Of a stretch of DNA of 64,000 bases, positions 1 through 64,000 are shown in pieces; within the stretch, counting starts at the first letter, position 1; every line of letters begins with the position of its first letter. Below the pieces are notes generated by a model. That model searched no databases. It saw only the letters and a program-made list of their open reading frames with translations, and had not been told where the DNA came from. A program made the position numbers and the translations under genes. Source of the DNA: Williamsia sp. 1138 (GTDB taxonomy: Bacteria > Actinomycetota > Actinomycetes > Mycobacteriales > Mycobacteriaceae); contig NZ_MJEJ02000032.1 of the NCBI RefSeq assembly GCF_002095435.2, positions 1 to 64,000 of the forward strand, read 5' to 3'.

Positions 1-14
1 AAGTTGCTCCTATG

Positions 15-1070
15 TCAAGCGGCGGCTTGTTCGGTCGGTGCGGGGTGCGTGTGGGCGTCGGTGGTGAGTCGTTGGTAGACGGTGCGGATGAGTCGTCGTC
101 GCAGGCACCGTAGGGCTGAAGTTTTGGTGTCGTTGGCGGCGAGGCGGTTGCGGTAGTAGGTGTAGCCGTCGGAGTCTTCGAGGCGGATTTGGGTCAGGGC
201 GATGCGGTGCAGTGCGGTATTGAGCTGTCGGTTGCCGTGTCGGGGTAGTCGCACGCGGCCGGCGCTGTTGCCGGACCAGACGGGGATGGGTGCTGTGCCG
301 GCGTAGCTGGCGTAGGCGTCGGCGGAGCGGAAGCGGGAGATGCCGGCGGTTTCGCCGACGATTTTGCCGGCGGTCAGTTCGGCACAGCCGGGCAACTCGA
401 GCAAGGTCGGCACCAGTTGGCGTACTCGCTTGCCGATCTCGGTGGCGAGCTTGTTGATCCGGGCTGTCAGCGAGATGATGTCGTCGAGTTCCGCGCGGGC
501 GATGTCGGCGAGGAGGCTGGTGTGGTTCGCGAGATGGGTGGCGAGTATTTTTTGGTGCTTGTTCATGCTCAGCGACCGGGGTTTGGGAGCGTAGGCGGGA
601 TTGATCTCATGGACCCGCCACAGCAGTCGGTTGATTGACGCAGTGCGTTGGGCGACAGCGACTTCCCGGTAGTCGACGAGGAGCCGTAACTCGCGGGATT
701 GGGGGTCGGCGCCAGCGGCGGGCAGGTCCGGTTCGCGTAGTACCGCTCGCGCCACGGCCAGGGCGTCGATGGGATCTGACTTGCCGCGGGTGCGAGCGCT
801 GGAGCGGGCTTGGGCCATCAACTTGGTGGGTACGCGCACCGCGGTCTGGCCGGCGCCGAGCAGGTCGCGCTCGAGGCGGGTCGACATCTGCCGGCAGTCC
901 TCGATACCCCACACCAGATCGCCACCGAACTCGGTGAGTGCCCAGTTGATCGCTGTGTGGTGCCCTTCGGTGGTGGCCGCAGAGGTGAGGTGGCCTAGCT
1001 TCTTGCCGACGGAATCGACGGCGACGAATGTGTGAGTGGACTTGTGTACATCGACTCCAACAACAACCAT
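15..1070 (-). CDS. IS110-family transposase (DEDD RuvC-like plus Transposase_20)
   Basis: A 351-residue recombinase that moves the element through an RNA-guided, DEDD-type mechanism known for the IS110 family. The N-terminal RuvC-like domain starts MVVVGVDVHKSTH and supplies the first acidic residue. Further acidic residues lie in WGIEDCRQ and GKSDPIDALAVARAV. The C-terminal Transposase_20 domain contains LLELPGCAELTAGKIVGE, a YAGTAPIPVWSG segment with the conserved Ser region, and the basic RLPRHGNRQLNTALHRIA stretch. The ATG at 1070 was chosen because AGGAGG lies at ideal spacing just upstream; the longer in-frame reading to 1163 runs into the structured non-coding segment. The gene is intact, so the copy may be active. 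Confidence 0.93.
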   Translation of the reverse strand: MVVVGVDVHKSTHTFVAVDSVGKKLGHLTSAATTEGHHTAINWALTEFGGDLVWGIEDCRQMSTRLERDLLGAGQTAVRVPTKLMAQARSSARTRGKSDPIDALAVARAVLREPDLPAAGADPQSRELRLLVDYREVAVAQRTASINRLLWRVHEINPAYAPKPRSLSMNKHQKILATHLANHTSLLADIARAELDDIISLTARINKLATEIGKRVRQLVPTLLELPGCAELTAGKIVGETAGISRFRSADAYASYAGTAPIPVWSGNSAGRVRLPRHGNRQLNTALHRIALTQIRLEDSDGYTYYRNRLAANDTKTSALRCLRRRLIRTVYQRLTTDAHTHPAPTEQAAA

Positions 1071-1140
1071 GGTGGTTGCCTCCTGATTCAGAAACAGGGA
1101 CAGGGACGGTTGGGCCGGCCGGTGGGCAATCCTCAGTTGG

Positions 1141-1330
1141 GGGCGGTGCCACGCTCCTATCAAGCCACATCGGTCGGTCCATCACACCTGGTGTTGGCAC
1201 AACTTTTGGAGACCAGACCTCACCCTTTGATGGTGATGCCGGTAGGCCCATCAAGAGCCAAACACCAGGTGATCAGGACCCAACCACCGCCAGAGCGGCA
1301 ACACAAGAGTCACACTGAGGCCCCATCATC
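1141..1330 (-). ncRNA. Candidate IS110 bridge RNA (structured region upstream of transposase)
   Basis: Read on the minus strand, two 11-base arms pair perfectly (CACCTGGTGTT at 1261-1271 with its complement at 1185-1195). They enclose a second stem, TTGATGG with CCATCAA, with a 14-base loop. Nested stems with large internal loops in the transposase-upstream end match the known position and style of IS110 bridge RNAs. A further segment around 1153-1166 reads GCTTGATAGGAGC, close to the element's other end just past the transposase stop (GCTTGACATAGGAGC). This is what a donor-binding loop could look like. The RNA boundaries and loop assignment are inference. Confidence 0.5.
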
Positions 1331-1339
1331 GGAGAGTTG

Positions 1340-2884
1340 TCAGACTGCTGCGGTCGCCGTGCGGGTGCCGTAGATGAACTCTTTCGGCAGCACCTTCATG
1401 CCGACCATGTACATCACGAATCCGATGGCGGCACCGATGAACCAGGTGAAGCTCGCCTGGTACGCGGTACCCCAGATGACGACGCCGATCGGGATCAACG
1501 CGCCCACGACGGTGGCCACGACTGCGACCGGGTTGACGCCGCCCCGGAAGTAGTACGTCGACGTCTCATCCATGGTGAACAGGTCGTCGACGATGATCTT
1601 CTGCTTCTTGATCAGGTAGTAGTCGGCGATCAGAATGCCGAACAGCGGCCCGATGACGGCTCCGAGGGTGTCGAGGGTGTAGTGGATCGCGTCGGGATTG
1701 TTGTAGAGGTTCCACGGCGTGATCAGGATGGAGCCGACGGCGGCGATCATTCCGCCGGTGCGCCAGGTGATCTTCGTCGGCGCGACATTCGAGAAGTCGA
1801 ATGCGGGGGAGACGAAGTTGGCGACGATGTTGATACCGATGGTGGCGATGGCGAAGGTCAGCACACCGAGCACCGCTGCGGTGGTGTTGTCGATCTTGTC
1901 CACGATGTGCACCGGGTCGGTGATGATGTTGCCTTCGCCGTCTTTGCCGATCACGGTGGCGCCGGCCGACACCGTGCAGACCACGAGGATCGAGAAGAAC
2001 AGGAAGTTCACCGGCAGGCCCCAGAAGTTGCCCTTCTTCACGTCGCCGTAGGTCTTGGCGTAGCGAGAGAAGTCGCCGAAGTTCAACATCGGTCCCGAGA
2101 AGTAGGACACCACAAGGGCTATCGCTGAGATCAGTGCGGTGATCGATGCCCAGCCTGATTTGCTGGGTCCGACGGAGAGGTCGAAGCTGACGTTGTCCCA
2201 GCCGGCTTTCCAGATCAGGTAACCGGCGAGGATGACCATCACCACATAGACCGCGGGGCCACAGAAGTCGATGAACTTGCGGATGGTCTCCATGCCGTTC
2301 CAGAACACGACCGCCTGTAGGACCCACATGAGCATGAAGCCGGCCCAGCCGAGCGGGGACAGGCCGAGAAATGCCATATCGCCGCTCTCGCTGTACTTTT
2401 CGAGCGACGGCCAGAACTTGAGTGCAAGCAAGCCGAATGCCACGGAAGCCAGATACGTCTGGATTCCGTACCAGGCGACGGCGATCAGGCCGCGAATGAT
2501 CGCGGGTAGATTCGCGCCGCGAACGCCGAATGCCACCCGGGTCGTGACGGGGTACGGTACGCCCGCCTGCTGTGATGGTTTGGCGACCAGGTTGCACAGT
2601 ACGTTGACGATCACGATGCCGATGACCAATGCGACCAGCACTTGCCAGGCGGCGATACCGAGCGCAAACAGGCTGCCCGCGAACACATATCCGCCCACGC
2701 TGTGGACGTCTGACATCCAGAACGCGAAGATGTTGTACCAGGTCCAGCTCTGGTTCTTCAATGGCGCGAGATCTTCGTTGGTCAGGCGTTGGTCGTAGCT
2801 GAGCTTGATCACGCTCTCGCCCGCACCGTTGTTGTGGCTTGTCGGTACCTCGGGATCTGATCCCGACGTCTTGACGTCTGTCAT
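1340..2884 (-). CDS. NCS1-family nucleobase/hydantoin:cation symporter
   Basis: A 514-residue polytopic membrane protein of the nucleobase:cation-symport-1 family, which imports purines, pyrimidines, allantoin, hydantoins or related compounds with Na+ or H+. The family signature is clear: the N-terminal NEDLAPLKNQSWTWYNIFAFWMSDVHSVGGY stretch, then GVPYPVTTRVAFGVRGANLPAIIRGLIAVAWYGIQTYLAS, and about twelve hydrophobic segments. Length is normal for the family. The substrate cannot be read from sequence. It lies directly downstream of a GntR/FCD regulator on the same strand, with a perfect palindrome between them, so it is probably the regulated target. The C terminus abuts the IS110 element but looks complete. 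Confidence 0.9.
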   Translation of the reverse strand: MTDVKTSGSDPEVPTSHNNGAGESVIKLSYDQRLTNEDLAPLKNQSWTWYNIFAFWMSDVHSVGGYVFAGSLFALGIAAWQVLVALVIGIVIVNVLCNLVAKPSQQAGVPYPVTTRVAFGVRGANLPAIIRGLIAVAWYGIQTYLASVAFGLLALKFWPSLEKYSESGDMAFLGLSPLGWAGFMLMWVLQAVVFWNGMETIRKFIDFCGPAVYVVMVILAGYLIWKAGWDNVSFDLSVGPSKSGWASITALISAIALVVSYFSGPMLNFGDFSRYAKTYGDVKKGNFWGLPVNFLFFSILVVCTVSAGATVIGKDGEGNIITDPVHIVDKIDNTTAAVLGVLTFAIATIGINIVANFVSPAFDFSNVAPTKITWRTGGMIAAVGSILITPWNLYNNPDAIHYTLDTLGAVIGPLFGILIADYYLIKKQKIIVDDLFTMDETSTYYFRGGVNPVAVVATVVGALIPIGVVIWGTAYQASFTWFIGAAIGFVMYMVGMKVLPKEFIYGTRTATAAV

Positions 2885-3018
2885 GGGCTTTCCCTGCTGT
2901 TGATGTGGACCGGTCGCCCGGTTCTTCAGTGGCTGAGAAAAACCTAAGTCTCCGATGTTGCCCGCTGATTACATGCGTAACAAATTGCCCGCGACAAGTG
3001 CAGGGAACCGGATATATT

Positions 3019-3036
3019 CGCAGAATATATTCTGCG
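3019..3036. promoter_or_regulatory. 18-bp perfect palindrome, likely GntR/FCD operator
   Basis: CGCAGAATATATTCTGCG reads the same on both strands. It sits in the 185-base gap between the GntR gene and the permease start, so it lies in the permease promoter region. An A+T-rich centre with GC-rich flanks fits a dimeric GntR-family operator. An extra ATATATTC copy lies just upstream at 3012-3019. Binding by the neighbouring regulator is inferred. Confidence 0.6.
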
Positions 3037-3069
3037 CGAGTGGCGATTTCGCCCGTTTGTATTCAGGCC

Positions 3070-3792
3070 CTAAGCGGTGGCAGGGTCCTCGCCGGCGACA
3101 TTGAGTTCTGCCGCGGTCTCGATGATGACGGACTCCAGCCGCAGATGGTGGGCCTTGGCCACGGCGATGAGTTCAGCCGGGTCCCGGCGGGCCATCGCGT
3201 CGATCATCTTCTCGTGGTCGCCGTGCAGCTGCAGTTGCGTGGGGCCGGTGGCGCCCTGCATCACCTGGAACGGCTCGGTGATGTCCCAGGTGGAATCGAA
3301 CATGTTCAGCAACCGGTGCATTCCGCAGGGATTCGCGAGCGCTTGGTGAAACCGACGGGAATGTACGTGATAGGCCCGGTGATCGCCGGCGATCGTCGCC
3401 TCTTGGAGAGCTTCGTGTTCGGCGCGTGCCCGGTCGAGGTCAGCGTCGGTCGCCAGTTCGCAGGCGCGTCCCAGCGCCGCCTGTTCGAGCACGCCCCGGA
3501 CGAAGTAGATCTCCCGCAGTTCGGTCAAGGTCAGCTGGGCGACGAAATACCCGCCGCCGGTCCGGTGGCCCACCAACCCCTCGCCGATGAGTGTCTTGAG
3601 CGCCTCGCGGACCGGGATCGCGCTGATGCCGAACAGGTCGGCCACGTCGCCGACCGGAATGGGCGAGCCCGGTGCGGCGCTGCCGTCGAGGATGACCCGC
3701 CTCAGTTCGCCGAGCACGCTCGCGTGTGCGCTGCCGGAACGCTCGCCGTTCAGGTAGGAGACCAGCGGGCGATGGGGGTGGGGAGGTGGCAC
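3070..3792 (-). CDS. GntR-family transcriptional regulator, FadR/FCD subfamily
   Basis: A 240-residue DNA-binding regulator. Residues about 15-80 form the winged helix (VLGELRRVILDGSAAPGSPIPVGDVADLFGISAIPVREALKTLIGEGLV, then a wing with HRTGGGYFVA). The rest is an all-helical FCD ligand-binding domain with the usual metal- or ligand-binding histidines (for example RRFHQAL, GDHEKMIDA and KAHHLRL). FCD regulators usually sense small carboxylates or nucleobase metabolites and control adjacent transport or catabolic genes. It is co-oriented with the downstream NCS1 permease, and the palindrome between the two genes is the obvious binding site. The effector is unknown. Confidence 0.9.
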   Translation of the reverse strand: MPPPHPHRPLVSYLNGERSGSAHASVLGELRRVILDGSAAPGSPIPVGDVADLFGISAIPVREALKTLIGEGLVGHRTGGGYFVAQLTLTELREIYFVRGVLEQAALGRACELATDADLDRARAEHEALQEATIAGDHRAYHVHSRRFHQALANPCGMHRLLNMFDSTWDITEPFQVMQGATGPTQLQLHGDHEKMIDAMARRDPAELIAVAKAHHLRLESVIIETAAELNVAGEDPATA

Positions 3793-3882
3793 GACTTCCT
3801 CTGCGCGATCGGGCGACGACGATGTGCAGAAAGCGTAGGCCCAATCCCGGCACTCGGCCCGTCGAGTGCGCGCGTACCCCTG

Positions 3883-4371
3883 CTACGCCGGAGTCACCCA
3901 GGTGGTGATGTCACAGTGCACGACCTCGACACCGCGTTGGTCGGTGATGGCGATGTTCACGATCACCTCGCGGCCCTCGGTGATCTCCGCCCACTCGATC
4001 GGCTCGGCGATCGTCGCCACCGCGCGCAATCCGGTCTTCGCCTTGGTCAGGTACCGGGTTGTCATCGCCTTCGGAATCCATCGATGGGTGGTGGGGGCGG
4101 TTGCCTCCATCAGCATCCCCATGGCGGTCTCGGCCAGATTGCACGCCGCGATCGCGTGGAAGGTTCCCAGGTGATTGCGGATGCCGAACCATTTCGGTGC
4201 GGTGACCTCGCAATACCCGGGTTCCATCGTCTTGACGTAGGGCAGGATCGTCGCGAAGTAGGGGACCCGAACGCACATGCCCACAGAGAAGAGGGCGGCT
4301 CCGAGTCGCCCTGCCGGCAGCTTCTGCCGGAAGCGATAGGTGGGGCTGGACGGAGCGCTGGTGATGGTCAT
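3883..4371 (-). CDS. DUF4442 hotdog-fold protein
   Basis: A 162-residue protein with the features of the DUF4442 family, a hotdog-fold group related to acyl-CoA thioesterases of the PaaI type. Recognisable segments are GMCVRVPYFATILPYVKTMEPGYCEV, WFGIRNHLGTFHAIAACNLAETAMGMLMEA (matching the HNHxGxxH..N..E pattern of these enzymes), and IPKAMTTRYLTKAKTGLRAVA. The ATG at 4371 was chosen because the longer upstream reading is antisense-like and overlaps the neighbouring gene. The reaction is not known; acyl-CoA hydrolysis is a family-level guess. It is 26 bases downstream of the membrane-protein gene ending at 4398 and may be cotranscribed with it. Confidence 0.8.
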   Translation of the reverse strand: MTITSAPSSPTYRFRQKLPAGRLGAALFSVGMCVRVPYFATILPYVKTMEPGYCEVTAPKWFGIRNHLGTFHAIAACNLAETAMGMLMEATAPTTHRWIPKAMTTRYLTKAKTGLRAVATIAEPIEWAEITEGREVIVNIAITDQRGVEVVHCDITTWVTPA

Positions 4372-4397
4372 GGGCCTTGATCTTACTGCCCGGTAAG

Positions 4398-5906
4398 TTA
4401 CCTCGGTGCGCAGGTTGAGAATGTGCCCACCGAGGCGAGTCGCAGGCCCTCGAGCTGCTCTTTCGCCTGTGCGCGCCCGATGTTGGCATCCATGGGACCG
4501 CTGTCGGCGCGCACGTCCCGGGCAATGGCCCGGAGCACGCAGCGGCGGAGGTCGGCGGGCAACTCGAGGAGCGCTCCGGTCGCATCCGGGGAGAGCTGGG
4601 ACAGATACCCGAGGTCGATCTTTCCGGTCTTCTCGAACCGGTCCACATTTGCCTGCGCGATCCGGTGGTCGGGGTTGTAGACGGCGAAGCTCAGCGCGGC
4701 AGCGATGGTCAGGACGCCGATGACGCGGGGGAGATGGCGCGCACCCAGGCCGATGCCTGCGGCGATCAAGACGACGAGGATCGCGCCGAGCCACAGTTCG
4801 GCGGCCAGGACGCTCACGCGGAGCCGGGTGGCGCCGAAGGCGTCCATGTACAGATCCATCCGGTGCAATGCCGACGCCACGACCGCCAGCGCGCACAGGC
4901 AGAGCCCGCCGAGGATCGTCCGCGCCAGGGCTCTACGGCCCGCTGTGTTCCGATCTGCTCGCTGCCAGCCGATCGACACCACCACGATCGTCAGAGCGGT
5001 GATCGCGAAGAGCTGCCAGAATCCGGACCGCGCGTATTCGGCGTAGGTCAGGTCCGACGTGCGCTGGACGTAGTCGTCGCCACCGAACATCGCCCGGGCC
5101 TGAGTGAGCAGAAAGGCCACGTAGAGCGCCAGCACGGTGCCGGTCGGGACAGCCCACGTCCACGCGTCACCGAGTGGGCGGCGAGGCCGCGGCGCCACCT
5201 GCGGCTCCGCGAACCTGAGATAGCACCCGAGGGCGGTGAATGCGGAGATCAGCACTCCCAGAACGATGTTTGGGCCGACGCTTGCGTCGCCCAGGTCTGG
5301 TGCGAGGGTGCTCAACAGTGCCGCGAACGTGGCGTCGGCCCCGGCGAAGAGCGCACCGAAGACCACCAGCAGGACGGCTGTCGTCGCACCCACCCGGATG
5401 ATCGTCCCGAGGTTCTTGATCGGCTTGTCGGTGCGTGCCGTCGCCACACCGCGGTACAGCCAGCTGATCGTGCCCAGAGACAACACGATCGGCGCGGCGA
5501 GCGTGAATGCCATGTCGCGGATCGAGCGGCCATCGATCAGCAGCACGCCTGTCGCGAGGGCGGCGAGCAGGATGCACCACCCCGACAGCCATTCGGCACT
5601 ACGCCACCCGGCAACCATCAGCAGTGCCAGAATGGCTGCGGCGGCGAGTAGTTGCGGGGGAGTCGGACGCTGCGGTGAGCCGACGAACAACGCTGCGAAC
5701 ACCGTGATCCCGATGAGCACGATGCCGATCCCGACGAGTGATGACGGCAGCAGCATGGGTGTGACGAGGGCGACGAGAGCAACCACCGCGAGCACCCTCG
5801 ACGGTGCTGCGCCTGGAAGTGCGGCGGACACCGTCATCCTGGAGTTGCGTGGGACCTTCTTCTCCAGTGAGACCGGAGGAGCCTGGGGCAAAAGGATTTT
5901 GGGCAT
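4398..5906 (-). CDS. DUF4153/DUF4173-type multi-pass membrane protein
   Basis: A 502-residue protein with roughly ten or more hydrophobic segments, beginning around residue 35 (RVLAVVALVALVTPMLL). The central TYAEYARSGFWQLFAITALTIVVV stretch is the hallmark of this uncharacterised family. A charged C-terminal domain of about 90 residues follows the last membrane helix. The ATG at 5906 has a GAGAGG ribosome site; the longer upstream reading overlaps the kinase gene. It is third in an operon behind a response regulator and a histidine kinase, so it may be an accessory or output of that pathway. Function is not known. Confidence 0.82.
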   Translation of the reverse strand: MPKILLPQAPPVSLEKKVPRNSRMTVSAALPGAAPSRVLAVVALVALVTPMLLPSSLVGIGIVLIGITVFAALFVGSPQRPTPPQLLAAAAILALLMVAGWRSAEWLSGWCILLAALATGVLLIDGRSIRDMAFTLAAPIVLSLGTISWLYRGVATARTDKPIKNLGTIIRVGATTAVLLVVFGALFAGADATFAALLSTLAPDLGDASVGPNIVLGVLISAFTALGCYLRFAEPQVAPRPRRPLGDAWTWAVPTGTVLALYVAFLLTQARAMFGGDDYVQRTSDLTYAEYARSGFWQLFAITALTIVVVSIGWQRADRNTAGRRALARTILGGLCLCALAVVASALHRMDLYMDAFGATRLRVSVLAAELWLGAILVVLIAAGIGLGARHLPRVIGVLTIAAALSFAVYNPDHRIAQANVDRFEKTGKIDLGYLSQLSPDATGALLELPADLRRCVLRAIARDVRADSGPMDANIGRAQAKEQLEGLRLASVGTFSTCAPR

Positions 5907-5956
5907 GGGGTATCGCCTCTCGTGGGTGATGATGAGCGTGTTGGAAGGAGAAGGGG

Positions 5957-6955
5957 TCAGCGCACGGCGCGAACCGGCAGGCGGATCCTGATCCGGCATC
6001 CACCGGAGTCGTCGACGACCGCGATCTCGCCGCTGTGGAGGTTGATGACCCACTGGGCGATCGCCAGACCCAGCCCGGTGCCGCCGTCTCGAGACCCGCC
6101 GCGGGTGAACCGGTCGAAAATCCGCGTTCGTTCGGCGGGCGCGATGCCCGGGCCCTGATCGGCGACCTCGAGGACGATCACATTCAGGTCCTGCCGCCCG
6201 ACGACCCGAACCACACCGCCGGGCGGGGAGTGGCGGGCGGCGTTGTCGAGCAGATTGGCCAGCACCTGGTGCAGCCGAGCCTGGTCGGCGACAAGGGTGA
6301 GGTCGGGCGGGATGTCGGTCTCGAACCTGATCTCCTGGCGCGATCGCAACATGCATTCGGCGACTGCATCGGCGGCGAAACGCAGGACGTTCATCGGTGC
6401 GACGTCGAGCTGGGCGACACCGCCCTCCACCCGCGAGAGGTCGAGCAGCTCGTTGATCAGACGGCCCAGACGATCGGTCTGCGACAGGGTCAGCTCCAGG
6501 GTGTCCTGATCGGGTGCGCTCACCCCGTCGACAAGGTTCTCGAGGACGGCGTGGAGCGCCGCGACGGGGGTGCGCAGCTCATGAGCGACGTTGCCGATCA
6601 CCTCACGGCGGTACTTGTCCTCGTCGGCGAGGTCGTCGGCCATCTGGTTGAACGCGGTGGCCAACGTCCCGATCTCGTCCTTCGACGTTGCGCGCACGCG
6701 CACTGTGTAGTCGCCCCGCGACATCCGCCGCACGGCTCCGGTCATCTCGCGTAGCGGCGACGTCATGCCGTGGGCGAGTACCAGCGTCACCAGGAATGCC
6801 ACGAGCAGGGCCACGAGCAGGGCATACCTGAACTGCCATTGGGCGGTGACCCAGAACGAGACGCTGGAGAGGGTCAGTGCAGAGCCGACGACCACCGCGG
6901 TCTTGAACTTGAACGAGTGCAACGCATCGAGAGGACGCGGGAAGTCGAGCGTCAT
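5957..6955 (-). CDS. Membrane sensor histidine kinase (HAMP-HisKA-HATPase)
   Basis: A 332-residue kinase of the short-sensor type. Two membrane segments near the N terminus (VVVGSALTLSSVSFWV and LLVALLVAFLVTLVL) are separated by only a few residues, so there is almost no extracellular sensor. A HAMP domain follows (SPLREMTGAVRRMSRGDYTVRV), then HisKA with the phosphoaccepting His in NVAHELRTPVAALH. The ATPase domain has the N box (LLDNAARHSPPGG), G1 (VADQGPGI), F box (IFDRFTRG) and G2 (GGTGLGLAI). The ATG at 6955 overlaps the response-regulator stop as ATGA, so translation is coupled. It probably senses within the membrane or through a partner such as the DUF4173-type protein downstream. Confidence 0.92.
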   Translation of the reverse strand: MTLDFPRPLDALHSFKFKTAVVVGSALTLSSVSFWVTAQWQFRYALLVALLVAFLVTLVLAHGMTSPLREMTGAVRRMSRGDYTVRVRATSKDEIGTLATAFNQMADDLADEDKYRREVIGNVAHELRTPVAALHAVLENLVDGVSAPDQDTLELTLSQTDRLGRLINELLDLSRVEGGVAQLDVAPMNVLRFAADAVAECMLRSRQEIRFETDIPPDLTLVADQARLHQVLANLLDNAARHSPPGGVVRVVGRQDLNVIVLEVADQGPGIAPAERTRIFDRFTRGGSRDGGTGLGLAIAQWVINLHSGEIAVVDDSGGCRIRIRLPVRAVR

Positions 6956-7674
6956 GGCCTGCCGCCCTCGAGTGCGTAACCGATGCCATGGACGGTTCGG
7001 ATCCGGTGGGCTCCGACCTTCTGCCGCAGTGATCGGACGTGGGAGTCGACGGTCCGGGTCTCCCCGGCGCTCGGCCACTGCCAGACGGTCTCGAGCAACT
7101 GGGTGCGGCTGAGCACCGCGCCCGGGTGCCGCGCCAAGGATGCAAGGAGATCGAACTCGGTCCGCGTGAGATGAACCGGCGCCCCATCGACGACGACCTG
7201 GCGGGCGGAATGATCGATCTGCAGGTCTCCGACCACCTGGGCTGCCGGGGGCTCGCCGGCTGCCTCGGGCTCAGGTGCCCCGTAGCGCTCGGCCCGCCGC
7301 AGCAGCGCCCGGGTCCGTGCGACGAGCTCGCGCATGGAGAAGGGCTTCGACAGGTAGTCGTCGGCCCCGACGCCGAGCCCGATGACCAGGTCGGTCTCCC
7401 CGGACCGGGCGGTGAGCATCAGGACCGGTGTGGGCGACTGCGACTGGATCCGGCGACAGACCTCCAATCCGTCCATACCCGGGAGCATGAGGTCGAGGAT
7501 CACCACATCGGGCCTGCTCTCGGAATGCCGCGCCACTGCGGCGGGGCCGGAGTCGGCGGTGTCCACCTCGAACCCCTCTGCCCGCATCCGATCGGCGATC
7601 GAGGTCCTGATCAAGGGCTCGTCGTCCACGATCAACACGGACGGAGGTCGATCCCCGGATGGCTGTGAGGTCAT
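6952..7674 (-). CDS. OmpR/PhoB-family response regulator
   Basis: A 240-residue regulator. The receiver domain (about residues 12-125) carries the acidic pair in VDDEPL, the phosphoacceptor Asp in VVILDLMLPGMDGLEV near residue 61, and the conserved Lys in DDYLSKPFSMREL. The C-terminal OmpR-type winged helix contains LTRTEFDLLASLARHPGAVLSRTQLLETVWQWPSAGETRTVDSHVRSLRQKVG. It is first in a minus-strand operon with its cognate kinase (4-base overlap) and a multi-pass membrane protein. The start at ATG 7674 is supported by a normal-length receiver domain. It is divergently placed to the S10 ribosomal operon, about 500 bases away. Confidence 0.93.
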   Translation of the reverse strand: MTSQPSGDRPPSVLIVDDEPLIRTSIADRMRAEGFEVDTADSGPAAVARHSESRPDVVILDLMLPGMDGLEVCRRIQSQSPTPVLMLTARSGETDLVIGLGVGADDYLSKPFSMRELVARTRALLRRAERYGAPEPEAAGEPPAAQVVGDLQIDHSARQVVVDGAPVHLTRTEFDLLASLARHPGAVLSRTQLLETVWQWPSAGETRTVDSHVRSLRQKVGAHRIRTVHGIGYALEGGRP

Positions 7675-7769
7675 GAAGGCGACGTTAGCTTCGGAATGTC
7701 GACGGTCAGCGCAGATGTTGTGAAGAGACTGTGCGGATCCGGCGCAAGATTGCTGCTGGTCGGGGCAAT

Positions 7770-7798
7770 TTGGACCTACGCCGGATCTGTTGCATACT
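7770..7798 (+). promoter_or_regulatory. Predicted promoter of the S10 operon
   Basis: A -35 box TTGGAC (7770-7775) and a -10 box CATACT (7793-7798) are separated by 17 bases. The TTGG start of the -35 matches the predicted rplN and rpsH promoters later in the window, which supports the call. It lies about 390 bases before rpsJ, implying a long leader. Confidence 0.5.
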
Positions 7799-8186
7799 TG
7801 TCGGGTTGCCCTGATCGGCAGCTGGGCTGTACGCGCCTGTCGATCAGAGAGCACCACCGGACGAACCAAGCGGTTTCCGAACTGGTTCGAGCATCCGTCG
7901 TGGCGCACAACATGCAAGCAAGACCCCCGCGTCCGCAAGGATGCACCCGGTACAAGCGGTAAGCGTATGCGTACGTGTGTGTAGAGATCGCGACACGCCC
8001 GAGCGCGTGGACCGGAGGCCCGCCTCGGCGGGCATGTACGAACGGCTCGCGCAAGCGGGCTTTGAACAATGACAGATGAACAGCGTCGATCACCACCGCG
8101 AGGTAATGGTCACGAGGGTGCGGCCACTGCGTCGCGACCACGAGGTGTTCATCTGTGCAGCCGAAAATGACGGAAGAGGACACAGC
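7799..8186 (+). other. Long untranslated leader of the S10 operon
   Basis: About 390 bases without a convincing gene lie between the predicted promoter and rpsJ. A GC-rich hairpin is visible (GCCCGC and GCGGGC at 8018-8033 around a 4-base loop). Long S10 leaders are known to bind ribosomal protein L4 in gamma-proteobacteria; whether that holds here is unknown. GGAAGAGGA at about 8172-8180 is the ribosome-binding site for rpsJ. Confidence 0.4.
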
Positions 8187-8492
8187 GTGGCGGGACAAAA
8201 GATCCGCATCCGGCTCAAGGCTTACGACCATGAGGCGATCGACGCGTCGGCGCGGAAGATCGTTGAAACCGTGACCCGTACGGGTGCACGCGTGGTCGGC
8301 CCTGTGCCGTTGCCCACCGAAAAGAACGTGTATTGCGTCATCCGCTCGCCGCACAAGTACAAGGACTCGCGCGAGCACTTCGAGATGCGTACACACAAGC
8401 GACTGATCGACATCCTCGATCCCACGCCGAAGACCGTTGACGCCCTGATGCGCATCGATCTGCCGGCCAGCGTCGACGTCAACATCCAGTGA
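8187..8492 (+). CDS. rpsJ: 30S ribosomal protein S10
   Basis: A 101-residue small-subunit protein of the 30S head, also the NusE partner in antitermination. It starts [28 protein letters not shown] and carries the conserved [35 protein letters not shown] loop region. The GTG at 8187 gives the exact actinobacterial length and has GGAAGAGGA upstream. A longer in-frame reading back to 8076 lacks any family similarity. First gene of the S10 operon. Confidence 0.98.
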
Positions 8493-8509
8493 GTGGCGGG
8501 ATTTAACAG

Positions 8510-9160
8510 ATGACTCAGAGAAATGTGAAGGGAATCCTGGGCACGAAGCTCGGGATGACCCAGGTCTTCGACGAAGACAACCGGGTGATCCCGGTGACCG
8601 TCGTCAAGGCCGGACCCAACGTGATCACCCAGATCCGTACCGAAGAGACCGACGGCTACACCGCCGTGCAGCTCGCCTACGGTGCCATCGATCCGCGCAA
8701 GGTCACCAAGCCAGTCGCCGGACAGTTCGCCAAGGCCGGGGTCACCCCGCGGCGGCACGTGTCCGAGATCCGCGTCCACGACGTGTCCGAGTACACGGTG
8801 GGCCAGGAACTGACGGCCGAGATCTTCGCCGACGGTGCGCTGGTCGACGTGACCGGCACCTCCAAGGGCAAGGGCTTCGCCGGTGTCATGAAGCGTCACG
8901 GCTTCAAGGGCCTGGGCGCGAGCCACGGCGTGCACCGCGTGCACCGCTCGCCCGGATCCATCGGCGGTTGCGCCACCCCCGGTCGCGTGTTCAAGGGCAT
9001 GCGGATGGCCGGCCGGATGGGCAACGACAAGGTCACCACCCAGAACCTCAAGGTTCACAAGGTGGATGCCGAGTCCGGCCTCCTGCTGATCAAGGGAGCG
9101 ATCCCCGGTCGCAAGGGCGCCATTGTCATCGTTCGCGACGCAATGAAGGGTGGTGCATAG
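8510..9160 (+). CDS. rplC: 50S ribosomal protein L3
   Basis: A 216-residue early-assembly protein that reaches the peptidyl-transferase centre. Diagnostic segments are [17 protein letters not shown] at the start, the central [36 protein letters not shown] loop, and [25 protein letters not shown]. Second in the S10 operon, 17 bases after rpsJ. Confidence 0.98.
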
Positions 9161-9163
9161 CCA

Positions 9164-9835
9164 GTGAGCGTCAACACTGAAAAGCAGCAGACCCGCACGG
9201 TCGACGTGAAGGTGTTCGGCGGCAAGACCGACGGCACCGTCGAACTGCCTGCCGAGATCTTCGATGCACCGGCGAACATCTCGCTGATGCACCAGGTCGT
9301 CGTCGCGCAGCAGGGCGCCGCACGTCAGGGCACCCACGCCACCAAGACACGGGCCCAGGTCCGTGGTGGCGGTGCGAAGCCTTACCGCCAGAAGGGAACC
9401 GGCCGCGCCCGTCAGGGTTCGACCCGGGCACCCCAGTTCGCCGGTGGTGGCGTCGTACACGGCCCGCAGCCGCGTGACTACAGCCAGCGCACCCCCAAGA
9501 AGATGAAGGCCGCCGCCCTGCGCGGAGCCCTCTCGGACCGGGCACGCAACGAGCGCATCCACGTGATCACCGAGCTGGTCGCCGGACAGGATCCGTCCAC
9601 CAAGACGGCTCGTCAGTTCCTCGCGGAACTGTCGGATCGCCGCAAGTTCCTGCTCGTCGTGGGCCGCGAGGACATCGCAGCCTGGAAGAGCGTGCAGAAC
9701 CTGCAGCACGTCCTGCCGATTGCGCCGGATCAGCTGAACACCTACGACGTGCTCGATGCGGACGAGGTCGTCTTCAGCCGTGAGGCACTGGGCACGTTCA
9801 TCGACGGTGCTTCCAAAGAGCAGAAGGAGGCCTGA
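9164..9835 (+). CDS. rplD: 50S ribosomal protein L4
   Basis: A 223-residue protein lining the peptide exit tunnel, and in some bacteria an autoregulator of this operon. The tunnel loop is recognisable in [51 protein letters not shown]. It starts with GTG at 9164, three bases after rplC. The C-terminal [18 protein letters not shown] is typical of the family. Confidence 0.98.
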
Positions 9836-9840
9836 GAAAC

Positions 9841-10146
9841 ATGACCGTTCAGGCAAACCCACGCGACATCATCTTGGCCCCGGTGATCTCCGAGAAGTCC
9901 TACGGACTGATCGAGGACAACGTATACACGTTCTTCGTGCATCCGGAGTCGAACAAGACCCAGATCAAGATCGCCATCGAAGAGATCTTCGGTGTGCAGG
10001 TCACGAGCGTGAACACCGCGAACCGGCAGGGCAAGCGCAAGCGCACCCGCGCCGGCTACGGCAAGCGCAAGGACACCAAGCGCGCGATCGTGACCCTGGC
10101 AGCCGACAGTAAGCCCATCGAGATCTTCGGAGGCCCGGTCGGCTGA
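9841..10146 (+). CDS. rplW: 50S ribosomal protein L23
   Basis: A 101-residue protein at the tunnel exit, the docking site for trigger factor and SRP. It shows [38 protein letters not shown] and the basic loop [26 protein letters not shown]. It starts five bases after rplD. Confidence 0.98.
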
Positions 10147-10187
10147 CCGCCGCCCGGACTCAGAAGAAGTAGAGGACAAGAAGACTC

Positions 10188-11024
<837 letters not shown>

Positions 11025-11043
11025 CCCAGGAGGGAGTTAGAGA

Positions 11044-11325
11044 ATGCCACGCAGCCTCAAGAAGGGCCCGTTCGTCGACGACCACCTGTTGGGCAAGGTC
11101 GATGTTCAGAACGAAAAGGGCACCAAGCAGGTCATCAAGACCTGGTCACGTCGTTCCACCATCATTCCGGACTTCATCGGACACACCTTCGCCGTCCATG
11201 ACGGTCGCAAGCACGTGCCGGTGTTCGTCTCGGAGTCGATGGTTGGTCACAAGCTCGGCGAGTTCGCGCCGACCCGTACCTTCAAAGGTCATATCAAGGA
11301 CGACCGGAAAGCGAAGCGCCGGTAA
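11044..11325 (+). CDS. rpsS: 30S ribosomal protein S19
   Basis: A 93-residue protein of the 30S head that pairs with S13. It carries [65 protein letters not shown]. An AGGAGGGAG ribosome site lies immediately upstream. Confidence 0.98.
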
Positions 11326-11327
11326 TC

Positions 11328-12571
<1,244 letters not shown>

Positions 12572-12574
12572 GGC

Positions 12575-12991
12575 ATGTTGATCCCTCGTCGGGTCAAGCA
12601 CCGCAAGCAGCACCACCCCAGCCTGAAGGGTCAGGCCACGGGCGGCACCAAGGTGACGTTCGGTGACTACGGCATCCAGGCTCTGGAAGCCGCCTACATC
12701 ACCAACCGTCAGATCGAGTCAGCTCGTATTGCCATCAACCGGCACATCAAGCGTGGCGGCAAGGTGTGGATCAACATCTTCCCCGACCGCCCGCTGACGA
12801 AGAAGCCTGCCGAGACCCGCATGGGTTCCGGTAAGGGTTCGCCCGAGTGGTGGGTTGCCCCGGTCAAGCCCGGTCGCATCCTGTTCGAGATGAGCTACCC
12901 CAGTGAGGAGACTGCTCGCGAGGCCCTGCGTCGCGCACAGCACAAGCTCCCGATCAAGACCCGCATCGTGACCAGAGAGGAGCTGTTCTGA
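12575..12991 (+). CDS. rplP: 50S ribosomal protein L16
   Basis: A 138-residue protein near the A-site tRNA. It shows [101 protein letters not shown], which is nearly invariant in the family. The stop overlaps the rpmC start. Confidence 0.98.
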
Positions 12992-13233
12992 TGTCAATCG
13001 GAATCGCCGCCGCTGAGCTCCGTGAGCTCAACGACGAAGAACTGGTCGAACGTTTGCGTGAGTCGAAGGAAGAGCTGTTCAACCTTCGGTTCCAGATGGC
13101 CACCGGTCAGCTCGACAACAACCGCCGGCTGCGTACCGTGCGTCGCGAAATCGCGCGCGTGTACACCGTCATGCGGGAACGCGAGCTCGGCCTGGCCGCC
13201 GGACCTGAAGCAAAGGACGGTGACGACGCATGA
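12991..13233 (+). CDS. rpmC: 50S ribosomal protein L29
   Basis: An 80-residue two-helix protein beside L23 at the tunnel exit. It carries [59 protein letters not shown]. It is overlapped at both ends by its neighbours (TGATG and ATGA), so translation is coupled. Confidence 0.97.
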
Positions 13234-13523
13234 GTGAGGACCAGAAGGTGACAGAAACGTCCACCACCGAGGAGCGTGCGAGCCGCAAAGAGCGGATCGG
13301 GTACGTCGTCTCGGACAAGATGCAGAAGACCATCGTGGTCGAGCTGGAAGATCGTGTGAAGCACCCGCTTTACGGCAAGATCATCCGCACCACCAGCAAG
13401 GTCAAGGCCCACGACGAGAACGAGACCGCCGGTATCGGCGACCGCGTTCGTCTGATGGAGACCCGCCCGACCAGCGCCACCAAGCGCTGGCGTCTGGTCG
13501 AGGTCCTCGAGAAGGCCAAGTAG
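13230..13523 (+). CDS. rpsQ: 30S ribosomal protein S17
   Basis: A 97-residue 16S rRNA-binding OB-fold protein. Seen are [45 protein letters not shown] and [30 protein letters not shown]. It is the last gene of this ribosomal block and is followed at once by a strong terminator. In many actinobacteria rplN follows after a short interval; here it is about 44.5 kb away. Confidence 0.98.
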
Positions 13524-13537
13524 AAGTTCGACACCTC

Positions 13538-13580
13538 AAGCGGCCCGTTCCCTTCACCGGGGGCGGGCCGCTTTTGTTTT
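13538..13580 (+). terminator. Intrinsic terminator of the S10 operon
   Basis: A 10-bp GC-rich stem (AAGCGGCCCG at 13538-13547 with its complement at 13564-13573) is followed by a T-rich run, TTTGTTTT. It starts 14 bases after the rpsQ stop. Confidence 0.88.
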
Positions 13581-13607
13581 CACCACATTCGGTCCCATCT
13601 GGTGTCA

Positions 13608-13628
13608 CCGAGGGCATATAACCCTCGG
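13608..13628 (-). terminator. Small hairpin downstream of the minus-strand ATPase cassette
   Basis: CCGAGGG (13608-13614) and CCCTCGG (13622-13628) form a 7-bp stem with a 7-base A/T loop, 32 bases beyond the last gene of the cassette. No T-run follows on the minus strand, so termination is uncertain. Confidence 0.35.
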
Positions 13629-13659
13629 CGGCCCCTCTACGGGACGAATATGGTGTAAA

Positions 13660-13839
13660 TCAGCGAGTGTCGCCTTCACTGTCCGACTCGCCACGAAGTC
13701 GTAACAGCTTCTGGCGTGCGGTTTCCATGATCTCAAGCGCTTTTTCGTTCTGTTCGAGCTTCTTGGCTAACGCATCGTTCTGAGCCCTTAGACGTTTCAG
13801 TTCTGCGCGTTCCTCTGCGGTGAGTGGTTCATCGCTCAC
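13660..13839 (-). CDS. Small charged coiled-coil protein
   Basis: A 59-residue protein, almost entirely one predicted helix: LTAEERAELKRLRAQNDALAKKLEQNEKALEIMETARQKLLRLRG. Heptad spacing of leucines suggests a coiled coil. The GTG at 13839 was chosen because GGAGG lies at correct spacing before it. It is 37 bases downstream of the dual-ATPase gene on the same strand, so it is probably the last member of that operon. The helix loosely resembles the leucine zipper at the end of IS3 OrfA proteins, but no transposase is nearby. Function is unknown; an adaptor or oligomerisation subunit is possible. Confidence 0.6.
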   Translation of the reverse strand: MSDEPLTAEERAELKRLRAQNDALAKKLEQNEKALEIMETARQKLLRLRGESDSEGDTR

Positions 13840-13876
13840 GTTGACCTCCATCTCGATCGATTTGCTTCGAAAGTTC

Positions 13877-16800
13877 CTATTCCCGGCTAAGGGCCAGGAC
13901 TTCCTCGTCGGAGAGGGGGGAGGCGGGGTGGTAGCTCAGGCACATTGGGGTGTTCACCTTCTGGAACGACGCGCCATCGGGGGCGACGTAGAACTCGCCG
14001 GTTCCGAGGCGCCCGATGTCGTTGATTCGGCTGCCCTTTGCGGAGGCCATCTCGTTCGCAGCGTTGATCTGCACCGGTGTGTTGAGGCGGCCGAAGAATT
14101 GCGTGGAGGCATTGCCGACGATCTTGGCGTCGATGCCTTTGGGTGCTTGGGTGGCGAACACCAGGCCCAGTCCGTACTTCCGCGCTTGAGACGCCAGTGC
14201 AACTGTGCTTCGTGTGCACGGTGTGACTCGGCCCGACGGAACCAGAGTCTGGGCCTCGTCCATGACGAACAACGCGCCGAGCGGGCGATCGCCTGCCGGG
14301 TTCTTCTTGATCCAGGCGAACAAGGCGAGCTCGAGCTGATTCACGAATCCCTGGCGGTTGCCTTCGTCGGGGAGACCGATGAGGCTGATCACCGAGATCC
14401 GGGCGCGCTTGCCGGCCGTAGGCGTGAGCAGGACCGAGGGGTCGACGGGTGTCCCACCACCGCCCAACATCGGGTTGATGATCATCGCGGCCTTGAGATT
14501 CTCGGCCAAGATGCCCGCGAGCTTCTCGGTATCGGTCAGACCACTCATGTCGTCCGTCATCTCCGACAGCAGAGCGACGTACCCGGCGAGTGAGCCGCCG
14601 CCTTGCCGACCGTACAGCGCCATCGAACGCTTGAGAATGGCTTCTTGGAGCGACGCTTTCGTGCCGCTGACCCCGGCATAGGGTTTCAACGCAGACACTG
14701 CTGCGTCGACGGCCAAGTCGAACTCGTCCGGGTTCTCCTGGACGGCGACGAAATCTGGGAGGGGCTGAAAACTCAGCGGGCGACCGCCGCTGAGCCGTGG
14801 CGTCCAGATGACGGTTTCGACGTTTGCGATGTAGTCGGCGGCTTTGGCGGCATCGTCGCCCGTCCATGCCGACGGAGCTTGGGGCCACGCGGTCCCCAAC
14901 CGGGCGAGGTCGTTGTTGGGATCGAGGACGATCGCCGAAACACCCTGCAGGGCGCACTCTTCGATGAGCCGGCGGATCATCACTGTCTTTCCGGAACCCG
15001 ATCCGGCGAAGATGGCCGTGTGTTTGCGGAGGGCCTCGAGTTCGACGGTGGCCTCCCGTCCCGACCGCGCAACACCCAGTCGGATACTCGTTGATGGGGG
15101 AGTCGACGCGGCGACAGGGGAGGACGGTTGCTCGGCATCGATCACCGGGATCTCGGCGGTGGTCTCTGCGGACAACTCGGCCGACGCGGGCGCGGGTGAT
15201 ACCGCAGGTGTGTACGGTTCGGGCGCAGACTCTTCCGTTGGTGAGACCGGCGGCTCGACGACGTCGAGCGGCGCGTCCACCTCGTCGCCGGCTGTGCCCA
15301 GGGCGGCACTCAGGAACTCGATGTCATGAGCGGGTTTGCGCTCCTGGAGCCAGCTGTCCAGACCGCCGGGCATCTTCTTCAGCATCTCGTTCAGAGCACT
15401 GAGTTTCGAGATGTCGTCCGTGGACAGGGACAGTACCTGGCCACCGTTGGCGGTGAACTCGCTGACGATCTGCGCTGTCTTCGGGCCGCTCGGCCAATCG
15501 ATGTTCCGGAGGATGAACAGTTGGCGTCGAGAGACGTTGGCGTCGAGGCCGGCTTCGATTGCGGCATTGCGCAGACGTGATTGCACCGCAACGGCATTGG
15601 GCGATGAGATGGCGCGGAAGGCCCAGTGCTGTTCGTCGTCGATTTCGGAGTCGAGTGTCAGCCGCAGACGCGCATGCAGTCGGAACTGGCCGCCGACCGG
15701 ATCGATCTCGAAAGCGTCGGAGCCAGCTTCGATTGCCCAGGCCCGAAGTCCCGCATTCAGCAGATCGGGGACGAGGTCGTCTTCCTTCTTCGGGTCTACG
15801 ACGGGCGCTGTGATGGCGTTTCGAATGTGCCGCTGGTAGACCTCGTCCAGGTCACCGGCGGGTGCCTCATTGCGGTCAACGATCTTGGGGCGGTGTGGAG
15901 CGTCTACGACAGTCTTCGGCTGATCGACCAGCGATTCCAGCTCAATCACTTCGTCGTTGTCGAGACAGTCGTTGATGTGGCGGTCGATGCGCTTGATCAG
16001 CAGGCGCGCGTTGAGCTCAGATGCCTGAGTGAATGCTTGATCCTTGACCGGCCAGGTGGCGTACGGCGGCGTGAAGTTCGACTTCGCAAGGGCTTTCGAT
16101 AGGCGGCGTTCGACAAGCGCGCGGGCGAAAGCGCCGTCGGGTAGTCCTTCGAGGACGAAGTTCGCTCGGAATCGATCTTGGACTGTGCTGGTCGCCTGAG
16201 ATTCGATGATCGTCCAGATCTTCGGCAGGCAGGAGATCACACAGACTGTGCGCAACAGCACCTCACGGACTGACATCAGACCGTGCGCCAAGAGGTCGAT
16301 GATCGAGTTGGCGTAGGAATCCGTGGCCGAGGCGTCCGTGCTCGAGCGCGATTGCGCAACAAGTGTGTCGATCTGATCGATCGCCAAAACCGACGGCCCG
16401 GTGGCGGCCATGAACTCGGAGATGGCGCGGACGGTCTGGTCGTGAGGCATCGCTCGTGGGGGCAAGTGCCACTCGTCCCGGTCCGCCGACTCGATCTCCT
16501 CGATGTTGTTCTCCAGGTACGCGATACCCAGATCGTTGAGGCGCGAGTTCGGGGCTGCGGTGAGAACGAGAGCGCGGAGGGTGGCGTGGTGGCTACGAAT
16601 GAGCGCGGGGAGGGGCTTGCGCAGCCCGTTGACGAACTCGTCCAGGACTTCCGGAGTGATGGTCGTGTCACCGGAGATCGCGCGCCGCGCACTGCGGGTG
16701 GTGCCGGCAAGGTCAGCCAGTTTCCGCATGACTTCGTGCAGTTGGGTCTTGTCGACCGGTGGTTCGATCTGCCGGTTCAACGAGTCGAGGAGTGAACTGA

Positions 16801-17125
16801 GCAGCGTCCGCCAGAAGTCGCTCGGGTCCAGGAGATCGAGCATGATGAAGTAGCCGTCCTTGGCCTGGACGTATTCGCGCACCTGTCCGAGAAGGTGCGT
16901 CTTGCCCGAACCTGCAGGACCCTGCAGCACTACCCCGAGCGGACTCGGTCCTCGGCTCTCTTGCGCGTCGGCGACAGCACGTTCGATGGCACGCCAGGCT
17001 TTGGAGTGAAGTCCGTTGACGTGAATGTCGTTGTTGGAGACCCATACGTCGTCGCGGGTATGGGCGGAGTTCGAGAAGCCACTGCGAGCTACGGCCAGAG
17101 CTTCGAGCGGGGATGTCGAGGTCAC
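13877..17125 (-). CDS. Dual P-loop ATPase: N-terminal AAA-like module plus C-terminal HerA/VirB4-like module
   Basis: A 1082-residue protein. The first ATPase has a Walker A GPAGSGKTHLL near residue 70 and a Walker B-like VLAIDQIDTL near 245, in the style of ORC/STAND or DptF-type AAA proteins. A variable middle and a Pro/Ala/Glu-rich linker follow. The second ATPase has Walker A IFAGSGSGKTVMIRRLIEE near 707, the LDPNNDLARLG segment typical of HerA/DUF87 proteins, Walker B LFVMDEAQTLV near 953, and a sensor-like LVFATQAPKGIDAKIVGNASTQFFGRLN. HerA/VirB4 ATPases pump or translocate DNA. It starts at GTG 17125, overlapping the winged-helix gene as GTGA. With a nuclease upstream, a role in recognising and destroying foreign DNA is inferred. 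Confidence 0.85.
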   Translation of the reverse strand: MTSTSPLEALAVARSGFSNSAHTRDDVWVSNNDIHVNGLHSKAWRAIERAVADAQESRGPSPLGVVLQGPAGSGKTHLLGQVREYVQAKDGYFIMLDLLDPSDFWRTLLSSLLDSLNRQIEPPVDKTQLHEVMRKLADLAGTTRSARRAISGDTTITPEVLDEFVNGLRKPLPALIRSHHATLRALVLTAAPNSRLNDLGIAYLENNIEEIESADRDEWHLPPRAMPHDQTVRAISEFMAATGPSVLAIDQIDTLVAQSRSSTDASATDSYANSIIDLLAHGLMSVREVLLRTVCVISCLPKIWTIIESQATSTVQDRFRANFVLEGLPDGAFARALVERRLSKALAKSNFTPPYATWPVKDQAFTQASELNARLLIKRIDRHINDCLDNDEVIELESLVDQPKTVVDAPHRPKIVDRNEAPAGDLDEVYQRHIRNAITAPVVDPKKEDDLVPDLLNAGLRAWAIEAGSDAFEIDPVGGQFRLHARLRLTLDSEIDDEQHWAFRAISSPNAVAVQSRLRNAAIEAGLDANVSRRQLFILRNIDWPSGPKTAQIVSEFTANGGQVLSLSTDDISKLSALNEMLKKMPGGLDSWLQERKPAHDIEFLSAALGTAGDEVDAPLDVVEPPVSPTEESAPEPYTPAVSPAPASAELSAETTAEIPVIDAEQPSSPVAASTPPSTSIRLGVARSGREATVELEALRKHTAIFAGSGSGKTVMIRRLIEECALQGVSAIVLDPNNDLARLGTAWPQAPSAWTGDDAAKAADYIANVETVIWTPRLSGGRPLSFQPLPDFVAVQENPDEFDLAVDAAVSALKPYAGVSGTKASLQEAILKRSMALYGRQGGGSLAGYVALLSEMTDDMSGLTDTEKLAGILAENLKAAMIINPMLGGGGTPVDPSVLLTPTAGKRARISVISLIGLPDEGNRQGFVNQLELALFAWIKKNPAGDRPLGALFVMDEAQTLVPSGRVTPCTRSTVALASQARKYGLGLVFATQAPKGIDAKIVGNASTQFFGRLNTPVQINAANEMASAKGSRINDIGRLGTGEFYVAPDGASFQKVNTPMCLSYHPASPLSDEEVLALSRE

Positions 17126-17787
17126 ACGGTCTCCACGTAGATGAGGTGTTTGTTCTGGCCGCCGATCGACACCGCAGCGGCGCGATCTTCCGGGGTCAAC
17201 GACTTCTGGTTCTCTTCTGGGATCAGCGTGATCCCCGGCCGGGTGTAGAGCGATCTCAGAGCGTCGTCGAGAACATCTCGCTCGATGTCCCCGAGGGCCG
17301 GCCGAAGTCGCCGGAGAGATACCCACGCTCCGGGTTTGGCCGCCAGGGATCTGTAGGCCTCGACAATTCGGATGTCAACGGCAGGCTCGAGCTGGGCGGC
17401 GGCGTCGGGGACGGGTTCGTCGACAACCACCGGGTCTTGGGGCGGCGCGAACACGTCAGCCAGACGCAGGTCGCTGGTGTGAAGATGGCGTCCGAGCCCC
17501 GCCAGCACGGTGAACAGCGCTTTGCCCTGCGGGGTGGTTCCGGCCGGCGGCTGCGTTCCGAGGAGTTCGTTGCACCGGGCCCATCCGCGATCGGACAGTG
17601 CGTGCCGGTGGGGTCGCGCGGAGGTGTCGCTCTCGATGAGTCCCAGTTCGTTCAGCTTCTTTCGGGACGGGGTGGCACGGAGTTCGGGCCCACGCTCCTT
17701 GATCTCGGCGTTGGTGAGGCCACGTGCTTCAGCCATCAAGACGAGTAAGACGATCATCTCCGTACCGGTGAGGTCCGAAGTGGTCAC
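17122..17787 (-). CDS. Winged-helix protein of the nuclease/ATPase cassette
   Basis: A 221-residue protein with two likely winged-helix parts. The N-terminal 75 residues (TGTEMIVLLVLMAEARGLTNAEIKERGPELRATPSRKKLNELGLIESDTSARPHRHALSDRGWARCNELL) read like a MarR-type fold. A second one is likely around residues 130-185 (IRIVEAYRSLAAKPGAWVSLRRLRPALGDIERDVLDDALRSLYTRPGITLIPEE). The GTG at 17787 has AAAGGAG upstream and overlaps the nuclease stop; its own stop overlaps the ATPase start. It could regulate the operon or act as the DNA-recognition subunit. No named family was recognised. Confidence 0.75.
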   Translation of the reverse strand: MTTSDLTGTEMIVLLVLMAEARGLTNAEIKERGPELRATPSRKKLNELGLIESDTSARPHRHALSDRGWARCNELLGTQPPAGTTPQGKALFTVLAGLGRHLHTSDLRLADVFAPPQDPVVVDEPVPDAAAQLEPAVDIRIVEAYRSLAAKPGAWVSLRRLRPALGDIERDVLDDALRSLYTRPGITLIPEENQKSLTPEDRAAAVSIGGQNKHLIYVETV

Positions 17788-18848
17788 GGGAGCTCCTTTG
17801 CAGCCAAGCGGTCAAAACGCAGCCTCTCGATTATGTCCGCAACACGGGGGGTGTCGCTCAGTACCTGTTCGTTGGTGAATCGGACGACCGTGTACCCGGC
17901 CAGTTGCAGTGCGACATCGCGTCGGCGGTCGTCCGCGTACTTCGCGGCGGTCCGGTGGTCGGCGCCGTCGATCTCCACTACGAGCGAGGCCTCCGGCCAG
18001 AGGAGATCCGCTCTCACATACGGCGCGAGATCGCCGGTCGGCACTCGCTGGTTCCACCGTCGGCTCCCCGCCCAATGCTGCCGGGCGAGGTGCGATTCGA
18101 GCTTCCCCTCTGCGGTGCTCGATGGATGCGGCCGCCCGGCGAGGGGAGGGAAGGTCAGAGCGGGAAGGGTCCAGGGTTGTTCATCTGCCACCTGGGCATC
18201 GCCGGGTTCGAGGCTCCGGATCGGGTAACGGTCGAGCGGAGACGTGATGTCGTCGAGCAGCCAGACGCCGACGTAGGTTGCCAACCAGTCGCACGCGGTT
18301 GCCAGCTGCTGCTGCTGCGCGGCGGTGGACACAGCGGCAGGGTAGAGGGCGAGTACGACGGCGTCCCGGGCGAAGCTCTCCGAGATCACCCGCACGAGCC
18401 CGGCCATGAGAGTGCCCGAGGTGTACTTCTGCGACAGATCCGACGACACGCCGCTGCCGTGCGCGGCAACGGCATTGGTGGTCAGGTCCATGAGGAACGG
18501 ACGGTAGTGGGGCGACGATTCGGCCATGGTTGCGGCCAGGGAGCGGGCGGCGACCCGGTCGATCGTGCTTCGCCTCGGCGACACCTCTGCGCCCGGGAGC
18601 CAGGCCGGGTAGAGGTCGTAGGCGATGCGTTCGAGGCGGCCGATCAGGTCGTCGATCACCTGGGATGCTCCGCTGATCTGATCCACGCGTGTCAGCAGGA
18701 CAGCAGGTGCGTCATCGGGTAGGTCGTCGAGGGCCAGTGCGATGGCGGCGACGCCGACACCGGTGAGAGAGACCACGCCCGAGGAAGGCAAAGCGGACCA
18801 GTCCATGGGGAAAACGTACTCGTCTGCGATGTCGCGGCAGTTCGTCAT
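17784..18848 (-). CDS. DUF559-type (PD-(D/E)XK-like) nuclease, first gene of the cassette
   Basis: A 354-residue protein. About 250 N-terminal residues are of unknown type. The C-terminal 90 residues form a DUF559/Vsr-like endonuclease fold: [10 protein letters not shown], then [54 protein letters not shown]. The D-x(n)-ExD catalytic pattern is present, with EID near residue 290. Its stop overlaps the winged-helix gene start, and that gene overlaps the ATPase gene, so the three are translationally coupled. The ATG at 18848 has no strong ribosome site; an in-frame ATG at 18806 is an alternative. Nuclease activity is inferred from the fold. Confidence 0.78.
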
Positions 18849-18946
18849 CTGTTCGAATTACAGACCGCTCAGCGGCGGGCACACTAATGTCGGCCAGATC
18901 TGCCTATGGTCGACCCTCCGACTCGACCACCCGAAAGGTTTTCGAC

Positions 18947-19447
18947 ATGAGCGATCCATACGACCCGACGCAGGCCTACCGGCCGGATCTGAACAAAGAC
19001 GGGAGTAGCGGTCAGGACAGCGGCGGATATGACAACGGGGGATACCCGCAGCAGGCATACCCGCCGCCGCCCGCCTACGGCCAGACCTATGATCCCTACG
19101 CCGGTCAGTACCCTGCACCGGGATTTGGCTACGGCCCGCCGAACCAGGGGGTTGGGCACCAGCAGTTCGGTCAGCCGGGCTACCCCCAACAACTTCCGGT
19201 GGCCGGGCAACGCACCAACGGGCTCGCCATCGCCGCGCTTGTGTGCGGATTGCTCCCGTTCTTCTGCGTCACGTCGATCATCGCGATCATCCTGGGGCAC
19301 ATCGGCCTGAGCCAGGTCAAGAACAGTGGCGGGGCCGAGAGCGGTGAGGGTCTTGCTCTGGCCGGACTCATCCTGGGGTACGTATTCGTCGTCGGCTGGG
19401 TCCTCTACTTCTTCATCTCCATCGCCATTGCAGTAGGTAACAGCTGA
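18947..19447 (+). CDS. DUF4190 membrane protein with Gly/Pro/Tyr-rich cytoplasmic tail
   Basis: A 166-residue protein. The first 85 residues are a low-complexity Gly/Pro/Tyr/Gln tail (repeats such as [14 protein letters not shown]). Two hydrophobic helices follow ([33 protein letters not shown] and [28 protein letters not shown]), the DUF4190 pattern found widely in actinobacteria. GAAAGG precedes the ATG at 18947. Function is unknown. A second family member is present at 53137-53643. Confidence 0.88.
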
Positions 19448-19635
19448 TCGTCAGCACGTCGTCTGATCAAACGACCCCCTGAGCGGTAAGATTCATTCAG
19501 GGTCGGGCAGTCCTGTCCGCGGTTGACGCCGCGGGGAGCTACCCGAAGGGCGTTCGATCTCATGACCGACAACCAAGTGCCACAACCGGGATGCCGGTGG
19601 GGCCGCAGTGCATTTGTCTGTGACGTCTCGTCCGG

Positions 19636-20853
19636 GTGGTGGACGCCGTGAGCGTCGTCCGCGCGACCCCGCCCGTTCGCCACGACCTCGGCAACACACG
19701 CCGAGCGCGTCGGTCGGGGGCTGCCCAGACGGCCTCAGACGTACGGTTCGCCGACGCCGACGAGATTCGGCGTTGGGACGAGTTGATCCTACGAAGTCCG
19801 GACGAGGGCAACGTCTATCGCGGAAGCGACAATATCGCCGGCATGGTCGTGGGCGGGGGGACGCCCGTCTACCTGATCGTGGGCGGTTTTGCAGTCATTG
19901 CTTTTCAAGTCCGAGTTCCGGTGTCAGGTCCCCTGTGGGTGCTGATCGGACCGCCGGTTGCCGACGTCCATGACCTGATCGCTGCCGCGCGTGAGGTAGC
20001 AGCATTCGGAGCGCGACACGGGATCACCGCGGTGCGATTACGCACCCAGCTCAGAGCGAACGCAAACGATGAGATGGCGCTTCGCGCAGCAGGGTTGAGA
20101 CGCACCCCGACATGGCTCGACGACAGCACGGTGCTCGTCGACTTGCGAGGCTCTGAACACGATGTGCAGGCCCGGTTCAAGAAGCGCGCGCGGAAGTCGA
20201 TTCGTCGCGCCGCCCGCGAGTTCGTCGTCGTCGATCGCGTGCCGGCGACCGACGACAACTGTCGAGTGCTGTACGAGATGCTCGACGCGACCAGCGGAGG
20301 CAGATTTCACATACCGAGCCTGGCGACGACCACCGCCGTCTTCCAGCGGTACGAGCAGTCCGGTCGCGGCCAATTGTTTCTGGCGCGACATTGCGGCGAA
20401 GTGGTGGTCGGTGCGTTTGTGACGACCTTCGGAAAGACTGCGTTGTACTTCGGGGCGGGTTCGGTGCGCAAGCGGCCGGGTGACCCCACCGAGTGTGGAC
20501 TCGGCGGGAGCCGTGCGGCCTACGCCTTGCAGTGGGAGATCATGCGTTGGGCCCGTGAACAGGGGTGCGAGTGGTACGACCTCGACGGCACGCCGTCGTC
20601 GGCGACCATCACCGACGAGTCCCACCAGCGCCACGGCGTGGGCCAGTTCAAGACCGCGTTCAGCGAAGAGATCACCGACTACCTCGGTGCCTACCAAATC
20701 GACATCCGGCCGGGACGGGCGTGGACGACGCGACAACTCGAGATCTGCGCGGGGCGTGTCGATGAGTCACCGTTGTTGAACCGTCTGCGCCGGCGGCCGG
20801 TGCGGCCGAACCCGGATTATGTGTGGCTCCACCCGAGGCGTCGGAGCCGATAG
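19636..20853 (+). CDS. FemAB-like GNAT peptidyltransferase
   Basis: A 405-residue protein of the FemABX group, whose known members add amino acids from aminoacyl-tRNA to lipid-linked peptidoglycan precursors. The double-GNAT layout is visible: FARKSIRRAAREF-like basic segment (KKRARKSIRRAAREFVVVDRV), then GQLFLARHCGEVVVGAFVTTFGKTALYFGAGSVRK and AAYALQWEIMRWAREQGCEWYDLDG, ending with GVGQFKTAFSEEITDYLGAYQIDI, close to the family GLYRFKKGFG motif. The start is GTG at 19636, with a GTG at 19648 as an alternative. Many actinobacterial members have unknown acceptors, so a direct role in cross-bridge formation is not certain. Confidence 0.82.
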   Translation: MVDAVSVVRATPPVRHDLGNTRRARRSGAAQTASDVRFADADEIRRWDELILRSPDEGNVYRGSDNIAGMVVGGGTPVYLIVGGFAVIAFQVRVPVSGPLWVLIGPPVADVHDLIAAAREVAAFGARHGITAVRLRTQLRANANDEMALRAAGLRRTPTWLDDSTVLVDLRGSEHDVQARFKKRARKSIRRAAREFVVVDRVPATDDNCRVLYEMLDATSGGRFHIPSLATTTAVFQRYEQSGRGQLFLARHCGEVVVGAFVTTFGKTALYFGAGSVRKRPGDPTECGLGGSRAAYALQWEIMRWAREQGCEWYDLDGTPSSATITDESHQRHGVGQFKTAFSEEITDYLGAYQIDIRPGRAWTTRQLEICAGRVDESPLLNRLRRRPVRPNPDYVWLHPRRRSR

Positions 20854-20859
20854 GTGCGA

Positions 20860-21723
20860 TCAGTTGGCGCCGATGACGAGCGGGAGCAGCGTCCACGGAC
20901 GCTCGGTGAGCCAGTCGATCGCGGCCTTGAGGTCGGTGAGATCGTCACTGTCGTAGTCGGAGTCGAGTAGCGGATCGTCAGATTCCACAGGTGCGTCGTA
21001 TGTATCGGCGTTCGGTGAGGGTTCGTCGCAGACGATCATGGTGTTGTTCGCGTCGCCCCACGCCTGTTCGAACTCGTCGAGGGGGACCTCCATGCGGTCG
21101 CCGTCCGGGTGCCCCGGGTCGCTGAGATAGACGACGCCCTTCTCGTAGTCGATCTCGCTGATGACCACGCAATGGTCACCGCCCTGATCGCGTCCGGCGG
21201 ACTCGTCCTTCGCTTCCTGCTCAGGGTCCCAATACTCGCCGGAGTCGACGTACAGCATCACCCCGCGACCCTCGTCGAGTGCGACGGAGAGGTCGTCCAT
21301 GTCGCCTGTTTCGACGGTCGCCGGAATTCCGTTCTGTTCCAGTAGGTCTGCGGCCGCGTAGATCGACATCCCGTTGTTGATCTCACCGTCGACGAAGTAT
21401 CCGTTCTCCTGCGACAGTTCGACGAACGCGTCTTCACTCTGGATGTCCTCGCCGGTGTACTCCGCGACGATCTGCGCGACACTCGCCGGAACGCAGGTGC
21501 CGTTCTCCGCCTGCAGGAACCAGTGGTCGGAGTATTCGTCGGAGTCGCCGGCGCTGTGACCGGATTCGGGCTCGTCCGACGAGTCGTCGGTGACGGGATC
21601 GTCGAGCGAGATGTCGAGGTCCGACCAGCCGATCTGAGCCGTGTTCTCCTGCTCCTCGGCCGGGCCGGTGTCGTCCGGGATCGATATCACGTCGTGCGAG
21701 TCGAACTCGGCTCCGGCATCCAT
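20860..21723 (-). CDS. Highly acidic C39-like (papain-fold) cysteine peptidase
   Basis: A 287-residue protein with very many Asp and Glu residues, notably an acidic N-terminal stretch (SDLDISLDDPVTDDSSDEPE). A C39-type triad can be placed: Cys in ENGTCVPASVAQIVAEYTG, His in GGDHCVVISEID, Asp in VVYLSDPGHPDGD. Families with this fold cleave double-Gly leaders or other peptides. No signal peptide or membrane helix is seen. The ATG at 21723 has AGAAGGA upstream; the longer reading lacks support. It faces the FemAB-like gene tail to tail and is divergent from the small secreted protein gene. The substrate is unknown. Confidence 0.7.
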   Translation of the reverse strand: MDAGAEFDSHDVISIPDDTGPAEEQENTAQIGWSDLDISLDDPVTDDSSDEPESGHSAGDSDEYSDHWFLQAENGTCVPASVAQIVAEYTGEDIQSEDAFVELSQENGYFVDGEINNGMSIYAAADLLEQNGIPATVETGDMDDLSVALDEGRGVMLYVDSGEYWDPEQEAKDESAGRDQGGDHCVVISEIDYEKGVVYLSDPGHPDGDRMEVPLDEFEQAWGDANNTMIVCDEPSPNADTYDAPVESDDPLLDSDYDSDDLTDLKAAIDWLTERPWTLLPLVIGAN

Positions 21724-21911
21724 GGTCGTGTTCCTTCTGCAGTGTGCGGCTTGGTGTCGATGAGAGTCGCGAGCGGGCACGAATGTTCCCGCACTACGTG
21801 CGGTCGTTGACAGCAACTTCACAGGCTGACCATGGATGCCGGTAAGTTTCGATCCCTATCGTTGAACGCAGTCGGTTGAGGTGTCGCCGATGTCAACGAA
21901 GGAGTGGGCAC

Positions 21912-22193
21912 ATGGAGGTCAGGAAGGCCATCTCAGCGGCCGCCGTCACCGGTGGAATCAGCCTGGCGGCGTTGGGAATCGGGACCGGTACGGCGACGGC
22001 GAACGCAGCTGTTGCGCCTGAGGGAACAGCTGTCGGCCAGACGTCGCAGGTTGTTCCTGCGCTCGGCGCGGTGAAGCGGCCTGATCTCGAGACGTTCGAC
22101 TACCGTGGCCAATCGGTGACACCGGTCTTCGACGATCGCAAACAGGGGTGGGGATTCTGGTTCTTCGGACTCTGGGTACCCGTGGTGCTCTGA
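21912..22193 (+). CDS. Small secreted protein
   Basis: A 93-residue protein with a clear signal peptide (MEVRKAISAAAVTGGISLAALGIGTGTATANAA, cleaved after ANA). The mature part is about 60 residues and ends in an aromatic-hydrophobic tail, KQGWGFWFFGLWVPVVL. AAGGAG lies at good spacing before the ATG at 21912. It is divergent from the C39-like peptidase gene, with about 190 bases between them. No known family was recognised. Confidence 0.75.
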   Translation: MEVRKAISAAAVTGGISLAALGIGTGTATANAAVAPEGTAVGQTSQVVPALGAVKRPDLETFDYRGQSVTPVFDDRKQGWGFWFFGLWVPVVL

Positions 22194-22274
22194 CACTGGA
22201 CGCCCGCCATGGATCGTTCGACACCACTTCGGGCCCCGGATGGGCACGCCGAGGGCACTGCTCCCTCGGCGACC

Positions 22275-23066
22275 TCAGGCGGGGACGGATGTGGTGGACA
22301 CGCTCTGCTGTGTCAGTACCAACGGTTCGCCATCGGTGATGGCGATGGTGTGTTCGCTGTGAGCTGTTCGGGATCCGTCGGCAGAGCGGATGGTCCACCC
22401 GTCGTCGTCATAGACGATCCTGTCGGTGGTTCGGGCCAGCCAGGGCTCGAGGGCGAGGGTCAAACCTGGTTTGAGTTTGAGGCCTCGTCCCGCGCGTCCG
22501 GTGTTGGGCACGTGCGGATCTTCGTGCATGGTGCGGCCCAGCCCGTGCCCACCGAACTCGGTGTTGACGGGGTACCCGTAATCGGCAGCCACCGCGCCGA
22601 TGGCCGCGGAGATGTCGCCCAGGCGGTTGCCGGCCCTCGCGGCCGAGATTCCAGCGACCAACGCACGTTCGGTGGCCTCGATGAGGCGTTCGTCCTCGGG
22701 GCGCGGGGTGCCGACGATGATGCTGCGCGCGGAGTCGGCAACCCACCCATTGATCGACACCGCGATGTCCATCGTCAGCAGGTCGGAATCGCGAAGGACG
22801 TAATCATGCGGAAGTCCGTGCAGCACTGCGTCGTTCACCGACAGGCAGATGACGTTTCGGAACGGGCCTCGCCCGAACGAGGGGGAGTAGTCCCAGTAGC
22901 ACGACTGCGCGCCGCGATCGTCGATCAACCGGCGGGCGCGGTGCTCGAGGTCCAGTAAGTTGACCCCGGGCTCGGCTCGGTGCGTGAGATCGTCGAGCAG
23001 GTCGGCAATGAATGCGCCGGTGACCCGCATCTTTTCGATCTCTGTGGGCGTTTTCAATTCGAGCAC
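22275..23066 (-). CDS. map: Type I methionine aminopeptidase (stand-alone copy)
   Basis: A 263-residue metallopeptidase removing N-terminal Met from nascent proteins. Metal ligands are seen in order: Asp in TMDIAVSINGW, Asp in VADSARSIIVG, His in GGHGLGRTMHEDP, Glu in LALEPWL and Glu in AHSEHTIAI. The GTG start at 23066 has GGGAG upstream. Actinobacteria often have two such genes, one of them near secY-adk; this copy stands alone and is preceded by a pair of palindromic repeats, so it may be separately controlled. Confidence 0.92.
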   Translation of the reverse strand: MLELKTPTEIEKMRVTGAFIADLLDDLTHRAEPGVNLLDLEHRARRLIDDRGAQSCYWDYSPSFGRGPFRNVICLSVNDAVLHGLPHDYVLRDSDLLTMDIAVSINGWVADSARSIIVGTPRPEDERLIEATERALVAGISAARAGNRLGDISAAIGAVAADYGYPVNTEFGGHGLGRTMHEDPHVPNTGRAGRGLKLKPGLTLALEPWLARTTDRIVYDDDGWTIRSADGSRTAHSEHTIAITDGEPLVLTQQSVSTTSVPA

Positions 23067-23096
23067 GATCGCTCCCTTCCCTCGGCCCGCGTGGCC

Positions 23097-23142
23097 GGTA
23101 TTTAAATACCACTGTAGCCGACATGGCCGGTATTTTCATACC
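23097..23142. promoter_or_regulatory. Tandem palindromic operator upstream of map
   Basis: Two copies of a GTAT-N4-ATAC palindrome, GGTATTTAAATACC (23097-23110, perfect) and GGTATTTTCATACC (23129-23142), each preceded by GGCC, start 32 bases apart. This is about three helical turns, so the sites lie on the same DNA face, as expected for cooperative repressor binding. They are 31 bases before the map start. The binding protein is unknown. Confidence 0.6.
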
Positions 23143-23187
23143 GCACCGGATTGTGACAGTCGGATGGTCGGGAACGATGAAATAAAT

Positions 23188-23201
23188 CGGACCGCGGTCC
23201 G
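23188..23201. promoter_or_regulatory. 14-bp perfect palindrome before the luciferase-like operon
   Basis: CGGACCGCGGTCCG lies 40 bases before the monooxygenase start. GGACC-type GC-rich palindromes are common operators for TetR-family repressors. No regulator gene is adjacent, so assignment is tentative. Confidence 0.45.
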
Positions 23202-23241
23202 GTTAGTGTGATTGTAGCTTCCAACCTAGGAGGTAGGCATC

Positions 23242-24336
23242 ATGCAATTCGGAATCTTCACCGTCGGTGACGTCACCGTCGACCCCACCACCGGCCTCGA
23301 GCCGACCGAGAACGAGCGCATCAAGGCGATGGTCGCGTTGGCCAAGAAGGCCGAGGACATCGGACTCGACGTGTTCGCCACCGGCGAGCACCACAACAAA
23401 CCGTTCGTCCCGTCGTCACCCACGACGATGCTCGGATACATCGCTGCGCAGACCGAGACCCTGCAGTTGTCGACGTCGACGACGCTGATCACAACGAACG
23501 ACCCGGTGAAGATCGCCGAAGACTTCGCGATGCTCCAGCATCTCGCCGACGGCCGGGTTGACCTCATGCTGGGCCGCGGCAACACCGGTCCGGTCTATCC
23601 GTGGTTCGGCAAGGATATCCGTCAGGGCATCCCGCTGGCCATCGAGAACTATCATCTCCTTCGCCGATTGTGGCGTGAGGAGAACGTGGACTGGCAGGGC
23701 AAGTTCCGCACCCCGCTGACGTCATTCACCTCGACGCCGCGTCCACTCGACGATGAGCCGCCGTTCGTCTGGCACGGCTCCATCCGCAGCCCGGAGATCG
23801 CGGAGCAGGCAGCCTATTACGGCGACGGCTTCTTCGCGAACCACATCTTCTGGCCCACAGAGCATTACAAGCAGTTGATCGGGTTCTATCGGGAGCGCTT
23901 CGAGCACTATGGTCACGGCACCGCTTCGCAGGCGATCGTCGGGCTCGGTGGTCAGTTCTTCATCCGCCCGAAGTCGCAGGATGCGGTCAACGAGTTCCGT
24001 CCCTATTTCGACAACGCGCCGGTCTACGGGCACGGGCCCTCGCTCGAGGAGTTCACGGAGCAGACCCCGCTGACCGTCGGTAGTCCGCAGGAGTTCGTCG
24101 ACAAGACGCTGACCTTCCGCGAACACTTCGGCGACTATCAGCGTCAGCTGTTCCTGGTCGACCACGCGGGTCTGCCGCTGAAGACCGCTCTGGAGCAACT
24201 CGACCTTCTGGGTGAGGTATTACCTGATCTGCGTGCAGGATTCGCCGAAGGCCGGCCCGCGGATGTTCCCGATGCCCCGACGCACACATCGTTGGTGGCA
24301 GCCCGGACGCTCGCCGGCGTCGAGGCGGTCGGTTGA
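23242..24336 (+). CDS. LLM-class flavin-dependent monooxygenase
   Basis: A 364-residue bacterial-luciferase-like oxidoreductase using reduced FMN and O2. Seen are MQFGIFTVGDVT, DVFATGEHHN, LQLSTSTTLITTNDPVKIAEDFAMLQHLADGRVDLMLGRG and the C-terminal EFVDKTLTFREHFG. An AGGAGG ribosome site precedes the ATG. It is coupled by a TGATG overlap to a flavin reductase, which would supply FMNH2, so the two form a two-component monooxygenase. The substrate is not identifiable; alkanesulfonates or other small molecules are possible. Confidence 0.9.
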   Translation: MQFGIFTVGDVTVDPTTGLEPTENERIKAMVALAKKAEDIGLDVFATGEHHNKPFVPSSPTTMLGYIAAQTETLQLSTSTTLITTNDPVKIAEDFAMLQHLADGRVDLMLGRGNTGPVYPWFGKDIRQGIPLAIENYHLLRRLWREENVDWQGKFRTPLTSFTSTPRPLDDEPPFVWHGSIRSPEIAEQAAYYGDGFFANHIFWPTEHYKQLIGFYRERFEHYGHGTASQAIVGLGGQFFIRPKSQDAVNEFRPYFDNAPVYGHGPSLEEFTEQTPLTVGSPQEFVDKTLTFREHFGDYQRQLFLVDHAGLPLKTALEQLDLLGEVLPDLRAGFAEGRPADVPDAPTHTSLVAARTLAGVEAVG

Positions 24337-24959
24337 TGAGCATCGTGCGTATCGCGGTTGTCAGTGCGGGTGTGAGCGAGCCGTCGTCGACGCGACTGCT
24401 GGCTGATCGTCTCGCGAATTCGATTGCCGGGCAACTGGAATCCGTGCAGGTGGACGTGATCGACCTGCGGGACATCGCGGTGGACGTGGCCCAGGGCATG
24501 CTGAGTGGTTTTGCGATCGGTGGTGCCCGGGACGCGGTCCGTGCCGTCGAGGAGGCGGATGCGGTGATCGCTGCGACCCCGGTGTTCAACGCCTCGTACA
24601 GTGGGCTGTTCAAGTCCTTCTTCGACATCGTCGACAAGGACACGTTCGTGGGCAAACCGGTACTGATCGCCGCCACGGGCGGTAGTCCGCGGCATTCGAT
24701 GGTGCTCGACCACGCCCTGCGACCGCTGTTCGCCTACCTGCGCGCGGTGGTTGTCCCGAGCGGCGTCTACGCGGCATCCGAGGACTGGGCGGCAGGATCA
24801 GGCGATACGGCGACATTGGCAGATCGGGTCGAACGGGCGACCGGCGAGCTGGCGGCGCTTCTCGGCGGGCGGGTTCGTCGGGCCGAGCAGGTGGATACCG
24901 AGGAGGCCGGGATCTCGAACTTCGCTCGGTTGTTGGGCGACTCGCTCTCGCAGAGTTGA
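24336..24959 (+). CDS. NAD(P)H-dependent FMN reductase (SsuE/MsuE-like)
   Basis: A 208-residue flavodoxin-fold reductase. It shows IAVVSAGVSEPSSTRLLADRLANSI (FMN phosphate-binding loop) and IAATPVFNASYSGLFKSFFDIVDKDTFVGKPVLIAATGGSPRH, the signature of NADPH-dependent FMN reductases. The ATG overlaps the monooxygenase stop, making it the natural partner enzyme. Confidence 0.88.
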   Translation: MSIVRIAVVSAGVSEPSSTRLLADRLANSIAGQLESVQVDVIDLRDIAVDVAQGMLSGFAIGGARDAVRAVEEADAVIAATPVFNASYSGLFKSFFDIVDKDTFVGKPVLIAATGGSPRHSMVLDHALRPLFAYLRAVVVPSGVYAASEDWAAGSGDTATLADRVERATGELAALLGGRVRRAEQVDTEEAGISNFARLLGDSLSQS

Positions 24960-25211
24960 ACCTCGCAGGTCAAGAGCTCGGGACCGAGCTGTCGTGTCAT
25001 TGACTGACTTCTGGGGAGACATCGTGCGCGGATATCGGCGAACGCGGATACCTGGGCAGATGCAGGGCAACAATGCTCCTGGGAGTCGCGACTGACCAGA
25101 TCCTCGCCGTCAGCGGTGAGAGGAAAATTGGGATCGGTAGCCGAGGGTGCGGTTTGTACTTCTCTCATGACGGCGCCACTTCAGGCGACGCATCAACGAA
25201 AGGGAAGACCA

Positions 25212-25721
25212 ATGAAACGAGTCCTCGCAGCCACCGTCGGACTGATCGCCGCAGTCGGAATCTTGTCGGCCTGTTCTGATGACAGCAGCAGCAGTGACAG
25301 CAGCCCCGCCGCTACCCCGGCAGCGAGCACCGCTCAGACAGGCGGAACCGAGATCTCGACCAGCGGCAACACCGAGGTCAAGGTGGAGGGCAAGGACCTT
25401 GCGGGTGTCGATCTGGACTCGGTCACCTGCGTCAAGCAGGCCGGCAAGATCAACGTGGCCAGCGGATCCTCCGGCGGCCAGCAGGGTGTCGCGGTCGTGA
25501 TGACCGACGAGGCCACTCCCAAGGTGGAGTCGCTGGGTCTGGTCGTCGACGGCAGCGCGCTGGCGGTCTCGGACAGCATGGGTATGGCGGTCGGTTCCGC
25601 CGAGGTCTCGGTCGACGGTGACACCTACACGATCACCGGTGAGGCCGAGGGCGCGGACATGAAGAACCCGACCGCAGGAATGATCAAGAAAGAGTTCACG
25701 ATCAAGGTCACCTGCAACTGA
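25212..25721 (+). CDS. LpqH-like 19-kDa lipoprotein
   Basis: A 169-residue exported lipoprotein. The signal peptide MKRVLAATVGLIAAVGILSACSDD contains the lipobox LSAC, so the mature N-terminal Cys is lipid-modified. A Ser/Ala/Thr-rich linker follows. The C-terminal domain (VKVEGKDLAGVDLDSVTCVKQAGKINVASGS through KKEFTIKVTC) has the two conserved Cys of the mycobacterial LpqH/19-kDa antigen family. The 252 bases upstream hold no gene. A strong terminator follows. Confidence 0.85.
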   Translation: MKRVLAATVGLIAAVGILSACSDDSSSSDSSPAATPAASTAQTGGTEISTSGNTEVKVEGKDLAGVDLDSVTCVKQAGKINVASGSSGGQQGVAVVMTDEATPKVESLGLVVDGSALAVSDSMGMAVGSAEVSVDGDTYTITGEAEGADMKNPTAGMIKKEFTIKVTCN

Positions 25722-25737
25722 TCAACTCTTCTCGGGT

Positions 25738-25773
25738 GGCGGCGGGCGTGCAGTGCACGCCCGCCGCCTTCTT
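25738..25773 (+). terminator. Intrinsic terminator after the LpqH-like gene
   Basis: Perfect 15-base arms (25738-25752 and 25754-25768, GGCGGCGGGCGTGCA and its complement) are followed by TTCTT. The hairpin starts 17 bases after the stop codon. Confidence 0.8.
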
Positions 25774-25807
25774 GTCCCGGTGATCCCGCCCTCAATAGGA
25801 TGCCTTC

Positions 25808-27538
25808 ATGTCGGTTCCGGGTGAGCTCGAGCGTGCACGCCAGCTGGCGTTTGCCGATGATCAGGCCGGCGCACAGGCTCTGTTGTTGTCGCTGATGCCG
25901 CAGATCGTGGAGTTGGACAGAGATGACCTGGCGCTCGAAGTGTTCGCGCAGCTGGGCGAGGTGTATCTCGTCCGAAGCGCCTACGACGGTGTCGCAGAAT
26001 GTGTTCGACGAATTCGAGACTGTGTCTCGATCTATGTTCAGATCGCCGCGGACCCGTACTCGAAGGACGCGGCGCAGGTGACACTTCCTGCTGCGGTCGT
26101 CGACGAGATGGTCATCCGGTACACCCGTCGGGCAGATCACCTGGAGATCGGGCTCGCCGCCGCGGCCGGTGACCACGAGGCGGCGGCTGCGGGTCTCGCC
26201 GAGTTGATCGGACAGAGCAATTCCGGCTCCGCTCCCAATCTTGCCGGCGAAGCCCTCGAACTGATCATGCGGGCCCGCATCAGCTGCGCAGTCGCGCTAG
26301 CCGACGACGACGATCACGTCAGCGCGGAGATCCTGTGGGACGCGGTGCTCGCCGCTCTCGACGAGAGCGAGCGGACCGCCGAGTCCGACCACCTCTGGGT
26401 ACTCGTCGGAATCGGATATGGACGGTTCTGTGTGGAGACGGGACGCCTGCACGAGGCAGAGCCGTACCTGCGTCGCGCAGGCGCCAGAGCGGAGCGGCGC
26501 GGATGGGGCTTGGCCTCGGCGCGAGTGCTGTTGGAGCGGTCAGCGGCGGCGTGGTCGCGATCTGATGTCGTGGACACCGAACGTCTTCTCACGCTTGCCT
26601 ACCCGGTCATCGCACAGCATGCAATCGCCCATGATGTCTCACGATGCTGGCTGTACTTCGGGCTCACCCGGATGGCGGCGGGCGCACTGGAAGCGGCCGA
26701 CGAGTGCTTCCAGCACGCCCAACGCCACTGGGAAGAACTCGGCAGGCCGCTGCACGTAAGTCGGATACTGCTGCAGCGCAGTTGGATCGACATCTTTCGC
26801 GGCCGCTACGCACAGGCGCGCGACGCCATCGAACAGGCCCGCGCCATGCTCGACTCGAGCCCGCGATCCACGTGGCTCCAGTACGCTAGGCTCGACGATC
26901 TGCTCGGTTCGGCATGGCGTGCGGAAGCACTGGCGGACATGGGATTTGATGGGGCGGGTGAACCCGACGAGGGGTGGCGCGAGCTGGAGGCGAGACTGGC
27001 CGGATCGCGTGGCGTCGTAGACGCGGCGCCCGGCACCGAGGGTTACGACAGGGCGATGCCGAAGTTCGAACGTGCCGCGGACCTGAAGATTCCCGCGGCT
27101 CTGGCGGTCGACAGCGTGCGGCACACCCTCGCTGATGCGACTGCCCGGCTGCGCTGGACAGCGGCGGTCTCGGCCCCGGTGCTCGCCGGGGCGTTTGCCG
27201 TTGCCTGGGAGTGGGAGAACGTGGCACTGGTGGCAGAACTCATCGAATACCAGAGTGCTCGAGGTACTTTCACCACCGAACCTGACCCCTCGATGGTTGC
27301 CGACTGGGAGGTGACAGCGACCGCCGCGACCCCCGCAATGGCCGACATCTCCGAGGCAGCGTTCGCGGGGGGTACTGCCGTCGCCACCCCGTCGGCGTTG
27401 ACCAGGCTCGGGCCGTTGCCGTCACTGCAGATGGATCCGGCGGGGCCGGCCGTGCTGGCGCGATATCGCGCGCTGGCGCAAGGGCGTTATGGCCGCGTGG
27501 TCACCAGCTCCGACCCTCTCTGGGCGACGTGGCCGTGA
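25808..27538 (+). CDS. TPR-repeat protein, partner of the CHAT protease
   Basis: A 576-residue, mostly helical protein with tetratricopeptide-like repeats. Examples are FADDQAGAQALLLSLMPQIVELDRDDLALEVFAQLGEVYLVRSAYDGVAECVRRI near the start, CVETGRLHEAEPYLRRAGARAERRGW, and LEAADECFQHAQRHWEELGRPLHVSRILLQRSWIDIFRGRYAQARDAIEQA in the middle. There is no signal peptide. Its TGA overlaps the GTG of the CHAT gene, so the two are translationally coupled. By analogy with TPR-CHAT pairs elsewhere, the repeats could be a sensing or scaffold module that controls the protease. Confidence 0.8.
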   Translation: MSVPGELERARQLAFADDQAGAQALLLSLMPQIVELDRDDLALEVFAQLGEVYLVRSAYDGVAECVRRIRDCVSIYVQIAADPYSKDAAQVTLPAAVVDEMVIRYTRRADHLEIGLAAAAGDHEAAAAGLAELIGQSNSGSAPNLAGEALELIMRARISCAVALADDDDHVSAEILWDAVLAALDESERTAESDHLWVLVGIGYGRFCVETGRLHEAEPYLRRAGARAERRGWGLASARVLLERSAAAWSRSDVVDTERLLTLAYPVIAQHAIAHDVSRCWLYFGLTRMAAGALEAADECFQHAQRHWEELGRPLHVSRILLQRSWIDIFRGRYAQARDAIEQARAMLDSSPRSTWLQYARLDDLLGSAWRAEALADMGFDGAGEPDEGWRELEARLAGSRGVVDAAPGTEGYDRAMPKFERAADLKIPAALAVDSVRHTLADATARLRWTAAVSAPVLAGAFAVAWEWENVALVAELIEYQSARGTFTTEPDPSMVADWEVTATAATPAMADISEAAFAGGTAVATPSALTRLGPLPSLQMDPAGPAVLARYRALAQGRYGRVVTSSDPLWATWP

Positions 27539-28893
27539 ACGGCGTCGGTGGTGTCACCCTGGTGCTCAGGTTTGCCGATGTGGGGGTCGCGACCTACGGC
27601 AGTCTGCGGGTCGTGGGCGATCCCACGCGGACGGTGACGTGGGTGGTGGCGGACTCGCACCTGACCGCGGTGGCGGAGGAACTCGATGCGGCGTTACCGG
27701 TACCGCATGGGGAAGAGACGACCGAGGACGCGGTCGGCAGGGCGTTGACGGCCGGTCCGCTGGCGTCGCCCGACGCAGAGTTGCGTTGGTCGTACCACCT
27801 GGGATCGCTCCTGCTCTCCGAAGAGGCGTGGGCATTGCTGTCGGAATGCGTCGCGGATCCGCGGCCGACGCTGTTCGTCACTCCCACTGCGCGTCTCGCG
27901 CAGACGCCTTTCGCGATGCTTGCGGTGCCGACTGCGTCACCCGTGACGAACGGGTCGGTCGAGACCGCGCCCGCCGAATCAGGTGTCGGCCCGGAACTTC
28001 CGGACATTGCCGAGCTGACCGATGGTTACCGACTGATGGAGATCGCCGATGTGGTGATGGCACCGCCCGTCAACATCGTTCGGGCGCCGCGGCGCGCAAT
28101 GAGCTGGGAAGACCGGTGCCACAACCCGCCGGTGTTGATTCTTGATCCGCGCGTGCCCGGTCAGCGCCCAGATTCTCCACTCGGGTCGGTCCTGGGACGA
28201 CCTTCATCGTCAAGTCCTGTCGCGCAGCATTTCGCAGGGATCCTCGAGTCCGAGCCCGCCCTTCCTGATGTCGGGTCTGCAGTGGAGTTGTTCCGGCGCA
28301 GCGACATCGACCGGAACTGGTTGTCGAGAATGTTGAAGGACGAACCAAGCCGCCTGCTGTTCGTCGGACACGCGAGTGCGGCGCCCGGCGACGCCGGGTA
28401 CGCCGAGCGCGCTGCGATCCACCTGGCCTGCCCCGAGGCCATTCCCGGATACGCCGATGCGGTGGGAACACACCGCCCGTTCACCGCGGCCGATCTGTTG
28501 GCGGATACGTCTCGGTGGCCGATGCCGCCGCGGGTGGCCTTGGTCGCCTGCGCATCTGGCAGTGACTACCGGTTCGACGAAGCGACGGGCATGGTTGCCG
28601 CGGTGATCCTCTCCGGCGCGGAGGTCGTCACGGCCACCCTGTGGTCACTGCCGACGAATGCCGGTTACCGGCGATTCTCACGGGACGCAGCCACCGAGGA
28701 CACCGACCTGATGGCGGAACTGATCGTCGCGGTCGATACCGCACACCGGGCCGATGACGCGGCACGCTCCGTCGGTCGCTGGCAACGGGCGCAGATGCGG
28801 CGGTGGCGGGAGGGGGATCAGAGCGCCCACCCGATCTACTGGGGGGCGCTCGTGACTTTTGTCGTGCGCGCGAATCAGACTCTGCCGTCGTGA
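27535..28893 (+). CDS. CHAT-domain caspase-like protease
   Basis: A protein of about 452 residues. The C-terminal half is a CHAT peptidase domain (clan CD, caspase/separase fold): catalytic His near residue 279 in SRLLFVGHASAAPGD and catalytic Cys near 339 in RVALVACASGSDYRFDEATGMVAAVILSGAEVVTATLW, which is the usual spacing. The N-terminal half lacks recognised motifs. GTG at 27535 overlaps the preceding stop as GTGA; a GTG at 27529 is an alternative. CHAT proteases act in bacterial immunity, for example Craspase in type III-E CRISPR systems and proteases of gasdermin loci. No CRISPR or gasdermin gene is visible here. Target unknown. Confidence 0.83.
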   Translation: MNGVGGVTLVLRFADVGVATYGSLRVVGDPTRTVTWVVADSHLTAVAEELDAALPVPHGEETTEDAVGRALTAGPLASPDAELRWSYHLGSLLLSEEAWALLSECVADPRPTLFVTPTARLAQTPFAMLAVPTASPVTNGSVETAPAESGVGPELPDIAELTDGYRLMEIADVVMAPPVNIVRAPRRAMSWEDRCHNPPVLILDPRVPGQRPDSPLGSVLGRPSSSSPVAQHFAGILESEPALPDVGSAVELFRRSDIDRNWLSRMLKDEPSRLLFVGHASAAPGDAGYAERAAIHLACPEAIPGYADAVGTHRPFTAADLLADTSRWPMPPRVALVACASGSDYRFDEATGMVAAVILSGAEVVTATLWSLPTNAGYRRFSRDAATEDTDLMAELIVAVDTAHRADDAARSVGRWQRAQMRRWREGDQSAHPIYWGALVTFVVRANQTLPS

Positions 28894-28904
28894 TCACCGT
28901 CGAC

Positions 28905-28974
28905 CGTGCCGAAACTCGCGCCGAGCGTGCCCTACCGAACGCCGAGCGTGCCGAAACTCGCGCCGAGCGTGCCC
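28905..28974. repeat. Pair of 28-bp direct repeats in a GAGCGTGCC-rich stretch
   Basis: A 28-base block (key parts CGTGCCGAAACTCGCG and CCGAGCGTGCCC) occurs at 28905-28932 and 28947-28974, 42 bases apart. The shorter unit GAGCGTGCC recurs further to about 28994. It lies directly after the CHAT gene and before the DUF222 element. It does not look coding. Confidence 0.75.
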
Positions 28975-29094
28975 CTTTGGACATCGAGCGTGCCCTTTTC
29001 GCTCGCGCCGACGATGTCAGACCCCTTTGATATTCTGGTTGCGGGCAGTCCTCTGAACATCGAAAGACGTTGCAACACAATCTAATAAACAGAA

Positions 29095-29110
29095 TCGAAC
29101 ACTTGTGCTA
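29095..29110 (+). promoter_or_regulatory. Degenerate LexA/SOS-box-like site and left direct repeat of the DUF222 element
   Basis: TCGAAC-ACTT-GTGCTA matches the actinobacterial SOS box TCGAAC-N4-GTTCGA completely in the first half and partly in the second. Genes of the same 13E12 family in M. tuberculosis are known to include LexA-controlled members. The inner 12 bases GAACACTTGTGC (29097-29108) recur beyond the gene at 30487-30498. It lies 28 bases before the start codon. Confidence 0.4.
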
Positions 29111-29137
29111 ACCCAAAAAGCGCGGTACATTCATCCC

Positions 29138-30421
29138 ATGGACTTCCGGGGGCTGTTCGAACACCTATCAACAATGGCGGCAGATCCACTGCTGCTCACC
29201 TCACTCGACGATCTGGCATTGTCTGACGAAACCGTCTTTGCGTTGCGGGCCAAGAACGTGCTCGATGCGTTGTTGTTTCGCTTCACCGGCGACCTCGACA
29301 AACGGGGGGTCGCCAAGACACTCGGCGCGGACTCGACCGCGGCACTACTGCAGTCGGTGCAGGTCTCACCAGCCGTCGCGCAACGCTATGTCCGCGTCGG
29401 CCGCGCCCTTGTCTCCGTCCCCTCGGTCGCTGCGTACGCCGTGGACGGGACCCTGTCCGCAGAACACGTGGACGCAATCGTGAAGGGATTGAACCACATC
29501 GACCGACGCGACCCGGACCTGTCAGAGGCTGATCGTGCTGACTGCATCCGTGGTTTGTTGACCGAAGCCCGTATCTTCACGCCGGCCGCGGTCGTCGAAC
29601 GGGCCCACGACATGGCGATTGCCCTGTCCCCGCCGGATAAAGAGATCCCGGACGCCGAGAACGACGAGTTAAATGAGGTGACGTTCGGGACTGGTGATGA
29701 TGGGCGCACCCACGGCACCCTCGATCTCGACAAGACTGTCGGGGAGAAACTGGCCACCGCATTGCGACCGCTGGCCAAGCCCGTTCCCGAACCCGACGGA
29801 TCACCCGATCCCCGCACCACACCGCAACGTCTCGCCGAAGCGCTCGGCAAGGTCCTGGACTCTTTCTTCGCCCATCAGGACCGGCCCACCGAGGGTGGCG
29901 TGAAACCGCGAGTGACGATGACGGTCTCCGCTGAGCAACTGCTGGCGTTGCAGTTGAACGGCATCCCAGGCGCCACGACACCCACGCCAGCGCCGTCGTT
30001 TGAGTGGACCGGGCCGGTCTCGACCGCCACCGCGCAGACAATCGCCTGTGATGCGGTGATCACCAAGATCGTGCTCGACAACAACGGGGTGCCGCTGGAC
30101 GTGGGACGTGAACACCGCACTGTCACAACAGCAATCAGAAAAGCACTTACGGTGCGGGACAAGGGATGTGCGTTTCCTGGCTGCGGCTGCCCCGCCGGTT
30201 GGACGGACGCGCATCACATCAAGTTCTGGAGCGAAGGCGGCGAGACGAGCCTGGCCAACACCGTTCTGCTGTGCCGCCGGCACCACAACTATATCCACCA
30301 CAAAGGCTGGGCCGTGTTCATCGGCCACGACGGACACCCCTGGTTCATCAAACCGGGCACCACAGAACCGCTGCGCTCCCATGCCCGCCGCACCATGACC
30401 ACCGAACCACTCGCCGCCTGA
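29138..30421 (+). CDS. 13E12-family DUF222/HNH endonuclease
   Basis: A 427-residue protein of the family represented by the REP13E12 repeats of M. tuberculosis. The DUF222 part fills residues 1 to about 310. The C-terminal HNH nuclease is complete: KALTVRDKGCAFPGCGCPAGWTDAHHIKFWSEGGETSLANTVLLCRRHHNYIHH, with zinc cysteines, the catalytic DAHHI and the final HH. The ATG at 29138 was chosen over an upstream in-frame ATG at 29105, which lies in the SOS-like site. The family is abundant and repetitive in actinobacteria and behaves like a mobile or selfish element; its role is not established. It separates the TPR-CHAT pair from the genes after 30588. Confidence 0.9.
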   Translation: MDFRGLFEHLSTMAADPLLLTSLDDLALSDETVFALRAKNVLDALLFRFTGDLDKRGVAKTLGADSTAALLQSVQVSPAVAQRYVRVGRALVSVPSVAAYAVDGTLSAEHVDAIVKGLNHIDRRDPDLSEADRADCIRGLLTEARIFTPAAVVERAHDMAIALSPPDKEIPDAENDELNEVTFGTGDDGRTHGTLDLDKTVGEKLATALRPLAKPVPEPDGSPDPRTTPQRLAEALGKVLDSFFAHQDRPTEGGVKPRVTMTVSAEQLLALQLNGIPGATTPTPAPSFEWTGPVSTATAQTIACDAVITKIVLDNNGVPLDVGREHRTVTTAIRKALTVRDKGCAFPGCGCPAGWTDAHHIKFWSEGGETSLANTVLLCRRHHNYIHHKGWAVFIGHDGHPWFIKPGTTEPLRSHARRTMTTEPLAA

Positions 30422-30486
30422 CGGCCCACAGATTTACGAGAAACTACGTCGACGACGCAGTCCCAAGCTACTACCGCAGCACCGGT

Positions 30487-30498
30487 GAACACTTGTGC
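30487..30498. repeat. Right copy of the 12-bp direct repeat flanking the DUF222 gene
   Basis: GAACACTTGTGC here matches 29097-29108 exactly. The two copies bracket the DUF222/HNH gene and are 1390 bases apart, which fits a target-site or excision-site duplication, though chance or regulatory reuse is possible. Confidence 0.5.
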
Positions 30499-30587
30499 AG
30501 CTAGAACATTGACAATTCCATAGTGTGAGCCTTGGGCGACGAACTCCGAAACTGTTCCCGTGTGCGACATTCAGCCAGCATCTGGTG

Positions 30588-31205
30588 TCAGGCCTTGGCG
30601 ACGGTGATCGCGATCGTCGATTCGTCTGCAGTGCGATAGTAGACGGCGACCACGCTCCCCGGCGTCACCGCATTCACGGATGTGGCTGGAATGAAGGCGG
30701 TTTCACGGGAGGCGAACTGTCCGCCGTCGGTCTTGCTGACCATGAGGTCGACAGTGATCTCCCGATGGTCCTCGATCACGGCGCCGGTGACACGCATTGC
30801 GGTCACGACGCCCTGGGATCGGTTTCCCCGTCGAACGAGGTCGATCTTCTCGGTGGTCGTCAGTCCTTTACGGATCAGCATGTGGTCGAACGCCGCACGC
30901 GCTGCGATCATGTCGTCGGCGAGGGCGAGATCGGTGGGCCGGTCTGGATCGAACCTGACCGCGACCACCACTCCGGGCCTCAGGTCGAGCGGAGTGCCGT
31001 GGCAGGTGGAGGTTGTGAGAGCCCCACGGAACCGCTCGCCTGAGACGGTTTCGACGTCGACGGCCACGGCGGCGCCGGGAGATCGGTCTGCGGTGCCGGA
31101 CACCGTCCCGACGCCGATCACGAGAGCGCGCTCATTTGCCGCGGTGCGGCGGTGAGAGATCGGGGTCGTCACAGTGGTCTTCAGGTGAGAAAGTCGTGTT
31201 CGCAT
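30588..31205 (-). CDS. Hypothetical protein
   Basis: A 205-residue protein that I do not recognise. It has no signal peptide or membrane helix. Predicted strands alternate with short helices (AVAVDVETVSGERFRGALTTSTCHGTPLDLRPGVVVAVRFDPDRPTDLALADD), suggesting beta-rich repeated small domains, and a middle helix contains IRKGLTTTEKIDLVRRG, reminiscent of SHOCT-type oligomerisation helices. The ATG at 31205 is preferred over the longer reading, which enters the promoter region of the divergent gene. Its stop lies about 165 bases past the DUF222 gene, tail to tail with it. Confidence 0.6.
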   Translation of the reverse strand: MRTRLSHLKTTVTTPISHRRTAANERALVIGVGTVSGTADRSPGAAVAVDVETVSGERFRGALTTSTCHGTPLDLRPGVVVAVRFDPDRPTDLALADDMIAARAAFDHMLIRKGLTTTEKIDLVRRGNRSQGVVTAMRVTGAVIEDHREITVDLMVSKTDGGQFASRETAFIPATSVNAVTPGSVVAVYYRTADESTIAITVAKA

Positions 31206-31288
31206 GAGACAAGGTTCTCGTCCGCCGGCGGCTACCGATCCCAAGTTCGGTACTGGTCCGCCCGGCGGCCTCGGTCTACGATCGCCTG

Positions 31289-32629
31289 ATGAGTACGGGG
31301 CTGCAAGTGTCGACCGACGTGTCGGTGGCCCGTCCGCGCAGGGCGGTGATCGACGAGGCATGGCGTCGCATCGGTCCTGGGCTCGATGTGCTCAGTAGTT
31401 CAGACGGGGGACCGCTTCGTCGCACTGTCAAACGCATCCTCGATCCGCTGGTGTTGCGGCTGCGCGTGAATCCGCAGTTCTCCACCCCGATTCTCACGGG
31501 CGAGGCAGCGGTCGATGTCGACGCATTGATCGCAGCCCATGGCCGCGAACTATTGCTGACCGCTCGGTGGTTCACCCACCTGAAGAAGGCGCGCAGGCGG
31601 CTCCGGATCACCACCGGTAATGCCCAGGAGATGTACTTTCCGGTCTGTTTCGAACTCGCCGTCACCGCGGGGGAGCCGCCGGCCGATGCAGATACCGTCG
31701 CAGAGACGATACTGCGCGAACTACATGGGAACCGGGACCGAACTGCTGGTGCGGTTCTCACCGATCACCTGTCGGATCCGGTGGTGGTGGACAAACTCGC
31801 CCGGCAACTGGAAGACAGCTGGAATGACGTGTCGCCGGGCGGCGCTATCACGGGGCCGTTTCTCTCGGGTCTGTCCGCAGTGCTGGGGCGTGCAGACGAT
31901 CACCGCTCCCGCGGCGCCCGGCAGCGGGTGTGGTCGGCGCTCATCGCCGACGAGACACCGTTCAACCTGGGGGCGTTCGCTCGGGACGAGGTGGCAGTGC
32001 TCCCGTGGTCTATCGTCGACGTCGGTCTGAGTTCGTCTGCCCCACAGCAACGTCCGACCGTCATCGGAGAACAGCGAGGCGAGCGGCCGCTCGATCGCAC
32101 GGTTGCCGAGCGGGTCCGCGCCACCCTGCGCCGCGGTCTCGACCAGACGGAGCTCCCTGACGTCCCACTGCTGTGCGACGAGGAGGTGGATCGCGCTTGT
32201 GCGCCGTGGGGGCTACTCGGCGAAGATCGACAGGCCACGTTGATCGCCGGCATCGAGGTCGCTGTCGACCTGGCACCCCTCGATGAGAAGCACGGTCCCA
32301 CCACTGATTTGGCGATGCAGATCCAAGCGCGGTTGCGCAAAGAGGCGTACGTGCTGCATGCGCGGCGCTGCCTTGCCGGGGGAGCGGCATTGCACCCGCG
32401 CCAGCAGCGGGTGGTCGATGATCTCCGGGCCTTCGCCCGTCCCTACCTGAGCCGGCTGTGGGCCAGATTGCATGGTCGCGACGTGTGGCAGGAAACATGC
32501 GCCGACGTCGACGATGTCCGAGCGCTTCTGGATGGGGTGGCGCGATCGGCGAGTCTGGACCAGCGCCAGCGCATCAAGGCGATGCTGGAGAATGAACTGG
32601 CCCCGGCTTCGGGTGCGGCGGTGATATGA
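31289..32629 (+). CDS. Hypothetical protein, first of a coupled pair
   Basis: A 446-residue soluble protein, mostly helical, with no family that I recognise. Segments include RRTVKRILDPLVLRLRVNPQFSTPILTGEAAVDVDALIAAHG, TARWFTHLKKARRRLRI and, at the C terminus, ARCLAGG-like HARRCLAGGAALHPRQQRVVDDLRAFARPYLSRLWARLHGRD. Its TGA overlaps the ATG of the next gene, so the pair is translationally coupled. It is on the same strand as the TPR-CHAT pair, from which it is separated by the DUF222 element and one minus-strand gene. A shared system is possible but unproven. Confidence 0.7.
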   Translation: MSTGLQVSTDVSVARPRRAVIDEAWRRIGPGLDVLSSSDGGPLRRTVKRILDPLVLRLRVNPQFSTPILTGEAAVDVDALIAAHGRELLLTARWFTHLKKARRRLRITTGNAQEMYFPVCFELAVTAGEPPADADTVAETILRELHGNRDRTAGAVLTDHLSDPVVVDKLARQLEDSWNDVSPGGAITGPFLSGLSAVLGRADDHRSRGARQRVWSALIADETPFNLGAFARDEVAVLPWSIVDVGLSSSAPQQRPTVIGEQRGERPLDRTVAERVRATLRRGLDQTELPDVPLLCDEEVDRACAPWGLLGEDRQATLIAGIEVAVDLAPLDEKHGPTTDLAMQIQARLRKEAYVLHARRCLAGGAALHPRQQRVVDDLRAFARPYLSRLWARLHGRDVWQETCADVDDVRALLDGVARSASLDQRQRIKAMLENELAPASGAAVI

Positions 32630-33762
32630 GGCTGCACGTGCAATCGGGACTGTGGACAATCGGTGCAGACACCGAAGGGCCGCCGTTGGTCGCCGTACTC
32701 GAGGTCGGTGACGCAGTGATGTCATGGACTGTTGATGTGACAGGCCCGCCTCAGATCACCTTTCTCGATCACGATCAGGCGGATTGGCTGTGGCACGTGG
32801 TCGGGGAAGCCGGCCACATCGCCCTCGCCGCGGGCATGGCAGATCCGGCTGTCGGGCCCGGCTCCCTCGAGATCGGTGGCGTCGAGATTGTCGCAGGCGC
32901 ACTCGAGGTGCCGCAGCGGCTCGCGCTCGGGCACTGGCTGCGCCGCTGGTGGCCGACCAGTGTTCGCGACGCGATCGGACCGCTGGACGCAGCCCTTCTC
33001 GATGCCGAGGTCGCAACACTCACGGCGGATGCCCAACATTTCTTTCCTGCCGACACCTTCGACTCAGATGTGGCCGCATTGCTGGCGCCGCACGCGGCAG
33101 CCCTGACCCGGCACGTACGCGGCGGCGATCACCGGGTCGTGCAACTTGTCTCGCGTGCGGTCGAGTTGGTGGAAGAGACGGGCGCCGCCGCGGGCCCTGA
33201 CTCGGCGCTGTGGCTCGATCTCGCGGACGCGCTGGACAAGTCGGATCTGCACGCACCGGCAGGAGTCGGCCGACAGGACGAGTACGCCCTCGCGGCCGGC
33301 AACCCGACCGGCTCGAATCTCGACGGGATCGCGCGGGGTACGGCCACCATCAAATGGGGCGCGGTTCCGCCGCACACCTTCGATGCCGCCGAGAACACAG
33401 CGGAATGGCTGGTCCCGAACGATTTCGGCGACGCCACGGCAACAGCGGTCGTCCGGACGATGGTGATCGGAGGCGACCCTTCGGGTATCGCCGTCACGTT
33501 GCGGTCGGGTGGGATCGTCGGCGCAGCCGAACTGGACGGCAGTGGTGCCGCCAGAATCGCGCTCCGAACCGGTGAAGACACTCCATCGGAGTCAGAGTTG
33601 TGGGGCCATGATTGGTCGTCGACCGCACTGACGGTGGGGGCGGCGGTATCGGAACCGGTACAAGCCCGCGAACGGGCGCGGGCCTTCGTGCGGGCGCGCC
33701 TCGCGGCCCCGCCCGCCGACGCCTTCCTTGCCGAGATCGTGGCGGCCGAGTCCGACTACTGA
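32626..33762 (+). CDS. Hypothetical protein, second of a coupled pair
   Basis: A 378-residue soluble protein that I do not recognise. The N-terminal part is beta-rich (MRLHVQSGLWTIGADTEGPPLVAVLEVGDAVMSWTVDVTG). The middle is helical (LGHWLRRWWPTSVRDAIGPLDAALLDAEVATL). The C-terminal half is again beta-rich (GTATIKWGAVPPHTFDAAENTAEWLVPNDFGDATATAVVRTMV and VTLRSGGIVGAAELDGSGAARIAL). The ATG overlaps the upstream stop as ATGA. A palindromic repeat follows 19 bases after the stop. Confidence 0.7.
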   Translation: MRLHVQSGLWTIGADTEGPPLVAVLEVGDAVMSWTVDVTGPPQITFLDHDQADWLWHVVGEAGHIALAAGMADPAVGPGSLEIGGVEIVAGALEVPQRLALGHWLRRWWPTSVRDAIGPLDAALLDAEVATLTADAQHFFPADTFDSDVAALLAPHAAALTRHVRGGDHRVVQLVSRAVELVEETGAAAGPDSALWLDLADALDKSDLHAPAGVGRQDEYALAAGNPTGSNLDGIARGTATIKWGAVPPHTFDAAENTAEWLVPNDFGDATATAVVRTMVIGGDPSGIAVTLRSGGIVGAAELDGSGAARIALRTGEDTPSESELWGHDWSSTALTVGAAVSEPVQARERARAFVRARLAAPPADAFLAEIVAAESDY

Positions 33763-33781
33763 CCTGCCCGGGCACCCGGAA

Positions 33782-33834
33782 TTGGTGGGTTCTGGTGATG
33801 CTGACCTGCGGAAATGGTCGCCAGAACCCACCAA
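33782..33834. repeat. Palindromic intergenic element (14-bp perfect inverted repeat)
   Basis: TTGGTGGGTTCTGG (33782-33795) and its exact complement (33821-33834) flank a 25-base loop, between two convergent genes. There is no T-run, so it may act as a weak bidirectional terminator or be a dispersed REP/MITE-like repeat. Confidence 0.7.
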
Positions 33835-33841
33835 GATCGGG

Positions 33842-34753
33842 CTAGTGGCTGGCGACCGAGCGGTAACGCCACAGCGACAGCGGCACGAACACGAGCAGGA
33901 TCGCGGCGCACGTGAGCACTGAATAGAGCACAGCATTGTCGGCAACCCAGCCCGTCGCCTGCGGGAAGTCGGCGGGTGCCGCGTTGCCGAGCAACTGCCG
34001 AGATGCGGTGGCCACGGCGGTGATCGGGTTCCACTCTGCGATTGTCTTGAGCGGCCCGGGCAGGCTCTGCGCCGAGATGAACGCGCTCGAGAGGAACGTC
34101 ATCGGGAACATCCACACGAAGCCGACGCTCTGCGCGACCTCGACATTGGGTGCCATGAGGCCGGAGAACGCGCCGACCCACGACATCGCGAAGGCGAGCA
34201 ACAGGATCAGGCCGAGAGCGATCAACGCGTCGAGCGCGCTGCCACGGATCCTCCAGCCGATGACCAGACCACACAGTGCCATGACCGCGACGCTGACGAT
34301 GCTGACCAGGAGATCGGAGAGTGTCCGGCCGAGAACTACCGCCAGCGACCACATGGGCAGCGTTCGCAGACGATCCACAATGCCGGACTGCAAGTCTTGG
34401 GCAAGTCCGACAGTGGTGAAGGCGGAGTTGAAAACAACTGTCTGCGTAAAGATTCCCGCCATCAGGAACTCGCGGTACGACGCGCCACCCAGGGTTGCAC
34501 CGAACACGTACGCAAACAAGAAGACGAACATGAAGGGCTGCACCGTGGCGCTCACCAGCAGCGTCGGCACCCGGCGGATGGTCAGCAGGTTTCGTCCCGC
34601 CATGACCGAACTGTCGGAGAACAGCCCGCCACCTTTCGCGGGAAGGAAGTCCTCAGAGCCCATCGACGTCGCGGTCACCTTGTTCGGCTTCTCCTGCTTC
34701 TCTTTCGCCTTCTTCGTGGCGTCAGGAGTCGGCTGTGCAGATGTGGTCGTCAC
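33842..34753 (-). CDS. ABC-2 type permease, DrrB-like exporter subunit
   Basis: A 303-residue membrane subunit with a charged N-terminal tail of about 55 residues (ATKKAKEKQEKPNKV) and six hydrophobic segments. The ABC-2 permease features are FLFAYVFGATLGGASYREFLMAGIFTQTVVFNSAFTTVGLAQDLQSGIVDRLRTLPM and WMFPMTFLSSAFISAQSLPGPLKTIAEWNPITAV. The GTG at 34753 overlaps the ATPase stop as GTGA. As the last gene behind the NRPS and MbtH genes, it probably exports the peptide product or provides self-protection. Confidence 0.92.
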   Translation of the reverse strand: MTTTSAQPTPDATKKAKEKQEKPNKVTATSMGSEDFLPAKGGGLFSDSSVMAGRNLLTIRRVPTLLVSATVQPFMFVFLFAYVFGATLGGASYREFLMAGIFTQTVVFNSAFTTVGLAQDLQSGIVDRLRTLPMWSLAVVLGRTLSDLLVSIVSVAVMALCGLVIGWRIRGSALDALIALGLILLLAFAMSWVGAFSGLMAPNVEVAQSVGFVWMFPMTFLSSAFISAQSLPGPLKTIAEWNPITAVATASRQLLGNAAPADFPQATGWVADNAVLYSVLTCAAILLVFVPLSLWRYRSVASH

Positions 34754-35736
34754 GCAGCACGCTCCTCGTTCTTGTCGGGGGTGGTCGACGTCAGGTTCAA
34801 GAAGACGTCGTCGAGCGTGGGGGCATCGACGGTGAAGTCCGATACGGTCACGCCCGTCTCGGACAGCGCCTGGATGATCACGGCTGCGCTGGCGTTGCCG
34901 TGCGCGACAGGAACATGCCACGCCATCGAGTGCGCGTGACTGTACGGTTCGCCGGATCCGTATTCGGTCAGCACCGAGATGAGCCGGTCACGGTCGTAAC
35001 CCTGAGAGACTTCCACCGTCAGCAGGGTGGACTGGGACGCGGCCTTCAATTCGGCGGCGGTTCCCTTGGCGACCACCACTCCCTTGTCGATGACGGTGAT
35101 GATGTCGGCCAGGGCATCGGCCTCTTCGAGGTACTGCGTGGTCAGGAGCACGCTGGTGCCCGTACTGACGAGGTTCTCGATCAGTGCCCACATCTCGCGG
35201 CGTCCGCGTGGGTCGAGGCCGGTGGTGGGCTCGTCGAGAATGACGACGCCGGGCCTCGCGATCAGTGAGCCGGCGAGGTCGAGCCGCCGACGCATGCCTC
35301 CGGAATAGGTGCGCGACGGTCTATCTCGTGCGTCGCTGAGCCGGAAGTCGTTGATCAGTTCGTCGGCGCGGGCGCCCGCGGCCTTCCGTTTGAGGCCGTA
35401 CAGACGCGCGACCATGCGGAGGTTCTCCCAGCCGGTCAGGTTCCCGTCCACCGCGGCGTACTGTCCCGATACCCCGATGCTGCGCCGAACCTTGGCGGGA
35501 TCGGCCAGCGCATCGGTGCCCAGCACGGTGACCGTGCCCTCGTCGGGTTTGAGCAGGGTGGAGATCACCCGCACGGTCGTGGTCTTGCCGGCCCCGTTGG
35601 GTCCGAGGAGAGCGTGTACGGTACCCCGCTTGACCTGCAGGTCGACGCCCCCGAGGGCGCGATGGGGTTCACCGCGACCGAACTTGCCACCGAAGGTCTT
35701 GGTCAGCCCGGAGACCTCGATCGCATGTTCATCCAT
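34750..35736 (-). CDS. ABC transporter ATPase, DrrA-like
   Basis: A 328-residue ATPase of the daunorubicin-resistance family. Walker A is GPNGAGKTTTVRV, the signature is YSGGMRRRLDLAGSLIARP, and Walker B is VVILDEPTTGLDPRGRREMW. The C-terminal DrrA extension includes TVEVSQGYDRDRLISVL and ends APTLDDVFLNLTST. The ATG at 35736 lies inside the last codons of the MbtH gene (8-base overlap), and its stop overlaps the permease start, so the whole NRPS-export operon is translationally coupled. Confidence 0.94.
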   Translation of the reverse strand: MDEHAIEVSGLTKTFGGKFGRGEPHRALGGVDLQVKRGTVHALLGPNGAGKTTTVRVISTLLKPDEGTVTVLGTDALADPAKVRRSIGVSGQYAAVDGNLTGWENLRMVARLYGLKRKAAGARADELINDFRLSDARDRPSRTYSGGMRRRLDLAGSLIARPGVVILDEPTTGLDPRGRREMWALIENLVSTGTSVLLTTQYLEEADALADIITVIDKGVVVAKGTAAELKAASQSTLLTVEVSQGYDRDRLISVLTEYGSGEPYSHAHSMAWHVPVAHGNASAAVIIQALSETGVTVSDFTVDAPTLDDVFLNLTSTTPDKNEERAA

Positions 35737-35969
35737 TGATCCACCACTTGTCGTCGCGAACCGCGCGGGCTCCGTGCTTGCGTTCGGACATGGACTGCTT
35801 GAGGCTCGTCGGCGCGATGTCGCGCCAGTTGTCCTCGACGTACTGCAGGCAGTCCTCTCGGCCCGAGGGCCCGTGCTGCGAGGTCCAGCCACCGGGTACC
35901 GGCGCGAAGTCCGGCCACAGGGAGTGCTGGCCCTCATGGTTGACCAGAACGCGGAACGTACCCCGCTCG

Positions 35970-35989
<20 letters not shown>
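35729..35989 (-). CDS. MbtH-like protein
   Basis: An 86-residue chaperone that binds NRPS adenylation domains and is often needed for their activity. The family pattern is unmistakable: MNPFDDERGTFRVLVNHEGQHSLWPDFAPVPGGWTSQHGPSGREDCLQYVEDNWRDIAPTSL, with all conserved tryptophans. Either of two adjacent ATG codons (35989 or 35986) may be used; GGGAGAGGA lies just upstream. It overlaps the end of the NRPS gene by about 20 bases and the start of the ABC ATPase gene. Confidence 0.96.
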
Positions 35990-49823
<13,834 letters not shown>

Positions 49824-50079
49824 AACGCCCCTCCCGTGGTTGTCGTTGTGCAGTCGGTCTGTATCTCGGTAGTCGTTCGGGCTGAAGGCAACAGCGGATG
49901 GGTTATCCGTGACATTAAAGATCAGATGACCGTACTTAAATGCGCACAGGGGTTTCATGCTGCATACAGAGATCGGTGATGATCCAGATTTCGTTACCCC
50001 GCACAGCGGGGGCCTCAAACCGTAAGTCGACTTCGGTGGAAGTTTGCCTGGCTAAGCGCGTTACAGGAATTGCGGGCTA
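49824..50079 (-). promoter_or_regulatory. Leader/promoter region of the NRPS operon
   Basis: These 256 bases between the TetR gene and the NRPS start hold no gene. A small hairpin with a CCCCGC stem is visible around 49995-50011, and AAGTCGACTT near 50025 is a 10-bp palindrome. Either could be regulatory; neither is clearly the TetR operator. GGGAGGGG at the start-proximal end is the ribosome site. Confidence 0.35.
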
Positions 50080-50667
50080 TCAGGCAAATCCCGCGGTCAT
50101 CATCGCCGTGAGCATGTCGATGATCTCGTCCGGCTCCGAGGCGGACTGCTCGCCGAGTTCTGCGCGTCGCTCGTAGTCCGCGATCAGCGAGAACATCGCG
50201 GTCGCGACCGCCGCTACGCGGCGAAGTCTGGCGGGTTTGTCGGCCTTTATCGATTTATTCAGTTGGTCAAGAACTTTCGGCCATTCGGTGTAACCTGTTG
50301 GGATTGATTCATCGGGCCAATGCGGGCGGATGGCTTCGAGAAATCGGGCATAGTGAGTGCCCTTCATCTGCAGGATCGGGAGTACCAGCACTTCGATCAG
50401 ATCGCGAACTGCCGGTTGTTCTCCTTGTGCGGCAAATGCTTCCAGCATTTTGGCGCGCTCGTTCTCCATCGGTCCGAGGCGCCGGGCCACGATCGCAGCG
50501 ATCAGTCCCTGGCGGTTGCGGTAGTGGTATTGGACGGCCGAATTGTTCCGGTGCCCGGCCGCCACGGCGACGTCCCGGAGGGGCACCTCATAGCCGCGAG
50601 TCGCGATCAGCCGTTCCGCGGCGTCGAGCAACTCGCGTTTCCTGTGGTCGGGCCCGTTGTCTGCCAT
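50080..50667 (-). CDS. TetR-family regulator of the NRPS locus
   Basis: A 195-residue repressor-type protein. The N-terminal HTH is RKRELLDAAERLIATRGYEVPLRDVAVAAGHRNNSAVQYHYRNRQGLIAAIVARR. The remaining helical domain (HYARFLEAIRPHWPDESIPTGYTEW) binds an unknown ligand. It lies 256 bases upstream of the NRPS on the same strand, which makes it the probable local regulator. It is divergent from the antigen-85-like gene. Confidence 0.9.
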   Translation of the reverse strand: MADNGPDHRKRELLDAAERLIATRGYEVPLRDVAVAAGHRNNSAVQYHYRNRQGLIAAIVARRLGPMENERAKMLEAFAAQGEQPAVRDLIEVLVLPILQMKGTHYARFLEAIRPHWPDESIPTGYTEWPKVLDQLNKSIKADKPARLRRVAAVATAMFSLIADYERRAELGEQSASEPDEIIDMLTAMMTAGFA

Positions 50668-50769
50668 GTGACCTCCGAGCTTATCGTCAGCCCTTCACAT
50701 CGAGCGTTGACATGGTTTACTTCTCGCCGGTGGCGTATTCGTGAGTCGTGACGTTCAGGGGAATCGCAA

Positions 50770-51764
50770 GTGAGACGGCAGCTTTCGGTAATCATAACTG
50801 CAGTGATCCTCTGTGTCATTTGTGAGCTTGGGGTGATGTCGCGGCGGCCGCCGCCCCTGACGCCCGAGAGTCCGTGGAAACGGCCAGGATGCAGAAGATG
50901 GTCATGGTTTCGCCGCAGCGGGCTGCTCTCACGGTCTTCTCGCCGGCCATGCGCAAAGCCGTCCGGGTCGATGTGCTCCTGCCGTCGAAGCGTGCGCCGG
51001 GCGTAAAGCGGCCCACCCTTTACATGCTCGACGGGATCGACGCCGGTGTGTACAGCGGCTACACGCAAAGTGGGTGGACGCAGTACACGGGCATCGTCGA
51101 CTTCATGGCGAACAAGAACGTCAACGTCGTGTTGCCGATCGGCGGTACGGGAAGCTACTACACCGACTGGCAGCGCGACGATCCTGCGCTCGGCAGGAAC
51201 AAATGGGAGACGTTCCTGACGCGAGAGCTCCCGCCGCTGATCGATTCGACCTTCCAGGGCAACGGCCGCAACGCTGTCGAGGGGCTGTCCATGGGGGCGA
51301 CCGGCGCGATGATGCTCGCGGTGCGCAACCCCGACCTCTACGCCGGCGCCGTGCTGCTCAGTGGTTGCCTCGACCTCGGCGACCCGGCAGCGCAGAATGC
51401 GACCACGGGCTCGGTGCGGACCCGTGGCGGCGAGCCGGACAACATGTGGGGGACGGAATACAACAGAACGTGGGCGGCGCACGACCCGGGCATGAACATC
51501 TCGGCGTTGCGCGGAAAGCCCCTCTACGTTGCGGTCGGCAGCGGCCTGCCCGACCCGGCACTGGGATTGGCGGGCCTCGCCTCGCCGGTCGGCGGCGTCC
51601 TCGAGGCGGCGGCCCTGGCGTGCACCCGGTCTTTCGAGACAAAGGCGAAAGCCGCCGGCGTGGACATCACCTTCGATTACCGCGAGGGCTTGCACTCATG
51701 GGGCTACTGGAACGAAGACCTCCACCGATCCTGGCCCACGATCGCCGCCGCTCTCGACCTCTAG
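50770..51764 (+). pseudogene. Antigen-85-like (mycolyltransferase/esterase family) gene with an apparent frameshift in its signal region
   Basis: From 50874 to 51764 one frame encodes an alpha/beta-hydrolase of the antigen 85/corynomycolyltransferase group: PTLYMLDGIDAGVYSGYTQSGWTQYTGIVDFMANKNVNVVLPIGG, nucleophile Ser in EGLSMGATGAMML, and His in GLHSWGYWNEDL. Such enzymes are exported and attach mycolates to trehalose or arabinogalactan. The only export signal, RRQLSVIITAVILCVICELG, begins with GTG at 50770 but in another frame. The mature frame has a stop at 50823 and then reads DVAAAAAPDARESVETARM with no start before the GTG at 50874. A one-base shift near 50820-50838 would join the two parts. 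It is a pseudogene, a sequencing error, or an odd cytoplasmic variant. Confidence 0.65.
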
Positions 51765-51822
51765 GAGACTCATCAGCTGAGGCGGCCGGGTCCCGGTTAA
51801 GCGTGCGTGCTTATATGGTCGC

Positions 51823-52590
51823 ATGACCGATGCCGTGCAGGACCCGGGCATGTCCGCGCTCGATGGAAAGGTCGCGGTCGTCACCGGGGCATCCTCAGGG
51901 CTCGGGGCCGCCGTTGTACGTCTGCTCTCCTCTCGGGGCGCGCGAGTGCACGGTCTGGCACGAGACGAGGGTCGTCTGTCCGAGGTGTTCGCAGGCGTGC
52001 CGCAGGGCAGGTGGCGTATCACCGACCTCTCCGATCCCGGTGCCTGCGCCGACGCGATCTCCGACACCGTCACCGAGTTCGGCCGCATCGATGCGCTGGT
52101 GAACGTCGCGGGCGCACACACCATGCGGCACACCCCGGCGGTCACCGACGACGAGTGGCACCGTGACCTCGCCGTCAACCTGAACGGGCCGTTCTTCTTG
52201 TGCCGCGCTGCGCTACCTCATCTACTGCAGACGGCGGGCAACATCGTCAACGTCGCGTCGACCGCAGGAACCCAGGGGCAGGCGTATTCGGCAGGATACT
52301 GCGCCGCGAAACACGGACTGGTCGGTCTGACCAGGGCGTTGGCCGTCGAGTACGCCCACACCGCCGTACGGGTCAACGCAGTCTGTCCGGGCGGCATGCT
52401 GACCCCGCAGGTCAGCAATTTCGTCGCACCCGAGGGCGCCGACTTCGACCTCATCATGCGAACCGCATCGCCGCGCGGCATGTCTAAGCCTGATGAGGTG
52501 GCAAAACTCATCGCGTTCCTGGCCAGCGATGACGCTTCCGCGGTGCATGGTGCCGTATACGCCGCCGACAACGGCCGCTCGGCCGACTGA
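51823..52590 (+). CDS. Short-chain dehydrogenase/reductase
   Basis: A 255-residue NAD(P)-dependent oxidoreductase. The cofactor loop is VVTGASSGLGAAVV, followed by NVAG (ALVNVAGAH), the catalytic Ser in NVASTAGTQ, and the Tyr/Lys pair in YSAGYCAAKHGLVGLTRALAVEY. The C-terminal CPGGMLTP is typical. The substrate is unknown. It is a single gene between the antigen-85-like gene and the convergent VOC gene. Confidence 0.9.
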   Translation: MTDAVQDPGMSALDGKVAVVTGASSGLGAAVVRLLSSRGARVHGLARDEGRLSEVFAGVPQGRWRITDLSDPGACADAISDTVTEFGRIDALVNVAGAHTMRHTPAVTDDEWHRDLAVNLNGPFFLCRAALPHLLQTAGNIVNVASTAGTQGQAYSAGYCAAKHGLVGLTRALAVEYAHTAVRVNAVCPGGMLTPQVSNFVAPEGADFDLIMRTASPRGMSKPDEVAKLIAFLASDDASAVHGAVYAADNGRSAD

Positions 52591-52624
52591 ACTCGAGTGG
52601 GCGGTGAGGTCTGAGCTGATCAGC

Positions 52625-53140
52625 TCACAGCTGCCAGGGGTTTGCGTACCCCCGCGGCACCAGGCCGTCGAACATCGACCGCATGTCGTCAGAGAGCTTC
52701 ATCAATTCGATGTACGACCCGAGGGCGCCGCCCTCGATATACGCGAATTCCATTCCCACGCCTGCGAATTCGCCGGATTGAACGATGTCGACGCCGGTTG
52801 CACGAAGTTGTTCGACGGTGCGGTCGAAGTCCTCCGGAATCCACGCGACGTGATGGAGGCCTGGCCCGTGGGAGCTCAGGAACTCGGCGTATAAACTCTC
52901 GCCTGCCACGGGTTCGATGAGTTCGAGCTGCTGTCCACCGGCATAACCGAGAGACACGTGGATGGTGTAGTCGGCGGGCCGTCCTCGGTAGGTGCAACGC
53001 TCGGGCGTAAATGCGACATCCGGGATGCGGAGCCAGGATTCGACGCCGTAGGAAGCTGTCAGTTCGTCCTCGGCGGCCGCGATGTCGGCTACCACCCAGG
53101 CGAGTTGAAAGATAGGCCCGTGCGCGTACGGCGGCGTCAC
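52625..53140 (-). CDS. VOC-superfamily (glyoxalase-like) protein
   Basis: A 171-residue metal-dependent fold protein with two beta-alpha-beta-beta-beta repeats: IFQLAWVVADIAAAEDELTASYGVESWLRI and PGLHHVAWIPEDFDRTVEQLRATGVDIVQSGEF, ending with YIELMKLSDDM. Candidate metal ligands are Gln, Glu, His and Glu in the expected places (QLAWVV, LELIEP, LHHVAW, YIELM). The GTG at 53140 overlaps the stop of the upstream DUF4190 gene as GTGA. Function is unknown. Confidence 0.83.
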   Translation of the reverse strand: MTPPYAHGPIFQLAWVVADIAAAEDELTASYGVESWLRIPDVAFTPERCTYRGRPADYTIHVSLGYAGGQQLELIEPVAGESLYAEFLSSHGPGLHHVAWIPEDFDRTVEQLRATGVDIVQSGEFAGVGMEFAYIEGGALGSYIELMKLSDDMRSMFDGLVPRGYANPWQL

Positions 53141-53643
53141 AGCGCGAAGGCGAACCACAGCGCGCCGATGAGCACGCAGAGCAGGGTCAGCAACCCTCCG
53201 ACGATGATTCCGGTCCACGCCTGCGCCTCGCCGGATTCGTTCGGCCGGTCCCTGATCTGCCCGAGCCCGATGATCCCCAGGACCACACCGACAGGAGCGA
53301 GTGCCGCTCCGAAGCACATGAAGACACCCGGGATGGCGACCAGTGAGCAGACCATCGCCGCCGTCGACATCGCGTTCGTCTTCGGTGGGGCTCCGAGATG
53401 CGGGGCCATCAGGTAAGGGTTGGGCGCGTAGGGCCCGGGGAACGGACTCGATGGGTACGCGATCGGATAGGGCGGATAAGGCTGATCGAGAGCGGCCAGG
53501 TGATCGGCCTGGTACGGCATGTACGGGTCGTACGGCTGCCAGTAGTCGGCATCGGCTGCGGGCGGTGCGGGGTACTTGTTCAGATCCGGCCCGGTGCGCC
53601 GATCCCCGCCCGTGGTCCGATCAGCCCCGTCAGCATCGGTCAT
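53137..53643 (-). CDS. DUF4190 membrane protein (second copy)
   Basis: A 168-residue protein with a Pro/Tyr-rich N-terminal tail (PYDPYMPYQADHLAALDQPYPPYPIAYPSSPFPGPYAPNPYL) and two hydrophobic helices (MSTAAMVCSLVAIPGVFMCFGAALAPVGVVLGIIGLGQIR and AWTGIIVGGLLTLLCVLIGALWFAFAL). Its layout matches the protein at 18947-19447. GAGAGG precedes the ATG at 53643. Coupled to the VOC gene. Function is unknown. Confidence 0.88.
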   Translation of the reverse strand: MTDADGADRTTGGDRRTGPDLNKYPAPPAADADYWQPYDPYMPYQADHLAALDQPYPPYPIAYPSSPFPGPYAPNPYLMAPHLGAPPKTNAMSTAAMVCSLVAIPGVFMCFGAALAPVGVVLGIIGLGQIRDRPNESGEAQAWTGIIVGGLLTLLCVLIGALWFAFAL

Positions 53644-53768
53644 CGGTGCCTCTCGTCGAGATGTGTCCGCCAGTTTAAGGGAAGCGGGGCGGGCACCGAC
53701 GTGATCTGTCCGACGTTCGAAGGACGGGGAACCGTCAGGGCTGCAGGTGGTCGGAGTGCAGATACAAC

Positions 53769-53800
53769 GATGCCCGGCCACGTGAACGCGGCCGGGCATC
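53769..53800 (-). terminator. Hairpin after the MTB12-like lipoprotein gene
   Basis: An 11-bp perfect stem (GATGCCCGGCC at 53769-53779 with its complement at 53790-53800, loop of 10) lies 22 bases past the stop. The T content afterwards is modest. Confidence 0.6.
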
Positions 53801-53821
53801 GCCCGAAGGGTGACCGTCGGA

Positions 53822-54352
53822 TCAGCCGCCGTGGCTGCCGCCCATCGAGGCGAGATCGGCGATCGAGGTGGACGAGAGCTTCCATTGCCCGCCGGCGTTG
53901 ACGAAGGTGACCGGCATGGCGACGGGCGCGGGTGTGTGCGGGCTGGCGACCTCGACGTTCGCAGTCGCCGAATCGGCCCCGTCGGCCGTCACGGTGGTGA
54001 CGGTGAACTTGTCGGGGGTGTACCCGGCCGCGGTGAATCCGCGGGCGAGTCCGGACAGCTGCATACCGATCCCGGGGTCGGTCGAGTCGACCAGCTTCGC
54101 CGACTCCGCGGGGTCTGTGTCGGGCGAGAGGACGGTACGCAAGGTGGTCTGGGCCTCGGTGGCTTCCAGTGCACTCGCGGTGTCACCGCCGGCGTCCGAA
54201 CTGCTCGATGTCGAGGCCTCGGCCGAGGTCTCGGTGGCGACAGAACTCGTCGCCGTGGACGAATTCGAGGTGCTGTCGTCACTGCACGCGGCGGCACCGA
54301 ACGCGGCCAGACCGATCAGGGCCGCCGTGGCCATACTCTTGCGGATGTTCAT
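53822..54352 (-). CDS. MTB12-like lipoprotein
   Basis: A 176-residue exported lipoprotein. The signal peptide MNIRKSMATAALIGLAAFGAAACSDD has the lipobox AAAC. A Ser/Thr/Ala-rich linker follows. The C-terminal domain (TTLRTVLSPDTDPAESAKLVDSTDPGIGMQLSGLARGFTAAGYTPDKFTVTTV through ASPHTPAPVAMPVTFVNAGGQWKLSSTSIADLASM) matches the low-molecular-weight antigen MTB12 (CFP-2) family. Function is unknown; members are surface or secreted antigens. Confidence 0.85.
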   Translation of the reverse strand: MNIRKSMATAALIGLAAFGAAACSDDSTSNSSTATSSVATETSAEASTSSSSDAGGDTASALEATEAQTTLRTVLSPDTDPAESAKLVDSTDPGIGMQLSGLARGFTAAGYTPDKFTVTTVTADGADSATANVEVASPHTPAPVAMPVTFVNAGGQWKLSSTSIADLASMGGSHGG

Positions 54353-54375
54353 TTCTCACTCCTCGACACCTGGTT

Positions 54376-54393
54376 GGTTAGCCAACACTAACC
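54376..54393. promoter_or_regulatory. Inverted repeat in the MTB12-like gene promoter
   Basis: GGTTAG-CCAACA-CTAACC has perfect 6-base arms, nested with GTTGG-TTAG-CCAAC. The arms match half-sites of the DtxR/IdeR iron box, but the spacing is 6 instead of 1, so iron control is doubtful. Confidence 0.35.
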
Positions 54394-54563
54394 TAGGCGC
54401 GACGAGCGATCGCGGCGGCGGCCGAACACGACGTCTTCGTGTTCGCCCGCCGTCGGCTCCCGGCTGCAGTGCGTGGATCGCGGGCATGGGGCCTGCGCTG
54501 GATCCTGAGCTTTGCGAAATATATTGCCGTCGAGCGAATTACACGGACACGCGATAGATTCAT

Positions 54564-55256
54564 GTGGACATCGAGGTTGAAGGGGTCTGTGCATTGACGG
54601 GGGTGGGTCCGGTGGTTCGCCGGGTGGGGATGGTCGACGATCACCTGTCTCCTGTCTGGGGTATCGAACGAGTGGTCGATCGCGTCGACGACCTCGAGTT
54701 CGCAGGTGCTGCGACCAGCGTCGCTGAACTGCTCGGAATTCACCTCCCACTCGACGTCGTGGTCCTCGATCTGCGGCTGACGGATGGCACCACGCCCCGA
54801 GAGAATGTCGAACGGCTCAGTGCGCGGGGTATCCACACCATCGTCTACACCTCCGGTGAGTACCCTGACCTCCTGCGATCGGCCGCTCGCGCAGGCACGC
54901 TCGGGGTCGTCTTGAAATCCGCCCCTGAAGAGGTTGTGGTCGAGGCGATCAGGCGAGCCGCCGCCGGACACGCTGTGCTCACCACCGAATGGGCTGCGGC
55001 CATCGACGCCGACCCGAGGCTCGACGCGGTCGAATTGTCGCCGCAACTTCAGAAGGTGTTGGCGCTCTACGCTTCCGGCGAGACCTCGGCGAGTGTCGGG
55101 GAGTCTCTGGGCCTGCAGACCGACACGGTGAACGAGTACCTCAAACGAATCCGGCAGCGCTATGCCGAGGCGGGGCGTCCCGCGCACACCAAACTGGACC
55201 TGTTCAAACGCGCGGTGGAGGATGGATGGCTGCCGACCCCGCTGCGCAATCGTTAG
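54564..55256 (+). CDS. NarL/FixJ-family response regulator
   Basis: A 230-residue regulator. The receiver has the acidic pair in RVGMVDDHLSPVWG, the phosphoacceptor Asp in LDVVVLDLRLTDGTTP and the conserved Lys in LGVVLKSAPEE. The C-terminal LuxR-type HTH is LSPQLQKVLALYASGETSASVGESLGLQTDTVNEYLKRIRQRYAEAGR. The start is GTG at 54564. The kinase gene begins inside its last codons. It is the first gene of a four-gene regulatory block. Confidence 0.88.
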   Translation: MDIEVEGVCALTGVGPVVRRVGMVDDHLSPVWGIERVVDRVDDLEFAGAATSVAELLGIHLPLDVVVLDLRLTDGTTPRENVERLSARGIHTIVYTSGEYPDLLRSAARAGTLGVVLKSAPEEVVVEAIRRAAAGHAVLTTEWAAAIDADPRLDAVELSPQLQKVLALYASGETSASVGESLGLQTDTVNEYLKRIRQRYAEAGRPAHTKLDLFKRAVEDGWLPTPLRNR

Positions 55257-56443
55257 CAGCGACCGACGATCCCGGCGACGGCGATCGAGTTCTACGGGTG
55301 ATGTCGCGATTCATAGGTGCCGGATTCCTGGCCTACCTGCTCGTGGCCCTGCCGGAGATCGGTCCCGATGCCGCGATCGTTGCCGCGTGGTGGACGCCTG
55401 TGGCGCTGATCCTCGCATTCGGGCCGGGAATCGCGTTGCTGCTGAGTACATTCTGGGCCGGCCTGCGTTGGCTACCTCGGTGGGGTGCGGTATGTGCCTG
55501 TGGGTATCCGATCGCTGTTCTGCTATGGCTGCCTGCGTGGAACGACCAGCTCATCGACTCGTCACGCAGCACGTGGCTGGTGAACTTCTCCGGCCTCACC
55601 AGCCTGGCGGCAGCCTTGGCGTGGCGACCGATGTGGACGTTCGTGCATTTGGTGCTCGTCTCCGCCGCGGTTGCTTTCATCAACGAACTCGGTCGGGGTG
55701 GTCGCGATGCCATCGGGGTGCAGCTCGTTTACGAGACCACGTGGGCGGTGGCTTTCAGCATGGTGTTCCTGGTCGCCGCGATCATGGCGTTGCGCACGGG
55801 GAGGTTGCTCGACGCGACCCGCGCAAACGCTCAACAGGTCACCGCCGCGGCTGCGGCGAGCAAGGCGCAGGCGGCCGAACGCGCTCGCTTCGATTCGCTG
55901 ACACACGACCACGTGCTCGCGACACTACTGGCCGCCGAGGGTGCAAATGGCAGCGAGAAGCTTGCGAAGCAGGCCGCAGCTGCGCTGTCTGAACTCGATC
56001 GATTGTCGTTGCCCGATGATCAACAACAGAACTGGTGGCGGTCGGCCGACGTGGCGGCGAGTCTTCGCGCAGCGGTCTCGGCGGCATCGGATCTGTTCGA
56101 GACGGAGGTGCGCATCCACCCTGGAGCGGCCGACATGCAGTACCCGGCGGCCGCGGTCCGGGCGCTCGGAGAGGCGATCGGTGAAGCCTCTCGAAACAGC
56201 TCGGTACATGCAGGCCGGGATGCCGATCGTGTGGTGCTGATCGAAATCCTCGAGGCCCAGGTGCGGGCGGTGGTGGCGGACAACGGCGTCGGTTTCGATC
56301 CGGTCAGAGTCCCGCCGGGACGGCTGGGCATAAAGGTGAGCATCATGCAGCGCATGATTCAGATCGATGGCGGGTCAGCCTTGGTCGATGCCCGGCCCGG
56401 CGGCGGTACGTCGGTTCAGGTGGGCTGGGTGGCGCGATCGTGA
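55226..56443 (+). CDS. Membrane sensor histidine kinase (NarL-type partner)
   Basis: A 405-residue kinase. Roughly six hydrophobic segments fill residues 30-215 (GAGFLAYLLVALPEIG through SMVFLVAAIMAL). A short linker leads to a HisKA_3-like box (RARFDSLTHDHVLATLLAAEG). The ATPase domain has the N box in RALGEAIGEASRNSSVHAG, G1 in VVADNGVGFDP and a G2-like RPGGGTSVQVGWV. The ATG at 55226 has GGAGG upstream and overlaps the regulator gene by 31 bases; an ATG at 55301 is an alternative. The signal is unknown, probably membrane-associated. Confidence 0.83.
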   Translation: MAADPAAQSLAATDDPGDGDRVLRVMSRFIGAGFLAYLLVALPEIGPDAAIVAAWWTPVALILAFGPGIALLLSTFWAGLRWLPRWGAVCACGYPIAVLLWLPAWNDQLIDSSRSTWLVNFSGLTSLAAALAWRPMWTFVHLVLVSAAVAFINELGRGGRDAIGVQLVYETTWAVAFSMVFLVAAIMALRTGRLLDATRANAQQVTAAAAASKAQAAERARFDSLTHDHVLATLLAAEGANGSEKLAKQAAAALSELDRLSLPDDQQQNWWRSADVAASLRAAVSAASDLFETEVRIHPGAADMQYPAAAVRALGEAIGEASRNSSVHAGRDADRVVLIEILEAQVRAVVADNGVGFDPVRVPPGRLGIKVSIMQRMIQIDGGSALVDARPGGGTSVQVGWVARS

Positions 56444-57471
56444 GGTTTCGTCAGCAGCGACGTGAGGACGCGTCGACGATCATCGGGATGCAGTCGCGGG
56501 GTGCCGTGGTGGTCGCTGCTCTACTGCTGCTCGGATACCTGGTGACCACGCTGGGCACCCTCGAGCAGGTGCGATCGGTCTGGCCGCTCGTCGCGGGGTT
56601 CCTCGTACTGGCGGCAGGTATGGCGACCCTGCTGTTCGCCTCGGGTGACCCACTTCCACTACGGCCTGCACTGGTGATCGCAGCGGCACCCACGGCGATG
56701 TTCGTCCTTGTTCTGCCGGTCCTGGCCGTGCCGCTCGGGAACAGCCTGCAGCTGGGACCGCCGCTCGGTGGAAGTGTCGTGCTCTGCTCCTTCATGTGTG
56801 TGCGGGGCCGGGTGAGACTGGCATGGCTCGCGTTGGGTGGATCATTCGTGGTACTGGCCGTATGGGGGGCGACGACAGGGCAGGGGCCGCTGATTGCCGT
56901 GGGCCAGGGCCTCGGGAACGTCGCGGTGATGCTGATGGCCACGTTCTTTGCCTACCTCCTGCGGCCGGCAGCAGCAGCCATCTACGAGCTCAGGGCGCAA
57001 TCCGTGCGGCAGGTCGCGGTACAGGCTGCGGCGAAAGCCTCGCGTACCGAACGCGATCTCCAGTTGGACAGGCTGAACACGCTGGCCAGGCCCCTTCTCG
57101 AGCCGATGGTGAACCGAACCGCGATGACAGACGGGCAACTCGCGGAAGCAGCGCTCGTCGAGGCGAGGCTGCGCGATGGCATCCGGGCGCGCTCATTGGC
57201 CGGCCCGGTGGTGACCGCCGCGGCGTGGGCGGCGCGCGCCCGGGGTGTTCGGGTCGTACTGCTCGACGATGGAGGACTCGTTGGTGCGGGCGATTCGACC
57301 CGGACGCGTCTGACGGAAGCGGTCGCGCGACACCTCGACGACGCCGTGGACGGAGAAGTCACGGTCCGCGTTCAACCGCCGGGACGGCCGGTCCTCGTCA
57401 CGGTCATCGTCGACACCGGGGCGCAGGTGGTCCGACACTCCTACAGCGCGGACACTGTCGCCGCCCGATAG
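56440..57471 (+). CDS. Kinase-like multi-pass membrane protein lacking clear catalytic motifs
   Basis: A 343-residue protein whose layout copies the kinase before it: hydrophobic segments to about residue 180 (VVVAALLLLGYLVTTLG through VAVMLMATFFAYLLRPAAAAIYEL), a helical linker, and a C-terminal domain. No phosphoacceptor His box and no N/G1 boxes can be seen; the end (VRVVLLDDGGLVGAGDSTRTRLTEAVARHLDDAVDGEVTVRV) looks like a worn HATPase fold. The GTG at 56440 overlaps the kinase stop as GTGA. It may be a pseudokinase that partners or restrains the active kinase. Confidence 0.7.
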   Translation: MRFRQQRREDASTIIGMQSRGAVVVAALLLLGYLVTTLGTLEQVRSVWPLVAGFLVLAAGMATLLFASGDPLPLRPALVIAAAPTAMFVLVLPVLAVPLGNSLQLGPPLGGSVVLCSFMCVRGRVRLAWLALGGSFVVLAVWGATTGQGPLIAVGQGLGNVAVMLMATFFAYLLRPAAAAIYELRAQSVRQVAVQAAAKASRTERDLQLDRLNTLARPLLEPMVNRTAMTDGQLAEAALVEARLRDGIRARSLAGPVVTAAAWAARARGVRVVLLDDGGLVGAGDSTRTRLTEAVARHLDDAVDGEVTVRVQPPGRPVLVTVIVDTGAQVVRHSYSADTVAAR

Positions 57472-57622
57472 GGCGCTCGCTACCCCCAGAACTGGGACTT
57501 ACCGCAGAGGTGGGGGCTTTCTAATCTTGGTTGGTCAGCAGAGACGCGGAGCGGAGCTCGACGAGGTCTCAGGCGTTTCTTGCGCCGATGACATCACCAG
57601 ATGACACCGGAAAGAGTTTCAG

Positions 57623-57895
57623 ATGAGTGTGGACAGCTACTTCTCGGCGCCGATGGTCCCGGAGGGCCAGATCCCGTCGCTTTCGGCTCGTGAGATCGAG
57701 GTGCTCCTCGCCTGGTTCGCAGCCGAATCGAAAGGGGAGGCGGCCACTGCACTGTTCATCACCTCTGCGACGGTCAGCACGCACATCACCAGAATTCGCG
57801 GAAAGTACGATGTGGTGGGCCGTCCGGCCCGGACGAAGGCGCAGCTGCTGGCCCGTGCGATCCAGGATGGGATCACCGCTCTAGACGACTGGTGA
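57623..57895 (+). CDS. Orphan LuxR-type HTH protein
   Basis: A 90-residue protein that is essentially one LuxR/NarL DNA-binding domain: PSLSAREIEVLLAWFAAESKGEAATALFITSATVSTHITRIRGKYDVVGRPARTKAQLLARAIQDGI. There is no receiver. Its end (GRPARTKAQLLARAIQDGI) resembles that of the NarL-type regulator at 54564 (GRPAHTKLDLFKRAVEDGW), suggesting it arose by partial duplication or competes for the same sites. It lies about 150 bases after the kinase-like gene and upstream of the rplN promoter. Confidence 0.85.
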   Translation: MSVDSYFSAPMVPEGQIPSLSAREIEVLLAWFAAESKGEAATALFITSATVSTHITRIRGKYDVVGRPARTKAQLLARAIQDGITALDDW

Positions 57896-57925
57896 ACCTG
57901 GCCAGAGTGCGCCGTTCGCCATGAT

Positions 57926-57955
57926 TTGGTTTTCCACCAGCGAGTTCCCTACACT
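57926..57955 (+). promoter_or_regulatory. Predicted promoter of the rplN block
   Basis: A -35 TTGGTT (57926-57931) and a -10 TACACT (57950-57955) are 18 bases apart. The segment from 57944 (GTTCCCTACACTAGA, then CGGTTGCC) is repeated almost exactly in front of rpsH at 62762. Confidence 0.65.
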
Positions 57956-58056
57956 AGACCGGTTGCCTGGGCACTTCCGTGTCTCGGGTGGCAAGACCGC
58001 GCGCGTCGGGTCGGAAATCCGGCGGGCATATTTGCAAACCAGGTCAAGGAGAAAAA

Positions 58057-58425
58057 GTGATCCAGCAGGAGTCACGCCTGCGGGTTGCCGACAACACCGG
58101 TGCCAAGGAAATCTTGTGCATCCGCGTGCTCGGAGGCTCGTCACGGCGCTACGCCGGCATCGGGGACGTCATCGTCGCCACTGTCAAAGACGCCATCCCC
58201 GGCGGAAACATCAAGCGGGGAGAGGTCGTCAAGGCGGTCATCGTGCGCACCACCAAGGAGCGCCGTCGTGCAGATGGTTCGTACATCAAGTTCGACGAGA
58301 ATGCCGCCGTCATCATCAAGAACGAGAGCGATCCTCGCGGAACCCGCATCTTCGGCCCGGTCGGCCGCGAGCTGCGCGAGAAGAAGTTCATGAAGATCGT
58401 CTCGCTGGCTCCGGAGGTGCTCTGA
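58057..58425 (+). CDS. rplN: 50S ribosomal protein L14
   Basis: A 122-residue protein at the subunit interface. It reads (GTG)[64 protein letters not shown]. The GTG at 58057 has AAGGAGA upstream and gives the family length. First gene of the spc block here. Confidence 0.98.
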
Positions 58426-58426
58426 C

Positions 58427-58741
58427 ATGAAGGTTCACAAGGGTGACACCGTGATCGTCGTCGCCGGCAAGGACAAGGGCGCCAAGGGCAAGGTCATCGA
58501 GTCCTACCCCGCGCGTAACCGCATCCTCGTCGAGGGCGTCAACCGCATCAAGAAGCACACTTCCGCCTCGCAGAATGAACGTGGCGCATCCTCGGGTGGC
58601 ATCGTCACCCAGGAAGCCGCCATCCACGTCTCCAACGTGATGGTTGTTGATTCCGACGGCAATCCGACGCGCATCGGCTACCGCACCGACGACAACGGCA
58701 AGCGCGTCCGCATTTCCCGCAAGAACGGGAAGGACATCTGA
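58427..58741 (+). CDS. rplX: 50S ribosomal protein L24
   Basis: A 104-residue assembly-initiator protein. The KOW motif is in [44 protein letters not shown]. It starts two bases after the rplN stop. Confidence 0.98.
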
Positions 58742-58742
58742 C

Positions 58743-59321
58743 ATGAGCACCACTGAGAAGATCCAGCCTCGGCTGAAGCTCCGCTACCGCGCGGAGATCA
58801 AGGACGCTCTCAACGAGCAGTTCCAGTACGACAACGTCATGCAGATCCCCGGCGTGGTCAAGGTCGTCGTCAACATGGGTGTCGGCGACGCCGCCCGTGA
58901 CTCCAAGCTGATCAACGGCGCGGTCAAAGACCTGGAGCTGATCACCGGCCAGAAGCCAGAGGTCCGCAAGGCCCGCAAGTCGATCGCGCAGTTCAAGCTG
59001 CGTGAGGGCATGCCCATCGGTGCGCGCGTCACTCTTCGTGGCGACCGCATGTGGGAGTTCCTCGACCGGCTCGTCTCCATCGCGCTGCCCCGTATCAGGG
59101 ACTTCCGCGGTCTGAGCGATCGCCAGTTCGACGGCAACGGCAACTACACCTTCGGTCTCAACGAGCAGTCGATGTTCCACGAGATCAACATCGACAACAT
59201 CGATCGGCCCCGCGGCATGGACATCACCGTTGTCACCACCGCGACCAACGATGACGAAGGTCGGGCACTGCTGCGTCAGCTCGGCTTCCCGTTCAAAGAC
59301 CCCAACGTGAAGGACAACTGA
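58743..59321 (+). CDS. rplE: 50S ribosomal protein L5
   Basis: A 192-residue 5S rRNA-binding protein of the central protuberance. Seen are [78 protein letters not shown] and [11 protein letters not shown]-like [34 protein letters not shown]. The ATG at 58743 follows the rplX stop by one base. Confidence 0.98.
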
Positions 59322-59322
59322 C

Positions 59323-59508
59323 ATGGCAAAGAAGGCTCTGGTCAACAAGGCCAACAAGAAGCCCAAGTTCGCCGTGCGTGGCTACACCCGGTGCAACCGT
59401 TGCGGACGCCCGCACTCGGTCTTCCGCAAGTTCGGCCTGTGCCGTATCTGCTTGCGCGAGATGGCACACGCGGGCGAGCTGCCCGGTGTGCAGAAGAGCA
59501 GCTGGTGA
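59323..59508 (+). CDS. rpsZ: 30S ribosomal protein S14, zinc-binding type Z
   Basis: A 61-residue protein with two CxxC pairs ([29 protein letters not shown]), the zinc-ribbon form of S14. Many actinobacteria also have a zinc-free S14 elsewhere that replaces it under zinc starvation. It is last in this block and is followed by a terminator; rpsH, usually next, is 3.5 kb away. Confidence 0.98.
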
Positions 59509-59545
59509 CTGTGTAGCCCAACGGCTCACAAACGCTTCACTTTTC

Positions 59546-59584
59546 CGAAGACGCTCCACCACTAGGTGGAGCGTCTTCGTGTTT
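59546..59584 (+). terminator. Intrinsic terminator after rpsZ
   Basis: Perfect 15-base arms (59546-59560 and 59565-59579, CGAAGACGCTCCACC and complement) with an ACTA loop are followed by TGTTTG. Confidence 0.85.
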
Positions 59585-59622
59585 GCGGAGCGTTTGTCGG
59601 ACTGAGATACCGGGGGCTGTGG

Positions 59623-60225
59623 CTACTTTCGGCGCCGGTGTGCCTGCCGTCGGTGGGCTCTGTTGGGTCCACGTGCGTGAATGATGTCGTGAGGTCCGCC
59701 AGGTTGCTGCCGCCCCAGTGGAATCACCCCCTTGACCTGTTGGTCATCGGGCAACAGAGCGTAGTCATCCATCCACGGATACCTGCCGTGCTCGTCGGAC
59801 CAGACGACCTGGAGAGCAGCCGAATTCGGGAACAGTTCGTTGGTGATCAGCAGATCGCTCTTGTCGACGAGTTCGATCAGTCGGACCGGTGCTTGCAGTG
59901 CGCGCAGCGACAACTCGATGCCCTGCGCGACGATGGCGCTCCACTGGTACCCATGGAGAAGGTCGCCCAGTTCGTCGAGCACCCGCCCACTGGTTCTCGC
60001 GTTCAGTCCGTACACCGCCAGTTCGGGCAGCGAATGCATCACCAGGCCGGTCGTATATGCGAATGAGCAGTCGGGCGGTCGGCAGTCGTCCGAGTCGCAT
60101 TCGCATTCGTCGCTGACGGCGGTGATGAGCCACCGTTCTGTCTTGACCCTGCTGATCGCCGAATCGACCAGCGGGTGGGGATGCCAGCGCGGAAGGCTCC
60201 TGATCGCCTCGGTGTAGTCCGACAT
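59623..60225 (-). CDS. DUF4262-like protein
   Basis: A 200-residue soluble protein. The segment SFAYTTGLVMHSLPELAVYGLNARTSGRVLDELGDLL is characteristic of DUF4262 proteins, a family without known function. A Cys/Asp-rich stretch (DECECDSDDCRPPDCS) precedes it and could bind metal. The C terminus is strongly basic (RGPNRAHRRQAHRRRK). The ATG at 60225 has AAAGGAG upstream. Confidence 0.8.
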   Translation of the reverse strand: MSDYTEAIRSLPRWHPHPLVDSAISRVKTERWLITAVSDECECDSDDCRPPDCSFAYTTGLVMHSLPELAVYGLNARTSGRVLDELGDLLHGYQWSAIVAQGIELSLRALQAPVRLIELVDKSDLLITNELFPNSAALQVVWSDEHGRYPWMDDYALLPDDQQVKGVIPLGRQQPGGPHDIIHARGPNRAHRRQAHRRRK

Positions 60226-60278
60226 GTTCGCTCCTTTGTTCGATGTTGAGACCAGTGGAGCAGTGCCTGCTGACAAGT

Positions 60279-60326
60279 GGCGATCTTTGTCCCCTCAAGG
60301 ACAACCGGACGGGAATGTTCCCTCCG
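60279..60326. repeat. Left repeat pair (A then B) upstream of the AbiEi/DUF559 gene
   Basis: Segment A (60279-60300, GGCGATCTTTGTCCCCTC plus AAGG) is an imperfect inverted copy of A-prime at 61249-61269. Segment B (60311-60326, GGGAATGTTCCCTCCG) is repeated exactly, in the same orientation, at 61228-61243. B contains the near-palindrome GGGAA-TG-TTCCC. B lies 53 bases before the start codon, so it could be an operator. Confidence 0.7.
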
Positions 60327-60378
60327 TGACTACGGAAAGGGCCGATTTTCACCACGAGTGAACCGGTACCCATCTGCC

Positions 60379-61272
60379 ATGCGTCGGATGGTCATGGATG
60401 TTGGTGTCTACAGCCGAAACGAGCTGCGCCGACTCGGGGTCGACGAACCCCACCTGCGCAGGTGCGTGCGGGACGGCTCATTGACCAGGCTGCGCTCTGG
60501 CTGGTATGCGACTGCCACGCCGGATCCCGATGTGGCGGAAGCGGTTCGGCGCGGGGGCGTTCTCGGGTGTGTCTCGGCCTTGCGCAAGCACGGGCTGTGG
60601 GTCCCGCCCGGCTACGAGCGCCTGCACGTCCGCGCGAGCAAGCACGGCAAGCAGCTACGGGCCGGATCCTGCCAAGGTCCCGGTCGACCGAGGCCGGCGG
60701 ACGCGGCCCTCGATTCCGTTCCGGTTGCGCTGGGTTGCGCGTCCCGGTGCATGTCAGCCGAGGATTGGGTCGCCGTCTGCGATTCGGTCCTGAACACCCT
60801 CGGACTGACCGTGTCGAAGTTGCAGCTGGAGATGGGGACCATCTCAGGGCGAATTGGGAACCTGATGGACAAGTGTGACCCGCGCTCTCAGTCAGGTACG
60901 GAGTCGCTGGCCCGTCTCAGGTTGCGCGCCGCGGGGTTCACCGTGCATGTCCAGCCGTCGATACCAGAGGTCGGATGGGTCGATCTGCGCGTGGGACGAC
61001 TCCTCATCGAATGCGATAGCAAAGAACATCACACCGGTTTCGACAACTACCAGAATGACCGACGCCGCGACCGAAATGCGTTGGTCGGCAAGTGGTTGAC
61101 CATGCGGATCACGTATGACGACGTGCTGTACGGCTGGAACGAAGTCATGGCTGATGTCCGGGCGATCACCCAGACCGATCGTCACCGGATGCGACAGCGA
61201 AATTCGGCCCGGTCAGCACCGGCCGAGGGGAATGTTCCCTCCGCCCCACCTGAGGGGGACAAAATCGCCTGA
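60379..61272 (+). CDS. AbiEi-like winged helix fused to a DUF559 nuclease
   Basis: A 297-residue protein. The N-terminal winged helix (VYSRNELRRLGVDEPHLRRCVRDGSLTRLRSGWYA) is of the type seen in AbiEi antitoxins. The C-terminal nuclease fold shows Glu in GTESLARLRLRAAGF, Asp in VGWVDLRVG and IECDSKEHHTGFDNYQNDRRRDRNALVGKWLTMRITYDDVL, the PD-(D/E)XK pattern of DUF559. No AbiEii toxin is adjacent. The ATG at 60379 is preferred; ATGs at 60388 and 60394 are alternatives. The last 15 codons lie inside the right repeat pair, so the element boundary is built into the coding sequence. Confidence 0.8.
   Translation: MRRMVMDVGVYSRNELRRLGVDEPHLRRCVRDGSLTRLRSGWYATATPDPDVAEAVRRGGVLGCVSALRKHGLWVPPGYERLHVRASKHGKQLRAGSCQGPGRPRPADAALDSVPVALGCASRCMSAEDWVAVCDSVLNTLGLTVSKLQLEMGTISGRIGNLMDKCDPRSQSGTESLARLRLRAAGFTVHVQPSIPEVGWVDLRVGRLLIECDSKEHHTGFDNYQNDRRRDRNALVGKWLTMRITYDDVLYGWNEVMADVRAITQTDRHRMRQRNSARSAPAEGNVPSAPPEGDKIA
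61228..61269. repeat. Right repeat pair (B then A-prime) at the end of the AbiEi/DUF559 gene
   Basis: B at 61228-61243 matches 60311-60326 exactly over 16 bases. A-prime at 61249-61269 (CCTGAGGGGGACAAAATCGC, plus C) is the near complement of 60279-60300. The arrangement A-B-gene-B-A-prime gives inverted outer ends, as in a small mobile element. Confidence 0.7.
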
Positions 61273-61274
61273 AC

Positions 61275-62663
61275 CTACCGCCCGAGTAGACCGCCGAGGC
61301 CGCCCTGCACGCCGGATTGGCTGCCTCCGCCGGTGCCGCCGATGAGTCCACCTGGCGGGAGTTCGGATGGCTGGACGACGACGAAACCCTGGCCGCTGAA
61401 CGCAAGGGTGAAACGCTCGCCGGTGCTGCGCCCCATGAGCGTCCCGAGATTGAAGGAGTCGTTGCGTTTGACGCTGGTCTGCAGGCTCGACGACCAGGCG
61501 ACCGCGGCGTTGGGGTCGGCGAAGGTCTGCTGATCGACGGTGAGAACGACCGGGTTGCCGTCGGTGGTGATCGCGATCCGGCCGCGACCGGTGAAGACGC
61601 AGTTGAACAACCCTGCGTTGCCCTGTGCGCCGGCACCCTGGACGCGTTTGACGTCGTAGGTCAGCGTGGAGTCGAACGCGAGGACGTTGGCCCCGTTGAT
61701 GGTCAGACCGTCGGAACCGTCCAGGTCGATGAGGTGGACATCGCTCGCCGCATCGGCGAGGAAGAGATCACCCTGACCGGTCACCTTCATCAACGGAACA
61801 CCTTCGCCGGTCAGGGTGTTCCGGATGGCACGGCCGATCCCGCCCGAGCCGAGCGCCTCGAAGTTGAGGTTGCCCTGGTAGGCCACCATCGAGCCGGACC
61901 TGGCCATCACCTCGCCGTTCATCCCGACGCGGCACATCTTGCTTCCCTGTTTCTGGATACCGCTGCCAGACACCTCGGCATGGGCGGGATTGAAGAGGTC
62001 ACTGTTCATGGCGGGGGCTCCCTGTTGCTGGGGCGAAGGTGTGGGCGGTGGCGTCTGTGGGTAGTTCGGGTGCGGCGGCGGTGAGTTCGGTGTGGCCGGG
62101 GGTGCACCCTGGCCTGCAGGTGGCCACGGCATCGGATCGGGAGTTTGCGCGGGCGGCGGGGGATCGTCGTCGACCTGGATCCCGAAGGCCCGGGCCAGAC
62201 CTGCGAGTCCGTCGTCGTATCCCTGGCCGACCGCGCGGACCTTCCACGTATCGCCGCGTCGGTAGATCTCCATACACACGACGCCGGCCTCAGAGGTCAG
62301 TTGCCCCGGGGTGAACGACACCGTGGGAGCACCGGAACCGTCGCGGAGCTCGGCCCGCAGCGTGCCCGCCGTCGCGAAGGTGGTGGGTCCGGTGCCGTCG
62401 AGGCTGGCCGTGACCGCGACCGTCTCGATGTCGCGCGGGAGCCGGGTGGTGTCGATGGTGATGACGTCTGTGCGGCCGGCACTGCTGTAACTGACACCAG
62501 GACCGGAGGCCTGGTTGTAGAAGATCAGGTCGTCATCAGACCTGACCCGACCCGACTGGTTCAGCAAGACGGCCGAGGTGTTGACGGGGGACGCGCAGGT
62601 CACCGATACGCTGACCTGCGGCGATGGCAGGGGACTGTTCTCTCCCGGGGCAAGTTCTCTCAT
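61275..62663 (-). CDS. TerD-like domain fused to an AIM24-family domain
   Basis: A 462-residue protein. The N-terminal 180 residues are a TerD domain of the tellurium/stress-response family: VSVTCASPVNTSAVLLNQSGRVRSDDDLIFYNQASGPGVSY, AVTASLDGTGPTTFATAG and EIYRRGDTWKVRAVGQGYDDGLAGLARAFGI. A Pro-rich linker follows (DPPPPAQTPDPMPWPPAGQ). The C-terminal AIM24/DUF124 domain includes SKMCRVGMNGEVMARSGSMVAYQGNLNFEA, GEGVPLMKVTGQGDLFLADAASDVHLIDLD and GLFNCVFTGRGRIAITTDG, with a Gly-rich end. TerD proteins bind Ca2+ in known cases; AIM24 proteins are trimeric and of unclear role. ATG at 62663 has GGAG upstream; ATG at 62675 is an alternative. Confidence 0.87.
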   Translation of the reverse strand: MRELAPGENSPLPSPQVSVSVTCASPVNTSAVLLNQSGRVRSDDDLIFYNQASGPGVSYSSAGRTDVITIDTTRLPRDIETVAVTASLDGTGPTTFATAGTLRAELRDGSGAPTVSFTPGQLTSEAGVVCMEIYRRGDTWKVRAVGQGYDDGLAGLARAFGIQVDDDPPPPAQTPDPMPWPPAGQGAPPATPNSPPPHPNYPQTPPPTPSPQQQGAPAMNSDLFNPAHAEVSGSGIQKQGSKMCRVGMNGEVMARSGSMVAYQGNLNFEALGSGGIGRAIRNTLTGEGVPLMKVTGQGDLFLADAASDVHLIDLDGSDGLTINGANVLAFDSTLTYDVKRVQGAGAQGNAGLFNCVFTGRGRIAITTDGNPVVLTVDQQTFADPNAAVAWSSSLQTSVKRNDSFNLGTLMGRSTGERFTLAFSGQGFVVVQPSELPPGGLIGGTGGGSQSGVQGGLGGLLGR

Positions 62664-62744
62664 GACTTGCTCCATTGTTCCAGTTTCGTCCGGGGCGACG
62701 GGCGAACTCACCCATCCGGTGGTCGGCGGGAGTTGCCCAGTAAT

Positions 62745-62773
62745 TTGGCCTGAGCAGCACAGTTCCCTACACT
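62745..62773 (+). promoter_or_regulatory. Predicted promoter of the rpsH block
   Basis: A -35 TTGGCC (62745-62750) and a -10 TACACT (62768-62773) are 17 bases apart. The core from 62762 is almost identical to the rplN promoter core from 57944. Confidence 0.65.
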
Positions 62774-63055
62774 AGAACGGTTGCCCAGGGTGGGATGTGT
62801 TCGCGCACGTCCAAAACGCCCCTGGTGACCACCATTTTTCTTGGCCATCGAGCTTTGAAAACTCTCGAGTGCATCCGTGCATTCGAGGGAGCAAAACCCC
62901 TGACCGGCAACGGTCGGTCAGGACGCAAAACTCACTTCGTAGTAGGCCCACGATGTGACGTGCAAGGCCCGCAGTCGTTCGGCGAGAGTCGAGGACGGGG
63001 AACCGGTGCGCACATGCTGCATGGGAACCGCCGCGAGAAAGGTTGACGGTCTGTT
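62774..63055 (+). other. Leader of the rpsH block with two hairpins
   Basis: About 280 bases without a gene lie between the predicted promoter and rpsH. Two stems are visible: CTCGAGTGCA with TGCATTCGAG (62864-62873 and 62878-62887, one mismatch), and CCTGACCG with CGGTCAGG (62899-62906 and 62915-62922). They could be an attenuator or a protein-binding leader. CGAGAAAGG before the start is the likely ribosome site. Confidence 0.4.
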
Positions 63056-63454
63056 ATGACCATGACTGATCCGATCGCAGACTTCTTGACTCGTCTGCGC
63101 AACGCCAACTCGGCGTACCACGATGAGGTGACCCTGCCTGCATCGAAGATCAAGGCCAACATCGCCGAGATCCTCAAGCGCGAGGGCTACATCACCGACT
63201 ACCGCACAGAAGATGCAGAAGTCGGCAAGAGCCTCGTCGTCTCGCTGAAGTACGGCCCCACCCGCGAACGGAGCATCGCCGGCCTGCGCCGCGTCTCCAA
63301 GCCGGGCCTGCGGGTCTACGCAAAGTCCACCAATCTGCCCAAGGTGCTCGGCGGCCTGGGCGTGGCGATCATCTCCACGTCCTCGGGTCTGTTGACCGAT
63401 CGCCAAGCCGCCAGCGCGGGCGTGGGCGGCGAAGTCCTCGCGTACGTCTGGTAA
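63056..63454 (+). CDS. rpsH: 30S ribosomal protein S8
   Basis: A 132-residue 16S rRNA-binding protein. It shows [42 protein letters not shown] and the C-terminal [38 protein letters not shown] with the STSSG motif. ATG at 63056 or 63062 may be used. In Escherichia coli S8 regulates the spc operon. Confidence 0.98.
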
Positions 63455-63466
63455 GGGGCAAAACTA

Positions 63467-64000
63467 ATGTCGCGTATTGGAAAGAACCCGGTCGCCATCC
63501 CGGCCGGAGTAGACGTGAAGATCGACGGCCAGACCGTCAACGTCAAGGGCCCCAAGGGGACTCTGTCCGTTGACATCTCGGAACCGATCAATGTCGCCGT
63601 TGAGGACAACACCATCGTGGTGACCCGTCCCAACGACGAGCGCAAGAACCGCGCCCTGCACGGTTTGAGCCGCACCCTGGTGGCGAACCTGGTCACCGGC
63701 GTCACCGAGGGATATGTCCGCAAGCTGGAGATCTTCGGTGTCGGTTACCGTGTCGCGCTCAAGGGCAGCGACCTCGAGTTCGCACTCGGGTACAGCCACC
63801 CGGTGCCGATCAAGGCGCCTGCGGGCATCACCTTCGCGGTGGAATCGCCCACCAAATTCTCGGTCTCGGGAATCGACAAGCAACAAGTCGGACAGATCTC
63901 GGCGAACATCCGCCGCCTGCGCCGTCCGGACCCGTACAAGGGCAAGGGCGTTCGCTTCGAGGGTGAGCAGATCCGTCGCAAGGTCGGAAAGACGGGTAAG
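63467..64000 (+). CDS. rplF: 50S ribosomal protein L6 (stop codon beyond the window)
   Basis: A total of 178 codons are visible, starting [37 protein letters not shown]. The family signature [26 protein letters not shown] is at the very end. Actinobacterial L6 normally ends at this point, so only the stop codon, and perhaps a residue, is missing. Confidence 0.97.

Follow-up and report, generated by a model that had tools for sequence, protein, structure and literature searches.

An accessory operon of Williamsia encoding a one-chain AAA+/HerA ATPase, and its possible role against invading DNA

What is the role of an operon that sets a nuclease, a wHTH protein and a dual ATPase beside a ribosomal gene of Williamsia sp. 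1138? HerA-type pumps recur in bacterial immunity, where the question is how foreign DNA is chosen, and the initial annotation of the window (the whole stretch of 64,000 nucleotides analysed) saw here an undescribed, restriction-like defence cassette. On balance we lean slightly towards an accessory system of the HerA/FtsK 'capture' type that acts against invading DNA.

Gene layout and the ribosomal site

As annotated, the nuclease, wHTH and ATPase genes lie on the minus strand and are linked by GTGA overlaps, which the coordinates confirm and which point to translational coupling (Table 1). This coupling is not a matter of chance, because short overlaps recur in related loci, where 79 wHTH genes were called: the wHTH gene overlaps the ATPase gene by 4 bases in 40/79 and by 1 base in 24/79, and the preceding gene by 4 bases in 38 and by 1 base in 12 of the same 79. 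The peptide gene, counted as the fourth member of the cassette, does not belong to it; a tblastn search of 90 fetched loci gave close relatives of the peptide in just two, L004 and L071, whose coordinates show them to be the same strain.

Table 1. Positions of the operon genes and of neighbouring features in the window
Feature	Position	Strand	Description
First gene, nuclease protein	17784-18848	minus	354 aa; PF04480
Core gene 1, wHTH protein	17122-17787	minus	221 aa; DNA-binding candidate, N-terminal winged helix
wHTH protein, C-terminal domain	17131-17433	minus	residues 119-219
Core gene 2, dual ATPase	13877-17125	minus	1082 aa, GTG start; AAA+, alpha/beta domain and HerA
Peptide gene	13660-13851	minus	63 aa; not an operon member
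rpsQ (S17)	13230-13523	plus	last gene of the S10 operon; fixed site flank, convergent with the operon; not a component
C39-like peptidase gene	20860-21822	minus	other flank of the G008 empty site; not a component

The ribosomal locus is indeed split, as had been noticed: rpsQ adjoins the operon, and rplN is absent from the window by motif search. The gap by rpsQ is also occupied in Rhodococcus and Tsukamurella records, and rplN adjoins one Gordonia locus and one W. maris locus. The window genes at 18887-21822 are of the DUF4190, FemAB and C39 types. A cassette at such a ribosomal gap would escape searches based on defence islands.

The neighbourhood of the relatives was scanned over 136 genes from 16 loci, out of 220 genes at 20 loci (L030, L051, L073, L082 and some single genes were set aside; L036 and L066, both beside ribosomal genes, were included). 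At E<=1e-10, 66 PADLOC models match; among the 25 listed, which include DpdE/ZorD, mad2, mad6, PD-T4-6 and PDC-M60C, none matches more than two genes. Twenty flanking genes were scanned singly; one in L020, for an SNF2 protein, gave a match, and one in L042 weakly matched CARF. Most of the 25 flanking Pfam families listed (out of 129) are metabolic, and none is a transposase or integrase. Enrichment near known defence genes, a proposed check of the defence assignment, is thus not clear beside the relatives in these PADLOC and Pfam scans, made without a random-locus control. The mostly metabolic neighbours listed count against a defence function, as do the 11 core-only systems discussed below.

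The predicted proteins

The 1082-residue protein does contain the two complete P-loop modules ascribed to it: Pfam finds AAA_16 at residues 54-170 (E 5.1e-11) and DUF87/HerA (PF01935) at residues 687-744 (E 2.6e-9), and both Walker pairs are conserved. The AAA+ module spans residues ~41-400, with its Walker A near K75, its Walker B near D250, and R318 and R374, which we take from their look to be the arginine-finger and sensor-2 residues; AAA_16 was found in 29/31 ATPase members. The HerA module (~680-1082) carries K713, D956-E957, R982 and Q993, and only one of 97 ATPase rows departs from its Walker A. The structural comparison agrees, the best Foldseek match of the ATPase model (pLDDT 81) being the HerA-NurA complex 9x1m (E 1.7e-13); the PDB profile search matched HerA 4d2i (E 2.3e-10). 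By their structure titles, the Foldseek matches include HerA-type ATPases with effectors in anti-phage complexes, which counts for the anti-invader reading.

Between the two modules lie an alpha/beta domain (~441-590) and a disordered linker (615-676). From its predicted secondary structure we read the former as an inactive REase-like domain: in the model, the elements of residues 448-584 follow the order found in REases (helix, three strands, helix, strand, helix, strand, helix), and neither catalytic residues nor a conserved acidic-lysine pair were seen. Sequence searches did not name the domain (best PDB match E 0.04, no convincing Pfam match), and the model has no wHTH after it.

The DUF559 nuclease assigned to the C terminus of the first protein was borne out. 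Pfam places PF04480 there (residues ~238-345, E 2.1e-12), and Foldseek matches the AlphaFold2 model (mean pLDDT 87) to the Vsr-like folds of 3hrl (TMt 0.82) and 3r3p (I-Bth0305I, TMt 0.72), both with E 0.066 and prob 1.00. Residues S244, E247, N266, D281, E292, D294, H298, D307, R310, D311 and R323 are identical in 72/72 rows; with this fold and this conservation, the first gene product is a predicted active REase-fold nuclease. Its N-terminus (~16-212) is predicted to be alpha/beta, and we infer a degenerate P-loop/STAND-like domain lacking Walker A, an iSTAND reading that follows solely the order of strands and helices. Whole-protein Foldseek gave ABC-type matches too weak to name it (E 0.01-0.1, TM ~0.2). 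The N-terminus is less conserved (0.31) than the nuclease domain (0.48) or HerA (0.63); lower values occur just in linkers and in the central part of the wHTH protein. The invariant nuclease residues beside a less conserved N-terminus, within a capture-like domain set, count for the anti-invader reading.

The annotated 'double winged helix' of the second protein was retained for one half. With profile A2, the N-terminal half matches the RosR-type wHTH 6ez1, weakly (E 4e-4, in a list that also has chance calmodulin rows); the C-terminal half forms a conserved domain of its own, which to the eye may resemble a winged helix. The gene is present in 78/79 ATPase-bearing loci and in 69/69 family genomes whose ATPase gene is full or split, and not in the decayed G004 copy. 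Its C-terminal domain also occurs in plasmid helicases, plasmid HTH proteins and the tape measure protein of a Gordonia phage, and one such helicase, on a Rhodococcus plasmid, adjoins a TraM-recognition protein and a MobF relaxase. This occurrence in mobile elements speaks for an anti-invader role.

The domain common to conjugative-plasmid helicases would also suit a DNA-transfer or segregation module, where HerA-like CedD, TrwB and FtsK pump DNA. Indeed, TrwB_AAD_bind scores above its Pfam cut-off (25.9 vs 20.5 bits, over 39 residues around Walker A), and NCBIfam CedD reaches 30 bits against a cut-off of 600. Such a role is nevertheless improbable, as a nuclease shares the operon, relaxase, pilus and membrane genes are absent from it, and none is conserved among the listed neighbour clusters and families, most of the clusters being unnamed. 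Moreover, the ATPase has no match in phage records, and matches in five plasmid records, two of them chromosome-like. A viral origin of the ATPase was likewise discarded; four matches to the HerA region occur in viral contigs.

Distribution, divergence and first-gene variants

The operon is accessory. Among Williamsia genomes it is intact in 7/9, decayed in one (G004) and cleanly absent from another (G008), where the site is empty; it is full or split in 69/251 family genomes and occurs in 6/346 phylum genomes, five of these six within the window's family. The accessory character noted at the outset thus holds, and the operon is not a housekeeping locus of all relatives; patchiness, empty site and decay count for the anti-invader reading. 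Against it counts the near-universal presence in some genera, unusual for defence genes: besides the Williamsia genomes, 15 of perhaps 16 in g30 carry the operon, membership having been guessed from sampling order.

In Rhodococcus, lineages A and B hold very different versions at the same site. Their ribosomal proteins are 96.1-98.6% identical, whereas the ATPases are 53-55%, the wHTH proteins 42-46% and the nucleases 30-35% identical (the ribosomal range takes in L038, a type A host; among A-B pairs without its extra copy, the closest stand at 97.1-97.3%). Between A and A2 hosts the values are 93-100% for ribosomal proteins and 80-86% for the ATPase. Versions about 53% alike at one ribosomal gap in close relatives suggest exchange, or duplication and loss. 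L038 holds a tandem pair, so duplication with differential loss would also account for the pattern, which speaks against exchange. Overall, ATPase identity rises with ribosomal identity (Spearman 0.84), and dN/dS was 0.04-0.38 in all 17 gene pairs computed, with no sign of positive selection. The correlation and these purifying values count against the anti-invader reading; the divergent versions at one site and the replacement of the first gene count for it.

Could the operon be an accessory locus without much function, hitch-hiking beside ribosomal genes? The decayed G004 copy would fit, as would the stop codon found in one of the wHTH genes of the tandem copy. The low dN/dS in all 17 pairs, the kept motifs and the 46/79 loci with neither rpsQ nor rplN within reach make this very improbable.

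The wHTH and ATPase genes occur together in 69/69 family genomes, of which 53 keep the nuclease and 15 lack it, the remaining one ending there at a contig edge. The first gene itself varies. In six loci it encodes what we read, from a P-loop and repeats, as a STAND-like NTPase. These loci form one clade (support 98, starred) across two families in a quick LG+G4 tree with long branches flagged, which was used only for this clade and for the split inside Rhodococcus. Pfam found just a weak HTH in one of two STAND-like proteins scanned, and a common origin with the nuclease protein was rejected (hhalign probability 0.2%). In four genomes the first gene is a 288-349-aa gene of no recognised kind, and in 11 systems, which nonetheless keep the ATPase motifs, no effector was recognised next to the core.

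The constancy of the core suggests that it may be the functional unit by itself, for instance blocking or extruding incoming DNA, with the first gene as an optional add-on or backup effector. We regard this as possible rather than probable, and it is compatible with the capture reading. The HerA Walker A is identical in 11/11 of the systems without a recognised effector, which offer a natural setting in which to see if the motor can work with no nuclease present. Yet the 53/69 genomes that keep the nuclease, with its active site intact in every row, argue against a dispensable first gene, and in some of the 11 (L119, L121) an unrecognised upstream gene in the same direction could be the effector.

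Genome maintenance is a further reading, to which the Foldseek match with HerA-NurA points: as an analogue of that pair, HerA would pump DNA that is broken or stalled, for the Vsr-like nuclease to resect, in a mostly accessory system kept by some genera. Retention within those genera, purifying selection and the unclear defence-gene enrichment agree with it. A HerA motor with a nuclease is what the two have in common; here, the nuclease matches Vsr-like folds and not NurA, AAA+ and wHTH parts are added, and the distribution is patchy, with absence or decay in congeners and presence in only 6/346 phylum genomes. As close hosts also carry 53%-identical versions at one site, and a STAND-like NTPase can replace the first gene, we consider this unlikely.

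A possible mechanism and comparison with known systems

Under the favoured capture reading, the wHTH protein and the AAA+ (Orc/CDC6-like) module would load the ATPase on DNA, and the HerA modules would form a ring pumping double-stranded DNA. The Vsr-like nuclease would be tethered through its variable iSTAND-like domain and, upon engagement of invading DNA, may be recruited to cut it; in other lineages a STAND-like NTPase or an unrecognised protein would fill the effector slot. As the operon contains no DNA modification gene, self would have to be distinguished from non-self by a cue that is not methylation, such as DNA being transferred, replicated or packaged; in 27 kb around the Tsukamurella copy no modification gene is annotated either.

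A wider picture, which we put forward tentatively and with considerable doubt, is a distinct, unnamed actinobacterial immune family: a two-gene motor core (wHTH protein and one-chain loader/pump) with an open effector slot for a nuclease, a STAND-like NTPase or an unrecognised protein, the whole cassette being swapped at a fixed position that lies between ribosomal operons. Conjugative plasmids and a phage would carry the core's DNA-binding domain as a decoy in large proteins that may enter with their DNA. Since a conjugative-plasmid helicase and a phage tape measure protein share the domain, the idea of a decoy or of a common target can be put directly to the test. As a model, a one-chain AAA+ loader/HerA pump whose wHTH protein is constant and whose effector varies would be small and tractable.

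The cassette cannot be called undescribed, since HerA/FtsK 'capture' systems with an Orc/CDC6 AAA+, a class with the same kinds of domain, have been predicted (Rakesh, Aravind and Krishnan 2024, PMC10853773). According to the portion of that paper available to us, members of the class combine, within one polypeptide or spread over several, an AAA+ ATPase with HerA, a wHTH and an active REase-fold nuclease, and an inactive-REase-like domain lies between the AAA+ core and a C-terminal wHTH; figure 7 or the supplement of the paper may show this very operon. By domain make-up our operon matches it: a HerA/FtsK domain, a predicted REase-fold nuclease and a wHTH (weak, first half only) were found, as was AAA_16, a match to AAA+ in general, not to Orc/CDC6 in particular. 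Here, however, AAA+, alpha/beta and HerA parts form one chain, the wHTH is a separate gene, and that portion names as nucleases an AbiJ-type REase and one further family, neither of them DUF559/Vsr. Our literature search, in which supplements and figures were outside scope, found no paper joining DUF559 with HerA and anti-phage or with DUF87, and no experimental test of predicted capture-type systems. The initial interpretation is supported in part: the cassette of nuclease, wHTH and fused AAA+/HerA ATPase is accessory and in its domains akin to HerA-effector and DndFGH-type systems, while the core-only forms show that the nuclease is not constant.

No specific fit to a named system was found in PADLOC-DB, NCBIfam or Pfam. 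DndFGH/DptFGH, as outlined in the same portion of PMC10853773, is also a three-gene operon of P-loop, wHTH and HerA-type proteins with an REase domain; its AAA+ and HerA parts are fused here, and DptF, DptG and DptH models are not among the listed PADLOC and NCBIfam matches (E<=1). SIR2-HerA and DUF4297-HerA likewise combine a HerA-type ATPase with an effector, and their structures match the HerA module, but the present partner is a Vsr-like nuclease, with an extra AAA+ module and a wHTH gene; the NCBIfam scores, 20.7 bits for NF042943 and 17.4 bits for NF042944, lie far below the cut-offs of 800 and 850, and neither a SIR2 nor a DUF4297 partner matched the four proteins (Pfam, PADLOC, NCBIfam). 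BREX-related capture (BRC), in the part of PMC12839542 available to us, has HerA, an Orc/Cdc6-like ATPase and a wHTH, and the BrxB iSTAND of BREX, an inactive STAND joined to an effector nuclease, resembles our first gene; PglZ, DUF4007, DUF6079 and TGT models had no match in the three operon proteins in the same three collections.

Membership in MADS was rejected. The mad8 match (E 7.8e-23) is unspecific, as this model has 127 hits in the genome of the window (best E 7.8e-36) and matches 14/14 controls, and PADLOC gave no mad match for the remaining three of the four proteins; among the 136 flanking genes of relatives, mad2 matches two and mad6 one. At one related locus (L035), the operon is followed by a small methyltransferase-like gene.

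The operon and its variable first gene

The strongest new facts of this analysis are a core of wHTH and ATPase genes that stays constant, a first gene that varies, the presence of divergent versions at one fixed ribosomal site, and a domain of the wHTH protein that recurs in plasmid and phage proteins. The window's operon faces rpsQ, the gene that closes the S10 operon, in convergent orientation, and its ATPase shares 92-93% identity with the W. limnetica protein.

Coordinates of the operon genes and the peptide gene in the window and of the domain match in phage Mollymur
Feature	Length	Position	Strand	Remark
DUF559 nuclease-domain protein	354 aa	18848-17784	minus	first gene, GTGA overlap
wHTH protein	221 aa	17787-17122	minus	GTGA overlap
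ATPase	1082 aa	17125-13877	minus	GTGA overlap
Coiled-coil peptide	63 aa	13851-13660	minus	after ATPase gene
wHTH C-terminal domain in Mollymur tape measure protein		NC_070948.1 19192-19431 (L135)		

The ATPase joins an AAA+ module (~41-400), an alpha/beta domain with a REase-like order of elements (~441-590), a linker predicted to be disordered and, from ~680, a HerA module, and the wHTH protein carries a winged helix in its first half and a separate conserved domain in its second. The nuclease protein, predicted at pLDDT 87, has 11 residues invariant in all 72 rows of its alignment. In Foldseek searches its C-terminal part resembled two structures, each at probability 1.00 and a whole-chain E of 0.066: 3hrl, an endonuclease-like protein, with TMt 0.82, and I-Bth0305I, a homing endonuclease, with TMt 0.72. 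The family profile matched 3hrl at E 8.1e-14. In the predicted model, the N-terminal part forms five strands with helices after the second, and a Walker A was not found there. This order of elements resembles that of the inactive STAND domain of BrxB in PMC12839542; since the Foldseek support is weak, we only infer the STAND-like reading.

The slot directly preceding the wHTH gene is not always occupied by the nuclease. In six loci (L039, L054, L055, L057, L060 and L075) it holds a protein of 572-743 aa with a GxSSxGKT P-loop, and these STAND-like loci fall into one clade of the tree (98, starred) that spans two families. Paractinoplanes aksuensis holds two versions, with the STAND-like gene in one (L060) and the nuclease in the other (L090). 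The nuclease was not found in 16 of the 69 family genomes with the core; in one of these, G230, a contig end cuts the locus, and the other 15 were fetched for inspection of the slot. Four loci of genus g22 (L113, L114, L115 and L117) present, 22-28 bp before the wHTH gene, related proteins of 288-349 aa without a Pfam match, which share 29-88% identity. No recognised effector lies beside the core in 11 of the 15 genomes, some of which have genes of an unrecognised kind upstream. The HerA Walker A and the GKT of the first Walker A are kept in all 11 of these systems. Over 17 gene pairs, dN/dS ranged from 0.04 to 0.38. The peptide, which the initial annotation had counted as the fourth member of the cassette, loses that place: among the 90 fetched loci none but L004 and L071, which by their coordinates are one strain, hold a close relative of it.

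Distribution and divergent versions at the ribosomal gap

Our set of 79 loci (76 from a scan of the GTDB collection and three plasmid-collection records) contains the ATPase or its remnants in every case by construction; the wHTH gene is found in 78 and the nuclease in 70, and L087 is a decayed copy. The hosts are mostly actinobacteria, with outliers in Desulfobacterium, Paludisphaera and Methylobacterium. Some records seem mislabelled. The operon and S10 genes of L017, titled Kitasatospora arboriphila, are near-identical to those of Williamsia muralis L016, so that its title or assembly is probably wrong; L091 (Tsukamurella plasmid 22, with ribosomal protein genes) and L092 (Nonomuraea 'plasmid I', 11.85 Mb) look chromosomal despite their label.

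In the family sample, 95 of 251 genomes gave some ATPase match at E<=1e-3. By manual count, 67 of these matches are full length, two are split (G215 and G230), one is decayed (G004) and the rest are weak and partial. The wHTH profile matched 70 genomes, namely the 67 full and two split cases plus the weak partial G109, and the nuclease profile 92 at E<=1e-15, with whole-protein matches in 53, all within the 69. The middle domain of the ATPase was found in six of 346 phylum-sample genomes, five of them from the window's family. These family and phylum counts show that the two core genes, wHTH and ATPase, occur as a unit, and that the system as a whole is sparse.

The window's genus holds an intact copy in 7/9 genomes, a decayed one in 1/9 and none in 1/9. 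In G008, a genome without any ATPase match, a C39-peptidase gene lies ~150 bp after rpsQ, and beyond it come genes related to 23242, 24333, 25116, 25808, 27529 and 31289 of the window. Over the 17.5 kb compared, no match was obtained for the operon or for frames 18887, 19636, 22209 and 29105 of the window. Stops and frameshifts disrupt the ATPase gene of G004, in which the wHTH and nuclease genes were not found. The operon locus is dispensable.

The gap that separates the S10 operon from the spc operon holds 33 of the 79 loci, with rpsQ within reach in 31 and rplN in two more. Ribosomal and ATPase identities correlate (Spearman 0.84 overall), and inheritance within genera is therefore the rule. 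In Rhodococcus, at least three operon lineages occupy this one gap: hosts of lineages A and B share 96.1-98.6% identity in ribosomal proteins and only 53-55% in their ATPases, and for A and A2 the values are 93-100% and 80-86%. Among the 86 pairs with ribosomal identity of at least 97%, ATPase identity falls below 60% in 13, ten of which involve the extra copy of L038. At its ribosomal site, this Rhodococcus contig (L038/L125) carries a tandem of two divergent core copies but a single nuclease gene, the second copy being without one; a TerD-AIM24 gene sits between the second copy and rpsQ, and a third copy lies elsewhere in the same genome (G241). These data fit both an ancient tandem pair with differential loss and cassette exchange between species, in which the conserved ribosomal genes on either side perhaps serve for recombination. 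We tentatively favour exchange, because another Rhodococcus (L032) holds at the same site a further divergent version, its ATPase 61-62% identical to lineage A.

A wHTH-protein domain that recurs in plasmid and phage proteins

The second half of the wHTH protein (~119-219) also matched outside the operon in six family-sample genomes; five are of one genus and all six carry the operon, a co-occurrence that kinship may explain. In L132 a match of 43% identity lies inside a 2316-aa protein with SNF2/Helicase_C matches, beside a TraG/TraD-type coupling protein. Of the 72,556 records in the plasmid collection, 14 matched the domain, two of these through the operon itself; helicase, SNF2-related and helix-turn-helix proteins are among the annotations, and MOB-suite classed all 14 records as non-mobilizable. 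On the Rhodococcus fascians plasmid pA21d2, genes for a MobF relaxase and a TraM-recognition protein lie close to that of a 'helicase' with the domain. The 145-kb Thermobispora bispora plasmid NZ_CP039125.1 has the domain at four places. Among phage records the domain matched a single phage, Gordonia phage Mollymur, which is present as two records; the match (40%, E 1e-10) lies in its tape measure protein. An alignment of six sequences revealed a common motif around LIPEENQKTLT.

PMC5512222 proposes that polyvalent proteins with SWI2/SNF2 modules enter cells alongside invading DNA. The domain could act as a decoy, or see one target on both sides; equally open is the reading that it is a common DNA-binding module devoid of any conflict meaning.

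Relation to known systems and neighbourhood

By the model matches listed, the operon does not belong to DndFGH, SIR2-HerA or DUF4297-HerA. Nor is it a MADS system; the PADLOC mad8 model PDLC04140 is unspecific: a single Williamsia genome gives 127 matches to it, and it matches in 14/14 control genomes. PMC10853773 describes neighbourhoods in which HerA/FtsK and a wHTH accompany an Orc/CDC6 AAA+ ATPase and two REases, one inactive and one active, with the parts fused in a single polypeptide or spread over several. The paper proposes that these systems localise to invader DNA, then pump and cut it. PMC12839542 carries this HerA/FtsK theme on to BREX-related capture; in the passages covered, the work on the class is computational in both papers. 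The operon matches this feature set, with the Orc/CDC6 identity and the inactive REase as candidates only, but differs from it by the fusion of AAA+ and HerA in one chain, the Vsr-type nuclease and the variable first-gene slot.

This is an accessory DNA-motor operon, for which, on balance, we lean slightly towards a role against invaders as the most likely one. Three points weigh most against defence: the neighbourhood is metabolic, the operon is retained across certain genera, and core-only forms exist. The enrichment of defence genes beside relatives anticipated by the initial annotation was not borne out: the flanks, scored without a random-locus control, are mainly metabolic among the Pfam matches listed, and PADLOC matches are scattered. 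In L020 the gene at 18814-22062, ~6 kb downstream of the operon, encodes an SNF2-type protein of 1082 aa that resembles DpdE/ZorD (E 2e-230); the corresponding place in L030 (19063-22320) is taken by a gene of 1085 aa. Downstream of rpsQ, the minus strand of the window contains a 4682-aa open frame (35970-50018), the size of a nonribosomal peptide synthetase.
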